NCBI GenBank assembly: GCA_021779915.1
Contig: JAJXZR010000011.1
Location: forward strand, 1 to 54,189
Origin: a bacterium
Lineage (GTDB): Bacteria > Patescibacteriota > Minisyncoccia > CAIUEV01
Reading direction: 5' to 3'
DNA: 54,189 nt
Part shown: in pieces, positions 1-54,189 of the stretch
Position numbering within the stretch: the stretch's first letter is position 1
How the letters are laid out: each line of letters starts with the position of its first letter
Translations under genes and position numbers: made by a program
The notes under the pieces: generated by a model
Told to the model about the DNA's origin: nothing
Database searches by the model: none
The model's input: the letters and a program-made list of their open reading frames with translations, nothing else

Positions 1-11
1 ATTGTGTGTTT

Positions 12-83
12 GCGGGAGTAGTTCAGTGGTAGAACGCCACCTTGCCAAGGTGGAGGTCGCGGGTTCAAGTCCCGTCTCCCGCT
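12..83 (+). tRNA. tRNA-Gly (anticodon GCC)
   Basis: Cloverleaf: acceptor GCGGGAG/CTCCCGC, anticodon loop in CTTGCCAAG, T-arm GGGTTCAAGTCCC; CCA not encoded. Confidence 0.95.
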
Positions 84-246
84 CAGAAAATTAAAAATTA
101 AAAATGCAAAATTAAAAATTTAGGAGTCGCCAAAGGCGACATTTATTTAATCGCTTGTCGCCTCCGGCGACACTTTAATTTTGCATTTTGCATTTTTAAT
201 TTTAAATTTTCTAATGCCTTTGTCTTCTCAAAACCAAGATTCGCCT

Positions 247-1239
247 ATGATTTCTGAGCTTCGCCAGGATATAGTTACCGGCGATTGGGTAGTTATTGCC
301 AAGGCCAGAGCACAAAAACCGGAATCTTTCAAAAAGGAAGAAGAGGCTTCTTCTAAGTTTTCTACATCCGAATGTGTTTTTTGTCATCCAGAGGAAACTG
401 GACAAAAAAAGGATACTTTAATTTACTACCGAGATGACGGGGAATGGAGCCTCCGGGTTTTTCCCAACAAATTTCCAGCTTTCGAAAGACAATCAAATAC
501 TGTTCGACACTGGACGGAAGGTCCTTATTTCGGAATGGAGGGCGTGGGTTATCATGAGGTAATCGTCACAAGAAGCCACCAACGAACTTATGGAGAAATG
601 ACTGTTGAAGAAGTTGCTGAACTCGTCGACGCTTTTCGCACTCGTTATCTTGATTTAATGAAGAGAAAAAGCGTGAAATACATAATGATTATCCATAATC
701 ATGGCAAAAATGCAGGTGCTTCTCAGCCACACCCTCATTGCCAACTTTTTGCCATACCCGTCATTTCACCGGGGATAGAACTCGAACTTAAAGGGACGGA
801 AAATTATTATAAATCCAACAAGGAGTGCGCTTTTTGCACAATGGTAAATTGGGAGCTAAAAGAGAAAAAGAGAGTTGTCTTTGAAAATGATTCTTTTATA
901 GTTATCACTCCCTTTGCTTCCCGCAGCGCTTTTGAATTATGGATTATCCCCAAAAAACACAGCCCCTATTTTGAAAGGATCACCCAGAGAGAAGAATGGG
1001 ATTTTGGTGAAGCCATCCAAAAAGCAATGAAAAAATTATTTTTAGGGCTGAACGATCCCGCTATTAATTTTTATCTTCACACTTCACCCTGCGACGGTCG
1101 TGATTATGACCATTACCATTGGCATTTAGAAATTTTGCCCCGCACCTCGATCTGGGCCGGATTCGAGATGGCAACTGGAGTAGAAGTCAGCACAATCCTG
1201 CCAGAAGAAGCAGCAAGATTTTTAAAAAAACAAAACTAA
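247..1239 (+). CDS. galT: Galactose-1-phosphate uridylyltransferase (GalT, HIT superfamily)
   Basis: MISELRQDIVTGDWVVIAKARAQKP N-terminus, CxxC zinc residues (CVFC), active-site HPHCQ (ASQPHPHCQLFAIP). The listed ORF start at 181 is probably too far upstream. Confidence 0.88.
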   Translation: MISELRQDIVTGDWVVIAKARAQKPESFKKEEEASSKFSTSECVFCHPEETGQKKDTLIYYRDDGEWSLRVFPNKFPAFERQSNTVRHWTEGPYFGMEGVGYHEVIVTRSHQRTYGEMTVEEVAELVDAFRTRYLDLMKRKSVKYIMIIHNHGKNAGASQPHPHCQLFAIPVISPGIELELKGTENYYKSNKECAFCTMVNWELKEKKRVVFENDSFIVITPFASRSAFELWIIPKKHSPYFERITQREEWDFGEAIQKAMKKLFLGLNDPAINFYLHTSPCDGRDYDHYHWHLEILPRTSIWAGFEMATGVEVSTILPEEAARFLKKQN

Positions 1240-1248
1240 ACAATATTC

Positions 1249-1395
1249 GTGTCGTCCCGGGCTTGATCCGGGATCCAGAAAATAAAATTAGACTATTAAA
1301 ATATTTTTATCGATTTTATTAAAAATCAAACTAAAATAACATTTTGTTAGTTTAATAAAGTTCTCCTGGATCCCGTGTCAAGCCCGGGACGACAC
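1249..1395. repeat. Inverted pair of GTGTCGTCCCGGGCTTGATCCGGGATCCAG-type palindromic repeats
   Basis: GTGTCGTCCCGGGCTTGATCCGGGATCCAG near 1249 and its near reverse complement CTGGATCCCGTGTCAAGCCCGGGACGACAC ending near 1395; related units occur elsewhere in the window. Confidence 0.85.
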
Positions 1396-1422
1396 ATTTT
1401 TTAACTTTATAAACTTATTTTT

Positions 1423-1902
1423 ATGTACCATTTTTTCACCGCTCTCCCCCCTGAAATAAAAACTTTTCTCCTTTCTATGACCCCAGTTGGAGAACTTCGC
1501 CTTTCTATACCATGGTCAATAAATTATTATGATTTTTCTCCTTTTAAGGCTTTTTTAATCTCTTTTATCGGAAATAATTTTATAAATTTATTTCTTTTTT
1601 ATTTGGCTCTTCCAATTGCCAATTGGCTAGAAAAACAACCTTTTTTCTTAGGAAAATTTGTCGCTTGGGCGAGAGAACATCTAAAAAAGAAAGGGGAGAA
1701 ATATTTGGAAAAGTGGGGAAGTTGGGCAATTTTTATTATTTGCTCGATCCCTCTCCCTGGTTTTGGGGGTTGGACTGGCGCAGGAGTTGCCGCCTTCCTA
1801 GGAATTCACCCAAAAAAAGCTATTCCAGCTTTGATTGGAGGAACGTTTATTTCTGGAATAATTGTTCTTTTAAGCACCCTGGGGCTTTCAAGTATTTTTT
1901 AG
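1423..1902 (+). CDS. Small multi-drug export family membrane protein
   Basis: LSMTPVGELRLSIPWSI..., PLPGFGGWTGAGVAAFLGI resemble the COG2426/Sm_multidrug_ex family; several hydrophobic helices. Confidence 0.7.
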   Translation: MYHFFTALPPEIKTFLLSMTPVGELRLSIPWSINYYDFSPFKAFLISFIGNNFINLFLFYLALPIANWLEKQPFFLGKFVAWAREHLKKKGEKYLEKWGSWAIFIICSIPLPGFGGWTGAGVAAFLGIHPKKAIPALIGGTFISGIIVLLSTLGLSSIF

Positions 1903-2017
1903 ATTATTGGGAAAACAAAAATGACTTGTATTGAAACTGTTTTTTAATAAGGAGAGTTTTACTGAACCTAAAATTTCCAATTTAACTTAAATGTTAAATT
2001 GGATTGAAAATTTTTAT

Positions 2018-3841
2018 CTACGTCCCCCCTTTTTTCTTTTTCTTTTTACTGTCTTTAGGAGATTTTTCATCTCCGGGGTGAGGGTATTTGGAAGGAGAGT
2101 CATATTTACTTAAAAAGTTTTTCTGAAACATTAAGTTGTTGTTTTTATCATAAACCTTTTGAATCCATTCCGCTTTCAACGAACCATCCGGCTTTTTATC
2201 AAAAGTTGTTGGTCCCTCTAATTCCACTTTTCTTTGGTCTGAATTACCAAAAAAATCAAAATATAAATTATTGCCCTCCATTCTGGTTTGAAGAAGTATT
2301 GGTCCGGGAGTATTGTTAACAAATTTCAAATCTGGTTTGGGAATATAAACAGTCGCATCTGTTCCTTGGGGAGAATAATATTGAACTGGATAAGCATGGT
2401 TTTGTCTTTCTGTAACTTGTAAGCCGGCTTTAACAGCACCCCTAAAGCAAGTGGAAGAAACTTGACACATCCCCCCTCCATATTCCGGGATTGTCTTATC
2501 CACTTTAATAACAAGTTCTGGTAAATACCCAGTATCCTTGTCTACTGGTCCAAGGGTTGTAATAAATGAAAATTCCGCACCCTTATCAATTACCACACCA
2601 TTAAACTTGCTGGCTCCTACTGCAATATTATGTCTTCTGTTAGTTGGCGACCCAACGAAATTTGAATCTCCCGTTGCCAGCAGAGCGCCTATTCCTAATT
2701 CTTTAATTTTTCCAATAGAAACATCGGCTGGTTTTTCTTGAACTGGCAGATTTATAAAATAATTATTATTTTTTAGAGCATCGATAATCATGTCAATTGA
2801 TTTTTCCATATCAATTGTAATTTCCGGACTAGAGGGTTTTATTTCTTTAATCTCACCGTTTTCCAACGCCAAAATTCCATTTTCCGGTTTTTGATATATT
2901 AAGCTTTCCACCTCTCCCTTTAAAAAAGCTTCGACCGCACTTCGGTTTATATCAAAAGTTAAAACGTACTTTTTTTTGTATTCGGAGAAATCTTGGCTGG
3001 CTAAAATTAGATTAGAAAGATCTTTTACGTCTTCACTTTGGTTTCCAAACATCAAATCTTCTTGACTTTGATTTTTTTGAATTTCAATCCAGGAGAGAAT
3101 TATCGGCTTAGGTAAATTAAAATTATAGTTTTTTACCTTGAACGAGAACGGGTAATCAAACATTTTTTTCAAATCGCCTTTCATACTCTCTGCTTGAACA
3201 GTAGAAATATCGGGGTCAATTTTTACTAGATTGATTTTAATTGGGTCACTACTCCATTTTTTTAAATTCTCTAAGACCTCCGCAACAAAAAACATACCAT
3301 CGACTCCAATTCCGTTTTTAGATGGGCTAATGATGATATTCTCATTTTCAAACTTAAATTTAGCTTCCTCAGCAGGATAAAGGATTATTTTGAATTTATT
3401 TTTCAGAACTTCGTTTAGCTTTGTAACATCAAAAGAGTAGTACACCGGCACCTTGAATCCTAGGAACAAATCCCCCCACCATTTGAAAGAATGATTGAAT
3501 AGGGAATTGTTTGGTCCAGTAGTTGTCTTTAGATTTGCGAAAGTTCTTTCTTCATCAAGATAGAAACCAATTTCAGACAAACTTGACTGATAAGATTTCC
3601 CTTCATAAATCAAACTTATCGGCTTATTTTGATAATTCTTACATTCTTCACTAATTTTTTCTTTTGCATTTTCAATATTGCCCCTTAAAATCGTATTTCC
3701 AATGTAAACCCTGGGATTTATCCTGTTTTTTCCCCAAAAATAGGGGAGTGTGACAAATAAAAAAGCCCCTCCAATAAAGATGAGTAACAGAATAAAGCCC
3801 GCTTTTTTTATTCCCATTCCCGACTCTTGACTAAAAATCAT
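2018..3841 (-). CDS. VanW family protein with putative peptidoglycan-binding N-terminal domain
   Basis: N-terminal TM helix; C-terminal FNGVVIDKGAEFSFITTLGPVDKDTGYLPELVI...GGGMCQVSSTCFRGAVKAGL...RQNHAYPVQYY is a clear VanW signature. Confidence 0.88.
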   Translation of the reverse strand: MIFSQESGMGIKKAGFILLLIFIGGAFLFVTLPYFWGKNRINPRVYIGNTILRGNIENAKEKISEECKNYQNKPISLIYEGKSYQSSLSEIGFYLDEERTFANLKTTTGPNNSLFNHSFKWWGDLFLGFKVPVYYSFDVTKLNEVLKNKFKIILYPAEEAKFKFENENIIISPSKNGIGVDGMFFVAEVLENLKKWSSDPIKINLVKIDPDISTVQAESMKGDLKKMFDYPFSFKVKNYNFNLPKPIILSWIEIQKNQSQEDLMFGNQSEDVKDLSNLILASQDFSEYKKKYVLTFDINRSAVEAFLKGEVESLIYQKPENGILALENGEIKEIKPSSPEITIDMEKSIDMIIDALKNNNYFINLPVQEKPADVSIGKIKELGIGALLATGDSNFVGSPTNRRHNIAVGASKFNGVVIDKGAEFSFITTLGPVDKDTGYLPELVIKVDKTIPEYGGGMCQVSSTCFRGAVKAGLQVTERQNHAYPVQYYSPQGTDATVYIPKPDLKFVNNTPGPILLQTRMEGNNLYFDFFGNSDQRKVELEGPTTFDKKPDGSLKAEWIQKVYDKNNNLMFQKNFLSKYDSPSKYPHPGDEKSPKDSKKKKKKGGT

Positions 3842-4052
3842 TTATTAATATAAATATTTTTAATATTATTAATCCCCCTATAAATTTATAAATAGGCATT
3901 ATTAATGTCAAGTTACTGTTTTATTAACCAATAAATTTCATCAAATTGCTTTTAGAACCTAAAATACGTTCCTTTTTAGTTTGACTAAGTACTTTTTCTA
4001 AGTTAAAGAAATAATACTTGGTTTATATGAATTTTACTATTTAATTTTCCTC

Positions 4053-4253
4053 ATGGCAGTCCCAAAACAGAAGCAATCTAAGAGCCGAAGCAGAAAAAGA
4101 CGATCGCATCAAAGTCTAAAGGTGGCTGGCTTAGTCAAATGTACTCATTGCAACAAAGAAAAGAAGGCTCATGTCGTTTGCCCTTATTGTGGTTTTTATA
4201 AAGAAAAAGAAGTTATTAATACTCTTTTAAAACTTGAGAAGAAAAAGAAATAG
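4053..4253 (+). CDS. rpmF: 50S ribosomal protein L32
   Basis: MAVPKQKQSKSRSRKRRSHQ... with zinc-ribbon CTHC...CPYCGFY. Confidence 0.93.
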   Translation: MAVPKQKQSKSRSRKRRSHQSLKVAGLVKCTHCNKEKKAHVVCPYCGFYKEKEVINTLLKLEKKKK

Positions 4254-4313
4254 TTTAAATGATTTTTACTCGTTACTTGTAACTTGCTACTTGCAACTTT
4301 AATATATAGACAA

Positions 4314-4751
4314 ATGTCAAGAAGAAGGGGTCGATTTATTGCTTTTCAGTGCCTATTTGAAAACGATTTTCAGCAATTTAAGAAAAATAAATTGCCTGAG
4401 GATGATATTTTGGAAAGAAATATTGAAGAGTTCGGCGGTGAAGACCAGAGAGAATTCGCCACTACTCTTTTTCTTGAAACTAAAAAAAATCAAAAAATAA
4501 TCGATTCGATGATTGAAAAGGCCGCCCCTGAATGGCCTATTTCTCAAATAAATTTAATAAATAGAAACGTTCTTCGACTTGGAATTTACGAACTTCTTTT
4601 CGGAAACTCCAAGGCCGTTCCTCCTAAAGTGGTTATCAACGAAGCGATCGAAATTGCAAAAACCTTCGGCAGTGATTCCTCTGGTCGCTTCGTAAACGGG
4701 GTTCTTGGCACAATTTTTCGGGAAATGAAAACGTTGGAAGAGGAAAAATAA
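4314..4751 (+). CDS. nusB: Transcription antitermination factor NusB
   Basis: [16 protein letters not shown]..., [11 protein letters not shown]...[30 protein letters not shown]. Confidence 0.92.
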
Positions 4752-4769
4752 TTTGAAATTTTCAATTTT

Positions 4770-4925
4770 TCTCCCCTTCAGATGAAGGAGAATTTTCTTC
4801 AACAGAGGGAAATTCCCCCGGAGGGGGGAGGGGTTCTGATGTCAAATGTTGTTAATCAACTTTTATCGCTTCGCGTTCAAACCCTCCGCCCTACGGGCAC
4901 CTCCCTTCATCTGAAGGGAGGAAAA
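4770..4925. repeat. Dispersed palindromic intergenic repeat
   Basis: CTCCCCTTCAGATGAAGGAG ... CTCCCTTCATCTGAAGGGAG inverted pair enclosing CCTCCGCCCTACGGGCAC. Confidence 0.6.
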
Positions 4926-4972
4926 TATAGCATCGCTTTTTTCCATTAAGCTTAAATTTCAAATTATTTCCC

Positions 4973-6118
4973 ATGTCTCGTTTCGACTCTTTTCTAAAAA
5001 ATAACATTTCTCTTTTTTTAAAAAACTCTCTTTTTTTCCCACAAAGAGAGAAAGAAAAATTGCTCTCGCTTCCACGAAGTTTTTGGCAGAAACAGATTGG
5101 ACGGGGGAGAGTAATTTACCAGGGTAAAAGGCTAAAATCGGGAACTAAAATAAATTTTCAAGATATTTCTAAAATATCTATAGATTGGAAAAAGATAAAA
5201 AGGGATTTTTATTTTACTAAAAATCTAAATAAAGTTTCCTACCCTGCATCCCTCCATATCTTAAAAAACGAGAAAGATTTTTTGGTTATAAACAAACCAG
5301 CCGGATTGTCAGTCCACCAATCAGAAAAAATTAATTTAGCAAAAGAAAAGTCAGTGACCTTGGTAGAGATAATCAACTCGAAAGGACTGCTTGATAAAAA
5401 TTTTGACGATCCGAGGGCGGGTATCGTCCATAGGCTCGACAAAAGGACTAGCGGCCTGCTAATTATTGCTAAAAACAGTACTTTTCAAAAGGAAATTAAA
5501 AAAAAGTTTAAGAGCAGAGAGGTTAAAAAAAAATACCTCGCTCTCGTTCGAGGAAATTTCCCTTATAAAAACTTTTACATCCACGGATTAATAGGCAAAA
5601 AACAAAGCAACCCAAAAATACAAGGGATGGAAAATTTGGTTTTAAAGGAAGGTAGTCTTGGGAATATATCTTCTTTTTGGAAAAATTATTGCCTAGACGC
5701 CAAAAACATCTCTCAGCCTAATAAATCGGGAATAATAAATCCCAAAACTTCTCTTGGTCTAGGCATGGTTGTTTTTTCGGGGAAGATAAATGAAATAGAA
5801 AGTTATTTACGCGAAAACAATAAATCATTTTCTGGCATCTTTGGTGGTTGGAAAGATATTTTAGAAAACTCTAAAAACAGTGCCGGCAAGCTTAATGAAC
5901 AATATTCTTTGCTGAAAATGTTCCCTTTATCCGGAAGAACTCATCAAATAAGAGTACACTTGTCTAAAGCCGGATTCTCGATTGTGGGAGATGATACTTA
6001 TGGGGGCTTTCTAGGGAATGACCTGCCTTGCCATTTTCTTCATGCTTTTAATCTTCATTGGGAAGACAATAAAAACCGAGCTATAGAATTGATCGCGAAT
6101 AAAGTGTTTTTGTTTTAA
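4973..6118 (+). CDS. RluA family pseudouridine synthase
   Basis: PAGLSVHQ, GIVHRLDKRTSGLLIIAK, PLSGRTHQIRVHL motifs; N-terminal S4-like segment; about 80 aa unusual insert before the final motif. Confidence 0.85.
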   Translation: MSRFDSFLKNNISLFLKNSLFFPQREKEKLLSLPRSFWQKQIGRGRVIYQGKRLKSGTKINFQDISKISIDWKKIKRDFYFTKNLNKVSYPASLHILKNEKDFLVINKPAGLSVHQSEKINLAKEKSVTLVEIINSKGLLDKNFDDPRAGIVHRLDKRTSGLLIIAKNSTFQKEIKKKFKSREVKKKYLALVRGNFPYKNFYIHGLIGKKQSNPKIQGMENLVLKEGSLGNISSFWKNYCLDAKNISQPNKSGIINPKTSLGLGMVVFSGKINEIESYLRENNKSFSGIFGGWKDILENSKNSAGKLNEQYSLLKMFPLSGRTHQIRVHLSKAGFSIVGDDTYGGFLGNDLPCHFLHAFNLHWEDNKNRAIELIANKVFLF

Positions 6119-6195
6119 ATTTTGTCTTTAAATTATTTTGTGATAAAGTTCCAATTGGTAAAATATTAAGTAGCTAATAGTTATTTTCTTTTGTT

Positions 6196-6810
6196 ATGCA
6201 AACCCACAAAAAACAGTCTTTTTTTAAGAGGTTAATTGGGATAGAAGGAGAGGATATGCAGATGCAAAACGACAATATGGGATATTTTGGAAATGAAGGA
6301 ATGATGGCTCAGGAAGAATACAACACATCTCCTCAAATTCAAAGCTATGGGGGAGAAAATGTTATAAATCCTTCTTATGCCAGCCCAACCGAACAAACTG
6401 GAACGCCCGTTCAAATGGAAACGAAGGTAGCGGGATTACAAAACAGCAACGATGGAGATGCCAACTGGGTGGCCGATCAAGAAGGGCAATTAACCATCGA
6501 CGTTTACCAGACTGATTCTGATATTGTTATCAAGTCAACGATTGCTGGTGTTAGACCGGAAGATCTAGACATTCAAATTAACAATGACATGGTCACTATC
6601 AGAGGGGAGAGAAGAAAAGAAGAAGAGACCAGGGAAGAAGACTACTACTACCAAGAATGTTATTGGGGAGCTTTCTCTCGTTCTATTATTTTGCCTGTTG
6701 ACATACAAGCCAACAAAGCTGAGGCTATAATGAAAAATGGGATATTAACAATCAGGCTTCCTAAGGCTGAAACTGCCAAAGCCAGAAAAATTCAAGTTAG
6801 AGGATATTAG
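6196..6810 (+). CDS. Hsp20/alpha-crystallin family small heat shock protein
   Basis: GQLTIDVYQTDSDIVIKSTIAGVRPEDLDIQINNDMVTIRGERR...FSRSIILPVDIQANKAEAIMKNGILTIRLPKA; long Q/N-rich N-terminal extension. Confidence 0.92.
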   Translation: MQTHKKQSFFKRLIGIEGEDMQMQNDNMGYFGNEGMMAQEEYNTSPQIQSYGGENVINPSYASPTEQTGTPVQMETKVAGLQNSNDGDANWVADQEGQLTIDVYQTDSDIVIKSTIAGVRPEDLDIQINNDMVTIRGERRKEEETREEDYYYQECYWGAFSRSIILPVDIQANKAEAIMKNGILTIRLPKAETAKARKIQVRGY

Positions 6811-6859
6811 AAAAAATCTTGTTTTTAACAATTTTTTAAAATTTTTTGAGCTTTTTTCT

Positions 6860-7837
6860 ATGGAAATAAAGAAAAATATTCCTCTTTCTTCTTATACTTC
6901 TTTTAAAACTGGGGGACAGGCTCGATTTTTTTGTGAAGTTAAAACAAAAGAAGATCTTTTAACATTGTTTCGTTGGGTAAAAAAAGAAAAAATTAATTTT
7001 TTCTTTTTAGGTGGCGGAAGTAACCTGTTAATTAGCGACTCTGGTTTTAACGGACTGATTATAAAAGTATCTGGTAATAAAATTATTTGGAAAGATAACT
7101 TCTCTTGGATTTCTGCAGGAACAACTATTTTTAAACTTATCTCAGAGGCAAAAAAAGCAGACTTAGGTGGTATTGAGTGGGCTTTTGGGGTTCCGGCCAC
7201 GGTAGGTGGTGGGGCTAGAAACAATATGGGGGCTTTTGGTTTTGAATTATCTCAGTTTATTTCTGAAATTGAGGTTTTTGATTTAAAAAAAGCAACTTTC
7301 TTTAATTTAAAAAACCAAGATTGCCAATATTCCTACCGTAATAGTATTTTTCAACAAAAGCCTGAATGGCTTATTTGGCGGGTAAAGATAAAATTATTAC
7401 CCTCTAAAAGAGAAGTTATAGAAAAAAATATTTTAAAATATTTTTTTCTTAGAAAAGAGAAACAGCCTCTAGAGTTTCCTTCGGCCGGAAGTTTTTTTAA
7501 AAACCCACCAATTAGCCTTTTAGATAAAAAGATAAAAGAAAGTTTAATTGATGATTTTGTTAATACTAAGATAAATAACAAGGAGGATAAAGAAAAAATT
7601 AGAGAAAAAGTTTATCGTAACGGAAGTTTGCCGGCAGGTTATTTTATAGAAAAGGTGGGTTTAAAAGGAAAAATCATTGGAGGAGCGAAAATTTCTTTAA
7701 AGCACGCCAATTTTATTATTAATTTTAACAAAGCAAAAACCGAAGATATAATAATCCTTGCCAGCATTATAAAGCAAAAAGTAAGAACCACATTTCACAT
7801 TCAATTAAAAGAAGAAGTAGAATATGTCGGCTTCTAA
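6860..7837 (+). CDS. murB: UDP-N-acetylmuramate dehydrogenase
   Basis: SYTSFKTGGQARFF, FFLGGGSNLLISD, GVPATVGGGARNNMGAFG, SAGSFFKNP, LPAGYFIEKVGLKG. Confidence 0.93.
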   Translation: MEIKKNIPLSSYTSFKTGGQARFFCEVKTKEDLLTLFRWVKKEKINFFFLGGGSNLLISDSGFNGLIIKVSGNKIIWKDNFSWISAGTTIFKLISEAKKADLGGIEWAFGVPATVGGGARNNMGAFGFELSQFISEIEVFDLKKATFFNLKNQDCQYSYRNSIFQQKPEWLIWRVKIKLLPSKREVIEKNILKYFFLRKEKQPLEFPSAGSFFKNPPISLLDKKIKESLIDDFVNTKINNKEDKEKIREKVYRNGSLPAGYFIEKVGLKGKIIGGAKISLKHANFIINFNKAKTEDIIILASIIKQKVRTTFHIQLKEEVEYVGF

Positions 7838-7874
7838 ATCAAATATTATCTCCTAAATTTTTTAAATTAAATCT

Positions 7875-8090
7875 ATGGATTTTTGGTGTAACCAGCAATA
7901 CCGAGAGAATTTTATGATTTTTTTAATTGCAATTGCGTTATGGAGTATCCCTTGGAAAGCTTTGGCGCTCTGGAAATCTGCAAGAAATTCTCAAAAATGG
8001 TGGTTTATCGCTTTTATGCTTATAAACACAGTTGGTTTTTTAGAAATATTTTATATAATAATTTTACCCAAAATTAAGAAAAAAGATTAA
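7875..8090 (+). CDS. Small membrane protein, DUF5652-like
   Basis: LIAIALWSIPWKALALWKSARNSQKWWFIAFMLINTVGFLEIFYI: two-helix family common in Patescibacteria. Confidence 0.65.
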   Translation: MDFWCNQQYRENFMIFLIAIALWSIPWKALALWKSARNSQKWWFIAFMLINTVGFLEIFYIIILPKIKKKD

Positions 8091-8123
8091 TTTCGATTTT
8101 ATAATACTCTTTTCTTTTTTATA

Positions 8124-9002
8124 ATGTATCGCAAAAAATTTTTTCTTTTTATATTAGCATTTGTAACTATATCGCTTTTTTATTTTTATAAATCGCCTTT
8201 TTTTCCTAAAAATTTCTCTGATCTGGGAGAGATTTTTTCTTTTTTAAAAGAAGAAGTAGGGGAGAAAACAGAAATTATTACCCCTATTAATCAAAACACT
8301 TCTTTTAATAAAGAGTCTTTTTATAAAGAAACTATTCCACAAAACCAAAATATTAATCAGAGTTCTCAAAATACTAATTCTAATGAAAATGAAAAAATTA
8401 TTTTAAAAGAGATTATAATTCCAAAACAAATTAATCACTATCTTCCTTTTACTTCTCAAGCGCCCCTGGGAGAATGGGATAGTTTACACGAGGAGGCTTG
8501 TGAAGAAGCTTCTCTTCTAATGGCTCACTATTTTATCAAAGGAGATAAATTAATCCTCTCAAGAGAAGCAGAAGATGATTTACAAAAATTGATTTATTTT
8601 ACAAAAGAAGTTTACCCTAAAAAAGAAGATATAAATATAAATGAATTAAAAGAAGTAGCTAAACAATATTATAAATATGATAATTTTGAAATAATAACAA
8701 ATCCGACTATTTTTAAAATTGAAGAAGTTTTATCTAATAATTCAATTATTATAGCGCCTATGGCTGGGAGAATACTTAATAATCCTTATTTTAAAAATCC
8801 CGGTCCTCTTTACCATATGCTAATTATTAGTGGATTTGATAAAGAAAAAAATATTTTTATTACTCAAGATCCAGGAACTAAACGAGGAAAAGATTTTACC
8901 TATTCAGTAGATACACTTATGGATGCACTACATGATTTTCCAGGAAAAAAAGAACAAATAAATAAAGGTGAAAAGAAAATATTAGTTATCCCAAAAAGTT
9001 AG
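8124..9002 (+). CDS. C39-like (papain-like) cysteine peptidase domain protein, membrane anchored
   Basis: N-terminal TM; VPFTSQAP-like LPFTSQAPLGEWDSLHEEACEEASLLMAHYF and YHMLIISGFDKEKNIFITQDPGT. Confidence 0.75.
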   Translation: MYRKKFFLFILAFVTISLFYFYKSPFFPKNFSDLGEIFSFLKEEVGEKTEIITPINQNTSFNKESFYKETIPQNQNINQSSQNTNSNENEKIILKEIIIPKQINHYLPFTSQAPLGEWDSLHEEACEEASLLMAHYFIKGDKLILSREAEDDLQKLIYFTKEVYPKKEDININELKEVAKQYYKYDNFEIITNPTIFKIEEVLSNNSIIIAPMAGRILNNPYFKNPGPLYHMLIISGFDKEKNIFITQDPGTKRGKDFTYSVDTLMDALHDFPGKKEQINKGEKKILVIPKS

Positions 9003-9248
9003 TCCTTTATAATTTTATAAAATATTATTGTTATTATTAGTCTTGTAGAATTAGGGGAAAACAGAATAAAACCTTTTAAATAAAAGAAAAATAAAATATT
9101 TAGACTGAGTAAAAAAGTGTTGAAAAAATATGGAAAACAGTTTATAGAAAATCAAGTATTAGAACGGCGTTTGTTTAAAATAATGAATAATACTAATTAA
9201 AAACAAACTAATTTTTTTAAATTAAAAAACAATTTATTGAGTTGTTTT

Positions 9249-10217
9249 TTAATTTTTTATAGAGATTTTCTTATAGGTTTCCACAACTTTTCCAGGCACC
9301 TCAAAACCAGAAGCTAATTTATGTCCGCCACCCCCAAGAAACCTAGATAAATGGCTAACATCAATCTTTTTATATTCATGACTACGAAAACTTCCTTTTA
9401 TAAGATTGTTTTCTTCAAAAAGAAGTAATGAGAATATTGAGTCACTACACATATTTAGGAGGTTTACTAGACCACTAATATCTGAAGCTGAAATATTTTT
9501 TTTAGCGAGCTCTAATCCTTTAACAGTATTAAAGATAAATTTAAGCTCTGGATTAAATTTTGAATCAGAAATTTTTTCACCTAAGTAGTTTAAAACTCTC
9601 ACATTTTTCCCTTTAAAAGCATTTAGTGTAACATTTTTAAACAAAACCCCCATTTTTAATAAATCGCGAGTTTTTTTTAGGAGTTGGGGGGTGGTGTTAG
9701 AATGGAAGAATCCTCCGCTGTCAGTGTAAATTCCAAGGAGCAGATAATAGGCGGTTTCTTTAGAGAAAAATTTTTCTTCTTTCTTTAATAAATCATAGAT
9801 TATTTCACAAGTGGCGGTGGCTTTAGGATTAATATAGTAGTAAATATTTTTAGGATACTCGATTTTCCCGCCTTTTTTTAAATGATGATCGATAATAAAA
9901 GTTTCTGGTAACTCTTCTAAATTAGAAGGTATAGGAATACCAGTTCTTTTAGGGTTGCTTGTGTCGACAATAATTATTAAATCATATTGATTGTAATGAG
10001 TTTCTTTTGTAATCAAAGATTCCTCCTCTAATTTTAAATTACAACTGGTTTTTCCAGAAAAGAAAATAGAAGGAGTCTTTCCTTTTTCTAAAATAATATT
10101 CCTAATTGCCATAAGAGAACCAATAGCGTCTCCATCCGGGTTAGTATGTGTGAGAATTAAAATTCTCTCTTTTAATTTAATTTGTTCTTCTAGAAATGCA
10201 AAGGTAAAATTGTGCAT
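9249..10217 (-). CDS. DHH family phosphoesterase (NrnA-like)
   Basis: ILTHTNPDGDAIGSLMA, IIVDTSNPKR, FIIDHHLK, TDSGGF, SGFEVPG; C-terminal GGGGHKLASGF. Confidence 0.88.
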   Translation of the reverse strand: MHNFTFAFLEEQIKLKERILILTHTNPDGDAIGSLMAIRNIILEKGKTPSIFFSGKTSCNLKLEEESLITKETHYNQYDLIIIVDTSNPKRTGIPIPSNLEELPETFIIDHHLKKGGKIEYPKNIYYYINPKATATCEIIYDLLKKEEKFFSKETAYYLLLGIYTDSGGFFHSNTTPQLLKKTRDLLKMGVLFKNVTLNAFKGKNVRVLNYLGEKISDSKFNPELKFIFNTVKGLELAKKNISASDISGLVNLLNMCSDSIFSLLLFEENNLIKGSFRSHEYKKIDVSHLSRFLGGGGHKLASGFEVPGKVVETYKKISIKN

Positions 10218-10311
10218 GGAGTGTTTGGAAATAAGGAGGTAATAGATTATATTCCACTTAACTAGGAAACAATAATCTATTCATAAAAAAAGAAATAAGC
10301 AAGTAAATTTT

Positions 10312-11448
10312 ATGAAAAAAATTTTTTATTGGACAGAAGCCTTTTTTACAATTGTAGGGGCGGTTGTTGGTTTGGGTATCTTTTCTATTCCTTACGCCTC
10401 AAAAAATATCGGAGTTTTACCAGGAGTGATTCTTATCATATGTGTCACTCTTATAATGATGTTTTTAAATATTTTATTTGCGGAAATAATAATCTTTGAT
10501 AAAAAAGACGACTGTATTGTTGGTTATTCAAGAAAGTATTTGGGGGGTTGGGCGGGTAAAATTGAGTTTTTTTCAATCTTATTTGGTTATGGTGGCTCTC
10601 TTGTTGCCTATATTCTCGCTACGGCTGTTTTTACAGAAGGGATTCTTTCTATGGACAAAGCCTATTTTTGGCCGATTGTTTTAATTTTTACAGCAGTTAA
10701 TTCAATGGTTCTTTTAAATGGTTTTAGAGGTTTTGGAAAGATAGAATTGGTTTTTTCCGTCCTGATGTGTGGAATGTTTTTTTTGGTTTCCTATGAAAGC
10801 TTGCCTCATTGGAGTAGTTTAAACGAGAACTGGAGTGGCCTTCTCGTGCCATATGGCGTAGTTATTTTTGCTTTAACAGGACAATCCTCAATTCCAATTG
10901 CAATTAAGATTTTAGGAGCAGAGAAGAAAAAAATAAGGGAAGTAATTGTTTATGCATATATATTTATAGCGATAATAACAATATTGTTTTTTATTTCTGC
11001 CATTAAGACAAGCGGTCTTGAAGTTACTCCAAACCCATTTATTTCAATGAGTAAAAAAATGGGGAGTGGAATTCTGTATCTCGGTTCTTTGCTTGGCTTA
11101 ATCACCGTCATAACCTCCCACTGGGCGATAGCTATTTATCTAAAAAAAATACTAATTTCAGATATTAAATTAAAAACTATCCTAAGTTGGTTTTTAGTAG
11201 TGTTTGCTCCCCTTACATTAATTCTGGCGGGAGTTTCTAATTTTGTGCATATAATAGGACTAGTTGGGGTGGTAGCTGGAACAACCGATGCTTTGATTAT
11301 TGTAGCTGTTTATAGGAAGATTTTTCATAAAAAAAAATCCAAGCCAATTGTTTTGCCTTGGAAATTACCCCGATATCTAACTTGGACAATATTTCTTCTA
11401 CTTGTTTTTGCAGCTATATCGTCAATCTTGAGCTCAGTGAAAGGATGA
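10312..11448 (+). CDS. Amino acid permease, aromatic amino acid transporter-like (APC superfamily)
   Basis: FFTIVGAVVGLGIFSIPYASKNIGVLPG, multiple TM helices, FALTGQSSIPIAIKILG. Confidence 0.75.
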   Translation: MKKIFYWTEAFFTIVGAVVGLGIFSIPYASKNIGVLPGVILIICVTLIMMFLNILFAEIIIFDKKDDCIVGYSRKYLGGWAGKIEFFSILFGYGGSLVAYILATAVFTEGILSMDKAYFWPIVLIFTAVNSMVLLNGFRGFGKIELVFSVLMCGMFFLVSYESLPHWSSLNENWSGLLVPYGVVIFALTGQSSIPIAIKILGAEKKKIREVIVYAYIFIAIITILFFISAIKTSGLEVTPNPFISMSKKMGSGILYLGSLLGLITVITSHWAIAIYLKKILISDIKLKTILSWFLVVFAPLTLILAGVSNFVHIIGLVGVVAGTTDALIIVAVYRKIFHKKKSKPIVLPWKLPRYLTWTIFLLLVFAAISSILSSVKG

Positions 11449-11487
11449 TAGATAGTCAACATAAGAATATTTATTAATATATCTTCA

Positions 11488-12879
11488 ATGAAAAAATCAA
11501 ATGAATTGTTTCGGGATCTTATTGGTAATCTTAAAGAAAAAAAAGTGGTTATTTGGGGATTGGGACTAAATTTTGGAGGATTAGAAGCTACAAAGTTTTT
11601 TGCTCAAATAAAGGGAACGAAGGTATTGGTACTAGATTCAAAAAAACCTCAAGACCTAAAAGAAAGCGTGGATAAGTTAAAAAAATACAAAAACGTCCGA
11701 TTCATTTTAGGAAGAAATCAAGAAAAAAAAGACTTTAAGGGAGCCGATATAATTATAAAAAACCATGCAATTTATTGGCAAAATAACCTAGTAAAAGAAC
11801 TTAAAAAAGAAGGTTATCGCATCGAAACTGATATTACTTTATTTTTCCGCTTCTTCAGGGGAAAAATTGTTGGAGTAACTGGTAGCAAGGGGAAAACCAC
11901 AACGACTACTTTAATTGGTAAATTTTTAAAAGCAGGGGGTAAAGATGTTCTTCTTGGTGGCAATATACGCGTTTCTCTTTTTTCTTTCTTTAAAAGCAAG
12001 TTTTTGGAAAACCAGAATAAAATTGCGGTTTTAGAGCTTTCTTCTTTTCAACTGGAAGATTTGTTATATATCAGGCGTAGTCCGGAAATTTCCGTAATTA
12101 CAAACATATTAAGAGATCATCTGAATCGTTATGGCACGTTAGAAAAATATTTTAATGCCAAGAAGAATATATATGCATTTCAAAAAAAGGGAGATTATTT
12201 AATCTTGAATAAAAATGATAAAAGACTGGAAAAAATCAAGGACAAGAAATTGCCTTCGACAATCATCAGGGTTTCTGGCGAAGAAAAAGCGGGATTTAAA
12301 ATAAAAAACCCTCTATTTAAAAGACCATTTAATAGACAAAGCCTAAATATTTCCATGGTTGTTTCTGGTGACGTTTTTAAAATTTCAAAAAAAACTTTAA
12401 AAAAGACGATAGAATCTTTCAAAGGAGTTCCATATAGGCTGGAAAAAATAGCTGTTGTAGAAGGAATAGAATTCTATAACGACACCACGGCCACAATACC
12501 AGATGCTACGATTGGTAGTCTTCAAAATTTCAATCAAAAAGTTATTTTAATAAGTGGCGGATCAGATAAAAATCTTAAATTTGATGAATTCGGAAAAGAA
12601 GTGGCAAAAAAAGCCAAAAAAGTAATTCTTCTCCCAGGAAACATTACTACCGTCATTAAAAAATCAATAAAAAAATATTCCTCCCATCTTTCTTGCAAAG
12701 AAGTTAAAAATATGAGAGAAGGAGTTCTGGAGGCTTGTAAAAATGCGAAAAAAGGCGATATAATTTTACTTTCCCCAGGATGCACTAGTTTTGGCTTATT
12801 TAAGAACGAGTTTGATAGAGGAGATCAGTTTAATGAGATAGTGAATGAGTTAAAAAGTTATCAAAGAATTTTTAAGTAA
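11488..12879 (+). CDS. murD: UDP-N-acetylmuramoyl-L-alanine--D-glutamate ligase
   Basis: GVTGSKGKTTTTTLIGKFL, LELSSFQLEDL, NDTTATIPDATIGSL, ILLSPGCTSFGLFKNEFDRGDQFNEIV. Confidence 0.92.
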   Translation: MKKSNELFRDLIGNLKEKKVVIWGLGLNFGGLEATKFFAQIKGTKVLVLDSKKPQDLKESVDKLKKYKNVRFILGRNQEKKDFKGADIIIKNHAIYWQNNLVKELKKEGYRIETDITLFFRFFRGKIVGVTGSKGKTTTTTLIGKFLKAGGKDVLLGGNIRVSLFSFFKSKFLENQNKIAVLELSSFQLEDLLYIRRSPEISVITNILRDHLNRYGTLEKYFNAKKNIYAFQKKGDYLILNKNDKRLEKIKDKKLPSTIIRVSGEEKAGFKIKNPLFKRPFNRQSLNISMVVSGDVFKISKKTLKKTIESFKGVPYRLEKIAVVEGIEFYNDTTATIPDATIGSLQNFNQKVILISGGSDKNLKFDEFGKEVAKKAKKVILLPGNITTVIKKSIKKYSSHLSCKEVKNMREGVLEACKNAKKGDIILLSPGCTSFGLFKNEFDRGDQFNEIVNELKSYQRIFK

Positions 12880-12884
12880 AGTGT

Positions 12885-12985
12885 ATTGCCAACTTGAATT
12901 TAGAAAACTTTGTTTTCAAACTAGGGGATTTCCTACAAGAAAATCATAGTTTAAAAACAAAGTTTTCTAAATTCAAGTTGGCAAT
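12885..12985. repeat. Core-plus-variable-arm palindromic element, copy A
   Basis: Perfect 32-bp inverted arms (ATTGCCAACTTGAATTTAGAAAACTTTGTTTT / complement) around core CAAACTAGGGGATTTCCTACAAGAAAATCATAGTTTA. Confidence 0.93.
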
Positions 12986-13076
12986 GGAGCGTTCAATGCA
13001 TATTCTTTATAAACTTTATAACTTTAAAAACTTGCTTGCCCCGTACCGAATGGTTCTGGGGATGAACTAATGTGTG

Positions 13077-13160
13077 GCCGCGGTGGCGGAATTGGTAGAC
13101 GCGCACGACTCAAAATCGTGTTCCGCTTGCGGAATGAGAGTTCGATTCTCTCCCGCGGCA
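13077..13160 (+). tRNA. tRNA-Leu (anticodon CAA)
   Basis: GCCGCGG...CCGCGGC acceptor, long variable arm, anticodon arm CACGA-CTCAAAA-TCGTG. Confidence 0.93.
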
Positions 13161-13212
13161 CATTATAAAATTTTCAATTTCTAATTTTTAATTTTCAAAC
13201 AATATTAGTCTA

Positions 13213-13307
13213 GTGTGTCATCTTCGCGAAGGCGGGGATCCAGGAGAATAATATTAGACTAACAAAGTATTGCTTTTCTGGACTCCTGCCTTCGCAGGAA
13301 TGACACG
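13213..13307. repeat. Inverted pair of GTGTCATC..GGATCC-type repeats
   Basis: GTGTCATCTTCGCGAAGGCGGGGATCCAG ... CTGGACTCCTGCCTTCGCAGGAATGACAC flanking AATATTAGACTAA. Confidence 0.85.
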
Positions 13308-13384
13308 TGTTTTTTGTTTTTAAAATTGATAAATTAGAAATTGTTTTAAAATTGAAAATTAGAAATTGAAAATTGAACTAACCT

Positions 13385-13457
13385 GCCGATGTAGCTCAGT
13401 CGGTAGAGCAACGCATTCGTAACGCGTAGGTCGGGAGTTCGAATCTCCCCCTCGGCT
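13385..13457 (+). tRNA. tRNA-Thr (anticodon CGT)
   Basis: GCCGATGTAGCTCAGTCGGTAGAGCAACGCATTCGTAACGCGTAGGTCGGGAGTTCGAATCTCCCCCTCGGCT; one acceptor and one anticodon-stem mismatch. Confidence 0.9.
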
Positions 13458-13470
13458 CAGGAAAAGGTTG

Positions 13471-13565
13471 TTCTTACGAAACTCAGGTAGTATTCTTTTC
13501 AAACTAGAGGATTTCCTACAAGAAAATCATAGTTTAAAAAGAATACTACCTGAGTTTCGCAAGAA
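13471..13565. repeat. Core-plus-variable-arm palindromic element, copy B
   Basis: 29-nt inverted arms with one mismatch (TTCTTACGAAACTCAGGTAGTATTCTTTT) around CAAACTAGAGGATTTCCTACAAGAAAATCATAGTTTA, 1 nt different from the copy A core. Confidence 0.93.
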
Positions 13566-13754
13566 GTATATAAAAAATAAAATAAACTGGGGAAAAAATA
13601 AAATATCAAATAAATCGCTATTTTAAGCCATATTTTAGCTTTTAAAAAAAATATTTTGTTGAAAAAATGTGGGAAAAGTTTTAAAAAACTTTACAAAAAA
13701 TCTTTTATCTATCAGTATTATCACAATTAAATTTAATAAAAATATTTTTCAAAG

Positions 13755-14471
13755 ATGATTTTAATTTTTGGATTATCCGCTAGCCTCGCAACTTTTCTTG
13801 GAGGATTATTCGCTCTCAAATTCAAAGATAAACTTCATATCATATTGGGATTCAGTGCCGGAGCGGTTATAGGTGTGGTTTTTTTCGATCTTTTGCCTGA
13901 GGCAATGGAATTATCTTTCACTAGATATGGAACTTTTTTTACATCTTCGATCATATCCTTGGGGTTTTTATTATATTTAATCCTTGATCGCGTAATTTAT
14001 TTCAGATACTGCAAAGAAGATAATTGTCATAACCCTGTACATAAGGGGCAAATAGGAGCTGGAACTCTTTCGATCCATAGTTTTCTTGATGGGGTGGCTA
14101 TCGGGTTATCTTTTCAAGCCTCTACAGTATTAGGATTAACCGTTACTTTAGCTGTTCTAGCCCACGATTTCTCTGATGGAATCAATGCTGTCGGGCTAGT
14201 TTTGGGCAATGGAGGAACAAAAAAAGAAGCGTTTAGGTGGTTAATTACAGATGCCACAACACCTTTTCTGGGAGTTTTATCCACCTTATTTTTTACCATT
14301 CACAAAGAAAGCCTCGGATTGGTATTGGCTCTTTTTTGTGGCTTTTTTCTTTATATTGGCGCAAGCGACCTTCTCCCCGAAAGCCACCATGAACATCCTA
14401 AAAAAATAACTACAATAATGACGTTGCTTGGAGCGGCAGTAATTTATTTTGTAATTAAAGTAGCAAGCTAA
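13755..14471 (+). CDS. ZIP family metal transporter
   Basis: SIHSFLDGVAIGLSFQ, LAHDFSDGINAVGLVL, DLLPESHHEHP. Confidence 0.85.
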   Translation: MILIFGLSASLATFLGGLFALKFKDKLHIILGFSAGAVIGVVFFDLLPEAMELSFTRYGTFFTSSIISLGFLLYLILDRVIYFRYCKEDNCHNPVHKGQIGAGTLSIHSFLDGVAIGLSFQASTVLGLTVTLAVLAHDFSDGINAVGLVLGNGGTKKEAFRWLITDATTPFLGVLSTLFFTIHKESLGLVLALFCGFFLYIGASDLLPESHHEHPKKITTIMTLLGAAVIYFVIKVAS

Positions 14472-14478
14472 AAGCTAC

Positions 14479-15204
14479 CTAGAATCTTATGGCTTGTCTT
14501 GCCAAAACTATTCCCCAAACTATTTTTACCCCATTTCTTTTTAAAACTTTAGCACATTCGTTAAGAGTTGCACTAGTTGTCGAGATATCGTCTATAATTA
14601 TAATCTTTTCTGGGAGTTTTGTTGTATAAGACTTATTCAACTTAAAACATCCTTTAATATTTTCTTTTCTTTTTTGTATCATTTTTATTGTCATTTGGGC
14701 TTTATTATTTTTTTTCCTAGTCAATAAATCGGGAATAAAATTAATTGTAATTTTTTGTTTTAGAAGCTCACTTTGTAGCTTTCTACCCAATAAAATAGAT
14801 TGGTTAAATCCTCGAAAAAGCTCTTTTTCTTGATGCAAAGGGACAGACGTAAATGAGAAATTGCTATAAATCTGGTTATTTATTTTTTTAGCTAAAATTT
14901 TAGCCAGCGGGAGAGAAAGGTCTTTTAAAAGAGCATATTTTAGTAAATAAACAGACTGGATTAATACTGGATGTTTGAAGTAAGATGAAACAATGAGCCC
15001 ATCAAGAAAAAATGATTTATTTTTTTGTTTACAAATGCCACAGATTTTTCCTAAAAAAGTTTCATTTTTTTCGCAAATAGGACAAAAGTCGCGTATCCGG
15101 ATAGGAATTTTATTTAAGCAATCCTCACACAAATAATCACCAAATTTTTCACAAACAATGCAATAGCTTGGGAAAACAAAGTGCCATAATTTTTTAAATT
15201 CCAT
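14479..15204 (-). CDS. ComF family protein (phosphoribosyltransferase)
   Basis: CxxC zinc motifs (CIVCEKFGDYLCEDC, CPICEKN), FRGFNQSILLGRKL, IIIIDDISTTSATLNECAKVLK. Start set at MEFKKLW. Confidence 0.85.
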   Translation of the reverse strand: MEFKKLWHFVFPSYCIVCEKFGDYLCEDCLNKIPIRIRDFCPICEKNETFLGKICGICKQKNKSFFLDGLIVSSYFKHPVLIQSVYLLKYALLKDLSLPLAKILAKKINNQIYSNFSFTSVPLHQEKELFRGFNQSILLGRKLQSELLKQKITINFIPDLLTRKKNNKAQMTIKMIQKRKENIKGCFKLNKSYTTKLPEKIIIIDDISTTSATLNECAKVLKRNGVKIVWGIVLARQAIRF

Positions 15205-15519
15205 TTGTAAATATTTTTTAAGAATATGTGTGAAGTGTAAAGAAAGGTAGATAAAATATTTATAAAAAAAAGATAAAACGAAAATCAACATAAGTTCATC
15301 AAGTTCATCAAGAATTTTATTTGACAAACTTGATGAAACTAATGTTCTATTTGCCAAAAAAATTAATCCATGTTATCTATAAAGGTAATCTAAATTATCT
15401 TCAGCAGTTATTTTTTTCTTTGCGCTCGAAATATATAGATAAACAAACTGATTATTTTTGTTTCTTTGAATATTTCGCGAACTAGTTGCCAGTTTTAATA
15501 TAAAAAATAATAAAGCATT

Positions 15520-15604
15520 GCCGGAGTGGTGAAATTGGCAGACACGCAACGTTCAGGGCGTTGTCCCGCTTAGCGGGGTAGGAGTTCAACTCTCCTCTCC
15601 GGCA
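15520..15604 (+). tRNA. tRNA-Leu (anticodon CAG)
   Basis: GCCGGAG...CTCCGGC acceptor, long variable arm, anticodon arm CAACG-TTCAGGG-CGTTG. Confidence 0.93.
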
Positions 15605-15807
15605 CAGACAACATTAGACGGATTTACCTATGGCGGACATCAAGTCTAAAGCTTAATAGTAATGTTCTATTGTGAATTTTTTTCAGGATCTCCAGATTAA
15701 TACTGTAACAGGGATCCTGGAATAAGTTCAGAAGGATATAAATAAAATATCTTTATTGAATTCATAAACTAATTAATAATAAGTTGATTTAAAACTTAAC
15801 AAACAAA

Positions 15808-17628
15808 ATGACCGAAACTACAAAAGCCGGTGCTTCAAGGAGAGGGAGACACGTTTCTCGCGCTAAAGAACCGGAATTAAAAATCATACCCGTGTCTGAC
15901 GGGAACAGCAACCAAACAAATAACGTTGCTCAAAATGTAAAATCTGAAACAAAAGAACCTGAAAAAAAACTTAGAATTATTCCTCTGGGAGGGCTGGAAG
16001 AAGTGGGAAGAAATATGACTGTTATTGAGTATGGCAAGGATATTATTATTGTTGACATGGGCCTGCAATTTCCTGAAGAAGATATGCATGGGATCGATTA
16101 TATTATCCCAAACTCAAGATATTTACGGGATAAAACGGAAAATATCAGAGGAATAATCATTACTCACGGGCATATGGATCACATTGGAGCCATTCCTCAT
16201 CATGCTAAAGTATTGGGAAATCCCCCTATTTATACCGGCATGATGACCAAACCTATCATTCTTAAAAGACAAGAGGATTTTAAAGAAAGTCCGAAACTTA
16301 AAATTACTGGGGTGACAGATCAAGACTATCTACAACTGGGGGTTTTTGGCGTAGAATTTTTCCATGTTTGCCACAGTATTCCTGACTCATTGGGAATTGC
16401 TATTCATACGCCATGCGGGCTTATTATGCACACAGGAGACTTTAAATTTGATCAGAATCCAATTGGAGATGATCCGACAGATATTGGAAGAATCGCCCGT
16501 CTTTCAGAAAACGGCGTAATGGTTCTTATGTCAGATTCAACCGATGCAGGACACCCAGGGTATTCTATATCAGAATCAGAAGTTAAAGACAATTTTGAAG
16601 AAATTATTCGTAAATCAAATGGAAAGGTGATTGTGGGAACTTTTTCCAGTCTTTTAACTCGTATTCGTCACATGGTGGAAATCGCGGAAAAACTCGGTAG
16701 AAAAGTAGCAGTGGATGGATTTAGTATGAAAGCCAATGTCGAAATAGCCAGAAGAATGGGGTATATTAAGGCGAAAAAAGGTACTTTTATCGACATTAAA
16801 GAAATTAACCACTACCCCAAAAACAAAATAATTATAATGTGTACTGGAGCTCAGGGTGAAGACAAGGCCGTTCTTATGAGGATTGCCAACGAAGAGCACA
16901 GATATGTTCACTTGGAGAAAGGAGACACGATTGTTTTTTCTTCCTCGGTTATTCCCGGAAACGAAAGAACCGTGCAAGCTTTGAAAGACGGTTTAACAAA
17001 AAAGGGAGTAAGAGTTGTCCATTACCAGATGATGGACGTTCATTCAGGGGGTCATGCTAAGAGAGAAGAGCTTAAACTGATGTTAAATATTGTTAAGCCA
17101 AAATACTTGATTCCAATTCACGGAAACCATTATATGTTGAGGCAAAACGCAGAAACTGCCAAAGTGCTGGGAATGGACGATGATCACACCTTGATCGCAG
17201 AGAATGGTCAGGTAATAGAATTTGATAAAAAGGGAAATGGACGATTAACTAACGAGAAAGTCCCCGCTAATTATGTGATGGTGGATGGACTAGGGGTGGG
17301 GGATATTGGTAACGTAGTCCTTCGAGAAAGACAGCAATTGGCTCAGGATGGTATGTTTACGGTTATTGCAGTAATTGATTCAAACACGGGCAAACAAATT
17401 GGAAACGCTGACTTAATCTCTCGAGGATTTATTTATATGCGCAACAATCAAGAGCTACTCAAAGAATCGAGAATGGAAATCAAGAAAATTATTGAACAAA
17501 AAACTCGTGGAGGCTATCCGATAAATTGGGAATATGTCAGAAACTCTATTCGAGATGATGTCGGGCAGTTTCTCTTTAACAAAACTCAGAGAAGACCAAT
17601 GATCTTGCCTGTAATTATCGAGGTTTAA
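15808..17628 (+). CDS. rnj: Ribonuclease J
   Basis: LRIIPLGGLEEVGRNMTVIEYG, ITHGHMDHIGAIPH, HTGDFKFD, LMSDSTDAGHPG, HVSGHA-like MDVHSGGHAKREEL. Confidence 0.92.
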   Translation: MTETTKAGASRRGRHVSRAKEPELKIIPVSDGNSNQTNNVAQNVKSETKEPEKKLRIIPLGGLEEVGRNMTVIEYGKDIIIVDMGLQFPEEDMHGIDYIIPNSRYLRDKTENIRGIIITHGHMDHIGAIPHHAKVLGNPPIYTGMMTKPIILKRQEDFKESPKLKITGVTDQDYLQLGVFGVEFFHVCHSIPDSLGIAIHTPCGLIMHTGDFKFDQNPIGDDPTDIGRIARLSENGVMVLMSDSTDAGHPGYSISESEVKDNFEEIIRKSNGKVIVGTFSSLLTRIRHMVEIAEKLGRKVAVDGFSMKANVEIARRMGYIKAKKGTFIDIKEINHYPKNKIIIMCTGAQGEDKAVLMRIANEEHRYVHLEKGDTIVFSSSVIPGNERTVQALKDGLTKKGVRVVHYQMMDVHSGGHAKREELKLMLNIVKPKYLIPIHGNHYMLRQNAETAKVLGMDDDHTLIAENGQVIEFDKKGNGRLTNEKVPANYVMVDGLGVGDIGNVVLRERQQLAQDGMFTVIAVIDSNTGKQIGNADLISRGFIYMRNNQELLKESRMEIKKIIEQKTRGGYPINWEYVRNSIRDDVGQFLFNKTQRRPMILPVIIEV

Positions 17629-17655
17629 AAAGATAGGAAGGATTTTTTATCGACA

Positions 17656-17690
17656 CAAAAAAACGAGGTACCAATGCCTCGTTTTTTTAT
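17656..17690 (+). terminator. Rho-independent terminator (possibly bidirectional)
   Basis: AAAACGAGG-TACCAAT-GCCTCGTTTTTTTA hairpin between convergent genes. Confidence 0.8.
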
Positions 17691-18275
17691 TTAATTATTG
17701 CCAAATACCTTTGCTTGCTCCAGTGGCCAAGCTCTTATCCATGCTTTTCCAACTATCAAATTGGCAGGTAGTGTTCCCCAAGATCTTGAGTCGGAACTAA
17801 AAAGTCGATTATCTCCCATTACAAAATATTCACTGGGATTCAATTGAACCGTCACATCTCCTTTAGTTACTTCTTCTGAAGGCAGATAGCGTTCGTCAAG
17901 AAGGAGTCCGTTTGGATTAGCATTGTTATAAATAGTGACTTGTTTGTTTTTAATTACCACTTTTTCACCCGGCAAGCCGACGATCCTTTTAATGAAATAT
18001 TGACTTGGATCTTTTGGGTATTTAAAAACAATCACTTCTCCTCTTCCGGGACTCCTAAACCGATAACTAAGCTCGTCCACAATTAAATAGTTACCATCGT
18101 GAAAATTAGGTTCCATACTAGCTCCTTTAACAAGAAAAGGCTGAATGACGTAAGATCTTATCAGCCAAACAATTATCAAAGAAGTTAGAACAACTTGTAA
18201 TATTTCTAAAAAATTAGAAAGTGTTCCTCCTGTCTTGGAACCATCGCTATTGTTCTTTTGCAATTCTTCTGGCAT
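17691..18275 (-). CDS. lepB: Signal peptidase I
   Basis: FLVKGASMEPNFHDGNYLIVDELSYRF, GEVIVFKYPKDPSQYFIKRIVGLPGE, YFVMGDNRLFSSDSRSWG. Start set at MPEELQ. Confidence 0.92.
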   Translation of the reverse strand: MPEELQKNNSDGSKTGGTLSNFLEILQVVLTSLIIVWLIRSYVIQPFLVKGASMEPNFHDGNYLIVDELSYRFRSPGRGEVIVFKYPKDPSQYFIKRIVGLPGEKVVIKNKQVTIYNNANPNGLLLDERYLPSEEVTKGDVTVQLNPSEYFVMGDNRLFSSDSRSWGTLPANLIVGKAWIRAWPLEQAKVFGNN

Positions 18276-18429
18276 AAAATGGATATTAAGAGAATCAAAG
18301 CTCGTTTTAAAACAATACACTCTTCAAACCTAATTACTTAAAAAAATTCTTCATTTCAGAGTTTCCTCAAAGTTTTCTTATTGTATAATAAAACGAGGCA
18401 GTTGCCAAATTATTTTTGATTTAAAGAGC

Positions 18430-20025
18430 ATGCTTGATTTAATAAATATAGATAGCGTTATTATAGCTGCGAAAACGAGAGGAAAGGGAGTGGATGCCAA
18501 ACTTTTGCAAAGAGCCTATCAATTTTCTAAAGACGCTCACGAAACCCAAAAAAGAAAATCAGGCGAAGAGTATATTCAGCACCCTCTCCATACTGCTTAC
18601 ATTCTGGCCAACATGGGGATGAATAGCGAAACTATCGCTGCGGGGCTTCTACATGATGTTCCGGAAGATACAAAAATCACACTAGAAGATGTTAAAAACG
18701 AATTTGGTGAAGAAATCGCTTTTCTGGTAAGCGGGGTGACTAAAATCGGAAAAGTGAGATTAAGCAAAGAAAGGGCTCTTTCAACTTGGGAAAGCGATAA
18801 AGGAAAAGACGATGGAATTAAAAAAACAAAAGAAGATGAAGAAAAAGATAGGAAAAAAAATGACAAAGATCTTGTTTATATTGAAAATTTAAGGAGGATG
18901 ATGTTGGCAATGGCTGCCGATATTCGAATTATTTTAATTAAGCTGGCAGACAGGTTGCATAACATGCAAACACTCGATGTTTTGCCACCAGATAAACAAT
19001 ATCGTATAGCCAAAGAAACGTTGGAAATTTATGCTCCAATTGCCAATCGACTGGGAATCGGAGGAGTCAGGGGGCTTCTTGAAGATCTAGCCTTTTCTTA
19101 TGTTTTTCCCAAAAAATATCGAGAAATTGAAAAAATGACACGTGGTCAATATCGAGAAAAAGAGCAGGCTGTGGCTAAAGCTATTGAAGAAATTAGGGAC
19201 ATACTTGGGAAAGAAGGAGTTAAAATAGTAGACGTACACGGAAGAGCCAAGCATCTTTACAGTCTCTATCAAAAACTAGTCCGGCACCATATGAACATTG
19301 CCCGTATTTACGACTTAGTTGCTCTTCGCATTATCGTTTCAGAAGTGGCTACTTGCTATAAGACTTTGGGGATCATCCATAAATATTACAGACCCTTAAT
19401 TGGTAGAATAAAAGACTACATATCTCTTCCCAAGCCTAATGGATATCGTAGCTTGCATACTACTGTTTTTGGTCCTCAAAAAGAAATCATTGAAATTCAA
19501 ATTAGAACCCCCCAAATGCACTATGAAGCGGAATTTGGAATTGCGGCTCACTGGCTTTATTCTGAACGAAAGGGCTTTTATAGCTACTTTTTACCAAAAA
19601 ACAATCCGGCAAAGAACATTAATATGAAGGAATTGGAATGGGTTAGCGACCTTCGTTCCTGGCAAGAAGAAGTGGGTGGAGATCCAAAAGAATTTTTTCA
19701 AAGTCTAAAAATTGATTTTTTTCAAGACAGAATTTTTGCTTTTACTCCCAAAGGCGATGTTATTAATTTACCGGAAGGGGCGACTCCTGTCGACTTTGCT
19801 TATTTGGTCCATACCGAAATTGGAAGTTCCTGTATTGGAGCCAAAGTCAATGGACAAAAAGTTCCTCTAGATCATAAAATAAAAAACGGGGAAGTGGTAG
19901 AAATAATTACTAACCGATCTAAGAAAAATCCTGATGAAAATTGGTTGGAATTTGTCAAAACCAGCCAAGCTAGAGGAAAAATAAGACAATGGATTCGAAA
20001 ATCAAGCAGAATAAAAAATAGTTAG
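18430..20025 (+). CDS. RelA/SpoT family (p)ppGpp synthetase/hydrolase
   Basis: HPLHTAYILANMGMNSETIAAGLLHDVPEDT (HD), KLADRLHNMQTL, PKPNGYRSLHTTV, EIQIRTPQMHYEAEFGIAAHWLY, TGS domain. Confidence 0.92.
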   Translation: MLDLINIDSVIIAAKTRGKGVDAKLLQRAYQFSKDAHETQKRKSGEEYIQHPLHTAYILANMGMNSETIAAGLLHDVPEDTKITLEDVKNEFGEEIAFLVSGVTKIGKVRLSKERALSTWESDKGKDDGIKKTKEDEEKDRKKNDKDLVYIENLRRMMLAMAADIRIILIKLADRLHNMQTLDVLPPDKQYRIAKETLEIYAPIANRLGIGGVRGLLEDLAFSYVFPKKYREIEKMTRGQYREKEQAVAKAIEEIRDILGKEGVKIVDVHGRAKHLYSLYQKLVRHHMNIARIYDLVALRIIVSEVATCYKTLGIIHKYYRPLIGRIKDYISLPKPNGYRSLHTTVFGPQKEIIEIQIRTPQMHYEAEFGIAAHWLYSERKGFYSYFLPKNNPAKNINMKELEWVSDLRSWQEEVGGDPKEFFQSLKIDFFQDRIFAFTPKGDVINLPEGATPVDFAYLVHTEIGSSCIGAKVNGQKVPLDHKIKNGEVVEIITNRSKKNPDENWLEFVKTSQARGKIRQWIRKSSRIKNS

Positions 20026-20093
20026 GTTCTTAGACTTCTCTTTTTATCATTTTTGTTGTATTATTTACAGGTATTTTTAATATTCTTGCCAAG

Positions 20094-21242
20094 ATGGGCT
20101 TTTTTAAAAGAAAAAAGAATAGAAGTACTAATCAAAAAGTAGTTTTTAAAAGGGGGATTTCCCAAAAACCTTTAGTTTATAATCCTTCTTGGAAAAGTTT
20201 TAAAACCAATAAACGCAGGAATTCCCTTCAAAAAAATCCTCTGATTAGCGTAAAAACTCCTAGACTGGTCATATCCTACTTCCGTCTTTGGGTCATGAAA
20301 GTAACTTATAAAACACTCTTTATCCTGCTTTTTTTTGGTCTTTTCTATATGTTGTTTTTTTCTGAGTGGTTTCAAATACAAAGAGTGGTGATTGAAGGCA
20401 ACAAGAACACTGATAAAAAATTAATTTTGGACGCAGTAGAACCTTATTTACATAAGAAGGTTTTATCTTTTTTTCCTTCTAATAACTATTTTTGGATCTC
20501 TAATTCGGGAATAATTAAGGAAGTGAAAGCGGATTTTAGAAGGATAAGTGACGTAAAAATTCAAAAAAGTTTTCCCGGAACGTTGATTCTTAAAGTCGAA
20601 GAAAAAAAAGCCGTTTTATTGTTTTGCAACGAAAAAGGATGTCTTTGGGTAGATGAGGATGGCTATTCTTACAACCAGAGCTCATATTCCGAGGCGGTTT
20701 CTGACTCCACCGAAGTTGTGATTGTGGAGGACAGCTCTCACAGCGATCTAGTTGTCGGACAAGCTATTACTGATTCTGCCTATGTTTCTTTCGCTAATGA
20801 TTTATGGCATCAATTTCCTGAAAAAACCCAAAAGGAGCTCAGTGCTCTTTCAACCCCGCTCCCTTCAGCCAGAGAGATTAGAGCTACTACAAAAGAAGGA
20901 TGGACAGTTTATTTTGATGTAGATATGGGAATAGAAAGAAACATGAATTTGCTCGTGGAAGTGTTGAAGCAGATAAAAGATAAAGAGGGAGAAGGCAAAA
21001 TTCCTTGCCTTGACTATATAGATCTTCGAGTGCAGGATAGAGTTTTTTATAAATTAAAGGATAATTGTGGGGGCGAAAACCAGCAAAATAATAACGGTAA
21101 CAACAACAGTAACACTAACACTAACACTAATAATAATAATCAGTTGACAGATAGCAATCAAAATGCCAATAAAGACAATTCCTTAAAAACAAATTCCGAA
21201 TCCAATACTAATAAATCGGCAAAAAATAAAAAGAAAAATTAA
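20094..21242 (+). CDS. FtsQ-like POTRA domain cell division protein
   Basis: Single TM followed by FQIQRVVIEGNKNTDKKLILDAVEPYL POTRA domain and FPGTLILKVEEKKAVLLF; N/T/S low-complexity C-terminus. Confidence 0.7.
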   Translation: MGFFKRKKNRSTNQKVVFKRGISQKPLVYNPSWKSFKTNKRRNSLQKNPLISVKTPRLVISYFRLWVMKVTYKTLFILLFFGLFYMLFFSEWFQIQRVVIEGNKNTDKKLILDAVEPYLHKKVLSFFPSNNYFWISNSGIIKEVKADFRRISDVKIQKSFPGTLILKVEEKKAVLLFCNEKGCLWVDEDGYSYNQSSYSEAVSDSTEVVIVEDSSHSDLVVGQAITDSAYVSFANDLWHQFPEKTQKELSALSTPLPSAREIRATTKEGWTVYFDVDMGIERNMNLLVEVLKQIKDKEGEGKIPCLDYIDLRVQDRVFYKLKDNCGGENQQNNNGNNNSNTNTNTNNNNQLTDSNQNANKDNSLKTNSESNTNKSAKNKKKN

Positions 21243-21412
21243 AAAGTATCGATTTAAAATTAATATATTTTAAATTCACTTCCTACCTGAAGCGGGTCGC
21301 CCAAGAAGACAAATTTAAATTCCAATTTGAAAATAATTTTTCGACGGTGTTGCTTTAACTGTTTTTTAAGGCTTCTATATAAGTATCAAAGAGAAATAAT
21401 TTTATATTTTCT

Positions 21413-22792
21413 ATGAAGAAATCGGAGTTGCTTTTTAATGTTTTTCTAGTTCCGCTCGACTTTTTGTCGATCGTTTTGGCAAGTATAACTGTCTACTCGC
21501 TACGTTTTTATAATCCGATAGTTGAGAGTTACCCGGTGCTTTATGATTTGACTTTTCAGTCGTATTTTCAGCTCTCCTTGATAGCCAGTCTTTTTGTAGT
21601 CGTAATTTATGCGATTGAGGGACTCTATTCGATGAAAGTAACAAGGGGACCATTAAAAGAAGTGATAAAAATTTTCAGCGCTACTTCCGCCGCCCTAATG
21701 ATCTTTGTTCTGGCTGCCTTTGTTGACAAGTACTTGTTTTCTTCCCGCTTTATTTTGATTGGTGGCTGGGTGTTGATTATCATTTTTGTTTCTCTGGAAA
21801 GATTTCTTATTAGGAGACTACAAAGACATTTAGCCAAAGTTAAGGGGATCGGAACACATCGAGTTTTAATTACCGGAAAAAACGATATTAGCGATCAAAT
21901 AATGAAATTTCTAAAAGTCCGCCCCCAAACTCCTTACAAGGTAATAGCTAGAGTGGAACATATTTCTAAGGAGGGCCTGGAAAAATATAAAAACAGAATA
22001 GATGAAATATTGGAATGTGATCCCGAAATGCCAATAGAGGAAGTTAATATTTTGGCGAACTTTTGTGAGATTAATCGGATAGAATTCAAATACGTGCCTA
22101 ATCTTTTCGCCGCCAGGGCTACCAATATCGAAATAAGAACTTTGGCGGGGTTTCCTGTCGTAGAAATCAAGAGAACGCCTCTAGATGGGTGGGGAAGGGT
22201 TATTAAGCGAATATCTGACATTCTGGTTTCTGTTTTGGTTTTAATCTTGTTTTCTCCCTTCTTTATTGTAATTGCTATAATAATCAAATTAGACAGCGAG
22301 GGACCGGTTTTTGTGAAGCTAAAAAGAGTTTCCCAGGGAAAGATTATCATGATGATGAAGTTTCGCTCTATGGTGAAAGACGCAAAAAAGATGAAAAAAC
22401 TACTTATGAAATACAATGAAAGAAAAGACGGTCCTCTTTTTAAGATGGCTAACGATCCACGGATTACTAAGTTTGGCAAATTTCTTCGAAAGACCAGATT
22501 GGATGAATTCCCTCAACTATTCAATGTCTTAAAAGGAGAAATGAGCTTGGTGGGTCCAAGACCCCATGAACCAGAAGAAATTGAGGAATATAAACACCAT
22601 CACAAGAAGGTGCTGACTATAAAATCGGGAATCACCGGAATGGCTCAAGTTTCTGGAAGCTCCAATCTATCTTTTGAAGATGAAGTAGGACTCGACACTT
22701 ATTATATCGAGAACTGGTCATTACTTCTGGATTTTATTATTCTCGCCAGGACTTTTTTAATTCTGCTTAAGGGAGATAAGAATGCGTGCTAG
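21413..22792 (+). CDS. Sugar transferase (undecaprenyl-phosphate hexose phosphotransferase, WbaP/EpsL type)
   Basis: N-terminal TMs; KRISDILVSVLVLILFSPFFIVIAIIIKLDSEGPVFVKLKRV, MMKFRSMV, FGKFLRKTRLDEFPQLFNVLKGEMSLVGPRPHEPEE. Confidence 0.9.
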   Translation: MKKSELLFNVFLVPLDFLSIVLASITVYSLRFYNPIVESYPVLYDLTFQSYFQLSLIASLFVVVIYAIEGLYSMKVTRGPLKEVIKIFSATSAALMIFVLAAFVDKYLFSSRFILIGGWVLIIIFVSLERFLIRRLQRHLAKVKGIGTHRVLITGKNDISDQIMKFLKVRPQTPYKVIARVEHISKEGLEKYKNRIDEILECDPEMPIEEVNILANFCEINRIEFKYVPNLFAARATNIEIRTLAGFPVVEIKRTPLDGWGRVIKRISDILVSVLVLILFSPFFIVIAIIIKLDSEGPVFVKLKRVSQGKIIMMMKFRSMVKDAKKMKKLLMKYNERKDGPLFKMANDPRITKFGKFLRKTRLDEFPQLFNVLKGEMSLVGPRPHEPEEIEEYKHHHKKVLTIKSGITGMAQVSGSSNLSFEDEVGLDTYYIENWSLLLDFIILARTFLILLKGDKNAC

Positions 22793-22975
22793 GTGAGTTT
22801 AGAAAGTTTCCGCCATAAGGCGGATCCGCCTCTGGCGGAAGAAAGTTGGATTTATTCGTTTAAAAAAACTAAAAAAATATTGACGTGACTGTTTTTTAGT
22901 GGGAAATAACAGCAACTGGCTGTTTCATTTCAACGATGCTCTTTAAAAAACTAAATATATGAAAGGGGAAGAAAG

Positions 22976-23347
22976 ATGTTTAAAACAGAATCTGATTTTT
23001 TGGGGAGGGTGGTTGGAGTAATCGTGGGGGTATTGATAGGAATGCTTACATTTACTTCTCTTGCTTTTTTGTGTAGAAGTTCGTATAGATATTCATTTGT
23101 TCTTTTAGAAAGCAACGGGTTGACTTTGGGTGGGCTTATTTTAGGTGTTTTAATGCTCCTTTGCTTTCCTGTTATACTTTTTTTCGTAGCACTGATATTA
23201 CCTATACCTTTTGGGCAAATGCTATATAGATTTATCGCTAAGATACCAGGACCTGATAATAGCTGGGAGTCGTATGGTGTAGGTTTAAATTCACATACTC
23301 TCAAAGACATTGATTCTGGCAAAACGTATCGAGTTACTGAGCTATAG
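22976..23347 (+). CDS. Hypothetical membrane protein
   Basis: ORF with AAGGGGAAG ribosome-binding-like leader and hydrophobic segments; no recognised family. Confidence 0.55.
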   Translation: MFKTESDFLGRVVGVIVGVLIGMLTFTSLAFLCRSSYRYSFVLLESNGLTLGGLILGVLMLLCFPVILFFVALILPIPFGQMLYRFIAKIPGPDNSWESYGVGLNSHTLKDIDSGKTYRVTEL

Positions 23348-23396
23348 ATAATCTCAATAAATGAAAAATGAGATAATATAAGGGGAAAAATTTTAT

Positions 23397-23432
23397 CAAA
23401 AAACGTCGGTTAAATTAACCGACGTTTTTAAG
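23397..23432. terminator. Rho-independent terminator (bidirectional)
   Basis: AAAAAACGTCGGTTAA-ATTAACCGACGTTTTT between convergent genes. Confidence 0.85.
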
Positions 23433-23461
23433 TAATCTAAAAAATCAAGAGTTAAGAATAA

Positions 23462-26458
23462 TTAGCCATACAAAACCGTAATAAAAGCATTTTTTCCTTC
23501 CTGGTCGTTGTTATCATCAAAATGTTTCTCAAACTTATCTTTCTTGCTCTTGAATAGATCCTTCACTTCTCTTGTCATTAGATTTTTAAAGTTCTCATTT
23601 TTTGATAATTTTACCCAATCAGGACCTACAGCTAAAGCTTTTATACCCGCTTCATCATCAAAAGATTGCTTATTGATCTTGTTGATTGCTTTTGCATCCA
23701 TAGAACGGGCAAAATGTTTGAGAGAATTTTCTCTTTCCATTTCATTTGCAAAGCGCTGTTTTCCAATTCTAGAGTCATAAACAACCCTTCCAATTTGGCT
23801 TAAATCATTCGATTTTCTTCCTTCCTCATCTACTGCCTTAAGAGCTTTTAAAACAGTAGGCTCCGAATATCTTCCTTTTAGCATTTCTATTGCTTTTTCT
23901 TCGCTTCCTAAATCTTTTGACAATTCTTTTACAAGACCTCCGAAATGCCTTGAAGAAGAAGCTAATTTTTCAAACAAAGCTGTTCTCATAGCGGGAGAAC
24001 CGTAGCCACTTTTTACTTTGTCTTTGATTGCATCAAAAGACTCTTTTTTGTCCTCAATTTCTTTAAGGCTCTCTTTTACTTCTTTCGCCTCTTTTTCCTT
24101 TATCCATAAATTATCTTCAAGTTCTTCACTCTTGTCTTCTCTTCCGATTTTTCTGGCATTATTAAATAATAAGTCTGGACTACCTAAGGCCTCGCCAACT
24201 TTTCTAACGGGATTAAAACTGCTTTTGTCCAAGATTTTTCCATCTACTACGACCAGCATTTTTTCATATTCGCTCAAAACAGCCTCTTTTTCTTTGTCGT
24301 TGTTGGCCGTTATTTCGGCGATACTGGCTCCAAGCGAATGTAATTCTCTTTCGGCGTTTTCTTTTTTATCCCTTATCATTTTTTGTTTTTCAATTTCTAA
24401 TCCTAATCTTTTTTCTAGATCTTCCTTTATCTTTTTGGCCTTGTTAACATCTTCTTCTGCTTTTTTCCTTCTCTCTGCTCTTTTTTCTTCTGTTTCTCCG
24501 GGAATAATAACCCCTCCTTTTTTGAGAGCCTCAGCTCTATCCCTAGCTTTCTTTTCATCGTCCTGGGCTTTTTGAAAGTCTATATTAAGATTTTTTACAA
24601 TTTGTTCTTGCCGTATTTCATCTTTTTGGTAGTCCGTTTTATTGTTGTTTTTTTCAATAACCTCGTTTGACAAGCGGTTTATGGTTGCTACAGAAGCTTC
24701 TCCGGCATTAATAATAAGTCTTTCTCTTTCTCCTAACAAAACTTTTATTTTTTTAGTCCAAAAAGCTTTGAGTGCTTGCTCAGAATGTTCATAATAGTTT
24801 TTATTTTCTGTTTCTAAATAACTAGCAATTAGTTTTTTTGTGTTTAGAAGGTTAATAGTAGAGGCCATTTTAAGAATTTGGTTTTTTATATCATTAATTC
24901 TTCCTCCTTTTTTAGTAAATTCAGTTGCCTTATCTCTCAACCTCTGTGCCTCTTCCGTACTACCAGGGGTTCCTCTGGAAGCTACTACATTAGCCTGACT
25001 AAGATAATTCTCTGCTTTTTTTGATTGGCGACTAGAAAGCCAAGTACCTACAAACCTAGTGGGGCGACCTATTGCTTGACTGGCTATGTTAGTAGCCTTG
25101 CCGATTCTTCTAGTAATGTTTCCGGGAACTCGTTTTGTTGAATTCATCAACTGATCAAGACTCTTTGCTCCTCTAATTCCAAATTTATTGGCAATCAAAA
25201 TTCCTGCCCAGACGATCAGAACAAGAACGAGTAATTGAAAAACAACCGTTGCGTTTTCAGCCAATAGAACATAAAAAGTATATCTAAGAGCATTGCCATC
25301 CGGGACATTCTCTTTTAGCTTGAGCAACTGTGAATTGTTACTTACTTTCTCGGAGACTTTAATAGCTAGCCAAAGAAAAAAAATCAAGATTGGTCCACTG
25401 AAAGCATATTTAGTAAAAGTTTCAAGCCATTCTTTCCAATATCTTTCGGTTTGAGGTAAGACATTTGAAGCAAAAGCGGCCGGGGAAACAATCAGCAATA
25501 TCCAAAGAGCAACAATCCTAATAACAAGCAAGGTAGTGATAGTGACAAAGGTAACTACTAAAACTAAAGAAAAAATTATTAGACCCATTATTTTAATCAT
25601 GTCGTTTATCAATTCAGTCAGATCTTTACTCCACAGGAATTCTCCCACTTTATCAAAAAGTTCTTTCATAGAAAAATCCTTTCCGACCTTCCAAGCGTCT
25701 TGAAGATTGCTTAATATTTGTGTTCCAGGCTTAAAGCTTTGTTCGAATCCAGTTGAAAAAAAAGAATGCATTAAAACTTGAGAGAAATCTATAATAATGC
25801 CAGAAATTACCAAACTAAAATTAGTTAAGAGGGCAGCGATAACGAGCTTGGTAAGAAGTTTAGAGGTTCCTCCGATACCGAACATAGTACCAATAGCTAT
25901 GTAGAGCAAAATAAAGAGATAGAGCATATTGCACAAATTGGCTACAATTTGAGCTGTACTTCTTACAAAATCAACCGTCGTAAAACCGCCGAGAGATGTT
26001 ATGAAAGCAGGATCAAAAAAAAGCTTCAAAAGTCCTTCAGAGAGGTAAACAAATGCGTAAGACAGAGAGTATACAAGCCAACAAACTACATAAACGACGA
26101 ATAAAAATACGCGAGGAAGAAATAATGCAAGGTATTTTACTATTGGCCACCACCAGCTTGTCGTTCCTCCTGTCACAACTCCCGTTGCTGTCTCCGTGGC
26201 GATATCTGTGGGCATATTACTACCCCAATACCATTTTATTAGATCTGCCGGAGAAGGGATAATAGAAGCGTGAGCAGTATTTATTTTTAAAGGGTTAGTG
26301 AGAAAATTATCTGCGACGAAATTTGGATTATTGGAATGGGAAAAAATTATAACAAAAACCAAAACAGCAATTGCAAAAAGCAAAAACAAACTAAATTTAT
26401 TTCGATAAAATATACTTCTAAAAGGTAAAAGTGATTTTTTATATTTTTTTTCTTTCAT
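23462..26458 (-). CDS. Large polytopic membrane protein with long charged coiled-coil C-terminus (possibly TrbL/VirB6-like)
   Basis: N-terminal about 450 aa hydrophobic with VIRIVALWILLIVSPAAFASNVLPQTERYWKEWLETFTKYAFSGPILIFFLWLAIKV; rest K/E-rich. Confidence 0.5.
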   Translation of the reverse strand: MKEKKYKKSLLPFRSIFYRNKFSLFLLFAIAVLVFVIIFSHSNNPNFVADNFLTNPLKINTAHASIIPSPADLIKWYWGSNMPTDIATETATGVVTGGTTSWWWPIVKYLALFLPRVFLFVVYVVCWLVYSLSYAFVYLSEGLLKLFFDPAFITSLGGFTTVDFVRSTAQIVANLCNMLYLFILLYIAIGTMFGIGGTSKLLTKLVIAALLTNFSLVISGIIIDFSQVLMHSFFSTGFEQSFKPGTQILSNLQDAWKVGKDFSMKELFDKVGEFLWSKDLTELINDMIKIMGLIIFSLVLVVTFVTITTLLVIRIVALWILLIVSPAAFASNVLPQTERYWKEWLETFTKYAFSGPILIFFLWLAIKVSEKVSNNSQLLKLKENVPDGNALRYTFYVLLAENATVVFQLLVLVLIVWAGILIANKFGIRGAKSLDQLMNSTKRVPGNITRRIGKATNIASQAIGRPTRFVGTWLSSRQSKKAENYLSQANVVASRGTPGSTEEAQRLRDKATEFTKKGGRINDIKNQILKMASTINLLNTKKLIASYLETENKNYYEHSEQALKAFWTKKIKVLLGERERLIINAGEASVATINRLSNEVIEKNNNKTDYQKDEIRQEQIVKNLNIDFQKAQDDEKKARDRAEALKKGGVIIPGETEEKRAERRKKAEEDVNKAKKIKEDLEKRLGLEIEKQKMIRDKKENAERELHSLGASIAEITANNDKEKEAVLSEYEKMLVVVDGKILDKSSFNPVRKVGEALGSPDLLFNNARKIGREDKSEELEDNLWIKEKEAKEVKESLKEIEDKKESFDAIKDKVKSGYGSPAMRTALFEKLASSSRHFGGLVKELSKDLGSEEKAIEMLKGRYSEPTVLKALKAVDEEGRKSNDLSQIGRVVYDSRIGKQRFANEMERENSLKHFARSMDAKAINKINKQSFDDEAGIKALAVGPDWVKLSKNENFKNLMTREVKDLFKSKKDKFEKHFDDNNDQEGKNAFITVLYG

Positions 26459-26473
26459 TTTGCAATAAATTTT

Positions 26474-27013
26474 TTAGGAATATGTTTTAGCTTTCCTCAT
26501 AACAGCTCCTTTTTGTTGTTCCCATTCTTCCATTTCTTTTTGTCTTTGTGCTGTTTGTGTTTTTATTTGTCTCCAAATTATAAAAACCGAAATTGTCGTT
26601 AAAGGAAGATATTGAATAAAGGGGAGGAGATCACCAGCACCAAGAAACCAAATCAACAATCTCGTTTTAAAACTACTAGCGTTGATTTGATATTTAGCAT
26701 CCTGCCCAAAAGATTTTGTGCCTGTAACGTAGTAACTATACCATATTATTGGGAGAAAGATAAGTTTTCCAATCAATCCAATCACTGGGATATAATCAGC
26801 AAAATCGGATATGATGGCGCAAGGGAACAAGATAATAAAATTCATTTTTTGTGCAGCATCAATGCCTTCCTGGTATTGATTGACTTCATCTTGAGAGTAT
26901 GCCCCAGCAGCTTTAATTTTATTAAGTATAAACTCTTTTTCTAAGCGTTTTTTTTCTTGTTGACTGGATTCACCGCGGACTATTTGGTTTGTTTGTATAT
27001 TGTTTTGAGGCAT
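26474..27013 (-). CDS. Hypothetical membrane protein
   Basis: TM segments; only 15 nt upstream of the 998-aa gene on the same strand. Start set at MPQNN. Confidence 0.55.
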   Translation of the reverse strand: MPQNNIQTNQIVRGESSQQEKKRLEKEFILNKIKAAGAYSQDEVNQYQEGIDAAQKMNFIILFPCAIISDFADYIPVIGLIGKLIFLPIIWYSYYVTGTKSFGQDAKYQINASSFKTRLLIWFLGAGDLLPFIQYLPLTTISVFIIWRQIKTQTAQRQKEMEEWEQQKGAVMRKAKTYS

Positions 27014-27141
27014 AATAAAACACAAAAACAAGGGAAGAAAAACTTCCTTATTTCTTATTTATTTATCATAGTATAAAATAAAGAATCGAGGAATAATAGT
27101 AAAATAATTTTCAATTCACAATTTTCAATTTCCAAACAATT

Positions 27142-30100
27142 ATGCCTAAAAACTTTGTTCATCTGCACGTTCACTCCCACTATTCTTTGTTAGATGGAAT
27201 GGCGAAAATCGGAGAACTTGTCAAGCGAGCCAAAGAACTGGATATGCCGGCTTTAGCGATTACCGACCATGGTTCTATGTATGGGGCGATTGAGTTTTAT
27301 GAAAAAGCCAAAGAAGAGGGAATAAAGCCGATTATTGGAGTAGAAGTTTATGTGGTGCCTAATCACAAAGATAAAACGCCCAATAGTCGAAACAAGGACG
27401 AAAAATATCATCATCTTGTGCTCCTGGCTAAAAACGAAGAAGGGTATCGAAATTTGTTAAAAATCACTAGTATTGCTTATTTAGAGGGATTTTATTATAA
27501 ACCGCGCGTTGACAAAGAAATTTTAAAGGAGCACTCAGGGGGGATTATTGCCCTTTCAGCTTGTATGGCGGGAGAAGTGCCGTCTTCTTTGGCAATCGGA
27601 AACGAAGAACGTGCCAAGAAAGCCGTTGAGGATTATCAGGGGATATTTGGGAAAGAAAACTTTTTTTTAGAATTACAACCGCATAAAGAACAAGAAGAAA
27701 TCAATAACAAAATTAAGACTCTTTCAGTTCAAACAGGGGCTCCTTTGGTGGCTACAAACGACATCCATTATGTCAGAGCCGAAGACAAAGAAGTCCAAGA
27801 TATTTTGTTATGTGTTCAGTCAGGACATAAAGTGAATGATGAAAACAGGCTTTCTTTAAAGGGTTTTGATCTCCACTTCAAGACCTCTGAGGAAATGAGA
27901 AGTTTCTTTTTAGATGTTCCTGAAGCGATAGAAAACACCCTTAAAATTGCGGATATGTGCAATTTAGAGCTAAATATGGGTGAATTGCTTTTGCCTAAAT
28001 TCGAAACTCCTTCAGGAAAATCCCCCGACGATTATCTATTTGATTTGTGCAAAGAGGGAATTTTAAAAAGATACGGTAAAAAAATTGAAGAAACCGGGCA
28101 AGAAACTCAAGATCGATTGGATTATGAGTTTGGAGTTATCAAAAGAATGGGCTTTTCTTCCTATTTTTTAATTGTGCAGGATTTTGTCAATTGGGCTAAG
28201 AATAATGGAATTGTGGTTGGGCCGGGAAGAGGATCAGCCGCCGGAAGCCTTGTGGCCTATGTTTTGGGTATTACAGAGCTTGATCCTTTGAAGTATGATT
28301 TACTTTTTGAAAGATTTTTAAATCCCGATCGTATCAGCATGCCCGATATAGACATCGATTTTGCGGACGATCGTAGGGATGAAGTAATCCGTTATGTGGA
28401 AGACAAGTATGGGAGAGAGAAGGTGTCTCAAATAATTACTTTTGGGACAATGGCACCTAGAGCTGCCATTCGGGACGTAGGGAGGGTTTTGGGGTATCCA
28501 TATGAACTTTGTGATCGAGTGGCCAAGATGGTTCCAATGCTGACTAATTTTGACAAGGCAATGAAAACCGCTAGAGATCTTATCGACCTTTATGAACGGG
28601 ATCCGGCAGTGAAAAAGCTAATCGATTTTGCTAAACGACTAGAAGGAGTGGCGCGACATGCATCGCGACATGCCTGTGGCGTGGTCATTGGACCGACAAG
28701 ATTGGATAATTTTACCCCTCTCCAATACGCCAGCAACGAAGACAAGACGGTCGTTAGTCAATATGGAATGAAGATTATCGAAAAAATCGGCCTTCTTAAG
28801 ATGGATTTTCTGGGACTCAAGAACCTTACCTTGATTCAAAACACAATTCGTATTATTAAGTCAAGGCACGACATCGATATTGAGCTAGATAAAATTGATC
28901 CAATTGATCCAAAAGCTTTCGCTCTTTTTCAAAAAGGAGAAACTACTGGGTTTTTTCAATTCGAATCAGCTGGCATGAGGAGGTATTTGAAAAAATTACA
29001 CCCCGAGCAATTTGAGGACTTAGTCGCTATGGCAGCACTTTATCGGCCAGGACCTCTCAACTCTGGAATGGTGGACGAGTTTATTATGAGGAAACACGGA
29101 AAAAAAATCACTTACAACCATCCTTCGATGGAAAAAGCCCTCAAAAACACTTATGGAGTGATTGTTTATCAAGAGCAGGTGATGCAACTTTCCAGGGACA
29201 TGGCAGGATTTACTGGTGGGGAAGCGGATACTCTTCGAAAGGGAATGGGGAAAAAGATTCCAGAGCTCATTTTGAAATTAAGGGCTGATTTCGTGAAGGG
29301 GTGTGTGAAAAATGGTATAAGCAAAACGATTGCAGAAAAAACTTTTTCCGATATGGAAAAATTTGCGGAATATGGTTTTAATAGGAGCCATGCGGCTTGT
29401 TATGCCATGATTGGCTATCAAACAGCTTATCTTAAGGGGAACTACCCAGCAGAATTTATGGCAGCTCTTCTCACTGCCGATCAAAACGATATTGACCGGA
29501 TTTCTATTGAAGTGGAAGAATGCAGACAATTGGGAATTGATGTACTTGCACCGGATGTCAACAAGAGCTTTGGAAGCTTTGGAGTGATTAATGAAGAAGG
29601 GAAGGATCAGATTAGATTTGGACTTAGAGCGATAAAGAATGTGGGTGAAAATATTGTAAAAGTTATTGTGGAAGAAAGAAAAAAGAATGGCGAGTATAAA
29701 AATATCAGTGAGTTTATGAAAAGAATTAAAGATAAAGACTTGAACAAAAAATCACTGGAAAGTCTTATTCGAGCCGGGGCACTGGATTCTTTGGGCGAAA
29801 GAGGGGAACTTCTTTTTAATCTCGAAAGGCTATTAATGTTTCATAGGGAACAGATTAAAAAAGAAGCCAGCTCCCAGTTCGGGCTGTTTGGTATGGAAGA
29901 CCAAACGATTTCAATTCTGCCTGCGCCACCAGTTCCAGAAGGGCAAAGACTTTCTTGGGAAAAGGAACTATTGGGGCTTTTTGTTTCTGGACACCCCTTA
30001 AAAGACTACAAAGAGCCTTTGAGCGAATATACTATTCCATTGTCTTCCATTAGTCAAAAAAGCGATAAAAAAACCTTGCGAATAATGGGAGTAGTGGGTG

Positions 30101-30738
30101 TAGTAAAAAAGATATACACAAAAGCCGGTAATGAACCGATGGTATTTTCCGAGGTAGAGGATTTAAGTGGCAAACTGGAAATCGTGGTTTTTCCAAGGGT
30201 TTATGCTAAGACCAAAGAATTTTGGGAATCGGGTGAGAAGCTCGTGGTGGAGGGAAAAATTAGTACTAAAGACGATAGTGTCAAAGTGTTGGCCGACGAA
30301 GTATACAAAATTGAAAATTTTAAAGCCATGGTTGATGCTGGCAGAGTTGAAAAAGAATATACTCCTAAAAAAGAAGAAAGAGGTAATGGAAATAATTTTT
30401 ATTATAGAAGGAAGGAAAAGCAGGATAACCCTGTATTATCGGAAAATGAGAAAATTGATTATATCCTTCCCAAAACAAGCCCAAATGGAAACGGGAAAAT
30501 CATGGAAGGAGGGAAGGCTTCTTTGTTCCTGGATGAAACTTTGCGCTTACCAATCATAGTTCCAAGACTGAACATAATTTTAGGAGAGTCTAAAAAGGGG
30601 GAAACGGAAATTTTTCTCCAAATTACCGAAAAAGACGGGCAGAAAAAAGAAGCAAAAACATCTTTCAAAGTTGAATTTACAAAGGCATTACTGAAAAGAT
30701 TGGAAGAGGTTTTAGGAAAGGGGAGAGTGAGGTATTAG
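27142..30738 (+). CDS. dnaE: DNA polymerase III subunit alpha
   Basis: FVHLHVHSHYSLLDGMAKI, VGPGRGSAAGSLVAYVLGITELDP, ISMPDIDIDFADDRRDEVI, full-length 1198 aa. Confidence 0.95.
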   Translation: MPKNFVHLHVHSHYSLLDGMAKIGELVKRAKELDMPALAITDHGSMYGAIEFYEKAKEEGIKPIIGVEVYVVPNHKDKTPNSRNKDEKYHHLVLLAKNEEGYRNLLKITSIAYLEGFYYKPRVDKEILKEHSGGIIALSACMAGEVPSSLAIGNEERAKKAVEDYQGIFGKENFFLELQPHKEQEEINNKIKTLSVQTGAPLVATNDIHYVRAEDKEVQDILLCVQSGHKVNDENRLSLKGFDLHFKTSEEMRSFFLDVPEAIENTLKIADMCNLELNMGELLLPKFETPSGKSPDDYLFDLCKEGILKRYGKKIEETGQETQDRLDYEFGVIKRMGFSSYFLIVQDFVNWAKNNGIVVGPGRGSAAGSLVAYVLGITELDPLKYDLLFERFLNPDRISMPDIDIDFADDRRDEVIRYVEDKYGREKVSQIITFGTMAPRAAIRDVGRVLGYPYELCDRVAKMVPMLTNFDKAMKTARDLIDLYERDPAVKKLIDFAKRLEGVARHASRHACGVVIGPTRLDNFTPLQYASNEDKTVVSQYGMKIIEKIGLLKMDFLGLKNLTLIQNTIRIIKSRHDIDIELDKIDPIDPKAFALFQKGETTGFFQFESAGMRRYLKKLHPEQFEDLVAMAALYRPGPLNSGMVDEFIMRKHGKKITYNHPSMEKALKNTYGVIVYQEQVMQLSRDMAGFTGGEADTLRKGMGKKIPELILKLRADFVKGCVKNGISKTIAEKTFSDMEKFAEYGFNRSHAACYAMIGYQTAYLKGNYPAEFMAALLTADQNDIDRISIEVEECRQLGIDVLAPDVNKSFGSFGVINEEGKDQIRFGLRAIKNVGENIVKVIVEERKKNGEYKNISEFMKRIKDKDLNKKSLESLIRAGALDSLGERGELLFNLERLLMFHREQIKKEASSQFGLFGMEDQTISILPAPPVPEGQRLSWEKELLGLFVSGHPLKDYKEPLSEYTIPLSSISQKSDKKTLRIMGVVGVVKKIYTKAGNEPMVFSEVEDLSGKLEIVVFPRVYAKTKEFWESGEKLVVEGKISTKDDSVKVLADEVYKIENFKAMVDAGRVEKEYTPKKEERGNGNNFYYRRKEKQDNPVLSENEKIDYILPKTSPNGNGKIMEGGKASLFLDETLRLPIIVPRLNIILGESKKGETEIFLQITEKDGQKKEAKTSFKVEFTKALLKRLEEVLGKGRVRY

Positions 30739-30744
30739 TTGCGT

Positions 30745-30977
30745 GTGTTATCCTTGCCCGTTTTCACGAGGATAAACTCCAGCGAGGATCCAGGAGGATA
30801 GAAAATTACTCTAATTGGCCTAATTATACTAATTAACCTAAAAAAGCACCAAATACCAATGTAGAAAATTTTGGAAACTGGTTTTTGGGATTTTGTTTAG
30901 AAAAATTAGGTCAATTAGAGTAATTAGAATAATTTGGTGAGTCTAACCTGGATCCCGGGTCAAGCCCGGGATGACAC
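30745..30977. repeat. Composite palindromic repeat unit after dnaE
   Basis: Degenerate TTATCC...GAGGATCCAGGAGG, then ACTCTAATTGGCCTAATTATACTAATT ... AATTAGGTCAATTAGAGTAATTAGAATAATT, ending CCTGGATCCCGGGTCAAGCCCGGGATGACAC. Confidence 0.75.
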
Positions 30978-31016
30978 ATTTTTTAAAATTTTTTTCTCAA
31001 ATTAAAAATCATCTCC

Positions 31017-31304
31017 ATGCGTCCTCTTATCAATTTTAGCGATATCTTAAAAAAACGTTTCAAACGCAACACTGGACTTATGCAGAGTATTGAAGCGGGA
31101 CAGGCGGTTAATGCTTTCAAAGAGGCGAGCAAAAATCTGACTGAGCTGGAGGGAAGTAAAATCCTTTGGTTTCGTCAAGGAACAATCAAAATCCAAGCCA
31201 CTTCAGCTGTTCAAAGACAAGAAATATCTTTAAAAAAAGAAAATCTCATCAAAGAGATGAGAAAACAAGGGGTAGAGGTGAAAAAAGTGGAAATAGTCTA
31301 TTAA
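31017..31304 (+). CDS. DUF721/DciA-like protein
   Basis: LWFRQGTIKIQATSAVQRQEISLKKENLIKEMRKQG pattern, about 95 aa. Confidence 0.55.
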   Translation: MRPLINFSDILKKRFKRNTGLMQSIEAGQAVNAFKEASKNLTELEGSKILWFRQGTIKIQATSAVQRQEISLKKENLIKEMRKQGVEVKKVEIVY

Positions 31305-31395
31305 AGAATGTAAAATTTAAAATGCAAAGTGAAAAATTTTAGTGTGAGTTACCGCCCACGTTTTATTAAACAGTAGGGGTGGAATTTATGAAAAT

Positions 31396-31432
31396 TTGAC
31401 ATTACGTACTTAAATAGTATTATTAGTACGTA
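31396..31432 (+). promoter_or_regulatory. Promoter with overlapping operator for TA module 1
   Basis: TTGACA (31396)-16 nt-TATTAT (31418) with inverted repeat TACGTACT/AGTACGTA (31403-31432) covering the -10. Confidence 0.65.
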
Positions 31433-31449
31433 CAAACTAATTGAATTTT

Positions 31450-31704
31450 ATGAACACAAAATTAACTTTAAAACTTGATTCAAGATCCATTAAGAAGGCT
31501 AAGGAATATGCAAATAACCAGGAGACGAGTCTCTCTCGGTTAGTTGAATCATATTTTAATTTTCTGACGAAGGATAAAAAACAAAAGGAAGAAAAACCTC
31601 TTTTAGTAAGAGAACTCTCCGGAATTATTAAATTGCCCAATAAATTCAATTACAAAAAAGAGTACAAAAAGCATATTATTGAAAAGTATTCCAAAAATGG
31701 ATAA
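31450..31704 (+). CDS. Antitoxin, ribbon-helix-helix-like (DUF6364-type)
   Basis: KLTLKLDSRSIKKAKEYANNQETSLSRLVESYFNFL; overlaps downstream PIN gene. Confidence 0.75.
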   Translation: MNTKLTLKLDSRSIKKAKEYANNQETSLSRLVESYFNFLTKDKKQKEEKPLLVRELSGIIKLPNKFNYKKEYKKHIIEKYSKNG

Positions 31705-32122
31705 AATTTTTTTAGACACCGATATCATTATTGATCTACTTGCTCAAAGAAATCCTTTTTATGAAGATGCGGTGAAGGTATTTACTTTGGCCAAAAATAA
31801 AAAAATCAAGTGTTTCACTTCTTCAAATTCCATAGCCAATATTTATTATATTCTTTCGCGATTTGAAAATAAAAACTTTGCAAAAGCCAATATAATTAAG
31901 CTGAGAAGAATTGTCTCGATTACGGACATCAGCGAGAATGCAGTTGATATGGCGCTTAATTCGGATTTTAAAGATTTTGAAGACGCTTTGCAATATTATT
32001 CGGCCATGGAAAATGGCTTGGATTTTATTATTACTCGAAACAAGAAAGACTATAAACAGAGCAAGATACCCGTTTTTGAAGCGGGAGAATACTTGAAATG
32101 TTTAGAAAATAAGTTTTGCTAG
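31697..32122 (+). CDS. PIN domain toxin (VapC-like)
   Basis: MDKIFLDTDIIIDLLAQRNPFYEDAVKVF, CFTSSNSIANIYYIL, DFEDALQYYSAMENGLDFIITRNKKDY. Confidence 0.85.
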   Translation: MDKIFLDTDIIIDLLAQRNPFYEDAVKVFTLAKNKKIKCFTSSNSIANIYYILSRFENKNFAKANIIKLRRIVSITDISENAVDMALNSDFKDFEDALQYYSAMENGLDFIITRNKKDYKQSKIPVFEAGEYLKCLENKFC

Positions 32123-32124
32123 CA

Positions 32125-33219
32125 TCAGACTATTATTAGTGACAGCACTGTCCCAATTATAAGGAATGGACCAAAGGGCAGGGCGGTTTTCATTTTAGCT
32201 CGACCAAAAATGATCATGGCAATTCCAACTACGGCTCCGATTTCAAAGGCGAGCATAGCAGCTGTTAGAGTTTTAGCTGTCCCAAGGAAGAGACTCATAA
32301 ATATAGCCAGTTTTATATCACCTTTGCCCATCCAAGTTTCCTTGGAAATATAAACAATAAGAAAAAAGAATCCGGCTAATAAGAAGGTGGCAAGGAGTCC
32401 TGACCAAGTGCGACTGGCAAAAAACAAAGAAATATAAGGGTGATCCTGTCCCTGTATTAAAGAAGTGCTATTGCCAGTGACCAGAGACTCAGCACTGGAA
32501 AAAATAGCTTTCAAATGAATCATTTTGGACTGATAAGTTTCTTCTGGCAATCCTAAAAGAGAAGAAACATTAAAAGGTAAAGAATCAAAAGATTTTTTTA
32601 ATGGAAGAGAAAAAGTTTCGGAAATAAGACCGTTGTTGTTTTTGCCTAAAACTCCGATAAAAAGAAAAATATCAGCTACGAGATTGAAAACAAAAGCCAA
32701 GATAATTCCAAAAATTGAGTATTGATCAGGTATTAGGAGATGCTTATAATCATAAATAAAAATAACAAGAAAAGTAGAAAGAATGGCGACGACAAAAAGA
32801 AGTTCAAAAAAATGAACTAGAAAATTCAAATCAACTAGAGAAAAATTTAGTAATAAATTTTTTGAAAACGCAGTAAGGATGCCAGAAATAGTGAAAAAAT
32901 GATTAAGAAAATTATCCAATATTTGATGGAAAATAAGATAGGAAGAGAATAAAAAAACCAAGGCAGTAACAGCTTCTACTAAAGGATACTGAGAGCTTAT
33001 TTTTTTCTTGCAGAAACGACACTTTCCTCCAAGAGCGAGGAAACTAAACAAGGGAATGTTATCATACCACAAGAGTTTTTTCTTGCATTTAGGACAAAAA
33101 GATCTGCCTCCAAAAGTCAATTCTTTCTCAGTGCGAAAAATTACCACGTTTAAAAAACTACCGACTACAAGACCAAAGATGGGGGAGATTATCAAGATGA
33201 AAGTTTCGAGAAAAGACAC
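32125..33219 (-). CDS. A24 family prepilin peptidase
   Basis: GSFLNVVIFR, CPKCKKKLLWYDNIPLFSFLALGGKCRFCKKKISSQYPLVE, GKGDIKLAIFMSLFLG. Confidence 0.9.
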   Translation of the reverse strand: MSFLETFILIISPIFGLVVGSFLNVVIFRTEKELTFGGRSFCPKCKKKLLWYDNIPLFSFLALGGKCRFCKKKISSQYPLVEAVTALVFLFSSYLIFHQILDNFLNHFFTISGILTAFSKNLLLNFSLVDLNFLVHFFELLFVVAILSTFLVIFIYDYKHLLIPDQYSIFGIILAFVFNLVADIFLFIGVLGKNNNGLISETFSLPLKKSFDSLPFNVSSLLGLPEETYQSKMIHLKAIFSSAESLVTGNSTSLIQGQDHPYISLFFASRTWSGLLATFLLAGFFFLIVYISKETWMGKGDIKLAIFMSLFLGTAKTLTAAMLAFEIGAVVGIAMIIFGRAKMKTALPFGPFLIIGTVLSLIIV

Positions 33220-33337
33220 GCGGAATAGTTAAAAGTTAAAAGTGTAAAGTTATAAAGAAAAATTATAAAAATTCCAAAAAACAAGAAACAAATTCCAAAC
33301 AAATCTAAAATCACAAATTCCAAACAAGACTTGTTTA

Positions 33338-33371
33338 GTGTGTCATCCCCGGCGTGTCGACCGGGGATCCA
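33338..33371 (+). repeat. GTGTCATCC..GGATCC-type palindromic repeat
   Basis: GTGTGTCATCCCCGGCGTGTCGACCGGGGATCC followed by ATTAGTCT. Confidence 0.8.
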
Positions 33372-33471
33372 TATTAGTCTCAACAATTATTCTAATTGCA
33401 CTAATTGGTCTAACTTGCCTACCGGCAGGCAGGTTATTCTAAACAAAATACCAAAAATATATTTATAAATT

Positions 33472-34119
33472 CTATTCTCCTTCACCTGTGTCTGTATTAT
33501 CATTGCCATCATCACTTTTCTTATCACACGAGCAAGAAGCGTTATTATTACTATTATCCTTACTTTCCATAGCATCTCCATTATCATTTTGGTTATTATT
33601 ATCCGATTCAATCGTATCGGCATTATCATTTGAGTTATCTACAGACTCTTCTTCGCTCGCTGTCTTGTCAGCGTCTTTTAAACAATCGCAAGGAGGATTT
33701 TTTTCGGCATATACTGCGGGATCATTGCAAGTTTCTCCTTCTGGAACATTTGTTTCGTCACAAAGAATCATTTCACATTCTGCTTCTCCGGGGTCGCAGG
33801 ATAATTCGGTAGGGCACTCTCCGCTCGTGGCATCGCAAGGAGGAATATTTTTGGCGTTTTTATTAATCAACTTGTAATAACTCGTTCTCTCATCGATGTT
33901 TTCTGGACACTCTGAGTCGTCCGCCGGATTACATTCTCTCACGAAACAAGCTTCAGTAGCCGGATCGCACTCTTGCTCAGCGGAGATGATATAGTCACGA
34001 TTGATAACAATCCGCCAAAAAGTGACAGCAATTGATCCAACGATCAAAACACCAAAAACTAAAAAGAAAATCTTTCCCTTGAGAGGTGATTCAGGCTTTA
34101 AAGGGGATTTTTTATCCAT
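33472..34119 (-). CDS. Hypothetical membrane-anchored Cys/Asp/Glu-rich secreted protein
   Basis: N-terminal TM; extracellular CDPATEACFVRECNPADDSECPENID...; acidic low-complexity C-terminus. Confidence 0.6.
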   Translation of the reverse strand: MDKKSPLKPESPLKGKIFFLVFGVLIVGSIAVTFWRIVINRDYIISAEQECDPATEACFVRECNPADDSECPENIDERTSYYKLINKNAKNIPPCDATSGECPTELSCDPGEAECEMILCDETNVPEGETCNDPAVYAEKNPPCDCLKDADKTASEEESVDNSNDNADTIESDNNNQNDNGDAMESKDNSNNNASCSCDKKSDDGNDNTDTGEGE

Positions 34120-34249
34120 TTTTGTTTTGATTTAAAAAATAAGTTCGTTTAAATACTTACTTAGAATAGCACGAAGGTTTAATTGTTAAAAGGGAAAGTC
34201 AATTTATGAAAATTTCATCAGCGTTAGTGGTCTAATAAGGCGGACCAAG

Positions 34250-34351
34250 CCATTTAAAAAAATCTTGAAAAGTGCCTTTTCAAAACTAGGGGATTTTCTA
34301 TGGGAAAATCATAATTTTTAAAAGGTACTTTCCAAGGTTTCTTTTAAATGG
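34250..34351. repeat. Core-plus-variable-arm palindromic element, copy C (diverged)
   Basis: Imperfect arms CCATTTAAAAAAATCTTGAAAAGTGCCTTTT / AAAAGGTACTTTCCAAGGTTTCTTTTAAATGG around CAAAACTAGGGGATTTTCTATGGGAAAATCATAATTTTT. Confidence 0.85.
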
Positions 34352-34389
34352 GGATTGTTAAGATTAAAACAGGATTGACATATTTAAAC

Positions 34390-34429
34390 AAAAAGTTAAA
34401 CTAAAAATATACTTAAAGTTTAACTTTTT
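34390..34429 (+). promoter_or_regulatory. Putative autoregulatory operator of TA module 2
   Basis: Perfect 13-bp inverted repeat AAAAAGTTAAACT ... AGTTTAACTTTTT immediately upstream of ATG 34433. Confidence 0.65.
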
Positions 34430-34432
34430 AAA

Positions 34433-34669
34433 ATGGAAACACAAATCATTGGTGTTAAACAATTGCATCGGGATCTGAAGGAAATATCTAAAATGGCTGT
34501 TTTGGGGCATTCTTTTATTGTTGTTAAGAACTCTAAGCCGGTTTTTAGAATTGAACCTTACGAAGAAAAAAATAAGCGGTTTGGGCTTAAGGATTTTCGT
34601 AAATTTCAATTCAAATCCAAAGATAAAAAATTAAGTCGAGAAGTTGATAAAATATTATACACAAAATGA
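34433..34669 (+). CDS. Phd/YefM-like antitoxin
   Basis: IGVKQLHRDLKEISKMAVLGHSFIVVKNSKPVFRIEPYEE; overlaps downstream PIN gene by 4 nt. Confidence 0.8.
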   Translation: METQIIGVKQLHRDLKEISKMAVLGHSFIVVKNSKPVFRIEPYEEKNKRFGLKDFRKFQFKSKDKKLSREVDKILYTK

Positions 34670-35037
34670 TTATCTTAGACTCTAACGTTTGGGTAGCTTT
34701 GCTCAACAAAGACGACAGTCAAAACTTGAAGGCGGAAAAAATCATTGGAACAATAAACGAAAAAATTATCATTCCCGAATATGTCGTTCTGGAAACGGTT
34801 TCTGTTCTGTCTATTCGTGTTTCAAAAAAAGCAGCAGATAATTTTTTAGAATTCATTACCGAGAACAAAGAGATCGTAATTCTAAATTCAAGCCAAGAAC
34901 TTTTTGATAATGCGGTCGATATATATAGAAAAATAGTTGGCAACAAACTATCATTTGTCGATGTTTATCTTCTGTCTCTCTCGGGATCGTATCAAATCAT
35001 CACTTTCGATAGAGAATTGCAAAAAAGACTAAATTAG
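34666..35037 (+). CDS. PIN domain toxin
   Basis: MIILDSNVWVALLNKDDSQNLKAEKII, LSFVDVYLLSLSGSYQIITFDRELQKRL. Confidence 0.85.
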   Translation: MIILDSNVWVALLNKDDSQNLKAEKIIGTINEKIIIPEYVVLETVSVLSIRVSKKAADNFLEFITENKEIVILNSSQELFDNAVDIYRKIVGNKLSFVDVYLLSLSGSYQIITFDRELQKRLN

Positions 35038-35164
35038 TTGATTTGATATTCTCTCTTGGTAAATGCAAAGTCGTATTATTTCTTTAATAGCTTTTTGTAT
35101 TAATAATCTTATTATGAGAAGCCTTTTTTATTTGCTATTATTTCAAAAATTAAACATAAGAAAA

Positions 35165-35264
35165 TGGATCAAAATGAAATCAGAAAAATAACGGAGTATA
35201 TTTTTTACAATCCAATCCCAAAAAGGCTGATCTGGCTTTGGTTTTTGGCACTCGTCATGTGGAG
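35165..35264 (+). pseudogene. Truncated, frameshifted copy of the YdcF-like gene at 50212
   Basis: 35090-35264 nearly identical to 50144-50312 including the upstream region; T-run one base shorter (ATTTTTTAC vs ATTTTTTTAC) breaks the frame. Confidence 0.85.
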
Positions 35265-35383
35265 TGTTTTGGGTAAAATTCTGGCAAGTTTATAGAAATG
35301 TCCTACTTTGCGAAAAATAATCAAACTCAAATACACAATATTTATTTTTATCAAGCCTGCAAAGTAACAACAGAAGATGCTTT

Positions 35384-35460
35384 CCAGCCTTTAAAAACTT
35401 TTCTTGATTTTCAGTTTATATTTGGGTATTGACAGGAAATAGATTGGATGTAGAAATAAA
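35384..35460 (+). repeat. Promoter-bearing direct repeat, copy 1
   Basis: CTTGATTTTCAGTTTATATTTGGGTATTGACAGGAAATAGATT shared with 51691-51768; contains TTGACA-16 nt-TAGAAA. Confidence 0.8.
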
Positions 35461-35549
35461 TTTAAGAAAGAGCCTCTCTTTAAAATTAAAAAATTGAAGA
35501 GAGGATTAATAAGATCTTTAAAAAAGCATAAGAATTATAGGAGGATGGC

Positions 35550-36275
35550 ATGAAGGTTCTTTTTATTATTCTATCTGGGGGAAAGGGAAAGAGGTTGAGA
35601 CCAGTGACTTTTTTTAAGCAAAAAACCCTTCTTCCTGCGTCTAGAGGAAAAAGAATAATTGATTATGCAATCGAGAGCAGTAATATCTGTAATATTTCTG
35701 GGGTAAAGGGACGAACAATTGTACTTGCCCGATACAAATCACATCAGGTAGTTGACTATGTCAATAAAAAATATCCAGAAGTAACTGTTCTCACGGAAAG
35801 AGAATCGTTTGATACAGGGGGTGCGATATTACAGCATTGGCAAGTTATTTGTGAATATGGCCCCAAAGTTGTAATTATATTAAATGGAGATCATTTTGTT
35901 AACTTGCCATTAAAATTAATAATGCAAGGCTATAAAGAAAAAATCCCAGCACTTTTAGTAGTTGGAATTCGTAGTAATGCCGAATATCATGATTACATTA
36001 ATGTGAAATTTAATTCTAATAAATTGCTTGATAGATTCCATCAACGTGCCTCAGATATTGCATATACAGGAATTTCTATTCTTCGATTCGATGCATTGAA
36101 GAGCTGTATAGAGAATTTGTCAATGGGCCCATGTAATGTAACTAAGGATATTATTGAATGGATATATGAAAAGCACGGAGGAGTTTATTATATTTTAGAG
36201 AATGAATGGGAAGATCTTGGTACATGGACAAGATACATCAGGTTCTTATCTCGAAAATTTATTCAAGGAAATTGA
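35550..36275 (+). CDS. Sugar-phosphate nucleotidyltransferase family protein
   Basis: IILSGGKGKRLRPVTFFKQKTLLPASRGKRIIDYAIE, ILNGDHFVNL, ENEWEDLGTWTRY. Confidence 0.8.
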   Translation: MKVLFIILSGGKGKRLRPVTFFKQKTLLPASRGKRIIDYAIESSNICNISGVKGRTIVLARYKSHQVVDYVNKKYPEVTVLTERESFDTGGAILQHWQVICEYGPKVVIILNGDHFVNLPLKLIMQGYKEKIPALLVVGIRSNAEYHDYINVKFNSNKLLDRFHQRASDIAYTGISILRFDALKSCIENLSMGPCNVTKDIIEWIYEKHGGVYYILENEWEDLGTWTRYIRFLSRKFIQGN

Positions 36276-36308
36276 CTCGGATCCACAAAGGACCCGAGTA
36301 TTTTTTTA
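36274..36308 (+). terminator. Terminator/attenuator-like hairpin between two co-directional genes
   Basis: GACTCGGATCC-ACAAA-GGACCCGAGT followed by ATTTTTTTAAA. Confidence 0.7.
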
Positions 36309-36315
36309 AATTACT

Positions 36316-37473
36316 ATGAAAATTTGTCTTATAAATCACAGTTTTCCACCCCAAATTGGTGGGGGAGAGACGCATTTATATCTTCTCGCGAGAGGTTTTG
36401 CTAGAAGAGGGCATGACGTAACTGTTATTACAGGTAAAAACAAAAAATTTTTGGTGAGTAAAGACAGAGAAAAATTTTCTGTATCAAGAGTTAAAAACTT
36501 TAAAGACTTTGAGAAGGGTAGAATATCCATCCGTTTTTTTCTTGAAGATTTTAAAAAAGCTTTTTTAAAAAAAGAATTTGACGTTATTCATATACATAAT
36601 TTTATGCCTGCCCTTGCGTATGCCCTAGTAGCTCCTGCCATAAAGACTAAAAAAGTTGTTTTTACCTTTCACAGCACTCCTATTCCTAGTGAAAGAAAAA
36701 TTATTGGACATTTTTCTGATTATAGTCTTGAAAAAGCCTTTGCATCATTTGTAATAAAATTGCCCTTTTATGATAAACTTGTTTGCCCCAGCCTATATTA
36801 CTATAATTGGGCATTGCGCTTAGGCGCTGATAGAAAAAAGACAAAGCTTATTTATCATGGGGTTGACGAGAAAGACTTTTTACCGAGAAAAGATTTATTA
36901 TGGAGAAAGGAATACGGATATGATAAAGACGATTTTATTGTTGTTTGTCCGGCTAGAATGATTTATAGAAAAGGAATTATGGATGTTGTCAAAGCTATTA
37001 ATATTATAAAAAGTAATAAAACTAAACTTTTAATACTCACTTCTGTAATTAATGGATCTACCGAATACTTAGACAAAATGACAAGATTTATTAACAGGAA
37101 TAAGTTAACTGAAAGAGTCAAAATAGTTATAGATAAAGAAAATATAAAGACAATGCCAAGAATTCTTGTAAATTGTGATGTTTGTGTTCTACCGTCACAT
37201 ATAGAGGGATTAGGAATTGTTTTACTTGAAGGAATGGCATCTGGTATTCCTGTGATAGGAAGTGATACTTTTGGTATTAACGAAGTTATAAAAGATAAAA
37301 TTAATGGGTTGTTATTTAAGCCGAAGGACATAGGTGATTTGGTAAAAAAAATAATGTGTGTTCAAAAAGATAAAAAATTATCTGCTACAATTGTAGAAGG
37401 AGGAAGACAATCAATTAGGTCGGAATTCTCCCTGGAACAACAACTGAAAAAGTTAGAATTAATTTATAAATAG
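36316..37473 (+). CDS. Glycosyltransferase family 4 protein
   Basis: NHSFPPQIGGGETHLYLLARGFARRGHDVTVIT, HIHNFMPALAYA, PARMIYRKGIMDVVKAI, PSHIEGLGIVLLEGMASGIPVIGSDTFGINEVI. Confidence 0.92.
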   Translation: MKICLINHSFPPQIGGGETHLYLLARGFARRGHDVTVITGKNKKFLVSKDREKFSVSRVKNFKDFEKGRISIRFFLEDFKKAFLKKEFDVIHIHNFMPALAYALVAPAIKTKKVVFTFHSTPIPSERKIIGHFSDYSLEKAFASFVIKLPFYDKLVCPSLYYYNWALRLGADRKKTKLIYHGVDEKDFLPRKDLLWRKEYGYDKDDFIVVCPARMIYRKGIMDVVKAINIIKSNKTKLLILTSVINGSTEYLDKMTRFINRNKLTERVKIVIDKENIKTMPRILVNCDVCVLPSHIEGLGIVLLEGMASGIPVIGSDTFGINEVIKDKINGLLFKPKDIGDLVKKIMCVQKDKKLSATIVEGGRQSIRSEFSLEQQLKKLELIYK

Positions 37474-37481
37474 TGAAAATT

Positions 37482-38036
37482 ATGAAAAAAATAAAATTAG
37501 CTTGGAAAGTTTTATTTTCCGAATATGCTCTTAAAACAAAATGGCTTCGAGTAAAAAGAGAAAAGGTTCAATTGGCGTCGGGTAAAGTTTTAGACGATTT
37601 CTATACAATAGAAGGGAGTAATCTTGTGGCGATATTAGCTATTGATAAGGATGGAAACTTAATACTTACAAAACAATACAGACACGCTATTAAAAAAGTC
37701 ACTTTAGATTTGCCTGGTGGTGGTATTGGCAAAGAAGAATTGCCAATTGAAGCAGCAAGAAGGGAATTGGCCGAAGAAACAGGGTTTATAGCTGGGCGTT
37801 TGGAGAAATTACTTGTTTACTATCCGGACTCTGGAAGAACTAAATGCGTTAAGTATATTTTTTTCGCATCCGATCTAAAAAAAGATACAAAAAATATATA
37901 TTCTCAGGAGGAGAGTGAGGATATTTGTTTAGTGCGTATGCCCTTTAAAAAAGCACTAGAAGAGATAAAGGGAGGGAAACTCAGAGAAGCAACTTTATAT
38001 ATGGGTGTTTTTGCTTATCTGAATCAATTGAATTGA
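37482..38036 (+). CDS. NUDIX hydrolase (ADP-ribose pyrophosphatase-like)
   Basis: NUDIX box GGGIGKEELPIEAARRELAEETG with upstream LTKQYRHAIKKVTLDLPGG. Confidence 0.88.
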   Translation: MKKIKLAWKVLFSEYALKTKWLRVKREKVQLASGKVLDDFYTIEGSNLVAILAIDKDGNLILTKQYRHAIKKVTLDLPGGGIGKEELPIEAARRELAEETGFIAGRLEKLLVYYPDSGRTKCVKYIFFASDLKKDTKNIYSQEESEDICLVRMPFKKALEEIKGGKLREATLYMGVFAYLNQLN

Positions 38037-38047
38037 AAACAGAAAAA

Positions 38048-38728
38048 ATGGAACAGAAAATTGCGAAAAAAGTTACTGGGGCAATGTTAAAATTTGATCA
38101 TCCTCTTTTTGATTTTAGGAGCAAAGAAGCCAAGGAAAAAGTGGTTTGGGTTTGTGATTTTTTAAAACCTTATGTTAAAAAAGATCAATTACTTGTTGAC
38201 ATAGGTTGCGGTACAGGGAAGCAGTCTTTCGCAGCAGAAGAATTAGGCATAAATGTAGTCGGGGTTGATTGTTCGAAGGAGGCTATTGAATTTGCTAATC
38301 GCATCAAAAAAGAAATAAACAGCAAGTGTCATTTTGTTGTCTGTGATTATGTCAAAATGCCTTTTAAAAAGGAAATATTTGATGTTGCAATTTTTCCTAA
38401 AAATATTGTGGAATGTTCTTATAAAGAGATAGAAAAACTGAACTTAGAAGTGAGGAGAGTTTTAAAAAAAGAAGGGATTTTTGTTGTAACAATGGAAGAC
38501 GGAATAAAGAGAATTATCCTAGATAAATCTGTAAACGTTTATAATTACAATCGCAAGACCGGAAAATTCGAAGGGAAAATAATATTACCCAACAAAAAAC
38601 AATACTCCTACCCAACATATTTCTGGACAATTCCTTTCGCAAAACAAATTTTTTCAAGGGATTTTAAGTTGACAAAAGAGATAAAAATCGATAAAGATTT
38701 TTCTGCTTTGGTTTTTTGCAAGAAATAA
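38048..38728 (+). CDS. Class I SAM-dependent methyltransferase
   Basis: LLVDIGCGTGKQSFAAEELGINVVGVDCSKEAIEFA. Confidence 0.85.
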   Translation: MEQKIAKKVTGAMLKFDHPLFDFRSKEAKEKVVWVCDFLKPYVKKDQLLVDIGCGTGKQSFAAEELGINVVGVDCSKEAIEFANRIKKEINSKCHFVVCDYVKMPFKKEIFDVAIFPKNIVECSYKEIEKLNLEVRRVLKKEGIFVVTMEDGIKRIILDKSVNVYNYNRKTGKFEGKIILPNKKQYSYPTYFWTIPFAKQIFSRDFKLTKEIKIDKDFSALVFCKK

Positions 38729-38734
38729 TTCAAC

Positions 38735-38872
38735 CACTTCCCATTCTTCATAATTCCTGGCAGTTCCCTCTCTTCGCTAAGGAGCTTCGAAGGGGCATGC
38801 AGGATGAAGGTGGTGCCTTTGTTGGGGCTTTTACTCTTTGCGTAGAGATGGCCTCCCCCATGGCGTGGGTCT
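38735..38872 (-). pseudogene. Histidine kinase 3'-end remnant 1
   Basis: CCCATTCTTCATAATTCCTGGCAGTTCC...AGGATGAAGGTGGTGCCTTTG..GCGTAGAGATGGCCTCCCCCATGGCGTGGGT matches 44211-44334, with inserted CTCTTCGCTAAGGAGCTTCGAAGGGGCATG. Confidence 0.85.
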
Positions 38873-39136
38873 TATTTAATACTTTAGAAATAATTTTGAA
38901 ATCTTTCGAATTCATTTCTATTTCATTGCTGGAAAAGATTCTTTATTCAGTATAGAATCAAACACAGTAAGGAATTCAAATGATATTTATAAACAATAAA
39001 CATTCAAAACAGTAGAATACATTTGCGTTTTATTTCGGGAGAGGCAGAATTAAAGCTGAATGATGAAATAAAAATTAACAAAACAGACAAAAGAATACAC
39101 GGCTGTTTAGCGATTTTAACCATATAACTATTCTTT

Positions 39137-39427
39137 ATGAAAATAGAATTAAAGAAATTTGGAGACATTCTAATTTCTCGTCCCAGTGGGAAAGAAGCCT
39201 ATTTGGCCATGTCGGCCTATATTACAAAAGATGTTAACAAAAACGAACCAATAGAAATCGATTTTTCCGAAGTCAAAGTAATGACGCCATCCTGGGCTGA
39301 TGAAGTAATAACCAAACTCGCAGTGGAATTCAAAAACATAAAATTTACAAACACAAAAAATCCAACAGTACAAGCTACCCTCAAAACTCTTAGGGAATAT
39401 TCGGGATTAGAAGTGGGAGAGATTTAA
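39137..39427 (+). CDS. STAS-like domain protein (DUF4325-type)
   Basis: GKEAYLAMSAYI...NEPIEIDFSEVKVMTPSWADEVI. Confidence 0.75.
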   Translation: MKIELKKFGDILISRPSGKEAYLAMSAYITKDVNKNEPIEIDFSEVKVMTPSWADEVITKLAVEFKNIKFTNTKNPTVQATLKTLREYSGLEVGEI

Positions 39428-39436
39428 TTAAATCTA

Positions 39437-39519
39437 TCCCTTCCCATTCTTCGTAATCCCTGGCAGTTCCTCCTCTTCGCTAAAGCTTCGAAGGGGCGAG
39501 GTAGGATGAAGGTGGTGCA
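39437..39519 (-). pseudogene. Histidine kinase 3'-end remnant 2
   Basis: CCCTTCCCATTCTTCGTAATCCCTGGCAGTTCC + CTCTTCGCTAAAGCTTCGAAGGGGCGAGG insert + AGGATGAAGGTGGTGC. Confidence 0.85.
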
Positions 39520-39609
39520 TATTTTGATCTTTTTGAAAGGCATGATACAAGAAAGTTAACAACTCTGTTAATTATTGCACATCTAGGAGTGTAGGTGAAT
39601 TAAATTAAT

Positions 39610-40302
39610 TTACTTTTTTATTATTAGATTTAGAAAATTTTTAAGTTCTTGTGGTTCGAAAATCTGAAAAATTTGAAAACCTTTACTGGCGTAAAATCCG
39701 CTGTCGGTGTGATCATCTAGAAGAATAACTTGATTATAATTTTTATTCTCTTTCGATAAAAAAGTATCGAAAAACAAGATTTTACCCCGTTCTTTATCAA
39801 TATCGAATTTTAGCACTCCTAACTCGCAAGAAATAAGAAAATCGTCAAAAATGTCGTGGAGCTTCATTCCTGGAATAGTATATTTTCTAAAAGTGTCCAT
39901 ATTATCCGTTGCTACAACACATTTTATCCCGTTCCTTCTTAAATTCAGGACTAATTTATCAAGACCACTAAAAGCAAATTTCATGTTTTCACAGCTTTTT
40001 ATTAACTCTTCCTGTAAAAAATCTTTTGATATACCGGTCCCAGTTTTTATTTGTTCCAAAATATATTCAGTAGACAATCTTCCTTCCATCCAAGGCCTTA
40101 AAAGCGATTGATTGTCCTTGAAAAGAAACTGAAAAATTTTTTGTCCCTCTTTATAATGCGGGTGAGACTTGTTTTCTAATTGTTCCCAAAATCTAGAATA
40201 AGAGAGCGTTTTATTCCAATCAAAAAATATTATTTCTGGGGTAAACGTGGGTAAAATTAATGGATAATAAATATTCCCGAAAAATAAAATCTTAAAGAGA
40301 TT
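39610..40302 (-). CDS. HAD-like hydrolase, open frame without ATG/GTG/TTG upstream of motif I
   Basis: Manual extension upstream of the listed Met gives NLFKILFFGNIYYPLILPTFTPEIIFFDWNKTLSYSRFWEQLENK...; then CVVATDNMDTFRKY, ILLDDHTDSGFYASKGFQIFQI. Confidence 0.7.
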   Translation of the reverse strand, partial: NLFKILFFGNIYYPLILPTFTPEIIFFDWNKTLSYSRFWEQLENKSHPHYKEGQKIFQFLFKDNQSLLRPWMEGRLSTEYILEQIKTGTGISKDFLQEELIKSCENMKFAFSGLDKLVLNLRRNGIKCVVATDNMDTFRKYTIPGMKLHDIFDDFLISCELGVLKFDIDKERGKILFFDTFLSKENKNYNQVILLDDHTDSGFYASKGFQIFQIFEPQELKNFLNLIIKK

Positions 40303-40762
40303 TTATTATCTTGAACAAATCATCTTCCAAATCCCCAATATCTTCTTTTTTGATTGATTTTATTTGCGTCCATCGGGGCTTCTCTGACTCTAAATCGTCA
40401 ACTTTTTCGTCGGAAATTAGAGTATTATTCTTGCTAGTACAGAGAAAAAATAACAAAAACGCGTGGTACGCTTCGTCCAGAGGCTGATAGTAGAAAAAAT
40501 TTTCTTTAAACAAAACCATTTTTTTAATTTCTATGTCCAAACCAGTTTCTTCCTCAACCTCTCTTTTCAATCCATCTTCCAATTTTTCTCCAATTTCAAT
40601 CCCACCGCCAGGAAACCATAATTTTCCATTTCCTTTGTTTCTGAGGGTAACTAACTTTTTATCGTTCAAAATTAAACCATAAGCACTAGGACGAAAGAAA
40701 AATTTATCGGCAGAAATTTCAACAATTTCCCCAAAATTATTTTTACATTTTATCTTTTTCAT
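40292..40762 (-). CDS. NUDIX hydrolase
   Basis: NUDIX box GGGIEIGEKLEDGLKREVEEETGLDIEI. Confidence 0.88.
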   Translation of the reverse strand: MKKIKCKNNFGEIVEISADKFFFRPSAYGLILNDKKLVTLRNKGNGKLWFPGGGIEIGEKLEDGLKREVEEETGLDIEIKKMVLFKENFFYYQPLDEAYHAFLLFFLCTSKNNTLISDEKVDDLESEKPRWTQIKSIKKEDIGDLEDDLFKIIKSL

Positions 40763-40802
40763 ACAAATAAAGTTAGTTTGTTTTTGGACTATATAACAAA
40801 AA

Positions 40803-40838
40803 AACTCCCTGTCATAATATTTGGCAGGGAGTAACTTT
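40803..40838 (-). terminator. Rho-independent terminator
   Basis: TACTCCCTGCCAAATATTATGACAGGGAGTTTTTTT on the minus strand, just after the radical SAM gene. Confidence 0.8.
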
Positions 40839-42027
40839 TAACTTTTCTCTATATCAACAAAACACAAAATATCGTCCGGACTTCCCGTGGAAACAAGCGA
40901 TCCAGAAATGCAACCGCCATAGCACTTTTTCATATAAAATTTACAGCGTTTACACTTAGCATGTTTAGTGTTTCTAAACATTTCAAAATTTTTGGAATTT
41001 ATCCAAAGATTATGGAATCCCTTATCGAGAACATTTCCACAAAAATATCTTTGGCCAGCGTACCTTAAAAAATCACACGGAAAGAAATCTCCACTGTAAG
41101 TTATAAAACCATTTTTTCTGGCGGGGCAAGGATTGTTAAATCTATCAATCGGGTGGTGGTAAGTAGCGGTTTTTCCTAAGACGTCAAAATATGTCAGAAA
41201 TGTCAAAGAAGGGAATCTTTTTCGTTGTCGCATTATCTCTTCAACAGCCTCTTTCATATCTTTGGAATCTATCTCGTTTTCCTTGTTAAACCAAATGTTT
41301 TTGCCAACAGGTCGGAAGGGTAAAAAACTTACATCACAAGTAAGCTTATTGGCTAGTTCGGCTACTGCGGGAATATCTTCAGCGTCTTTTTTGAGAGTAC
41401 TGTATTAATGCGACAATTAATATTCAGATCTCTCAAATATTTTAATAATTCAATAGCTTTTTCATAGACACCCCTTCCTCTTATCTGGGAATGCGTTTCT
41501 TTTTTTCCGTCGACGCTAACAACAACCAAATCTGGATTTAAAGATCCTAAATATTCTTTTATTCTTTTGCCGAAGAATCCATTAGTGTTTATCCCTAAAT
41601 ATAATCCCCTCTCTTTTATATATTTAGTGACTTCAAAAAACCATTTCGAGGCTGTTGGTTCATTTCCACAAAGACGTATTTCAAAAACTCCCATTGCTGT
41701 CAGCTCTCTTAAGAGATTTTTTATTTGATCAAGACCCATTTCTTTGTGGCCAACTTCATCGGGTTTATAACAATGCCCGCAATTTAGATTACATTTTTGA
41801 GAGATCTCAAGATATAATCCTATGGGAGCACTAAGATTTAACGACCTTTTTGAATCTTTGTTTTGGACTATAACAATTTCTTTTGAGTCACAAACCTCAG
41901 GAAAATATTGTTTTACTACTGGGAATAAATCAGAGTCAGCAAAATTTTTCTCCACAATAAAATATTTCCTGTCTGATTGGCGAAAAAAGATATAGCCAAA
42001 AGATTCTTTACGGATTTTAATAGTCAT
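40838..42027 (-). CDS. Radical SAM/SPASM domain protein, split by a -1 frame change at A_AAA_AAG (41386-41392)
   Basis: N-part LYLEISQKCNLNCGHCYKPDEVG (CxxxCxxC); C-part SPASM-like cysteines CDFLRY...CKRCKFYMKKCYGGCISGS. Frames join as ...NTVLSK(K)DAEDIPAVAELANKLTCDVSFLPFRPVGKN... Confidence 0.8.
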
Positions 42028-42130
42028 AGCACATATATTCCTCTTTGATTTTTAAAGTACTTAAAATGCTCATCTAGCGTTTTGCCGATTCTATCACTCT
42101 TCTCCGTTTTGTCAAACAAGAATTGTTATC

Positions 42131-42253
42131 CTTTCCCATTTTTCGTAATCCCTGGCAGTTCCAGGATGAAGGTGGTGCCTTTGCCGGGGCCTTTACTCTG
42201 GGCGTAGAGGTGGCCTCCCATGGCGTGGGTCATTTGGCGGGAGATGTAGACTA
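42131..42253 (-). pseudogene. Histidine kinase 3'-end remnant 3
   Basis: Encodes VYISRQMTHAMGGHLYAQSKGPGKGTTFILELPGITKNGKG, near identical to the C-terminus of the 44209-45936 kinase, fused to unrelated sequence. Confidence 0.9.
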
Positions 42254-42493
42254 ATATTGATTTTCGCTTTATCTTTTTTAGAAAGGACAAATTCATTAAG
42301 ATAAAAGAAAAAGTCAAGCACCTGCTTGACTAAATTTTTACCTCTCGCAAAAGCAAGAGGAGGGCTCAAAGGCCATTTGTACTACAATAAGAACTTAAAA
42401 TAATCGCTTTGTCAATTCTCTTTTTTAATTTAGCTTCTTATAATCATACGTTCCTCCCCTTTGACATAAACTGCCATTTTGTCGGGGATTGCT

Positions 42494-42525
42494 AAAATTT
42501 GTTTTTTGGGAAACAAATTTTTTGT
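42494..42525 (-). terminator. Terminator-like hairpin after APH-like gene
   Basis: AAAATTTGTTTTTTGGGAAACAAATTTTTT. Confidence 0.6.
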
Positions 42526-42528
42526 AGT

Positions 42529-43467
42529 TTAAATCATTTGTATACTGTTAATTTCTTTTTCGATTTCAAAAGGTCTTTTTAAACAAGATATATCCCCTGT
42601 TTTATATAGGCGCAGTGCTCCTATTTCATAATTTCTAAAAAGTATTATTTTTAGGAGGGCTAGGCGTTCAGATTCTTCCAGGGGTCGTATACTTTCATAA
42701 TATTTTAAATATTTTTTCATGCTTCTCATATTTTCATCGTGGAGAACGTTCCACAGGGAATAGCCAAGACAAACTGAAATTGGCGAATAGGAAAGATCGT
42801 CAAAATCTACGATACCCTTTATTCTGTTATTTTTAACAATAACATTTCCATCCAAATCCAGATCTAAATGGTTGTATCCAAAAGGTAATTTTTGATCTAG
42901 CGGGTAGGTAAAATTTTTAGCACGTATGATAAAATCCCTTACAGTCTTTGGATGTCCGTGTGTATTTTTGATATAAATAGCATAATAATCTTCTAGTTTT
43001 TTCCATGATTTTCCTTCTCTTTTTAAAGGGTAGGAAAACCTTGTTCCAAGTATGTGCATTCTTGCTTGCAGCAGAGAAAGCTCCTTAATTAGCTCAGGTG
43101 TATGGTCGGTTTTACTTGTTCCGCTTATAAATTCCATAAGAACAATCTGCCATTTTTTTCTATTAATAACCAAAAAAGTTAACTGGTCCCCATTGATACT
43201 TGTATATATTTTTGGGATGGGAATTTCATTTTCACGTAAATAGTTTTGAAAATTTAGTTCAAAAATAATATCCTCATCAGTTTTACGATGTTGTGCATAA
43301 AAACGTAATATAAGCTCTTTATTTTTTGATCGGATATATATAGTTGTGTTTGCAATGCCTTTAGTGATAGGTCTAAAATCAAAATCAAAAATCCTATACT
43401 GCTGGAGAGCTAAAGATATTGATTCTTTTGTCGGATTGAATTTGTTTTTGGAACACAGTTTGTTCAT
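42529..43467 (-). CDS. Aminoglycoside phosphotransferase/homoserine kinase-like (APH fold) protein
   Basis: ITKGIANTTIYIRSKNKELILRFY, LPFGYNHLDLDLDGNVIVKNNRIKGIVDFDDLSYSPISVCLGYSLW (HxD...D motif variant). Confidence 0.75.
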   Translation of the reverse strand: MNKLCSKNKFNPTKESISLALQQYRIFDFDFRPITKGIANTTIYIRSKNKELILRFYAQHRKTDEDIIFELNFQNYLRENEIPIPKIYTSINGDQLTFLVINRKKWQIVLMEFISGTSKTDHTPELIKELSLLQARMHILGTRFSYPLKREGKSWKKLEDYYAIYIKNTHGHPKTVRDFIIRAKNFTYPLDQKLPFGYNHLDLDLDGNVIVKNNRIKGIVDFDDLSYSPISVCLGYSLWNVLHDENMRSMKKYLKYYESIRPLEESERLALLKIILFRNYEIGALRLYKTGDISCLKRPFEIEKEINSIQMI

Positions 43468-43471
43468 ATAA

Positions 43472-44176
43472 TCAATCTTTTAACGAAATAGTAATCCCTC
43501 TACCAGCATAATATTTAACAAATTCTTTTTCAGCGATCTTGTGTCTTTCTTGGGTTTGAAGGCTTAGAAATCCAGAGGAATTGTTTAAAAACAAAATATG
43601 TTTTCGATCGTCGTAGCCTGTCACGACAACCAGATGCCCTCCTCTTTTTTTGGGATTGGATTTAAAATAGCCACGAATATTTGGATTGACTGAAACGATT
43701 AGGATTTTTCCCAAAGTTATTGAATACTTTATTCCCTTAATGCTCAACCTAGAATATATCTCGGCCTTAAGTCCGTATTTTTCTATCCAAATCGAAAACT
43801 CACGATATTTCATGTCGCTTATAACGCCCTTTTCTTCTGAATAAACACCGTTTACAAAAGCATCTTTAGCAAGGGGTATTAGTTGAAAATCTAAATCTTT
43901 GAAATATTTAAGAGCCGTTTTTGTCGTTGCCATTCCACAGATTGACCTTGACCATTTTGCATATTCTTCTTGCGATTTTGCACCAGTAAGATGCCAATAA
44001 GGATCCTCGATTAGATTTTTTTCTCTTTTCACGAAGCTTTCCACATCCTCTTTCCTAGCATATTGGCAACAAAAGGGAATAGGGCATTCAACAAATTTTG
44101 GAATAGTTGAAACCCTTGCAAGAATCTCATACCAAAAATCCTTTGTTAATTGTTTTATCCACGAGAATATTTTCAT
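43472..44176 (-). CDS. C39-like cysteine peptidase domain protein
   Basis: SRSICGMATTKTALKYF (catalytic Cys context), GGHLVVVTGYDDRKHILFLNNSSG (His/Asn context). Confidence 0.65.
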   Translation of the reverse strand: MKIFSWIKQLTKDFWYEILARVSTIPKFVECPIPFCCQYARKEDVESFVKREKNLIEDPYWHLTGAKSQEEYAKWSRSICGMATTKTALKYFKDLDFQLIPLAKDAFVNGVYSEEKGVISDMKYREFSIWIEKYGLKAEIYSRLSIKGIKYSITLGKILIVSVNPNIRGYFKSNPKKRGGHLVVVTGYDDRKHILFLNNSSGFLSLQTQERHKIAEKEFVKYYAGRGITISLKD

Positions 44177-44208
44177 ATTAAATTTATACCATTCCAAAAC
44201 TCAACAAT

Positions 44209-45936
44209 CTACCCATTTCCATTCTTCGTAATCCCTGGCAGTTCCAGGATGAAGGTAGTGCCTTTGCTGGGGCCTTTACTCTGGGCGTAGAGGTGGCCTC
44301 CCATGGCGTGGGTCATTTGGCGGGAGATGTAGACTCCGAGGCCGGTTCCGGAGACTAGAGTTTCATTTTCACTGTCTTCTTCCGATGGTCCTTTTTTGAA
44401 TTTTTCAAAAATAGAAGTGAGGTCTTTTTCTTTCATTCCAATGCCGGTATCTTTGACTTTAATTCGAATCCAGGACTTGTTCAAGGTTTCTGTTCCTTCA
44501 AATTTGCCAATTCTTTGCGATCTGTCGAAGTTCTCTGCGCTCACCTCGATCCCGCCCTCTTGGGTATATTTAATAGCATTGTCAATCAAATTGGCAATAA
44601 TCTCTGAAGTTTTTCTTTGGTCAGCTAAAACAAGAGGGAGCTTTTCCTTAGTTTTAATCAATTTTAAATATATTTTTTTATTTTTGGCATAAAGTTTTAA
44701 ATTCGAAATTACCTCCGAAATTAAAGGAATAATTTCCGTTTCCTCAAAATCATATTGCAACCGTCCCGATTCAAGTCTTGAAACATTTAGCATATCTTCA
44801 ACCAGAAGCACCAACTTCTCATTATTAACAAAAACCTTCTCCACAGCATCCTTCTGTTTTATCGGTATTTTCCCAAAAGTATTTTCAAGTATCAAAGAAG
44901 AAAACCCTTTAATAGAAGTCAGCGGAGTCCGCAACTGATGCGAAGCAATAGAAATAAATTCCGATTTAGCTCGATCCAACTCTTCCAGTTTCTTGTTAAT
45001 TTTGAGAAGCTTATTCGAAGCTTCATTCAACTTCTCCCCAGCTACAACTTCTTCTTTTACAGATTTAAAAAGGATGTAACCAAAAACGGTTGCGAGGACG
45101 AGCATAATTATGGAGATAATGAGATTGAATGTGTTTTGAACAAAAAACAACTGGGAAAAAACTGTAAGCCACACAGCGACGGTAAGGAATTGACCGGCGA
45201 TAACTTTTATATCAAAGGCTTGATATTTGAGAATGAGGTAGGAGAGAAAGGCAATAAAAACGTTTACTGCAAATACGCCGTAAAATTCCATATTATATAA
45301 ATTGGCAGATACGAGGTCACCAAAATACTGAGTAACTAGAAAGGAAAGTAAAAGGAATACTAAACCCATGCCAACTATTATTATTTTATTTTTTTTAATT
45401 CTATTCTCTCGATACTTTAAATATTTTAAAAAGAGTAAGGCTAAAACTAATAAAAAAGTGAATCCTTTTAGAAAGTAAACATAGTAAAGAAAATAATTAT
45501 TCATTATTGCATCACAAGTAGTAGCATTAAATCCGAATAGATAGTATTTAGTAGAGGAAATTGTTATAATTGGGAAAAAAAGAACTAAAAAAAGCAATTT
45601 TATTTTTAAGGAAACATCTTGTTCTTCTATAAATACGTACGCAAAGTATAAAACAAGAAAATAAAAAAGAATTGAAAATATTTCAAAAAAAGACCAAAAA
45701 AAAGAATAAACTATACTATTAACAGTTATCCATACCACAAGGTTTAGTATCGCCCAAATAGAAAAAGATATAGATATTAACAGTAATATTCTTCCAAGTA
45801 AGGTTCGACTGCTTTTTAAAAAAACAAATATTCCAAATAATAAAGCAATAGTAATTGATGAAAAATGGGAATAATAAAGTAGCGATGGGATCTGTATATG
45901 ACAACTTTCAACATTTGATATTAAGTTGTACTCCAT
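44209..45936 (-). CDS. Sensor histidine kinase with N-terminal 7TM-like region
   Basis: Multiple N-terminal TMs; HisKA SEFISIASHQLRTPLTSIKGFSSLI; HATPase NLIDNAIKYTQEGG, IKVKDTGIGM, SGTGLGVYISRQMTHAMGG. Confidence 0.9.
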   Translation of the reverse strand: MEYNLISNVESCHIQIPSLLYYSHFSSITIALLFGIFVFLKSSRTLLGRILLLISISFSIWAILNLVVWITVNSIVYSFFWSFFEIFSILFYFLVLYFAYVFIEEQDVSLKIKLLFLVLFFPIITISSTKYYLFGFNATTCDAIMNNYFLYYVYFLKGFTFLLVLALLFLKYLKYRENRIKKNKIIIVGMGLVFLLLSFLVTQYFGDLVSANLYNMEFYGVFAVNVFIAFLSYLILKYQAFDIKVIAGQFLTVAVWLTVFSQLFFVQNTFNLIISIIMLVLATVFGYILFKSVKEEVVAGEKLNEASNKLLKINKKLEELDRAKSEFISIASHQLRTPLTSIKGFSSLILENTFGKIPIKQKDAVEKVFVNNEKLVLLVEDMLNVSRLESGRLQYDFEETEIIPLISEVISNLKLYAKNKKIYLKLIKTKEKLPLVLADQRKTSEIIANLIDNAIKYTQEGGIEVSAENFDRSQRIGKFEGTETLNKSWIRIKVKDTGIGMKEKDLTSIFEKFKKGPSEEDSENETLVSGTGLGVYISRQMTHAMGGHLYAQSKGPSKGTTFILELPGITKNGNG

Positions 45937-45952
45937 TTTATTTTTTTTACAA

Positions 45953-46705
45953 TTATAAGTTTCTAATTTTGCAAAATTTATTTAATACTTCTAATTTTAA
46001 CATATTTTTATTCCTAGAAACCCAATGACTACCTCCAGCACTTTTAAATTTTATTACCTTCTCATTTAATTTATTATTAAAATAAGTGAGGGCTATGAAT
46101 GCCGATAGGGAACCCGTGCCACATGATTTTGTTTCCGCGAAAACACCGCGTTCATAAGTTTTTATTAAGTAGTAAGAATCATTTATCCTTTGTATTGCGT
46201 TCACATTAACTCCTTCGGGATATTTTTTTTGTATTTTTTTGCTAACCTTAACTAAATCAAATTTATTTAAATCAGAAACTATATACACAACATGAGGTTC
46301 TCCCATCTTTACAAACAGACAATTTTTCTCGTTGCTTACTTTCTCTATGTGTGAAAATTTAATGTTCATGGAAATTGATTGTTTGTTTGAATTACTCGAA
46401 ACACTCGCTGCATTATCTTTCATTTCTATTCTTCCATTATTAAGACCTAGTAAATGAGCAATTAAAATTGTTCCATTTCCGCAAGATTCAGACTCAGAAC
46501 CATCTTTTTCAAAAATTTCCATCAAAGCATCCATTCCTTTTGATTTTTCAAGGAAAAGAGCTGAATCTACGCCATACTTTTCTATATTTTTTGTAGCAAA
46601 TTTAGATTTAAATTGGCTATTTTTTTTTATATTACGACAATCCAGAATTATAAAACTATTACCACAACAACTGCCGATGTACTTCTTGACTTTGTCTATA
46701 TTCAT
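45953..46705 (-). CDS. Diaminopimelate epimerase-like (DapF fold) protein
   Basis: Two catalytic-Cys motifs ESESCGNGTI and ETKSCGTGSLSAF, plus MGEPHVVYIV. Confidence 0.8.
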   Translation of the reverse strand: MNIDKVKKYIGSCCGNSFIILDCRNIKKNSQFKSKFATKNIEKYGVDSALFLEKSKGMDALMEIFEKDGSESESCGNGTILIAHLLGLNNGRIEMKDNAASVSSNSNKQSISMNIKFSHIEKVSNEKNCLFVKMGEPHVVYIVSDLNKFDLVKVSKKIQKKYPEGVNVNAIQRINDSYYLIKTYERGVFAETKSCGTGSLSAFIALTYFNNKLNEKVIKFKSAGGSHWVSRNKNMLKLEVLNKFCKIRNL

Positions 46706-46714
46706 AATGATAAT

Positions 46715-48022
46715 TTAATTTATCCAACCCCAATCTTTTAGTAGTTTTTGATCTTTATTTATAAATCTCAATCCAATATCTGTTCGGTAAAACATTTTTG
46801 GTATAATTATTTTATTTATTGTGCCGTAAACTTTTTCTCGAGCTTCCTGAATAGTTTTACCAGATCCAGTAACGTAAAGTATATATCCGGTATTACCCGA
46901 AATGTAATAATTGTTTTTTTTGCCTATTTTTTTTGTAGATACTTCTTCAAAATGTATATGATTGAGATTATCTTTTAGTAATTTACTATCAAAAAAGATA
47001 CTAACTCCTTTCTGGATAAGTTTTTTATCAGACGTTTGACATGGAAACGGAGACACTGTTAGCGCCACTGTAATACCATACTCCTTTTTGTATTTTATTT
47101 GGTAATTTTTTCCCTTTGCTATTGAAAACAAAATTTCTTTCCATGAAGACTCTTGTATCTCGCTTTGCGTTTCATTTGTAGAAGATCCAAATCTAGAGGT
47201 AATTTCAAGTGGATAAGCAGTGTTTTTATTAACAATACAATTTATGTCTATATAGCCTTTATGTTTAATTTCTTGAAGATGTGGTTTGATTTTTGCAAGT
47301 GTTCTCTGAAAAAGTTTATTCTTTTCATTCTCTTCAAACCACATTAAAGTACCAGTTTCACCACCCATAGGTCCGATATCATCGTTATTTAAATGTTTAT
47401 GCTCAAAGTTAATAACTAAGGGGCCAGTCCAGTTTTTCCCATTAAAGAATCTACCAATAGCTATCTCAATACCCTCAACTCTTTTCTGAAGATTACAGCT
47501 CCAAGAACCACCAAAACGATCTTTATAATTTTCTAAAACACTGATCAAGTCTAACCCATCTTTTCTTCTACTAATATAAGTAAAAGCCTCATCATGATTA
47601 TTTTGTTTTAGTACCCATCTCCCCTTATTTTTTTTTACAAATTTAATCGCAGAATTAATTGTAAAGTCTCTTGTCTGAAAACTATTACTGATTTTTACTC
47701 CAAAATTCTTTAGTATCTGTTGGCAGTAATCTCTGTTTAATTCTAGCTTATCTCCACCGTAGCTTCCACCTACAACTAAATAACCCTTAGCTCTTAAATC
47801 ATCTTGGATTTTTCCATATCCAACATCATCAAAAACAATTAAGCCATTCTTACCGACCCATCCTAACTCATTTTTCCAATCATTAGTTTTTTTAAGCATT
47901 CCATCAAAGCAATCCTTGTCATCCTTGTTTTCAATAAAAAGTCTTACTTTGCACCCCTCTTTTTTCAATTGATAAGCTAAATCAGCTGCAATTAACTCTC
48001 TAGAAATAAATAAAACTCGCAT
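46715..48022 (-). CDS. PurD-like ATP-grasp ligase
   Basis: LNRDYCQQILKNFGVKI, LKQNNHDEA, EGIEIAIGRFFNGKNW, IGPMGGETGTLMWF, GYIDINCIVNKNTAYPLEITSRFG, KMFYRTDIGLR. Confidence 0.75.
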   Translation of the reverse strand: MRVLFISRELIAADLAYQLKKEGCKVRLFIENKDDKDCFDGMLKKTNDWKNELGWVGKNGLIVFDDVGYGKIQDDLRAKGYLVVGGSYGGDKLELNRDYCQQILKNFGVKISNSFQTRDFTINSAIKFVKKNKGRWVLKQNNHDEAFTYISRRKDGLDLISVLENYKDRFGGSWSCNLQKRVEGIEIAIGRFFNGKNWTGPLVINFEHKHLNNDDIGPMGGETGTLMWFEENEKNKLFQRTLAKIKPHLQEIKHKGYIDINCIVNKNTAYPLEITSRFGSSTNETQSEIQESSWKEILFSIAKGKNYQIKYKKEYGITVALTVSPFPCQTSDKKLIQKGVSIFFDSKLLKDNLNHIHFEEVSTKKIGKKNNYYISGNTGYILYVTGSGKTIQEAREKVYGTINKIIIPKMFYRTDIGLRFINKDQKLLKDWGWIN

Positions 48023-48275
48023 AAAGAATAATGAAGTATCGTTAGTTTTGAATAATCTTTTAAATTCCCCTAGAGGCTACCATACATTTTTATTTTTGAT
48101 AATGAGTTACTGTTGGTCTAACATATATTTTTCGATTTTAACATATCTATATAATCGGCGTCCTTCCCTGATATCGGTTTGCCCGGGCCATTCGATGTTG
48201 ACAAAATATTGTAGCGTGATTAAAGTTTATGCAGTCTTGTACTCGTTACGAAAAAAATACCTCTTTTTCTACAAG

Positions 48276-48310
48276 TAAAAAAGCGTATTTTGGTTAAAAT
48301 ACGCTTTTAG
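48276..48310. terminator. Strong bidirectional-type hairpin
   Basis: AAAAGCGTATTTT-GGTT-AAAATACGCTTTT; overlaps the stop of the 48307 gene. Confidence 0.8.
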
Positions 48311-49056
48311 ATTTTGATTTTTTTCTGATTTTTGAAGACCAAATATTCCCAAGAAAAATAGGTGGCTAAAAAACAGGAAAAAATTTGAATTAATAAAGGT
48401 TTTACTGATTCAACGTAGTTTTGAAAAAGTTCAAGTGATGAGAAGCCGATAAATCCAATAAAATAAGAAGGTACCCACCAAATGACATTACTAATTAAAA
48501 CTGCTGAAGAAAAAACAACCCAATCACTTCTTCCTTTTATTCCTTTTCTGTTGTTACCCTTTCTTTTGTACACGAAAGCGTAAAAAGGATCGTACTTTAT
48601 GTTGACGATAAAAAAGGCAATCAAATCTCCCCTTTTGAGAACAGAGGCGAAAAATTTCTTCTTTTTTTCCTTGCCATCATACTCCCTAAGATTTTTCAAA
48701 TCCTCCAGAATTAAAAGGTTGACTCCGAACCTATCGTAAAGAAAAATCCAAAGCCAACAAACAAGAAAAGAAAGAGCTGTCATCAAAGCACCACCAATAA
48801 TAAATCCAATTGTTGTTTTCAAAATAAGGCAAGAATAATACATGACCATTGGATAGAGAATATAATCAAAAACATTTGAAAAAGCTCTATCGAAAGCAAG
48901 AAATAATCCAGAAGAAAAAAGTCTTTGAGATAAAAGGTTGCTCTCTTTTTTTCTACTAACAAACTCTGCTAATTCTAAAAAATTGTTTCTTTGTGTCGCG
49001 ACATACGCAGACACTTCTCTTAGCCAACCAGACAGTCTACTCATCGCAACCCCCAA
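48307..49056 (-). CDS. Hypothetical polytopic membrane protein
   Basis: 249 aa, several hydrophobic segments; terminator overlaps the stop codon. Confidence 0.6.
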   Translation of the reverse strand: MGVAMSRLSGWLREVSAYVATQRNNFLELAEFVSRKKESNLLSQRLFSSGLFLAFDRAFSNVFDYILYPMVMYYSCLILKTTIGFIIGGALMTALSFLVCWLWIFLYDRFGVNLLILEDLKNLREYDGKEKKKKFFASVLKRGDLIAFFIVNIKYDPFYAFVYKRKGNNRKGIKGRSDWVVFSSAVLISNVIWWVPSYFIGFIGFSSLELFQNYVESVKPLLIQIFSCFLATYFSWEYLVFKNQKKIKI

Positions 49057-49226
49057 ATTTTTAATGAACTTTTCGGTATTTTCACCGACCCTGTATTTTC
49101 AACTTAAGTATGGTTTTGTCAAGGGGTTTGGGCAAATTTGGCGAAAAAATCTTGCAATCTATTGTCTGAAAAGAAGCGATGAGATAGAAAACATTACTAA
49201 AAGCTCATTAAAAGAAAGGAGTGATT

Positions 49227-49418
49227 GTGAAAATAGCAATTGCAATGATGTTTTTCTTGGTAATTTTTTGTATCCATGTCCCAGTAAGGGCTGAGTGTCC
49301 GGAAGGGAAGTGGTTTGATCCAAACGCCCGCCGATGTATCCCTCCAGGAGAGGATCCTTCTGGGGAAACTGACCGAAACTTTCAGAGACAACTAAGAGAA
49401 GAAAGGAAAGGGAGGTAA
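49227..49418 (+). CDS. Small secreted hypothetical protein
   Basis: GTG start preceded by AAAGGAG; signal peptide MKIAIAMMFFLVIFCIHVPVRA then CPEGKWFDPNARRCIPPGEDP. Confidence 0.55.
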   Translation: MKIAIAMMFFLVIFCIHVPVRAECPEGKWFDPNARRCIPPGEDPSGETDRNFQRQLREERKGR

Positions 49419-49423
49419 ATCTC

Positions 49424-50008
49424 GTGGGAAGAAGAAACCTGTTTTTTTGCTTGTTAGCTTTTGTTTTGGTTTTTGGCGTACAAACTGTTTTGGCTGAGAC
49501 GACCAGCGAGTTGATAAAGAGGAAGCTGACGTATATTGCTAAGGAAGTAGATCGGCAAAAGGGTGATATGCGGTGTCCCTATGGATCAATAACTGGTAAT
49601 GTTTTAGAGGGAAATTTTGGCAGAGGTAATGATTGTTCTTCTTTAAGGGGTGCAATTAACCGTTCTTTTGGATTCTGCAACAAATATGGTGGGGATTGTG
49701 AAGAGCTTTTTTCAATTCATATTCATAACAACACTTCGAGTCAAGTTAAGATATACCTGTTTCATCCCAAGGAAGAAGATTTTTCCAACAAAAACGCTTT
49801 GTGGGTTTGGACCTGGGAACCTTGGTATTCAAATAATTTGGGCATAGAGGGGGTTTTGTTGTTCGTTTCACAGGATTTTTATTTGAAAGTGGAATCGGAA
49901 AGCGGGATGCATTGGGATGAGAGAACAATAGTAGAGTATAATTGCACACAGAGAAACTATCAGGATGGTCAAAATCTGAAGATCGTTTTGATAGAAGCCA
50001 AAGAGTAA
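49424..50008 (+). CDS. Secreted hypothetical protein
   Basis: GTG start, signal peptide NLFFCLLAFVLVFGVQTVLAE; six Cys residues after the signal peptide. Confidence 0.55.
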   Translation: MGRRNLFFCLLAFVLVFGVQTVLAETTSELIKRKLTYIAKEVDRQKGDMRCPYGSITGNVLEGNFGRGNDCSSLRGAINRSFGFCNKYGGDCEELFSIHIHNNTSSQVKIYLFHPKEEDFSNKNALWVWTWEPWYSNNLGIEGVLLFVSQDFYLKVESESGMHWDERTIVEYNCTQRNYQDGQNLKIVLIEAKE

Positions 50009-50025
50009 AAAAGTAAACAAGCAAT

Positions 50026-50062
50026 GCGAGACTAGAGAGAAATCCTAGTTTCTTTTTTATGG
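50026..50062 (+). terminator. Rho-independent terminator
   Basis: GAGACTAGAGAGAAATCCTAGTTTCTTTTTT. Confidence 0.6.
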
Positions 50063-50211
50063 GGAGGAAGATATAAGTCTAAATAAAACACTTCACACAT
50101 TTCCGGAACATTACCGATGGGGAAACGACTAAAAATATAGGCTTCTTGTATTAATTTTATTATGAGAAGCCTTTTTTATTTGCTATCATTTCAAAAATTA
50201 AACATAAGAAA

Positions 50212-50769
50212 ATGGATCAAAATGAAATAAAAAAAATAACGGAGTATATTTTTTTACAATCCAATCCTAAAAAGGCTGACTTGGCTTTGGTTTTTGGTAC
50301 TCGTTATGTGGAGGCGATTGATAAAACTTACGAATTGTATCGAGATAAATTTATCAATAAAATTTTAATAAGTGGCGGTTTTAATGAGGTTACGGGCAAA
50401 AACGAAGCTGAGGAAATTAAAGGAAAATTAGTAAATCTGGGGGTAAAAGAACAGGACATTATTTTAGAAAACAAAGCAAATAATTCCTTGGAGAATGTTT
50501 TGTTTTCAAAGAAAATTATTGATGAAAAGATTGGCTTTAATAACATCAAAAGAATTATTGCGGTTGTTAAACACTATCATTCCAGAAGAGCCGTGATGAC
50601 GCTCAAGAAACATTTCCCCAAAAATATAGAAATTTTTCCAGCAACTTACGAAGTTTATGGATTTACTAAAAATAATTGGTTTAGAAAAAAGAAAGGGAAG
50701 GAAAAAGTATTAAGCGAATGGAATAAAATACTAAAATATTTAGAAAAAGGGGATGTTGAAGAATTATGA
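50212..50769 (+). CDS. YdcF/ElyC-like (DUF218) protein
   Basis: ADLALVFGTRYVEAIDKTYELYRDKFINKILISGG, ENKANNSLENVLFSKKII, VVKHYHSRRAVMTLKKHFP. Confidence 0.82.
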   Translation: MDQNEIKKITEYIFLQSNPKKADLALVFGTRYVEAIDKTYELYRDKFINKILISGGFNEVTGKNEAEEIKGKLVNLGVKEQDIILENKANNSLENVLFSKKIIDEKIGFNNIKRIIAVVKHYHSRRAVMTLKKHFPKNIEIFPATYEVYGFTKNNWFRKKKGKEKVLSEWNKILKYLEKGDVEEL

Positions 50770-50780
50770 ATAGCAGTTAA

Positions 50781-51289
50781 ATGATCTTAATTAAAAAACA
50801 AATGAAACAGAGAAAATTGTTGCTGGATGTGGGTTGTAGGGATGGGAAGACTTGTATTAAATTTGCCAGGGATGGTTGGAATGTTGTTGGGGTCGAGAAA
50901 AACCCTGTAATTTTTAAGCAAGCGAAAAACAAGGTTGAAAAATCTAAGGAAAAGAAATTTATAACTTTAATCAAAGGAGACATTAGAAAAATAAAGCTAA
51001 ATAAAAAATTTGATGGAGTTTTGTTTAATTATGTTCTGATGTTTATGCCAAGAAAAGACGCCTTGGGATTGATTGAAAAAATCTATCAAAAACTCAACAG
51101 AGGAGGAGAATTGCTGGTTAGAATCCTGATGTTTGACGATCCTATGGCTATTGATTCGAAGAAATGGAAAAACTTAAAGATAAATATAAAGGCAAATTGG
51201 AATTTAAACTTTTGAGAGATGATGCCCATGGAAATTGCGACCATCCTCATATTCATTCTGTTGGATTTTTAAAGATTAAAAAAACGTAA
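50781..51289 (+). pseudogene. SAM-dependent methyltransferase with C-terminal frameshift
   Basis: LLLDVGCRDGKTCIKFARDGWNVVGVEKNP; coding similarity resumes in another frame near 51164 as MEKLKDKYKGKLEFKLLRDDAHGNCDHPHIHSVGFLKIKKT*. Confidence 0.65.
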
Positions 51290-51306
51290 AAACACGACAA
51301 AAACAA

Positions 51307-51432
51307 GGTTTTTGCGACTATGATAAAAAATTCTCATCCAAAGTTTGGTTGGAGAGCGAGGATGTATATTTATGGATTGAAAAAAGTTTTGAGTATTTGA
51401 AAAAAATATTTGTGACAGAAAGGGGAGTGTAG
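51307..51432 (+). pseudogene. Gene remnant without start
   Basis: Open frame GFCDYDKKFSSKVWLESEDVYLWIEKSFEYLKKIFVTERGV* has coding-like composition but no start codon. Confidence 0.45.
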
Positions 51433-51690
51433 AAATCTTTTAGATATGGGCCGTTTGGTCCTGTGGCGATCCTTGCTTCCTTAAGTTTAGACATAAAATT
51501 GAAAACAATAAAACCTTAACTTATTCAAGTATTTACTTGAAGTTAGTATGGATATTTGATTTGAAGAAATTTTAAGAGGTGGTTGGAAGTTGAATAGTGG
51601 TTTTTGTGATTAAAATCTTAAGAACAATCTGAAAAGATTATGCTATTTTAATTTTTGCCAAACCCAGTAAGATAGAACAGATAATAGTTC

Positions 51691-51768
51691 ACAGCCTTTT
51701 AAAATTTGTCTTGATTTTCAGTTTATATTTGGGTATTGACAGGAAATAGATTAGGAGTAGAAGTGAAT
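51691..51768 (+). repeat. Promoter-bearing direct repeat, copy 2
   Basis: TTGATTTTCAGTTTATATTTGGGTATTGACAGGAAATAGATTAGG shared with 35384-35460; TTGACA (51736)-16 nt-TAGAAG. Confidence 0.8.
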
Positions 51769-51819
51769 AAAATAGTTCTTTAAAAACTAGAAATTAAGGA
51801 ATAAGGGAGGACAAATATT

Positions 51820-53117
51820 ATGAAAGTGGCTATAGTCTATCCAGAAGTTTATGATTTGGCACGATTCAAAGAAAAAAGGAAAGAATTTCCACCTTTTGGA
51901 ATTCTATATTTAGCAGCAATGTTGGAGAAGAAGGGTATAGAAATCAAGCTCTTTAAGGCTTTTTCAAGAAAAACTATATTTGATTTTCAAGACTTTGATG
52001 CCGTTGCTTTTAGTATACCTTCTTCAGCCACTTACAATCTTATAAAGAAAGTAAGGTTTAACAGTATTTATTCAGATAATACAATGGTTATGGTGGGAGG
52101 TGTACATCCAAGCTTTTATCCAGAGCAAACGTTATTTGATATCAAACCTCATGTCGTAGGGGTAGGACCAGGAGAAGAAACTATATTAGAACTGTTGAAC
52201 GAGCAAAAAAAACGTCGATTTTCGAAAATAAATGGTATTTGCTATTTAGAAGGTTCATTACCTCACAAAACACCAGTGCGCAACTTACTTCAAAACATTG
52301 ATAGTCTGCCATTCCCCGCAAGACATTTATTGAAAGACAGTGATGTCATTATGACTGATCGACTTTCAAATACTAACCTAAAAATGGCCCATATTATGTT
52401 TAGTCGTGGCTGTCCATTTTCCTGTCGTTTTTGCGCTGTGTTTCAAAAAAAAACTTCAGTATCGCTCGGGAGAAAGTATAAAAGTAGAATTACAAAGTCT
52501 AATTGAAAATTACAAAATTGATGGATTTGCTGTTGTAGATGATAATTTCGTTATTAACAAAACCAGGGTTCATAGCATTTGTAACTCTATTGCTGAACTA
52601 AATTTGAAATGGTCTGCCTTATCTAGGGTTGATACGGTAGATTACGAACTACTAGAGACTATGAACGAATCAGGATGTATCGAAGTAAAATTTGGCGTAG
52701 AATCTGGTAGTAGTAGAATACTGAAAGCTATGGGAAAGAATATTACAAAAGCCCAAATATACAATGCGATACATATTGCACATTCCATAGGAATCAAAAT
52801 AAAGATTTTTATTGTTCATGGATACCCCGGAGAAAATCTTGAAACAACAAGAGAAACAATTTCTCTTTTGAAGGAAATTTCTCCAGTAGTTGAAAGAATT
52901 TCTTTGTTTCGTTTTTGTTCCTTTGCCAGGTAGTTATGTCTACAAAAACGCAAAAGAATTTCGATTAGTAGTCTCAGAAGAAAATAGTAATTGGGATAAA
53001 TGTCATATCCATCATAATCATTTTCATTGGTGGGGAGATGCAAACGACTTTAAAATCTTAATTCAAGCTTATAATGAGTTGAATTATTTCATAGAAAATA
53101 CTTGGTCATCTACATGA
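51820..53117 (+). pseudogene. B12-binding radical SAM protein with two frameshifts
   Basis: ILYLAAMLEKKGIEIKLF, VMVGGVHPSFYPEQTL, MFSRGCPFSCRFC (rSAM); frame lost at A9 run near 52445 and at a T5 run near 52912; frames 51820-52506, 52406-52933 and 52890-53117 join. Confidence 0.82.
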
Positions 53118-53125
53118 CAAAATAC

Positions 53126-53162
53126 TACGGGTTCGCTTAAAATAAGCGAACCCGTTTTTTTA
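53126..53162 (+). terminator. Rho-independent terminator
   Basis: ACGGGTTCGCTTA-AAA-TAAGCGAACCCGTTTTTTTA. Confidence 0.88.
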
Positions 53163-53194
53163 CCAAAAAATCCTAGTTCAATTTTTTATTTACT

Positions 53195-53590
53195 CTATTT
53201 CCAAAAAACTATCCAATTTAGTTCTTCCCATAATTTTAATTCTCCAGAATGAGGTAGAGAGTTAGGAATTTGATTTAAACAAAATATTTTTATCTTCTTT
53301 TTTAAAGACACGTTTAGCCCTATTGCAAAAGCGATTTCAGCAAATACGGCAGGGCCTATATACCCCTGTATGTTATTTTTTTCAATATTTAAAACGAATA
53401 AAATATCTGTTTCTGTAATTTTTTTATAGTGGTCGGTAAACTCACTTTTATAGTTCGGCAAAAAGTTTCCAGAGATTTTTTCGGGGTACTTTATAACTTC
53501 ATAACCTTCTTTCTCAAGCTTTGTTTTCCATAACTTTATTTCGTCCCAAAAAGATATACTTGAACAGATAACTACTTTTTTGGATTTCAT
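53195..53590 (-). CDS. Nucleoside 2-deoxyribosyltransferase-like small protein
   Basis: VVICSSISFWDEIKLWKTKLEKEGYEV, ITETDILFVLNIEKNNIQGYIGPAVFAEIAFAIGL. Confidence 0.55.
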   Translation of the reverse strand: MKSKKVVICSSISFWDEIKLWKTKLEKEGYEVIKYPEKISGNFLPNYKSEFTDHYKKITETDILFVLNIEKNNIQGYIGPAVFAEIAFAIGLNVSLKKKIKIFCLNQIPNSLPHSGELKLWEELNWIVFWK

Positions 53591-53716
53591 GCTTTGTTAT
53601 AAAAAATTATTTTTCTTAAATACAATAAAGCCTCAAATTCTTCAAGCATTCGTTTAAGACTAGCATGAATATTTGATTTAAAGAAATTTTAAGGAGTATT
53701 AGTCTAATTATATTCT

Positions 53717-53750
53717 CCTGGATCCCCGGTCGACGCGCCGAGGATGACAT
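53717..53750 (-). repeat. GTGTCATCC..GGATCC-type palindromic repeat
   Basis: CCTGGATCCCCGGTCGACGCGCCGAGGATGACAT preceded by TTAGTCTAATTATATT. Confidence 0.8.
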
Positions 53751-53791
53751 ATAAAACAGAAAAGATGTGGAATATGTTTGTTTTAACCAAT

Positions 53792-53829
53792 AAAAAAAGA
53801 CGGTTTTGTTTTACAAAGCCGTCTTTTAG
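53792..53829. terminator. Rho-independent terminator
   Basis: AAAAAAAGACGGTTTTG-TTTTA-CAAAGCCGTCTTTT; overlaps the stop of the last minus-strand gene. Confidence 0.8.
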
Positions 53830-54189
53830 ATTGTGAGGAGAGTTGGTAGATAAATAATAGCATTTATCAAACATTCTCCTAGTTTATAAAATCCAAGGTT
53901 GCGCAAGCTCCAATATAGGCAACTTACGACGGTACTACTGAAGAAAATGACAAAGTCTTTTTTTTCAGGGGACTTAAGTCTCCATGGCGGAGGTAAACTG
54001 TGGTTAGAAAGGAATCTCCAAAGATGGAAAGTGCGAAGAAAGAAAGCATATTGCCTCCATTTTCCAGGCACCATACAAGGATGCGTAACCCTGTGTTCCA
54101 TATCTTTTGAAAAAAACCTTTCTCCTTGGCAATATTTCCTTTGATTAAGGCTAAAACGTCGACTGTTAGCCAATCTTTCTTGCTCCACA
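53826..54189 (-). CDS. Partial polytopic membrane protein, frame change at A_AAA_AAG (53957-53963)
   Basis: Coding-like frame from the window edge: WSKKDWLTVDVLALIKGNIAKEKGFFQKIWNTGLRILVWCLENGGNMLSFFALSIFGDSFLTTVYLRHGDLSPLKKK; continues by -1 as DFVIFFSSTVVSCLYWSLRNLGFYKLGECLINAIIYLPTLLTI*. The listed 120-aa ORF is out of frame upstream. Confidence 0.5.
   Translation of the reverse strand, partial: VEQERLANSRRFSLNQRKYCQGERFFSKDMEHRVTHPCMVPGKWRQYAFFLRTFHLWRFLSNHSLPPPWRLKSPEKKDFVIFFSSTVVSCLYWSLRNLGFYKLGECLINAIIYLPTLLTI

Follow-up and report, generated by a model that had tools for sequence, protein, structure and literature searches.

MITEs are bounded by conserved terminal inverted repeats and are usually accompanied by target duplications. 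The hairpins described here resemble ERIC and MITE-like repeats by their length of about 100-130 bp, their palindromic structure and their dispersal between genes, and they share with REP/BIME repeats, which are mobilised by Y1 transposases (RAYT), the character of short palindromic intergenic repeats of bacteria. REPs measure 20-40 bp and fall into classes according to a conserved tag on one of their ends (PMC3733652). The dispersed hairpin repeats of organelles are a further likeness: they are intergenic and lineage-specific, their loop sequences recur while their stems vary in length, and they are taken as selfish. In quasi-palindrome correction by template switching, one arm is rewritten from the other and paired changes arise in one step, as is proposed for the present hairpins (PMC8794818, PMC8604942, PMC7202029). 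Such switching creates and repairs perfect stems in one event (PMC8794818); it also homogenises arms and inverts spacers (PMC8604942).

Hairpins of the window and of its genome

The window, i.e. the whole stretch of 54,189 nucleotides that was analysed, is contig 41 of a 48-contig draft genome (1.118 Mb, 96% complete). It carries three hairpins with the following parts.

12885..12916, + strand: left arm of copy A (32 nt), 32/32 complementary to 12954-12985
12917..12953, + strand: core of copy A, of the family A type and forming an imperfect hairpin of its own; the core pattern is matched with 0 mismatches
12954..12985, + strand: right arm of copy A, pairing with the left arm 12885-12916 (32/32)
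13471..13499, + strand: left arm of copy B (29 nt), 28/29 complementary to 13537-13565
13500..13536, + strand: core of copy B, core pattern match
13537..13565, + strand: right arm of copy B, pairing with the left arm 13471-13499 (28/29)
34250..34281, + strand: left arm of copy C, with decayed pairing (folding and mismatch inspection)
34282..34318, + strand: core of copy C (subfamily TTTTCTATGGG, one stem pair broken), core pattern match
34319..34351, + strand: right arm of copy C (folding and mismatch inspection)

An earlier note, made from the window, had placed these copies at 12885-12985, 13471-13565 and 34250-34351. The positions were verified, and the window gave three matches to the core pattern, against none in 100 dinucleotide shuffles. 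When the pairing was recounted, the values of the note were obtained again (32/32 in copy A, 28/29 in copy B, imperfect arms in copy C), with folding z-scores of -11.9, -9.3 and -6.3, respectively, against shuffles. The mismatches of copy C, described in the note as mostly G:T-compatible, are in fact of both kinds, G.T and A.C, and are not mainly wobbles. Copy A begins 5 nt past the stop codon of a Mur-ligase-family gene, copy B lies ~13 nt past a tRNA-Thr and copy C is located upstream of a minus-strand ORF. Further long inverted repeats, of types different from the core hairpins, are present in the window at 85-212, 13169-13374 and 1249-1395; they consist of AT-rich arms around GTCGCC hairpins or of arms enclosing a GGATCC-type repeat, and similar types, with arms made of short tandem units, recur genome-wide. 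Tandem-like repeats of the TTTATAAACTTTATAACTTT type are found 3' of several hairpins, e.g. at 13006-13032 of the window.

All contigs of the window's genome were scanned for stems with loops of 3-69 nt. Family A, which comprises the core of the window copies and the subfamilies AAACTGAGGTATTTTC... and AAACGTGAAGGATTTC..., occurs 15 times in the whole 1.12-Mb genome by strict pattern and about 23 times with the subfamilies. Its stems have a median length of 42 bp and are 98.7% paired; pairing stays at 0.92-0.97 out to about 30 nt from the core and reaches background near 40 nt, and the stem is free of mismatches in 15 of the 23 copies. A second family, B, with the core TTGTGAGGAC(C)TGTCTGAGCGAAGCGAGTTCCGCAACAA, is represented by 15 copies in the window's genome, none of them within the window.

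Contigs C8, C14, C19, C20, C21, C28, C30, C39 and C42, e.g. L063:4778-4901: family B hairpins (core TTGTGAGGACCTGTCTGAGCGAAGCGAGTTCCGCAACAA, phased T runs in the arms)

Both families together amount to about forty scattered hairpins in which the core is fixed and the arms differ by site. The design recognised from the window alone, a constant core between locus-specific complementary arms, thus holds when the whole genome is searched with the core. The copies are dispersed and not arrayed like the attC sites of integron cassettes; as in dispersed hairpin repeats, many related copies occupy unrelated intergenic sites, and they are absent at the syntenic sites of relatives (see below).

Some individual copies show particular features. 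In the family A copy at C32:9890-9936, the left arm has apparently been replaced by a GGATCCCCGGTCGACACGCCGGGGATGACAC-type repeat and 6 bp of arm are left. The copy at C29:6510-6616 forms the ends of an rplI-like gene and of its neighbour, with four codons overlapped; this neighbour is oppositely oriented in JAJYBC01, a genome of a related genus, and an inversion breakpoint therefore coincides with the element. Several contigs of the draft genome end at these hairpins.

Inheritance of the arms and distribution of the elements

The arms had been considered unrelated between copies in the earlier note, where, with only three diverged copies in view, their relatedness could not have been seen. 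At the scale of the genome this does not hold. Over positions 7-30, the in-register identity between family A arms is 0.398, versus 0.286 (sd 0.005) for shuffled arms, and the corresponding values in family B are 0.475 and 0.408. Arm similarity tracks core similarity in family A (Mantel r 0.25; 49 of 5000 permutations reach the observed value) and likewise in family B (30 of 5000 permutations). In the closest family A subfamily pair, C42:7364 and C47:8197, the arms are homologous and 14 of 36 pairs differ, all 14 on both sides and none on one side only. Close pairs with homologous arms are found at sites whose flanks are unrelated. In-register identity above chance, similarity that follows the core and fully compensated differences in close pairs lead us to conclude that the arms are inherited with the core, travel with it and drift together. 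These repeats constitute one family in which arms are inherited and changes are compensated: alignment A1 of the family A stem contains 281 cells changed on both sides, versus 85.5 in shuffles, and its covariation score of 0.811 (0.214 in shuffles) drops to 0.13-0.26 when the partners are slid, a shift of one column being enough to make it collapse.

Between family A copies, the outer arm positions 31-35 have an identity of 0.27, which is background, yet they are 82% paired. No match to the arms was found elsewhere in the window's genome except in related family B copies, and the idea that they derive from other genomic places was rejected. Two family B copies, at C14:234 and C21:22367 (oriented coordinates), have near-identical arms; an extra stretch of flank, ttttgtcga, is also common to the pair but lies on one side of the core in one copy and on the other side in the other, as though the core had been inverted. 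One of the two copies is cut by a contig end.

The comparison genome, JAJYBC01, is a metagenome assembly of an uncultured bacterium of the same family but of another genus, of which 550 kb and overlapping loci were read. It contains 23 hairpins of the same design with a core of its own, AGTGnnAAGTCACCCTGCYRGGGGCACACT, and stems of 30 bp (median).

L156-L175 and L196-L230, e.g. L161:2750-2832 and L170:11740-11821: JAJYBC01 hairpins

A further small family of this genome, with the core ATG-gggtttgctgcgcaaaa-CAT, is found at L171:4904 and 5586. The arms of the L161 and L170 copies are homologous and have five differences, all both-sided, and an extra one-sided homology, TGTTAC, lies to the left of both. 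Among GTDB species contigs, the JAJYBC01 core is present only in JAJYBC01. A genome representing a different family of the order gave no such hairpins over the 307 kb that were read, and exact core scans of GTDB contigs and IMG/VR gave no match. A search of the order with model R1 and of 392 class genomes with the core patterns returned only the window's own genome; the model is core-specific and missed the JAJYBC01 hairpins, so that its negative results say little about hairpins with other cores. Each of the three cores is without a match in any other genome searched.

At the eight JAJYBC01 element sites that are syntenic in the window's genome, seven are without an element and one (C20) carries a family B copy; conversely, none of five syntenic family A or B sites holds an element in JAJYBC01. 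Within the genomes searched, elements thus come and go at syntenic sites, and the two genera have different cores. A probable mobility of the elements is suggested by their dispersal and by the syntenic sites that lack them, with one genome of the genus compared.

Competing explanations for the paired arms

In the reading that we prefer, with a probability of about 0.58, the elements are lineage-specific dispersed DNA hairpin repeats whose arms are kept complementary by arm-to-arm copying, via template switch or fold-back synthesis. An element of about 100-130 bp would consist of a sequence-conserved core and two arms of 30-45 bp, and the whole hairpin would be inherited and would spread as a unit. 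The arms would drift fast in sequence, and their pairing would be kept by repeated rewriting of one arm as the inverted copy of the other. The writing step would most likely be a DNA template switch at the hairpin, either as in-place correction of a quasi-palindrome or as fold-back synthesis at the time of copy-making, for which the core hairpin would serve as primer and loop. What we infer is that one arm is copied from the other, that the elements are mobile and that they lack a host function. Arm-to-arm copying is preferred because the core is near-constant while the arms turn over yet stay paired. Simple decay after insertion is disfavoured, since copies would then resemble copy C, whereas most family A copies are free of mismatches. 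Some observations do not fit so well. A one-base bulge close to the core (left gttaG, right gtta) is retained in five family B copies, although the greater part of their arms has diverged in step. This common bulge counts against rapid correction, which should remove it; either correction misses some positions or selection keeps the bulge. The arms of copy C and of two other copies have decayed, and in-place correction would therefore not be efficient everywhere. In addition, each of the two enzyme families considered below was found in one of the two genomes only, and target duplications were not observed.

The main rival to arm-to-arm copying, which we judge possible though unlikely, is a selection that keeps a DNA hairpin or cruciform read by a protein: the core and phased stem positions would be contacted, the other positions merely paired, and pairing would be restored by compensatory mutation. 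The near-constancy of the core while the arms drift and the bulge of the five family B copies are compatible with this proposal, as are the conserved T runs of family B, which are spaced 10.5 nt apart with randomised positions between them (0/2000 permutations). This phasing suggests that a B-form stem is contacted on a single face, a constraint that speaks against our preferred reading; however, the periodicity does not reach significance in family A, is marginal in the JAJYBC01 family and is inflated by the relatedness of the copies. Moreover, almost every change affects both sides and mismatched intermediates are few; no consistent gene context was found for the copies, and most of the syntenic sites in the other genus lack an element.

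A more tentative proposal, and a rather doubtful one, is that the element spreads as one arm plus the core, the core hairpin priming the fold-back synthesis of the second arm at each copy. If so, the palindrome would be self-restoring and perfect at birth whatever its arm sequence, and the core alone would need conservation. The one-sided extra homologies of the L161/L170 and C14/C21 pairs are a weak lead in this direction.

It is improbable that the core inserts beside arbitrary DNA and that the flank is duplicated in inverted form a single time, upon insertion. The outer positions, at background identity but largely paired, and the failure of the arms to match anything else in the genome would agree with such an event; the inner arms, however, resemble one another in register, to a degree that follows the similarity of the cores, and close pairs keep homologous arms beside unrelated flanks. 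The hairpin-primed switch evoked in the earlier note must be restricted accordingly: flanking DNA as a general source of arms is not supported, given their common register-specific sequence and the close pairs just mentioned, and a weaker form, in which the element's own arm is recopied, survives. The other mechanism considered there, insertion of a core into existing palindromes, is opposed by the inheritance of the arms with the core and by the five syntenic JAJYBC01 sites that lack the element.

Selection at the RNA level, on a transcribed hairpin or a bidirectional terminator, is more improbable still, despite strong fold energies and strong covariation. RNA helices under selection carry far more wobble pairs than these stems: in 61 copies, mismatches account for 49 of the 2252 stem pairs (9 G.T, 19 A.C and 21 others), i.e. 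wobble-type mismatches make up at most 0.8% of the pairs, and thus <1%, whichever strand is read. The covariation is strong but is not accompanied by the tolerated G.U pairs of a structured RNA, and no Rfam family was matched. A T run after the 3' arm (>=6 T in 10 nt) is present in only 5 of the 61 copies and there is no bias toward gene 3' ends, the facing gene ends being 5' in 29 of 44 cases for family A and 20 of 28 for family B; the suggestion that the hairpins act as terminators is thus unsupported. RNA-only selection and terminators are both disfavoured. Finally, an assembly or amplification artefact, to which the contigs ending at hairpins and the metagenomic origin of the assemblies could point, is hardly credible: at dozens of loci the cores are conserved, the arms inherited and the differences compensated, most of these loci are contig-internal with distinct flanks on both sides, and the same design is present in two independent genomes.

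Mobilising enzymes and described repeat systems

No match to the Y1 transposase (PF01797) was found in the window's genome, where, at 96% completeness, its absence is probable, and two matches were found in JAJYBC01. The reverse transcriptase (PF00078) is present in the window's genome and was not found in JAJYBC01, and was rejected as a common driver for this reason. No target-site duplication was seen around the 61 copies, where abutting direct repeats measure 0 nt in 34, 1 nt in 18, 2 nt in 6 and 3-4 nt in 3. DNA uptake signal sequences resemble a core with phased T tracts; this reading was discarded, as a density of about one copy per 28 kb falls far short of that and no test supports it.

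The parallel families, with different cores in two genera, provide a natural set of about 60 hairpins that could be used for weighing palindrome-restoring DNA copying against selection in bacteria, and they point to the possible spread of a short element of which only the centre is conserved.

A REP/RAYT system is disfavoured, since a Y1 transposase would be expected in the window's genome. The elements also differ from MITEs, their termini being the variable part (0.27 identity at positions 31-35) and not conserved terminal repeats. Organellar hairpin repeats have loops of 3-5 nt, and it is sequence conservation that defines their families, whereas the constant part is here a core of 31-39 nt and the arms vary with full compensation. 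Quasi-palindrome correction is a mutational process and not an element family, and it leaves the dispersal and the conserved core unexplained. In palindromic repeats it is usually the arm sequence that persists and the pairing that is lost as copies age; in the present hairpins, pairing is kept and the arm sequence turns over.
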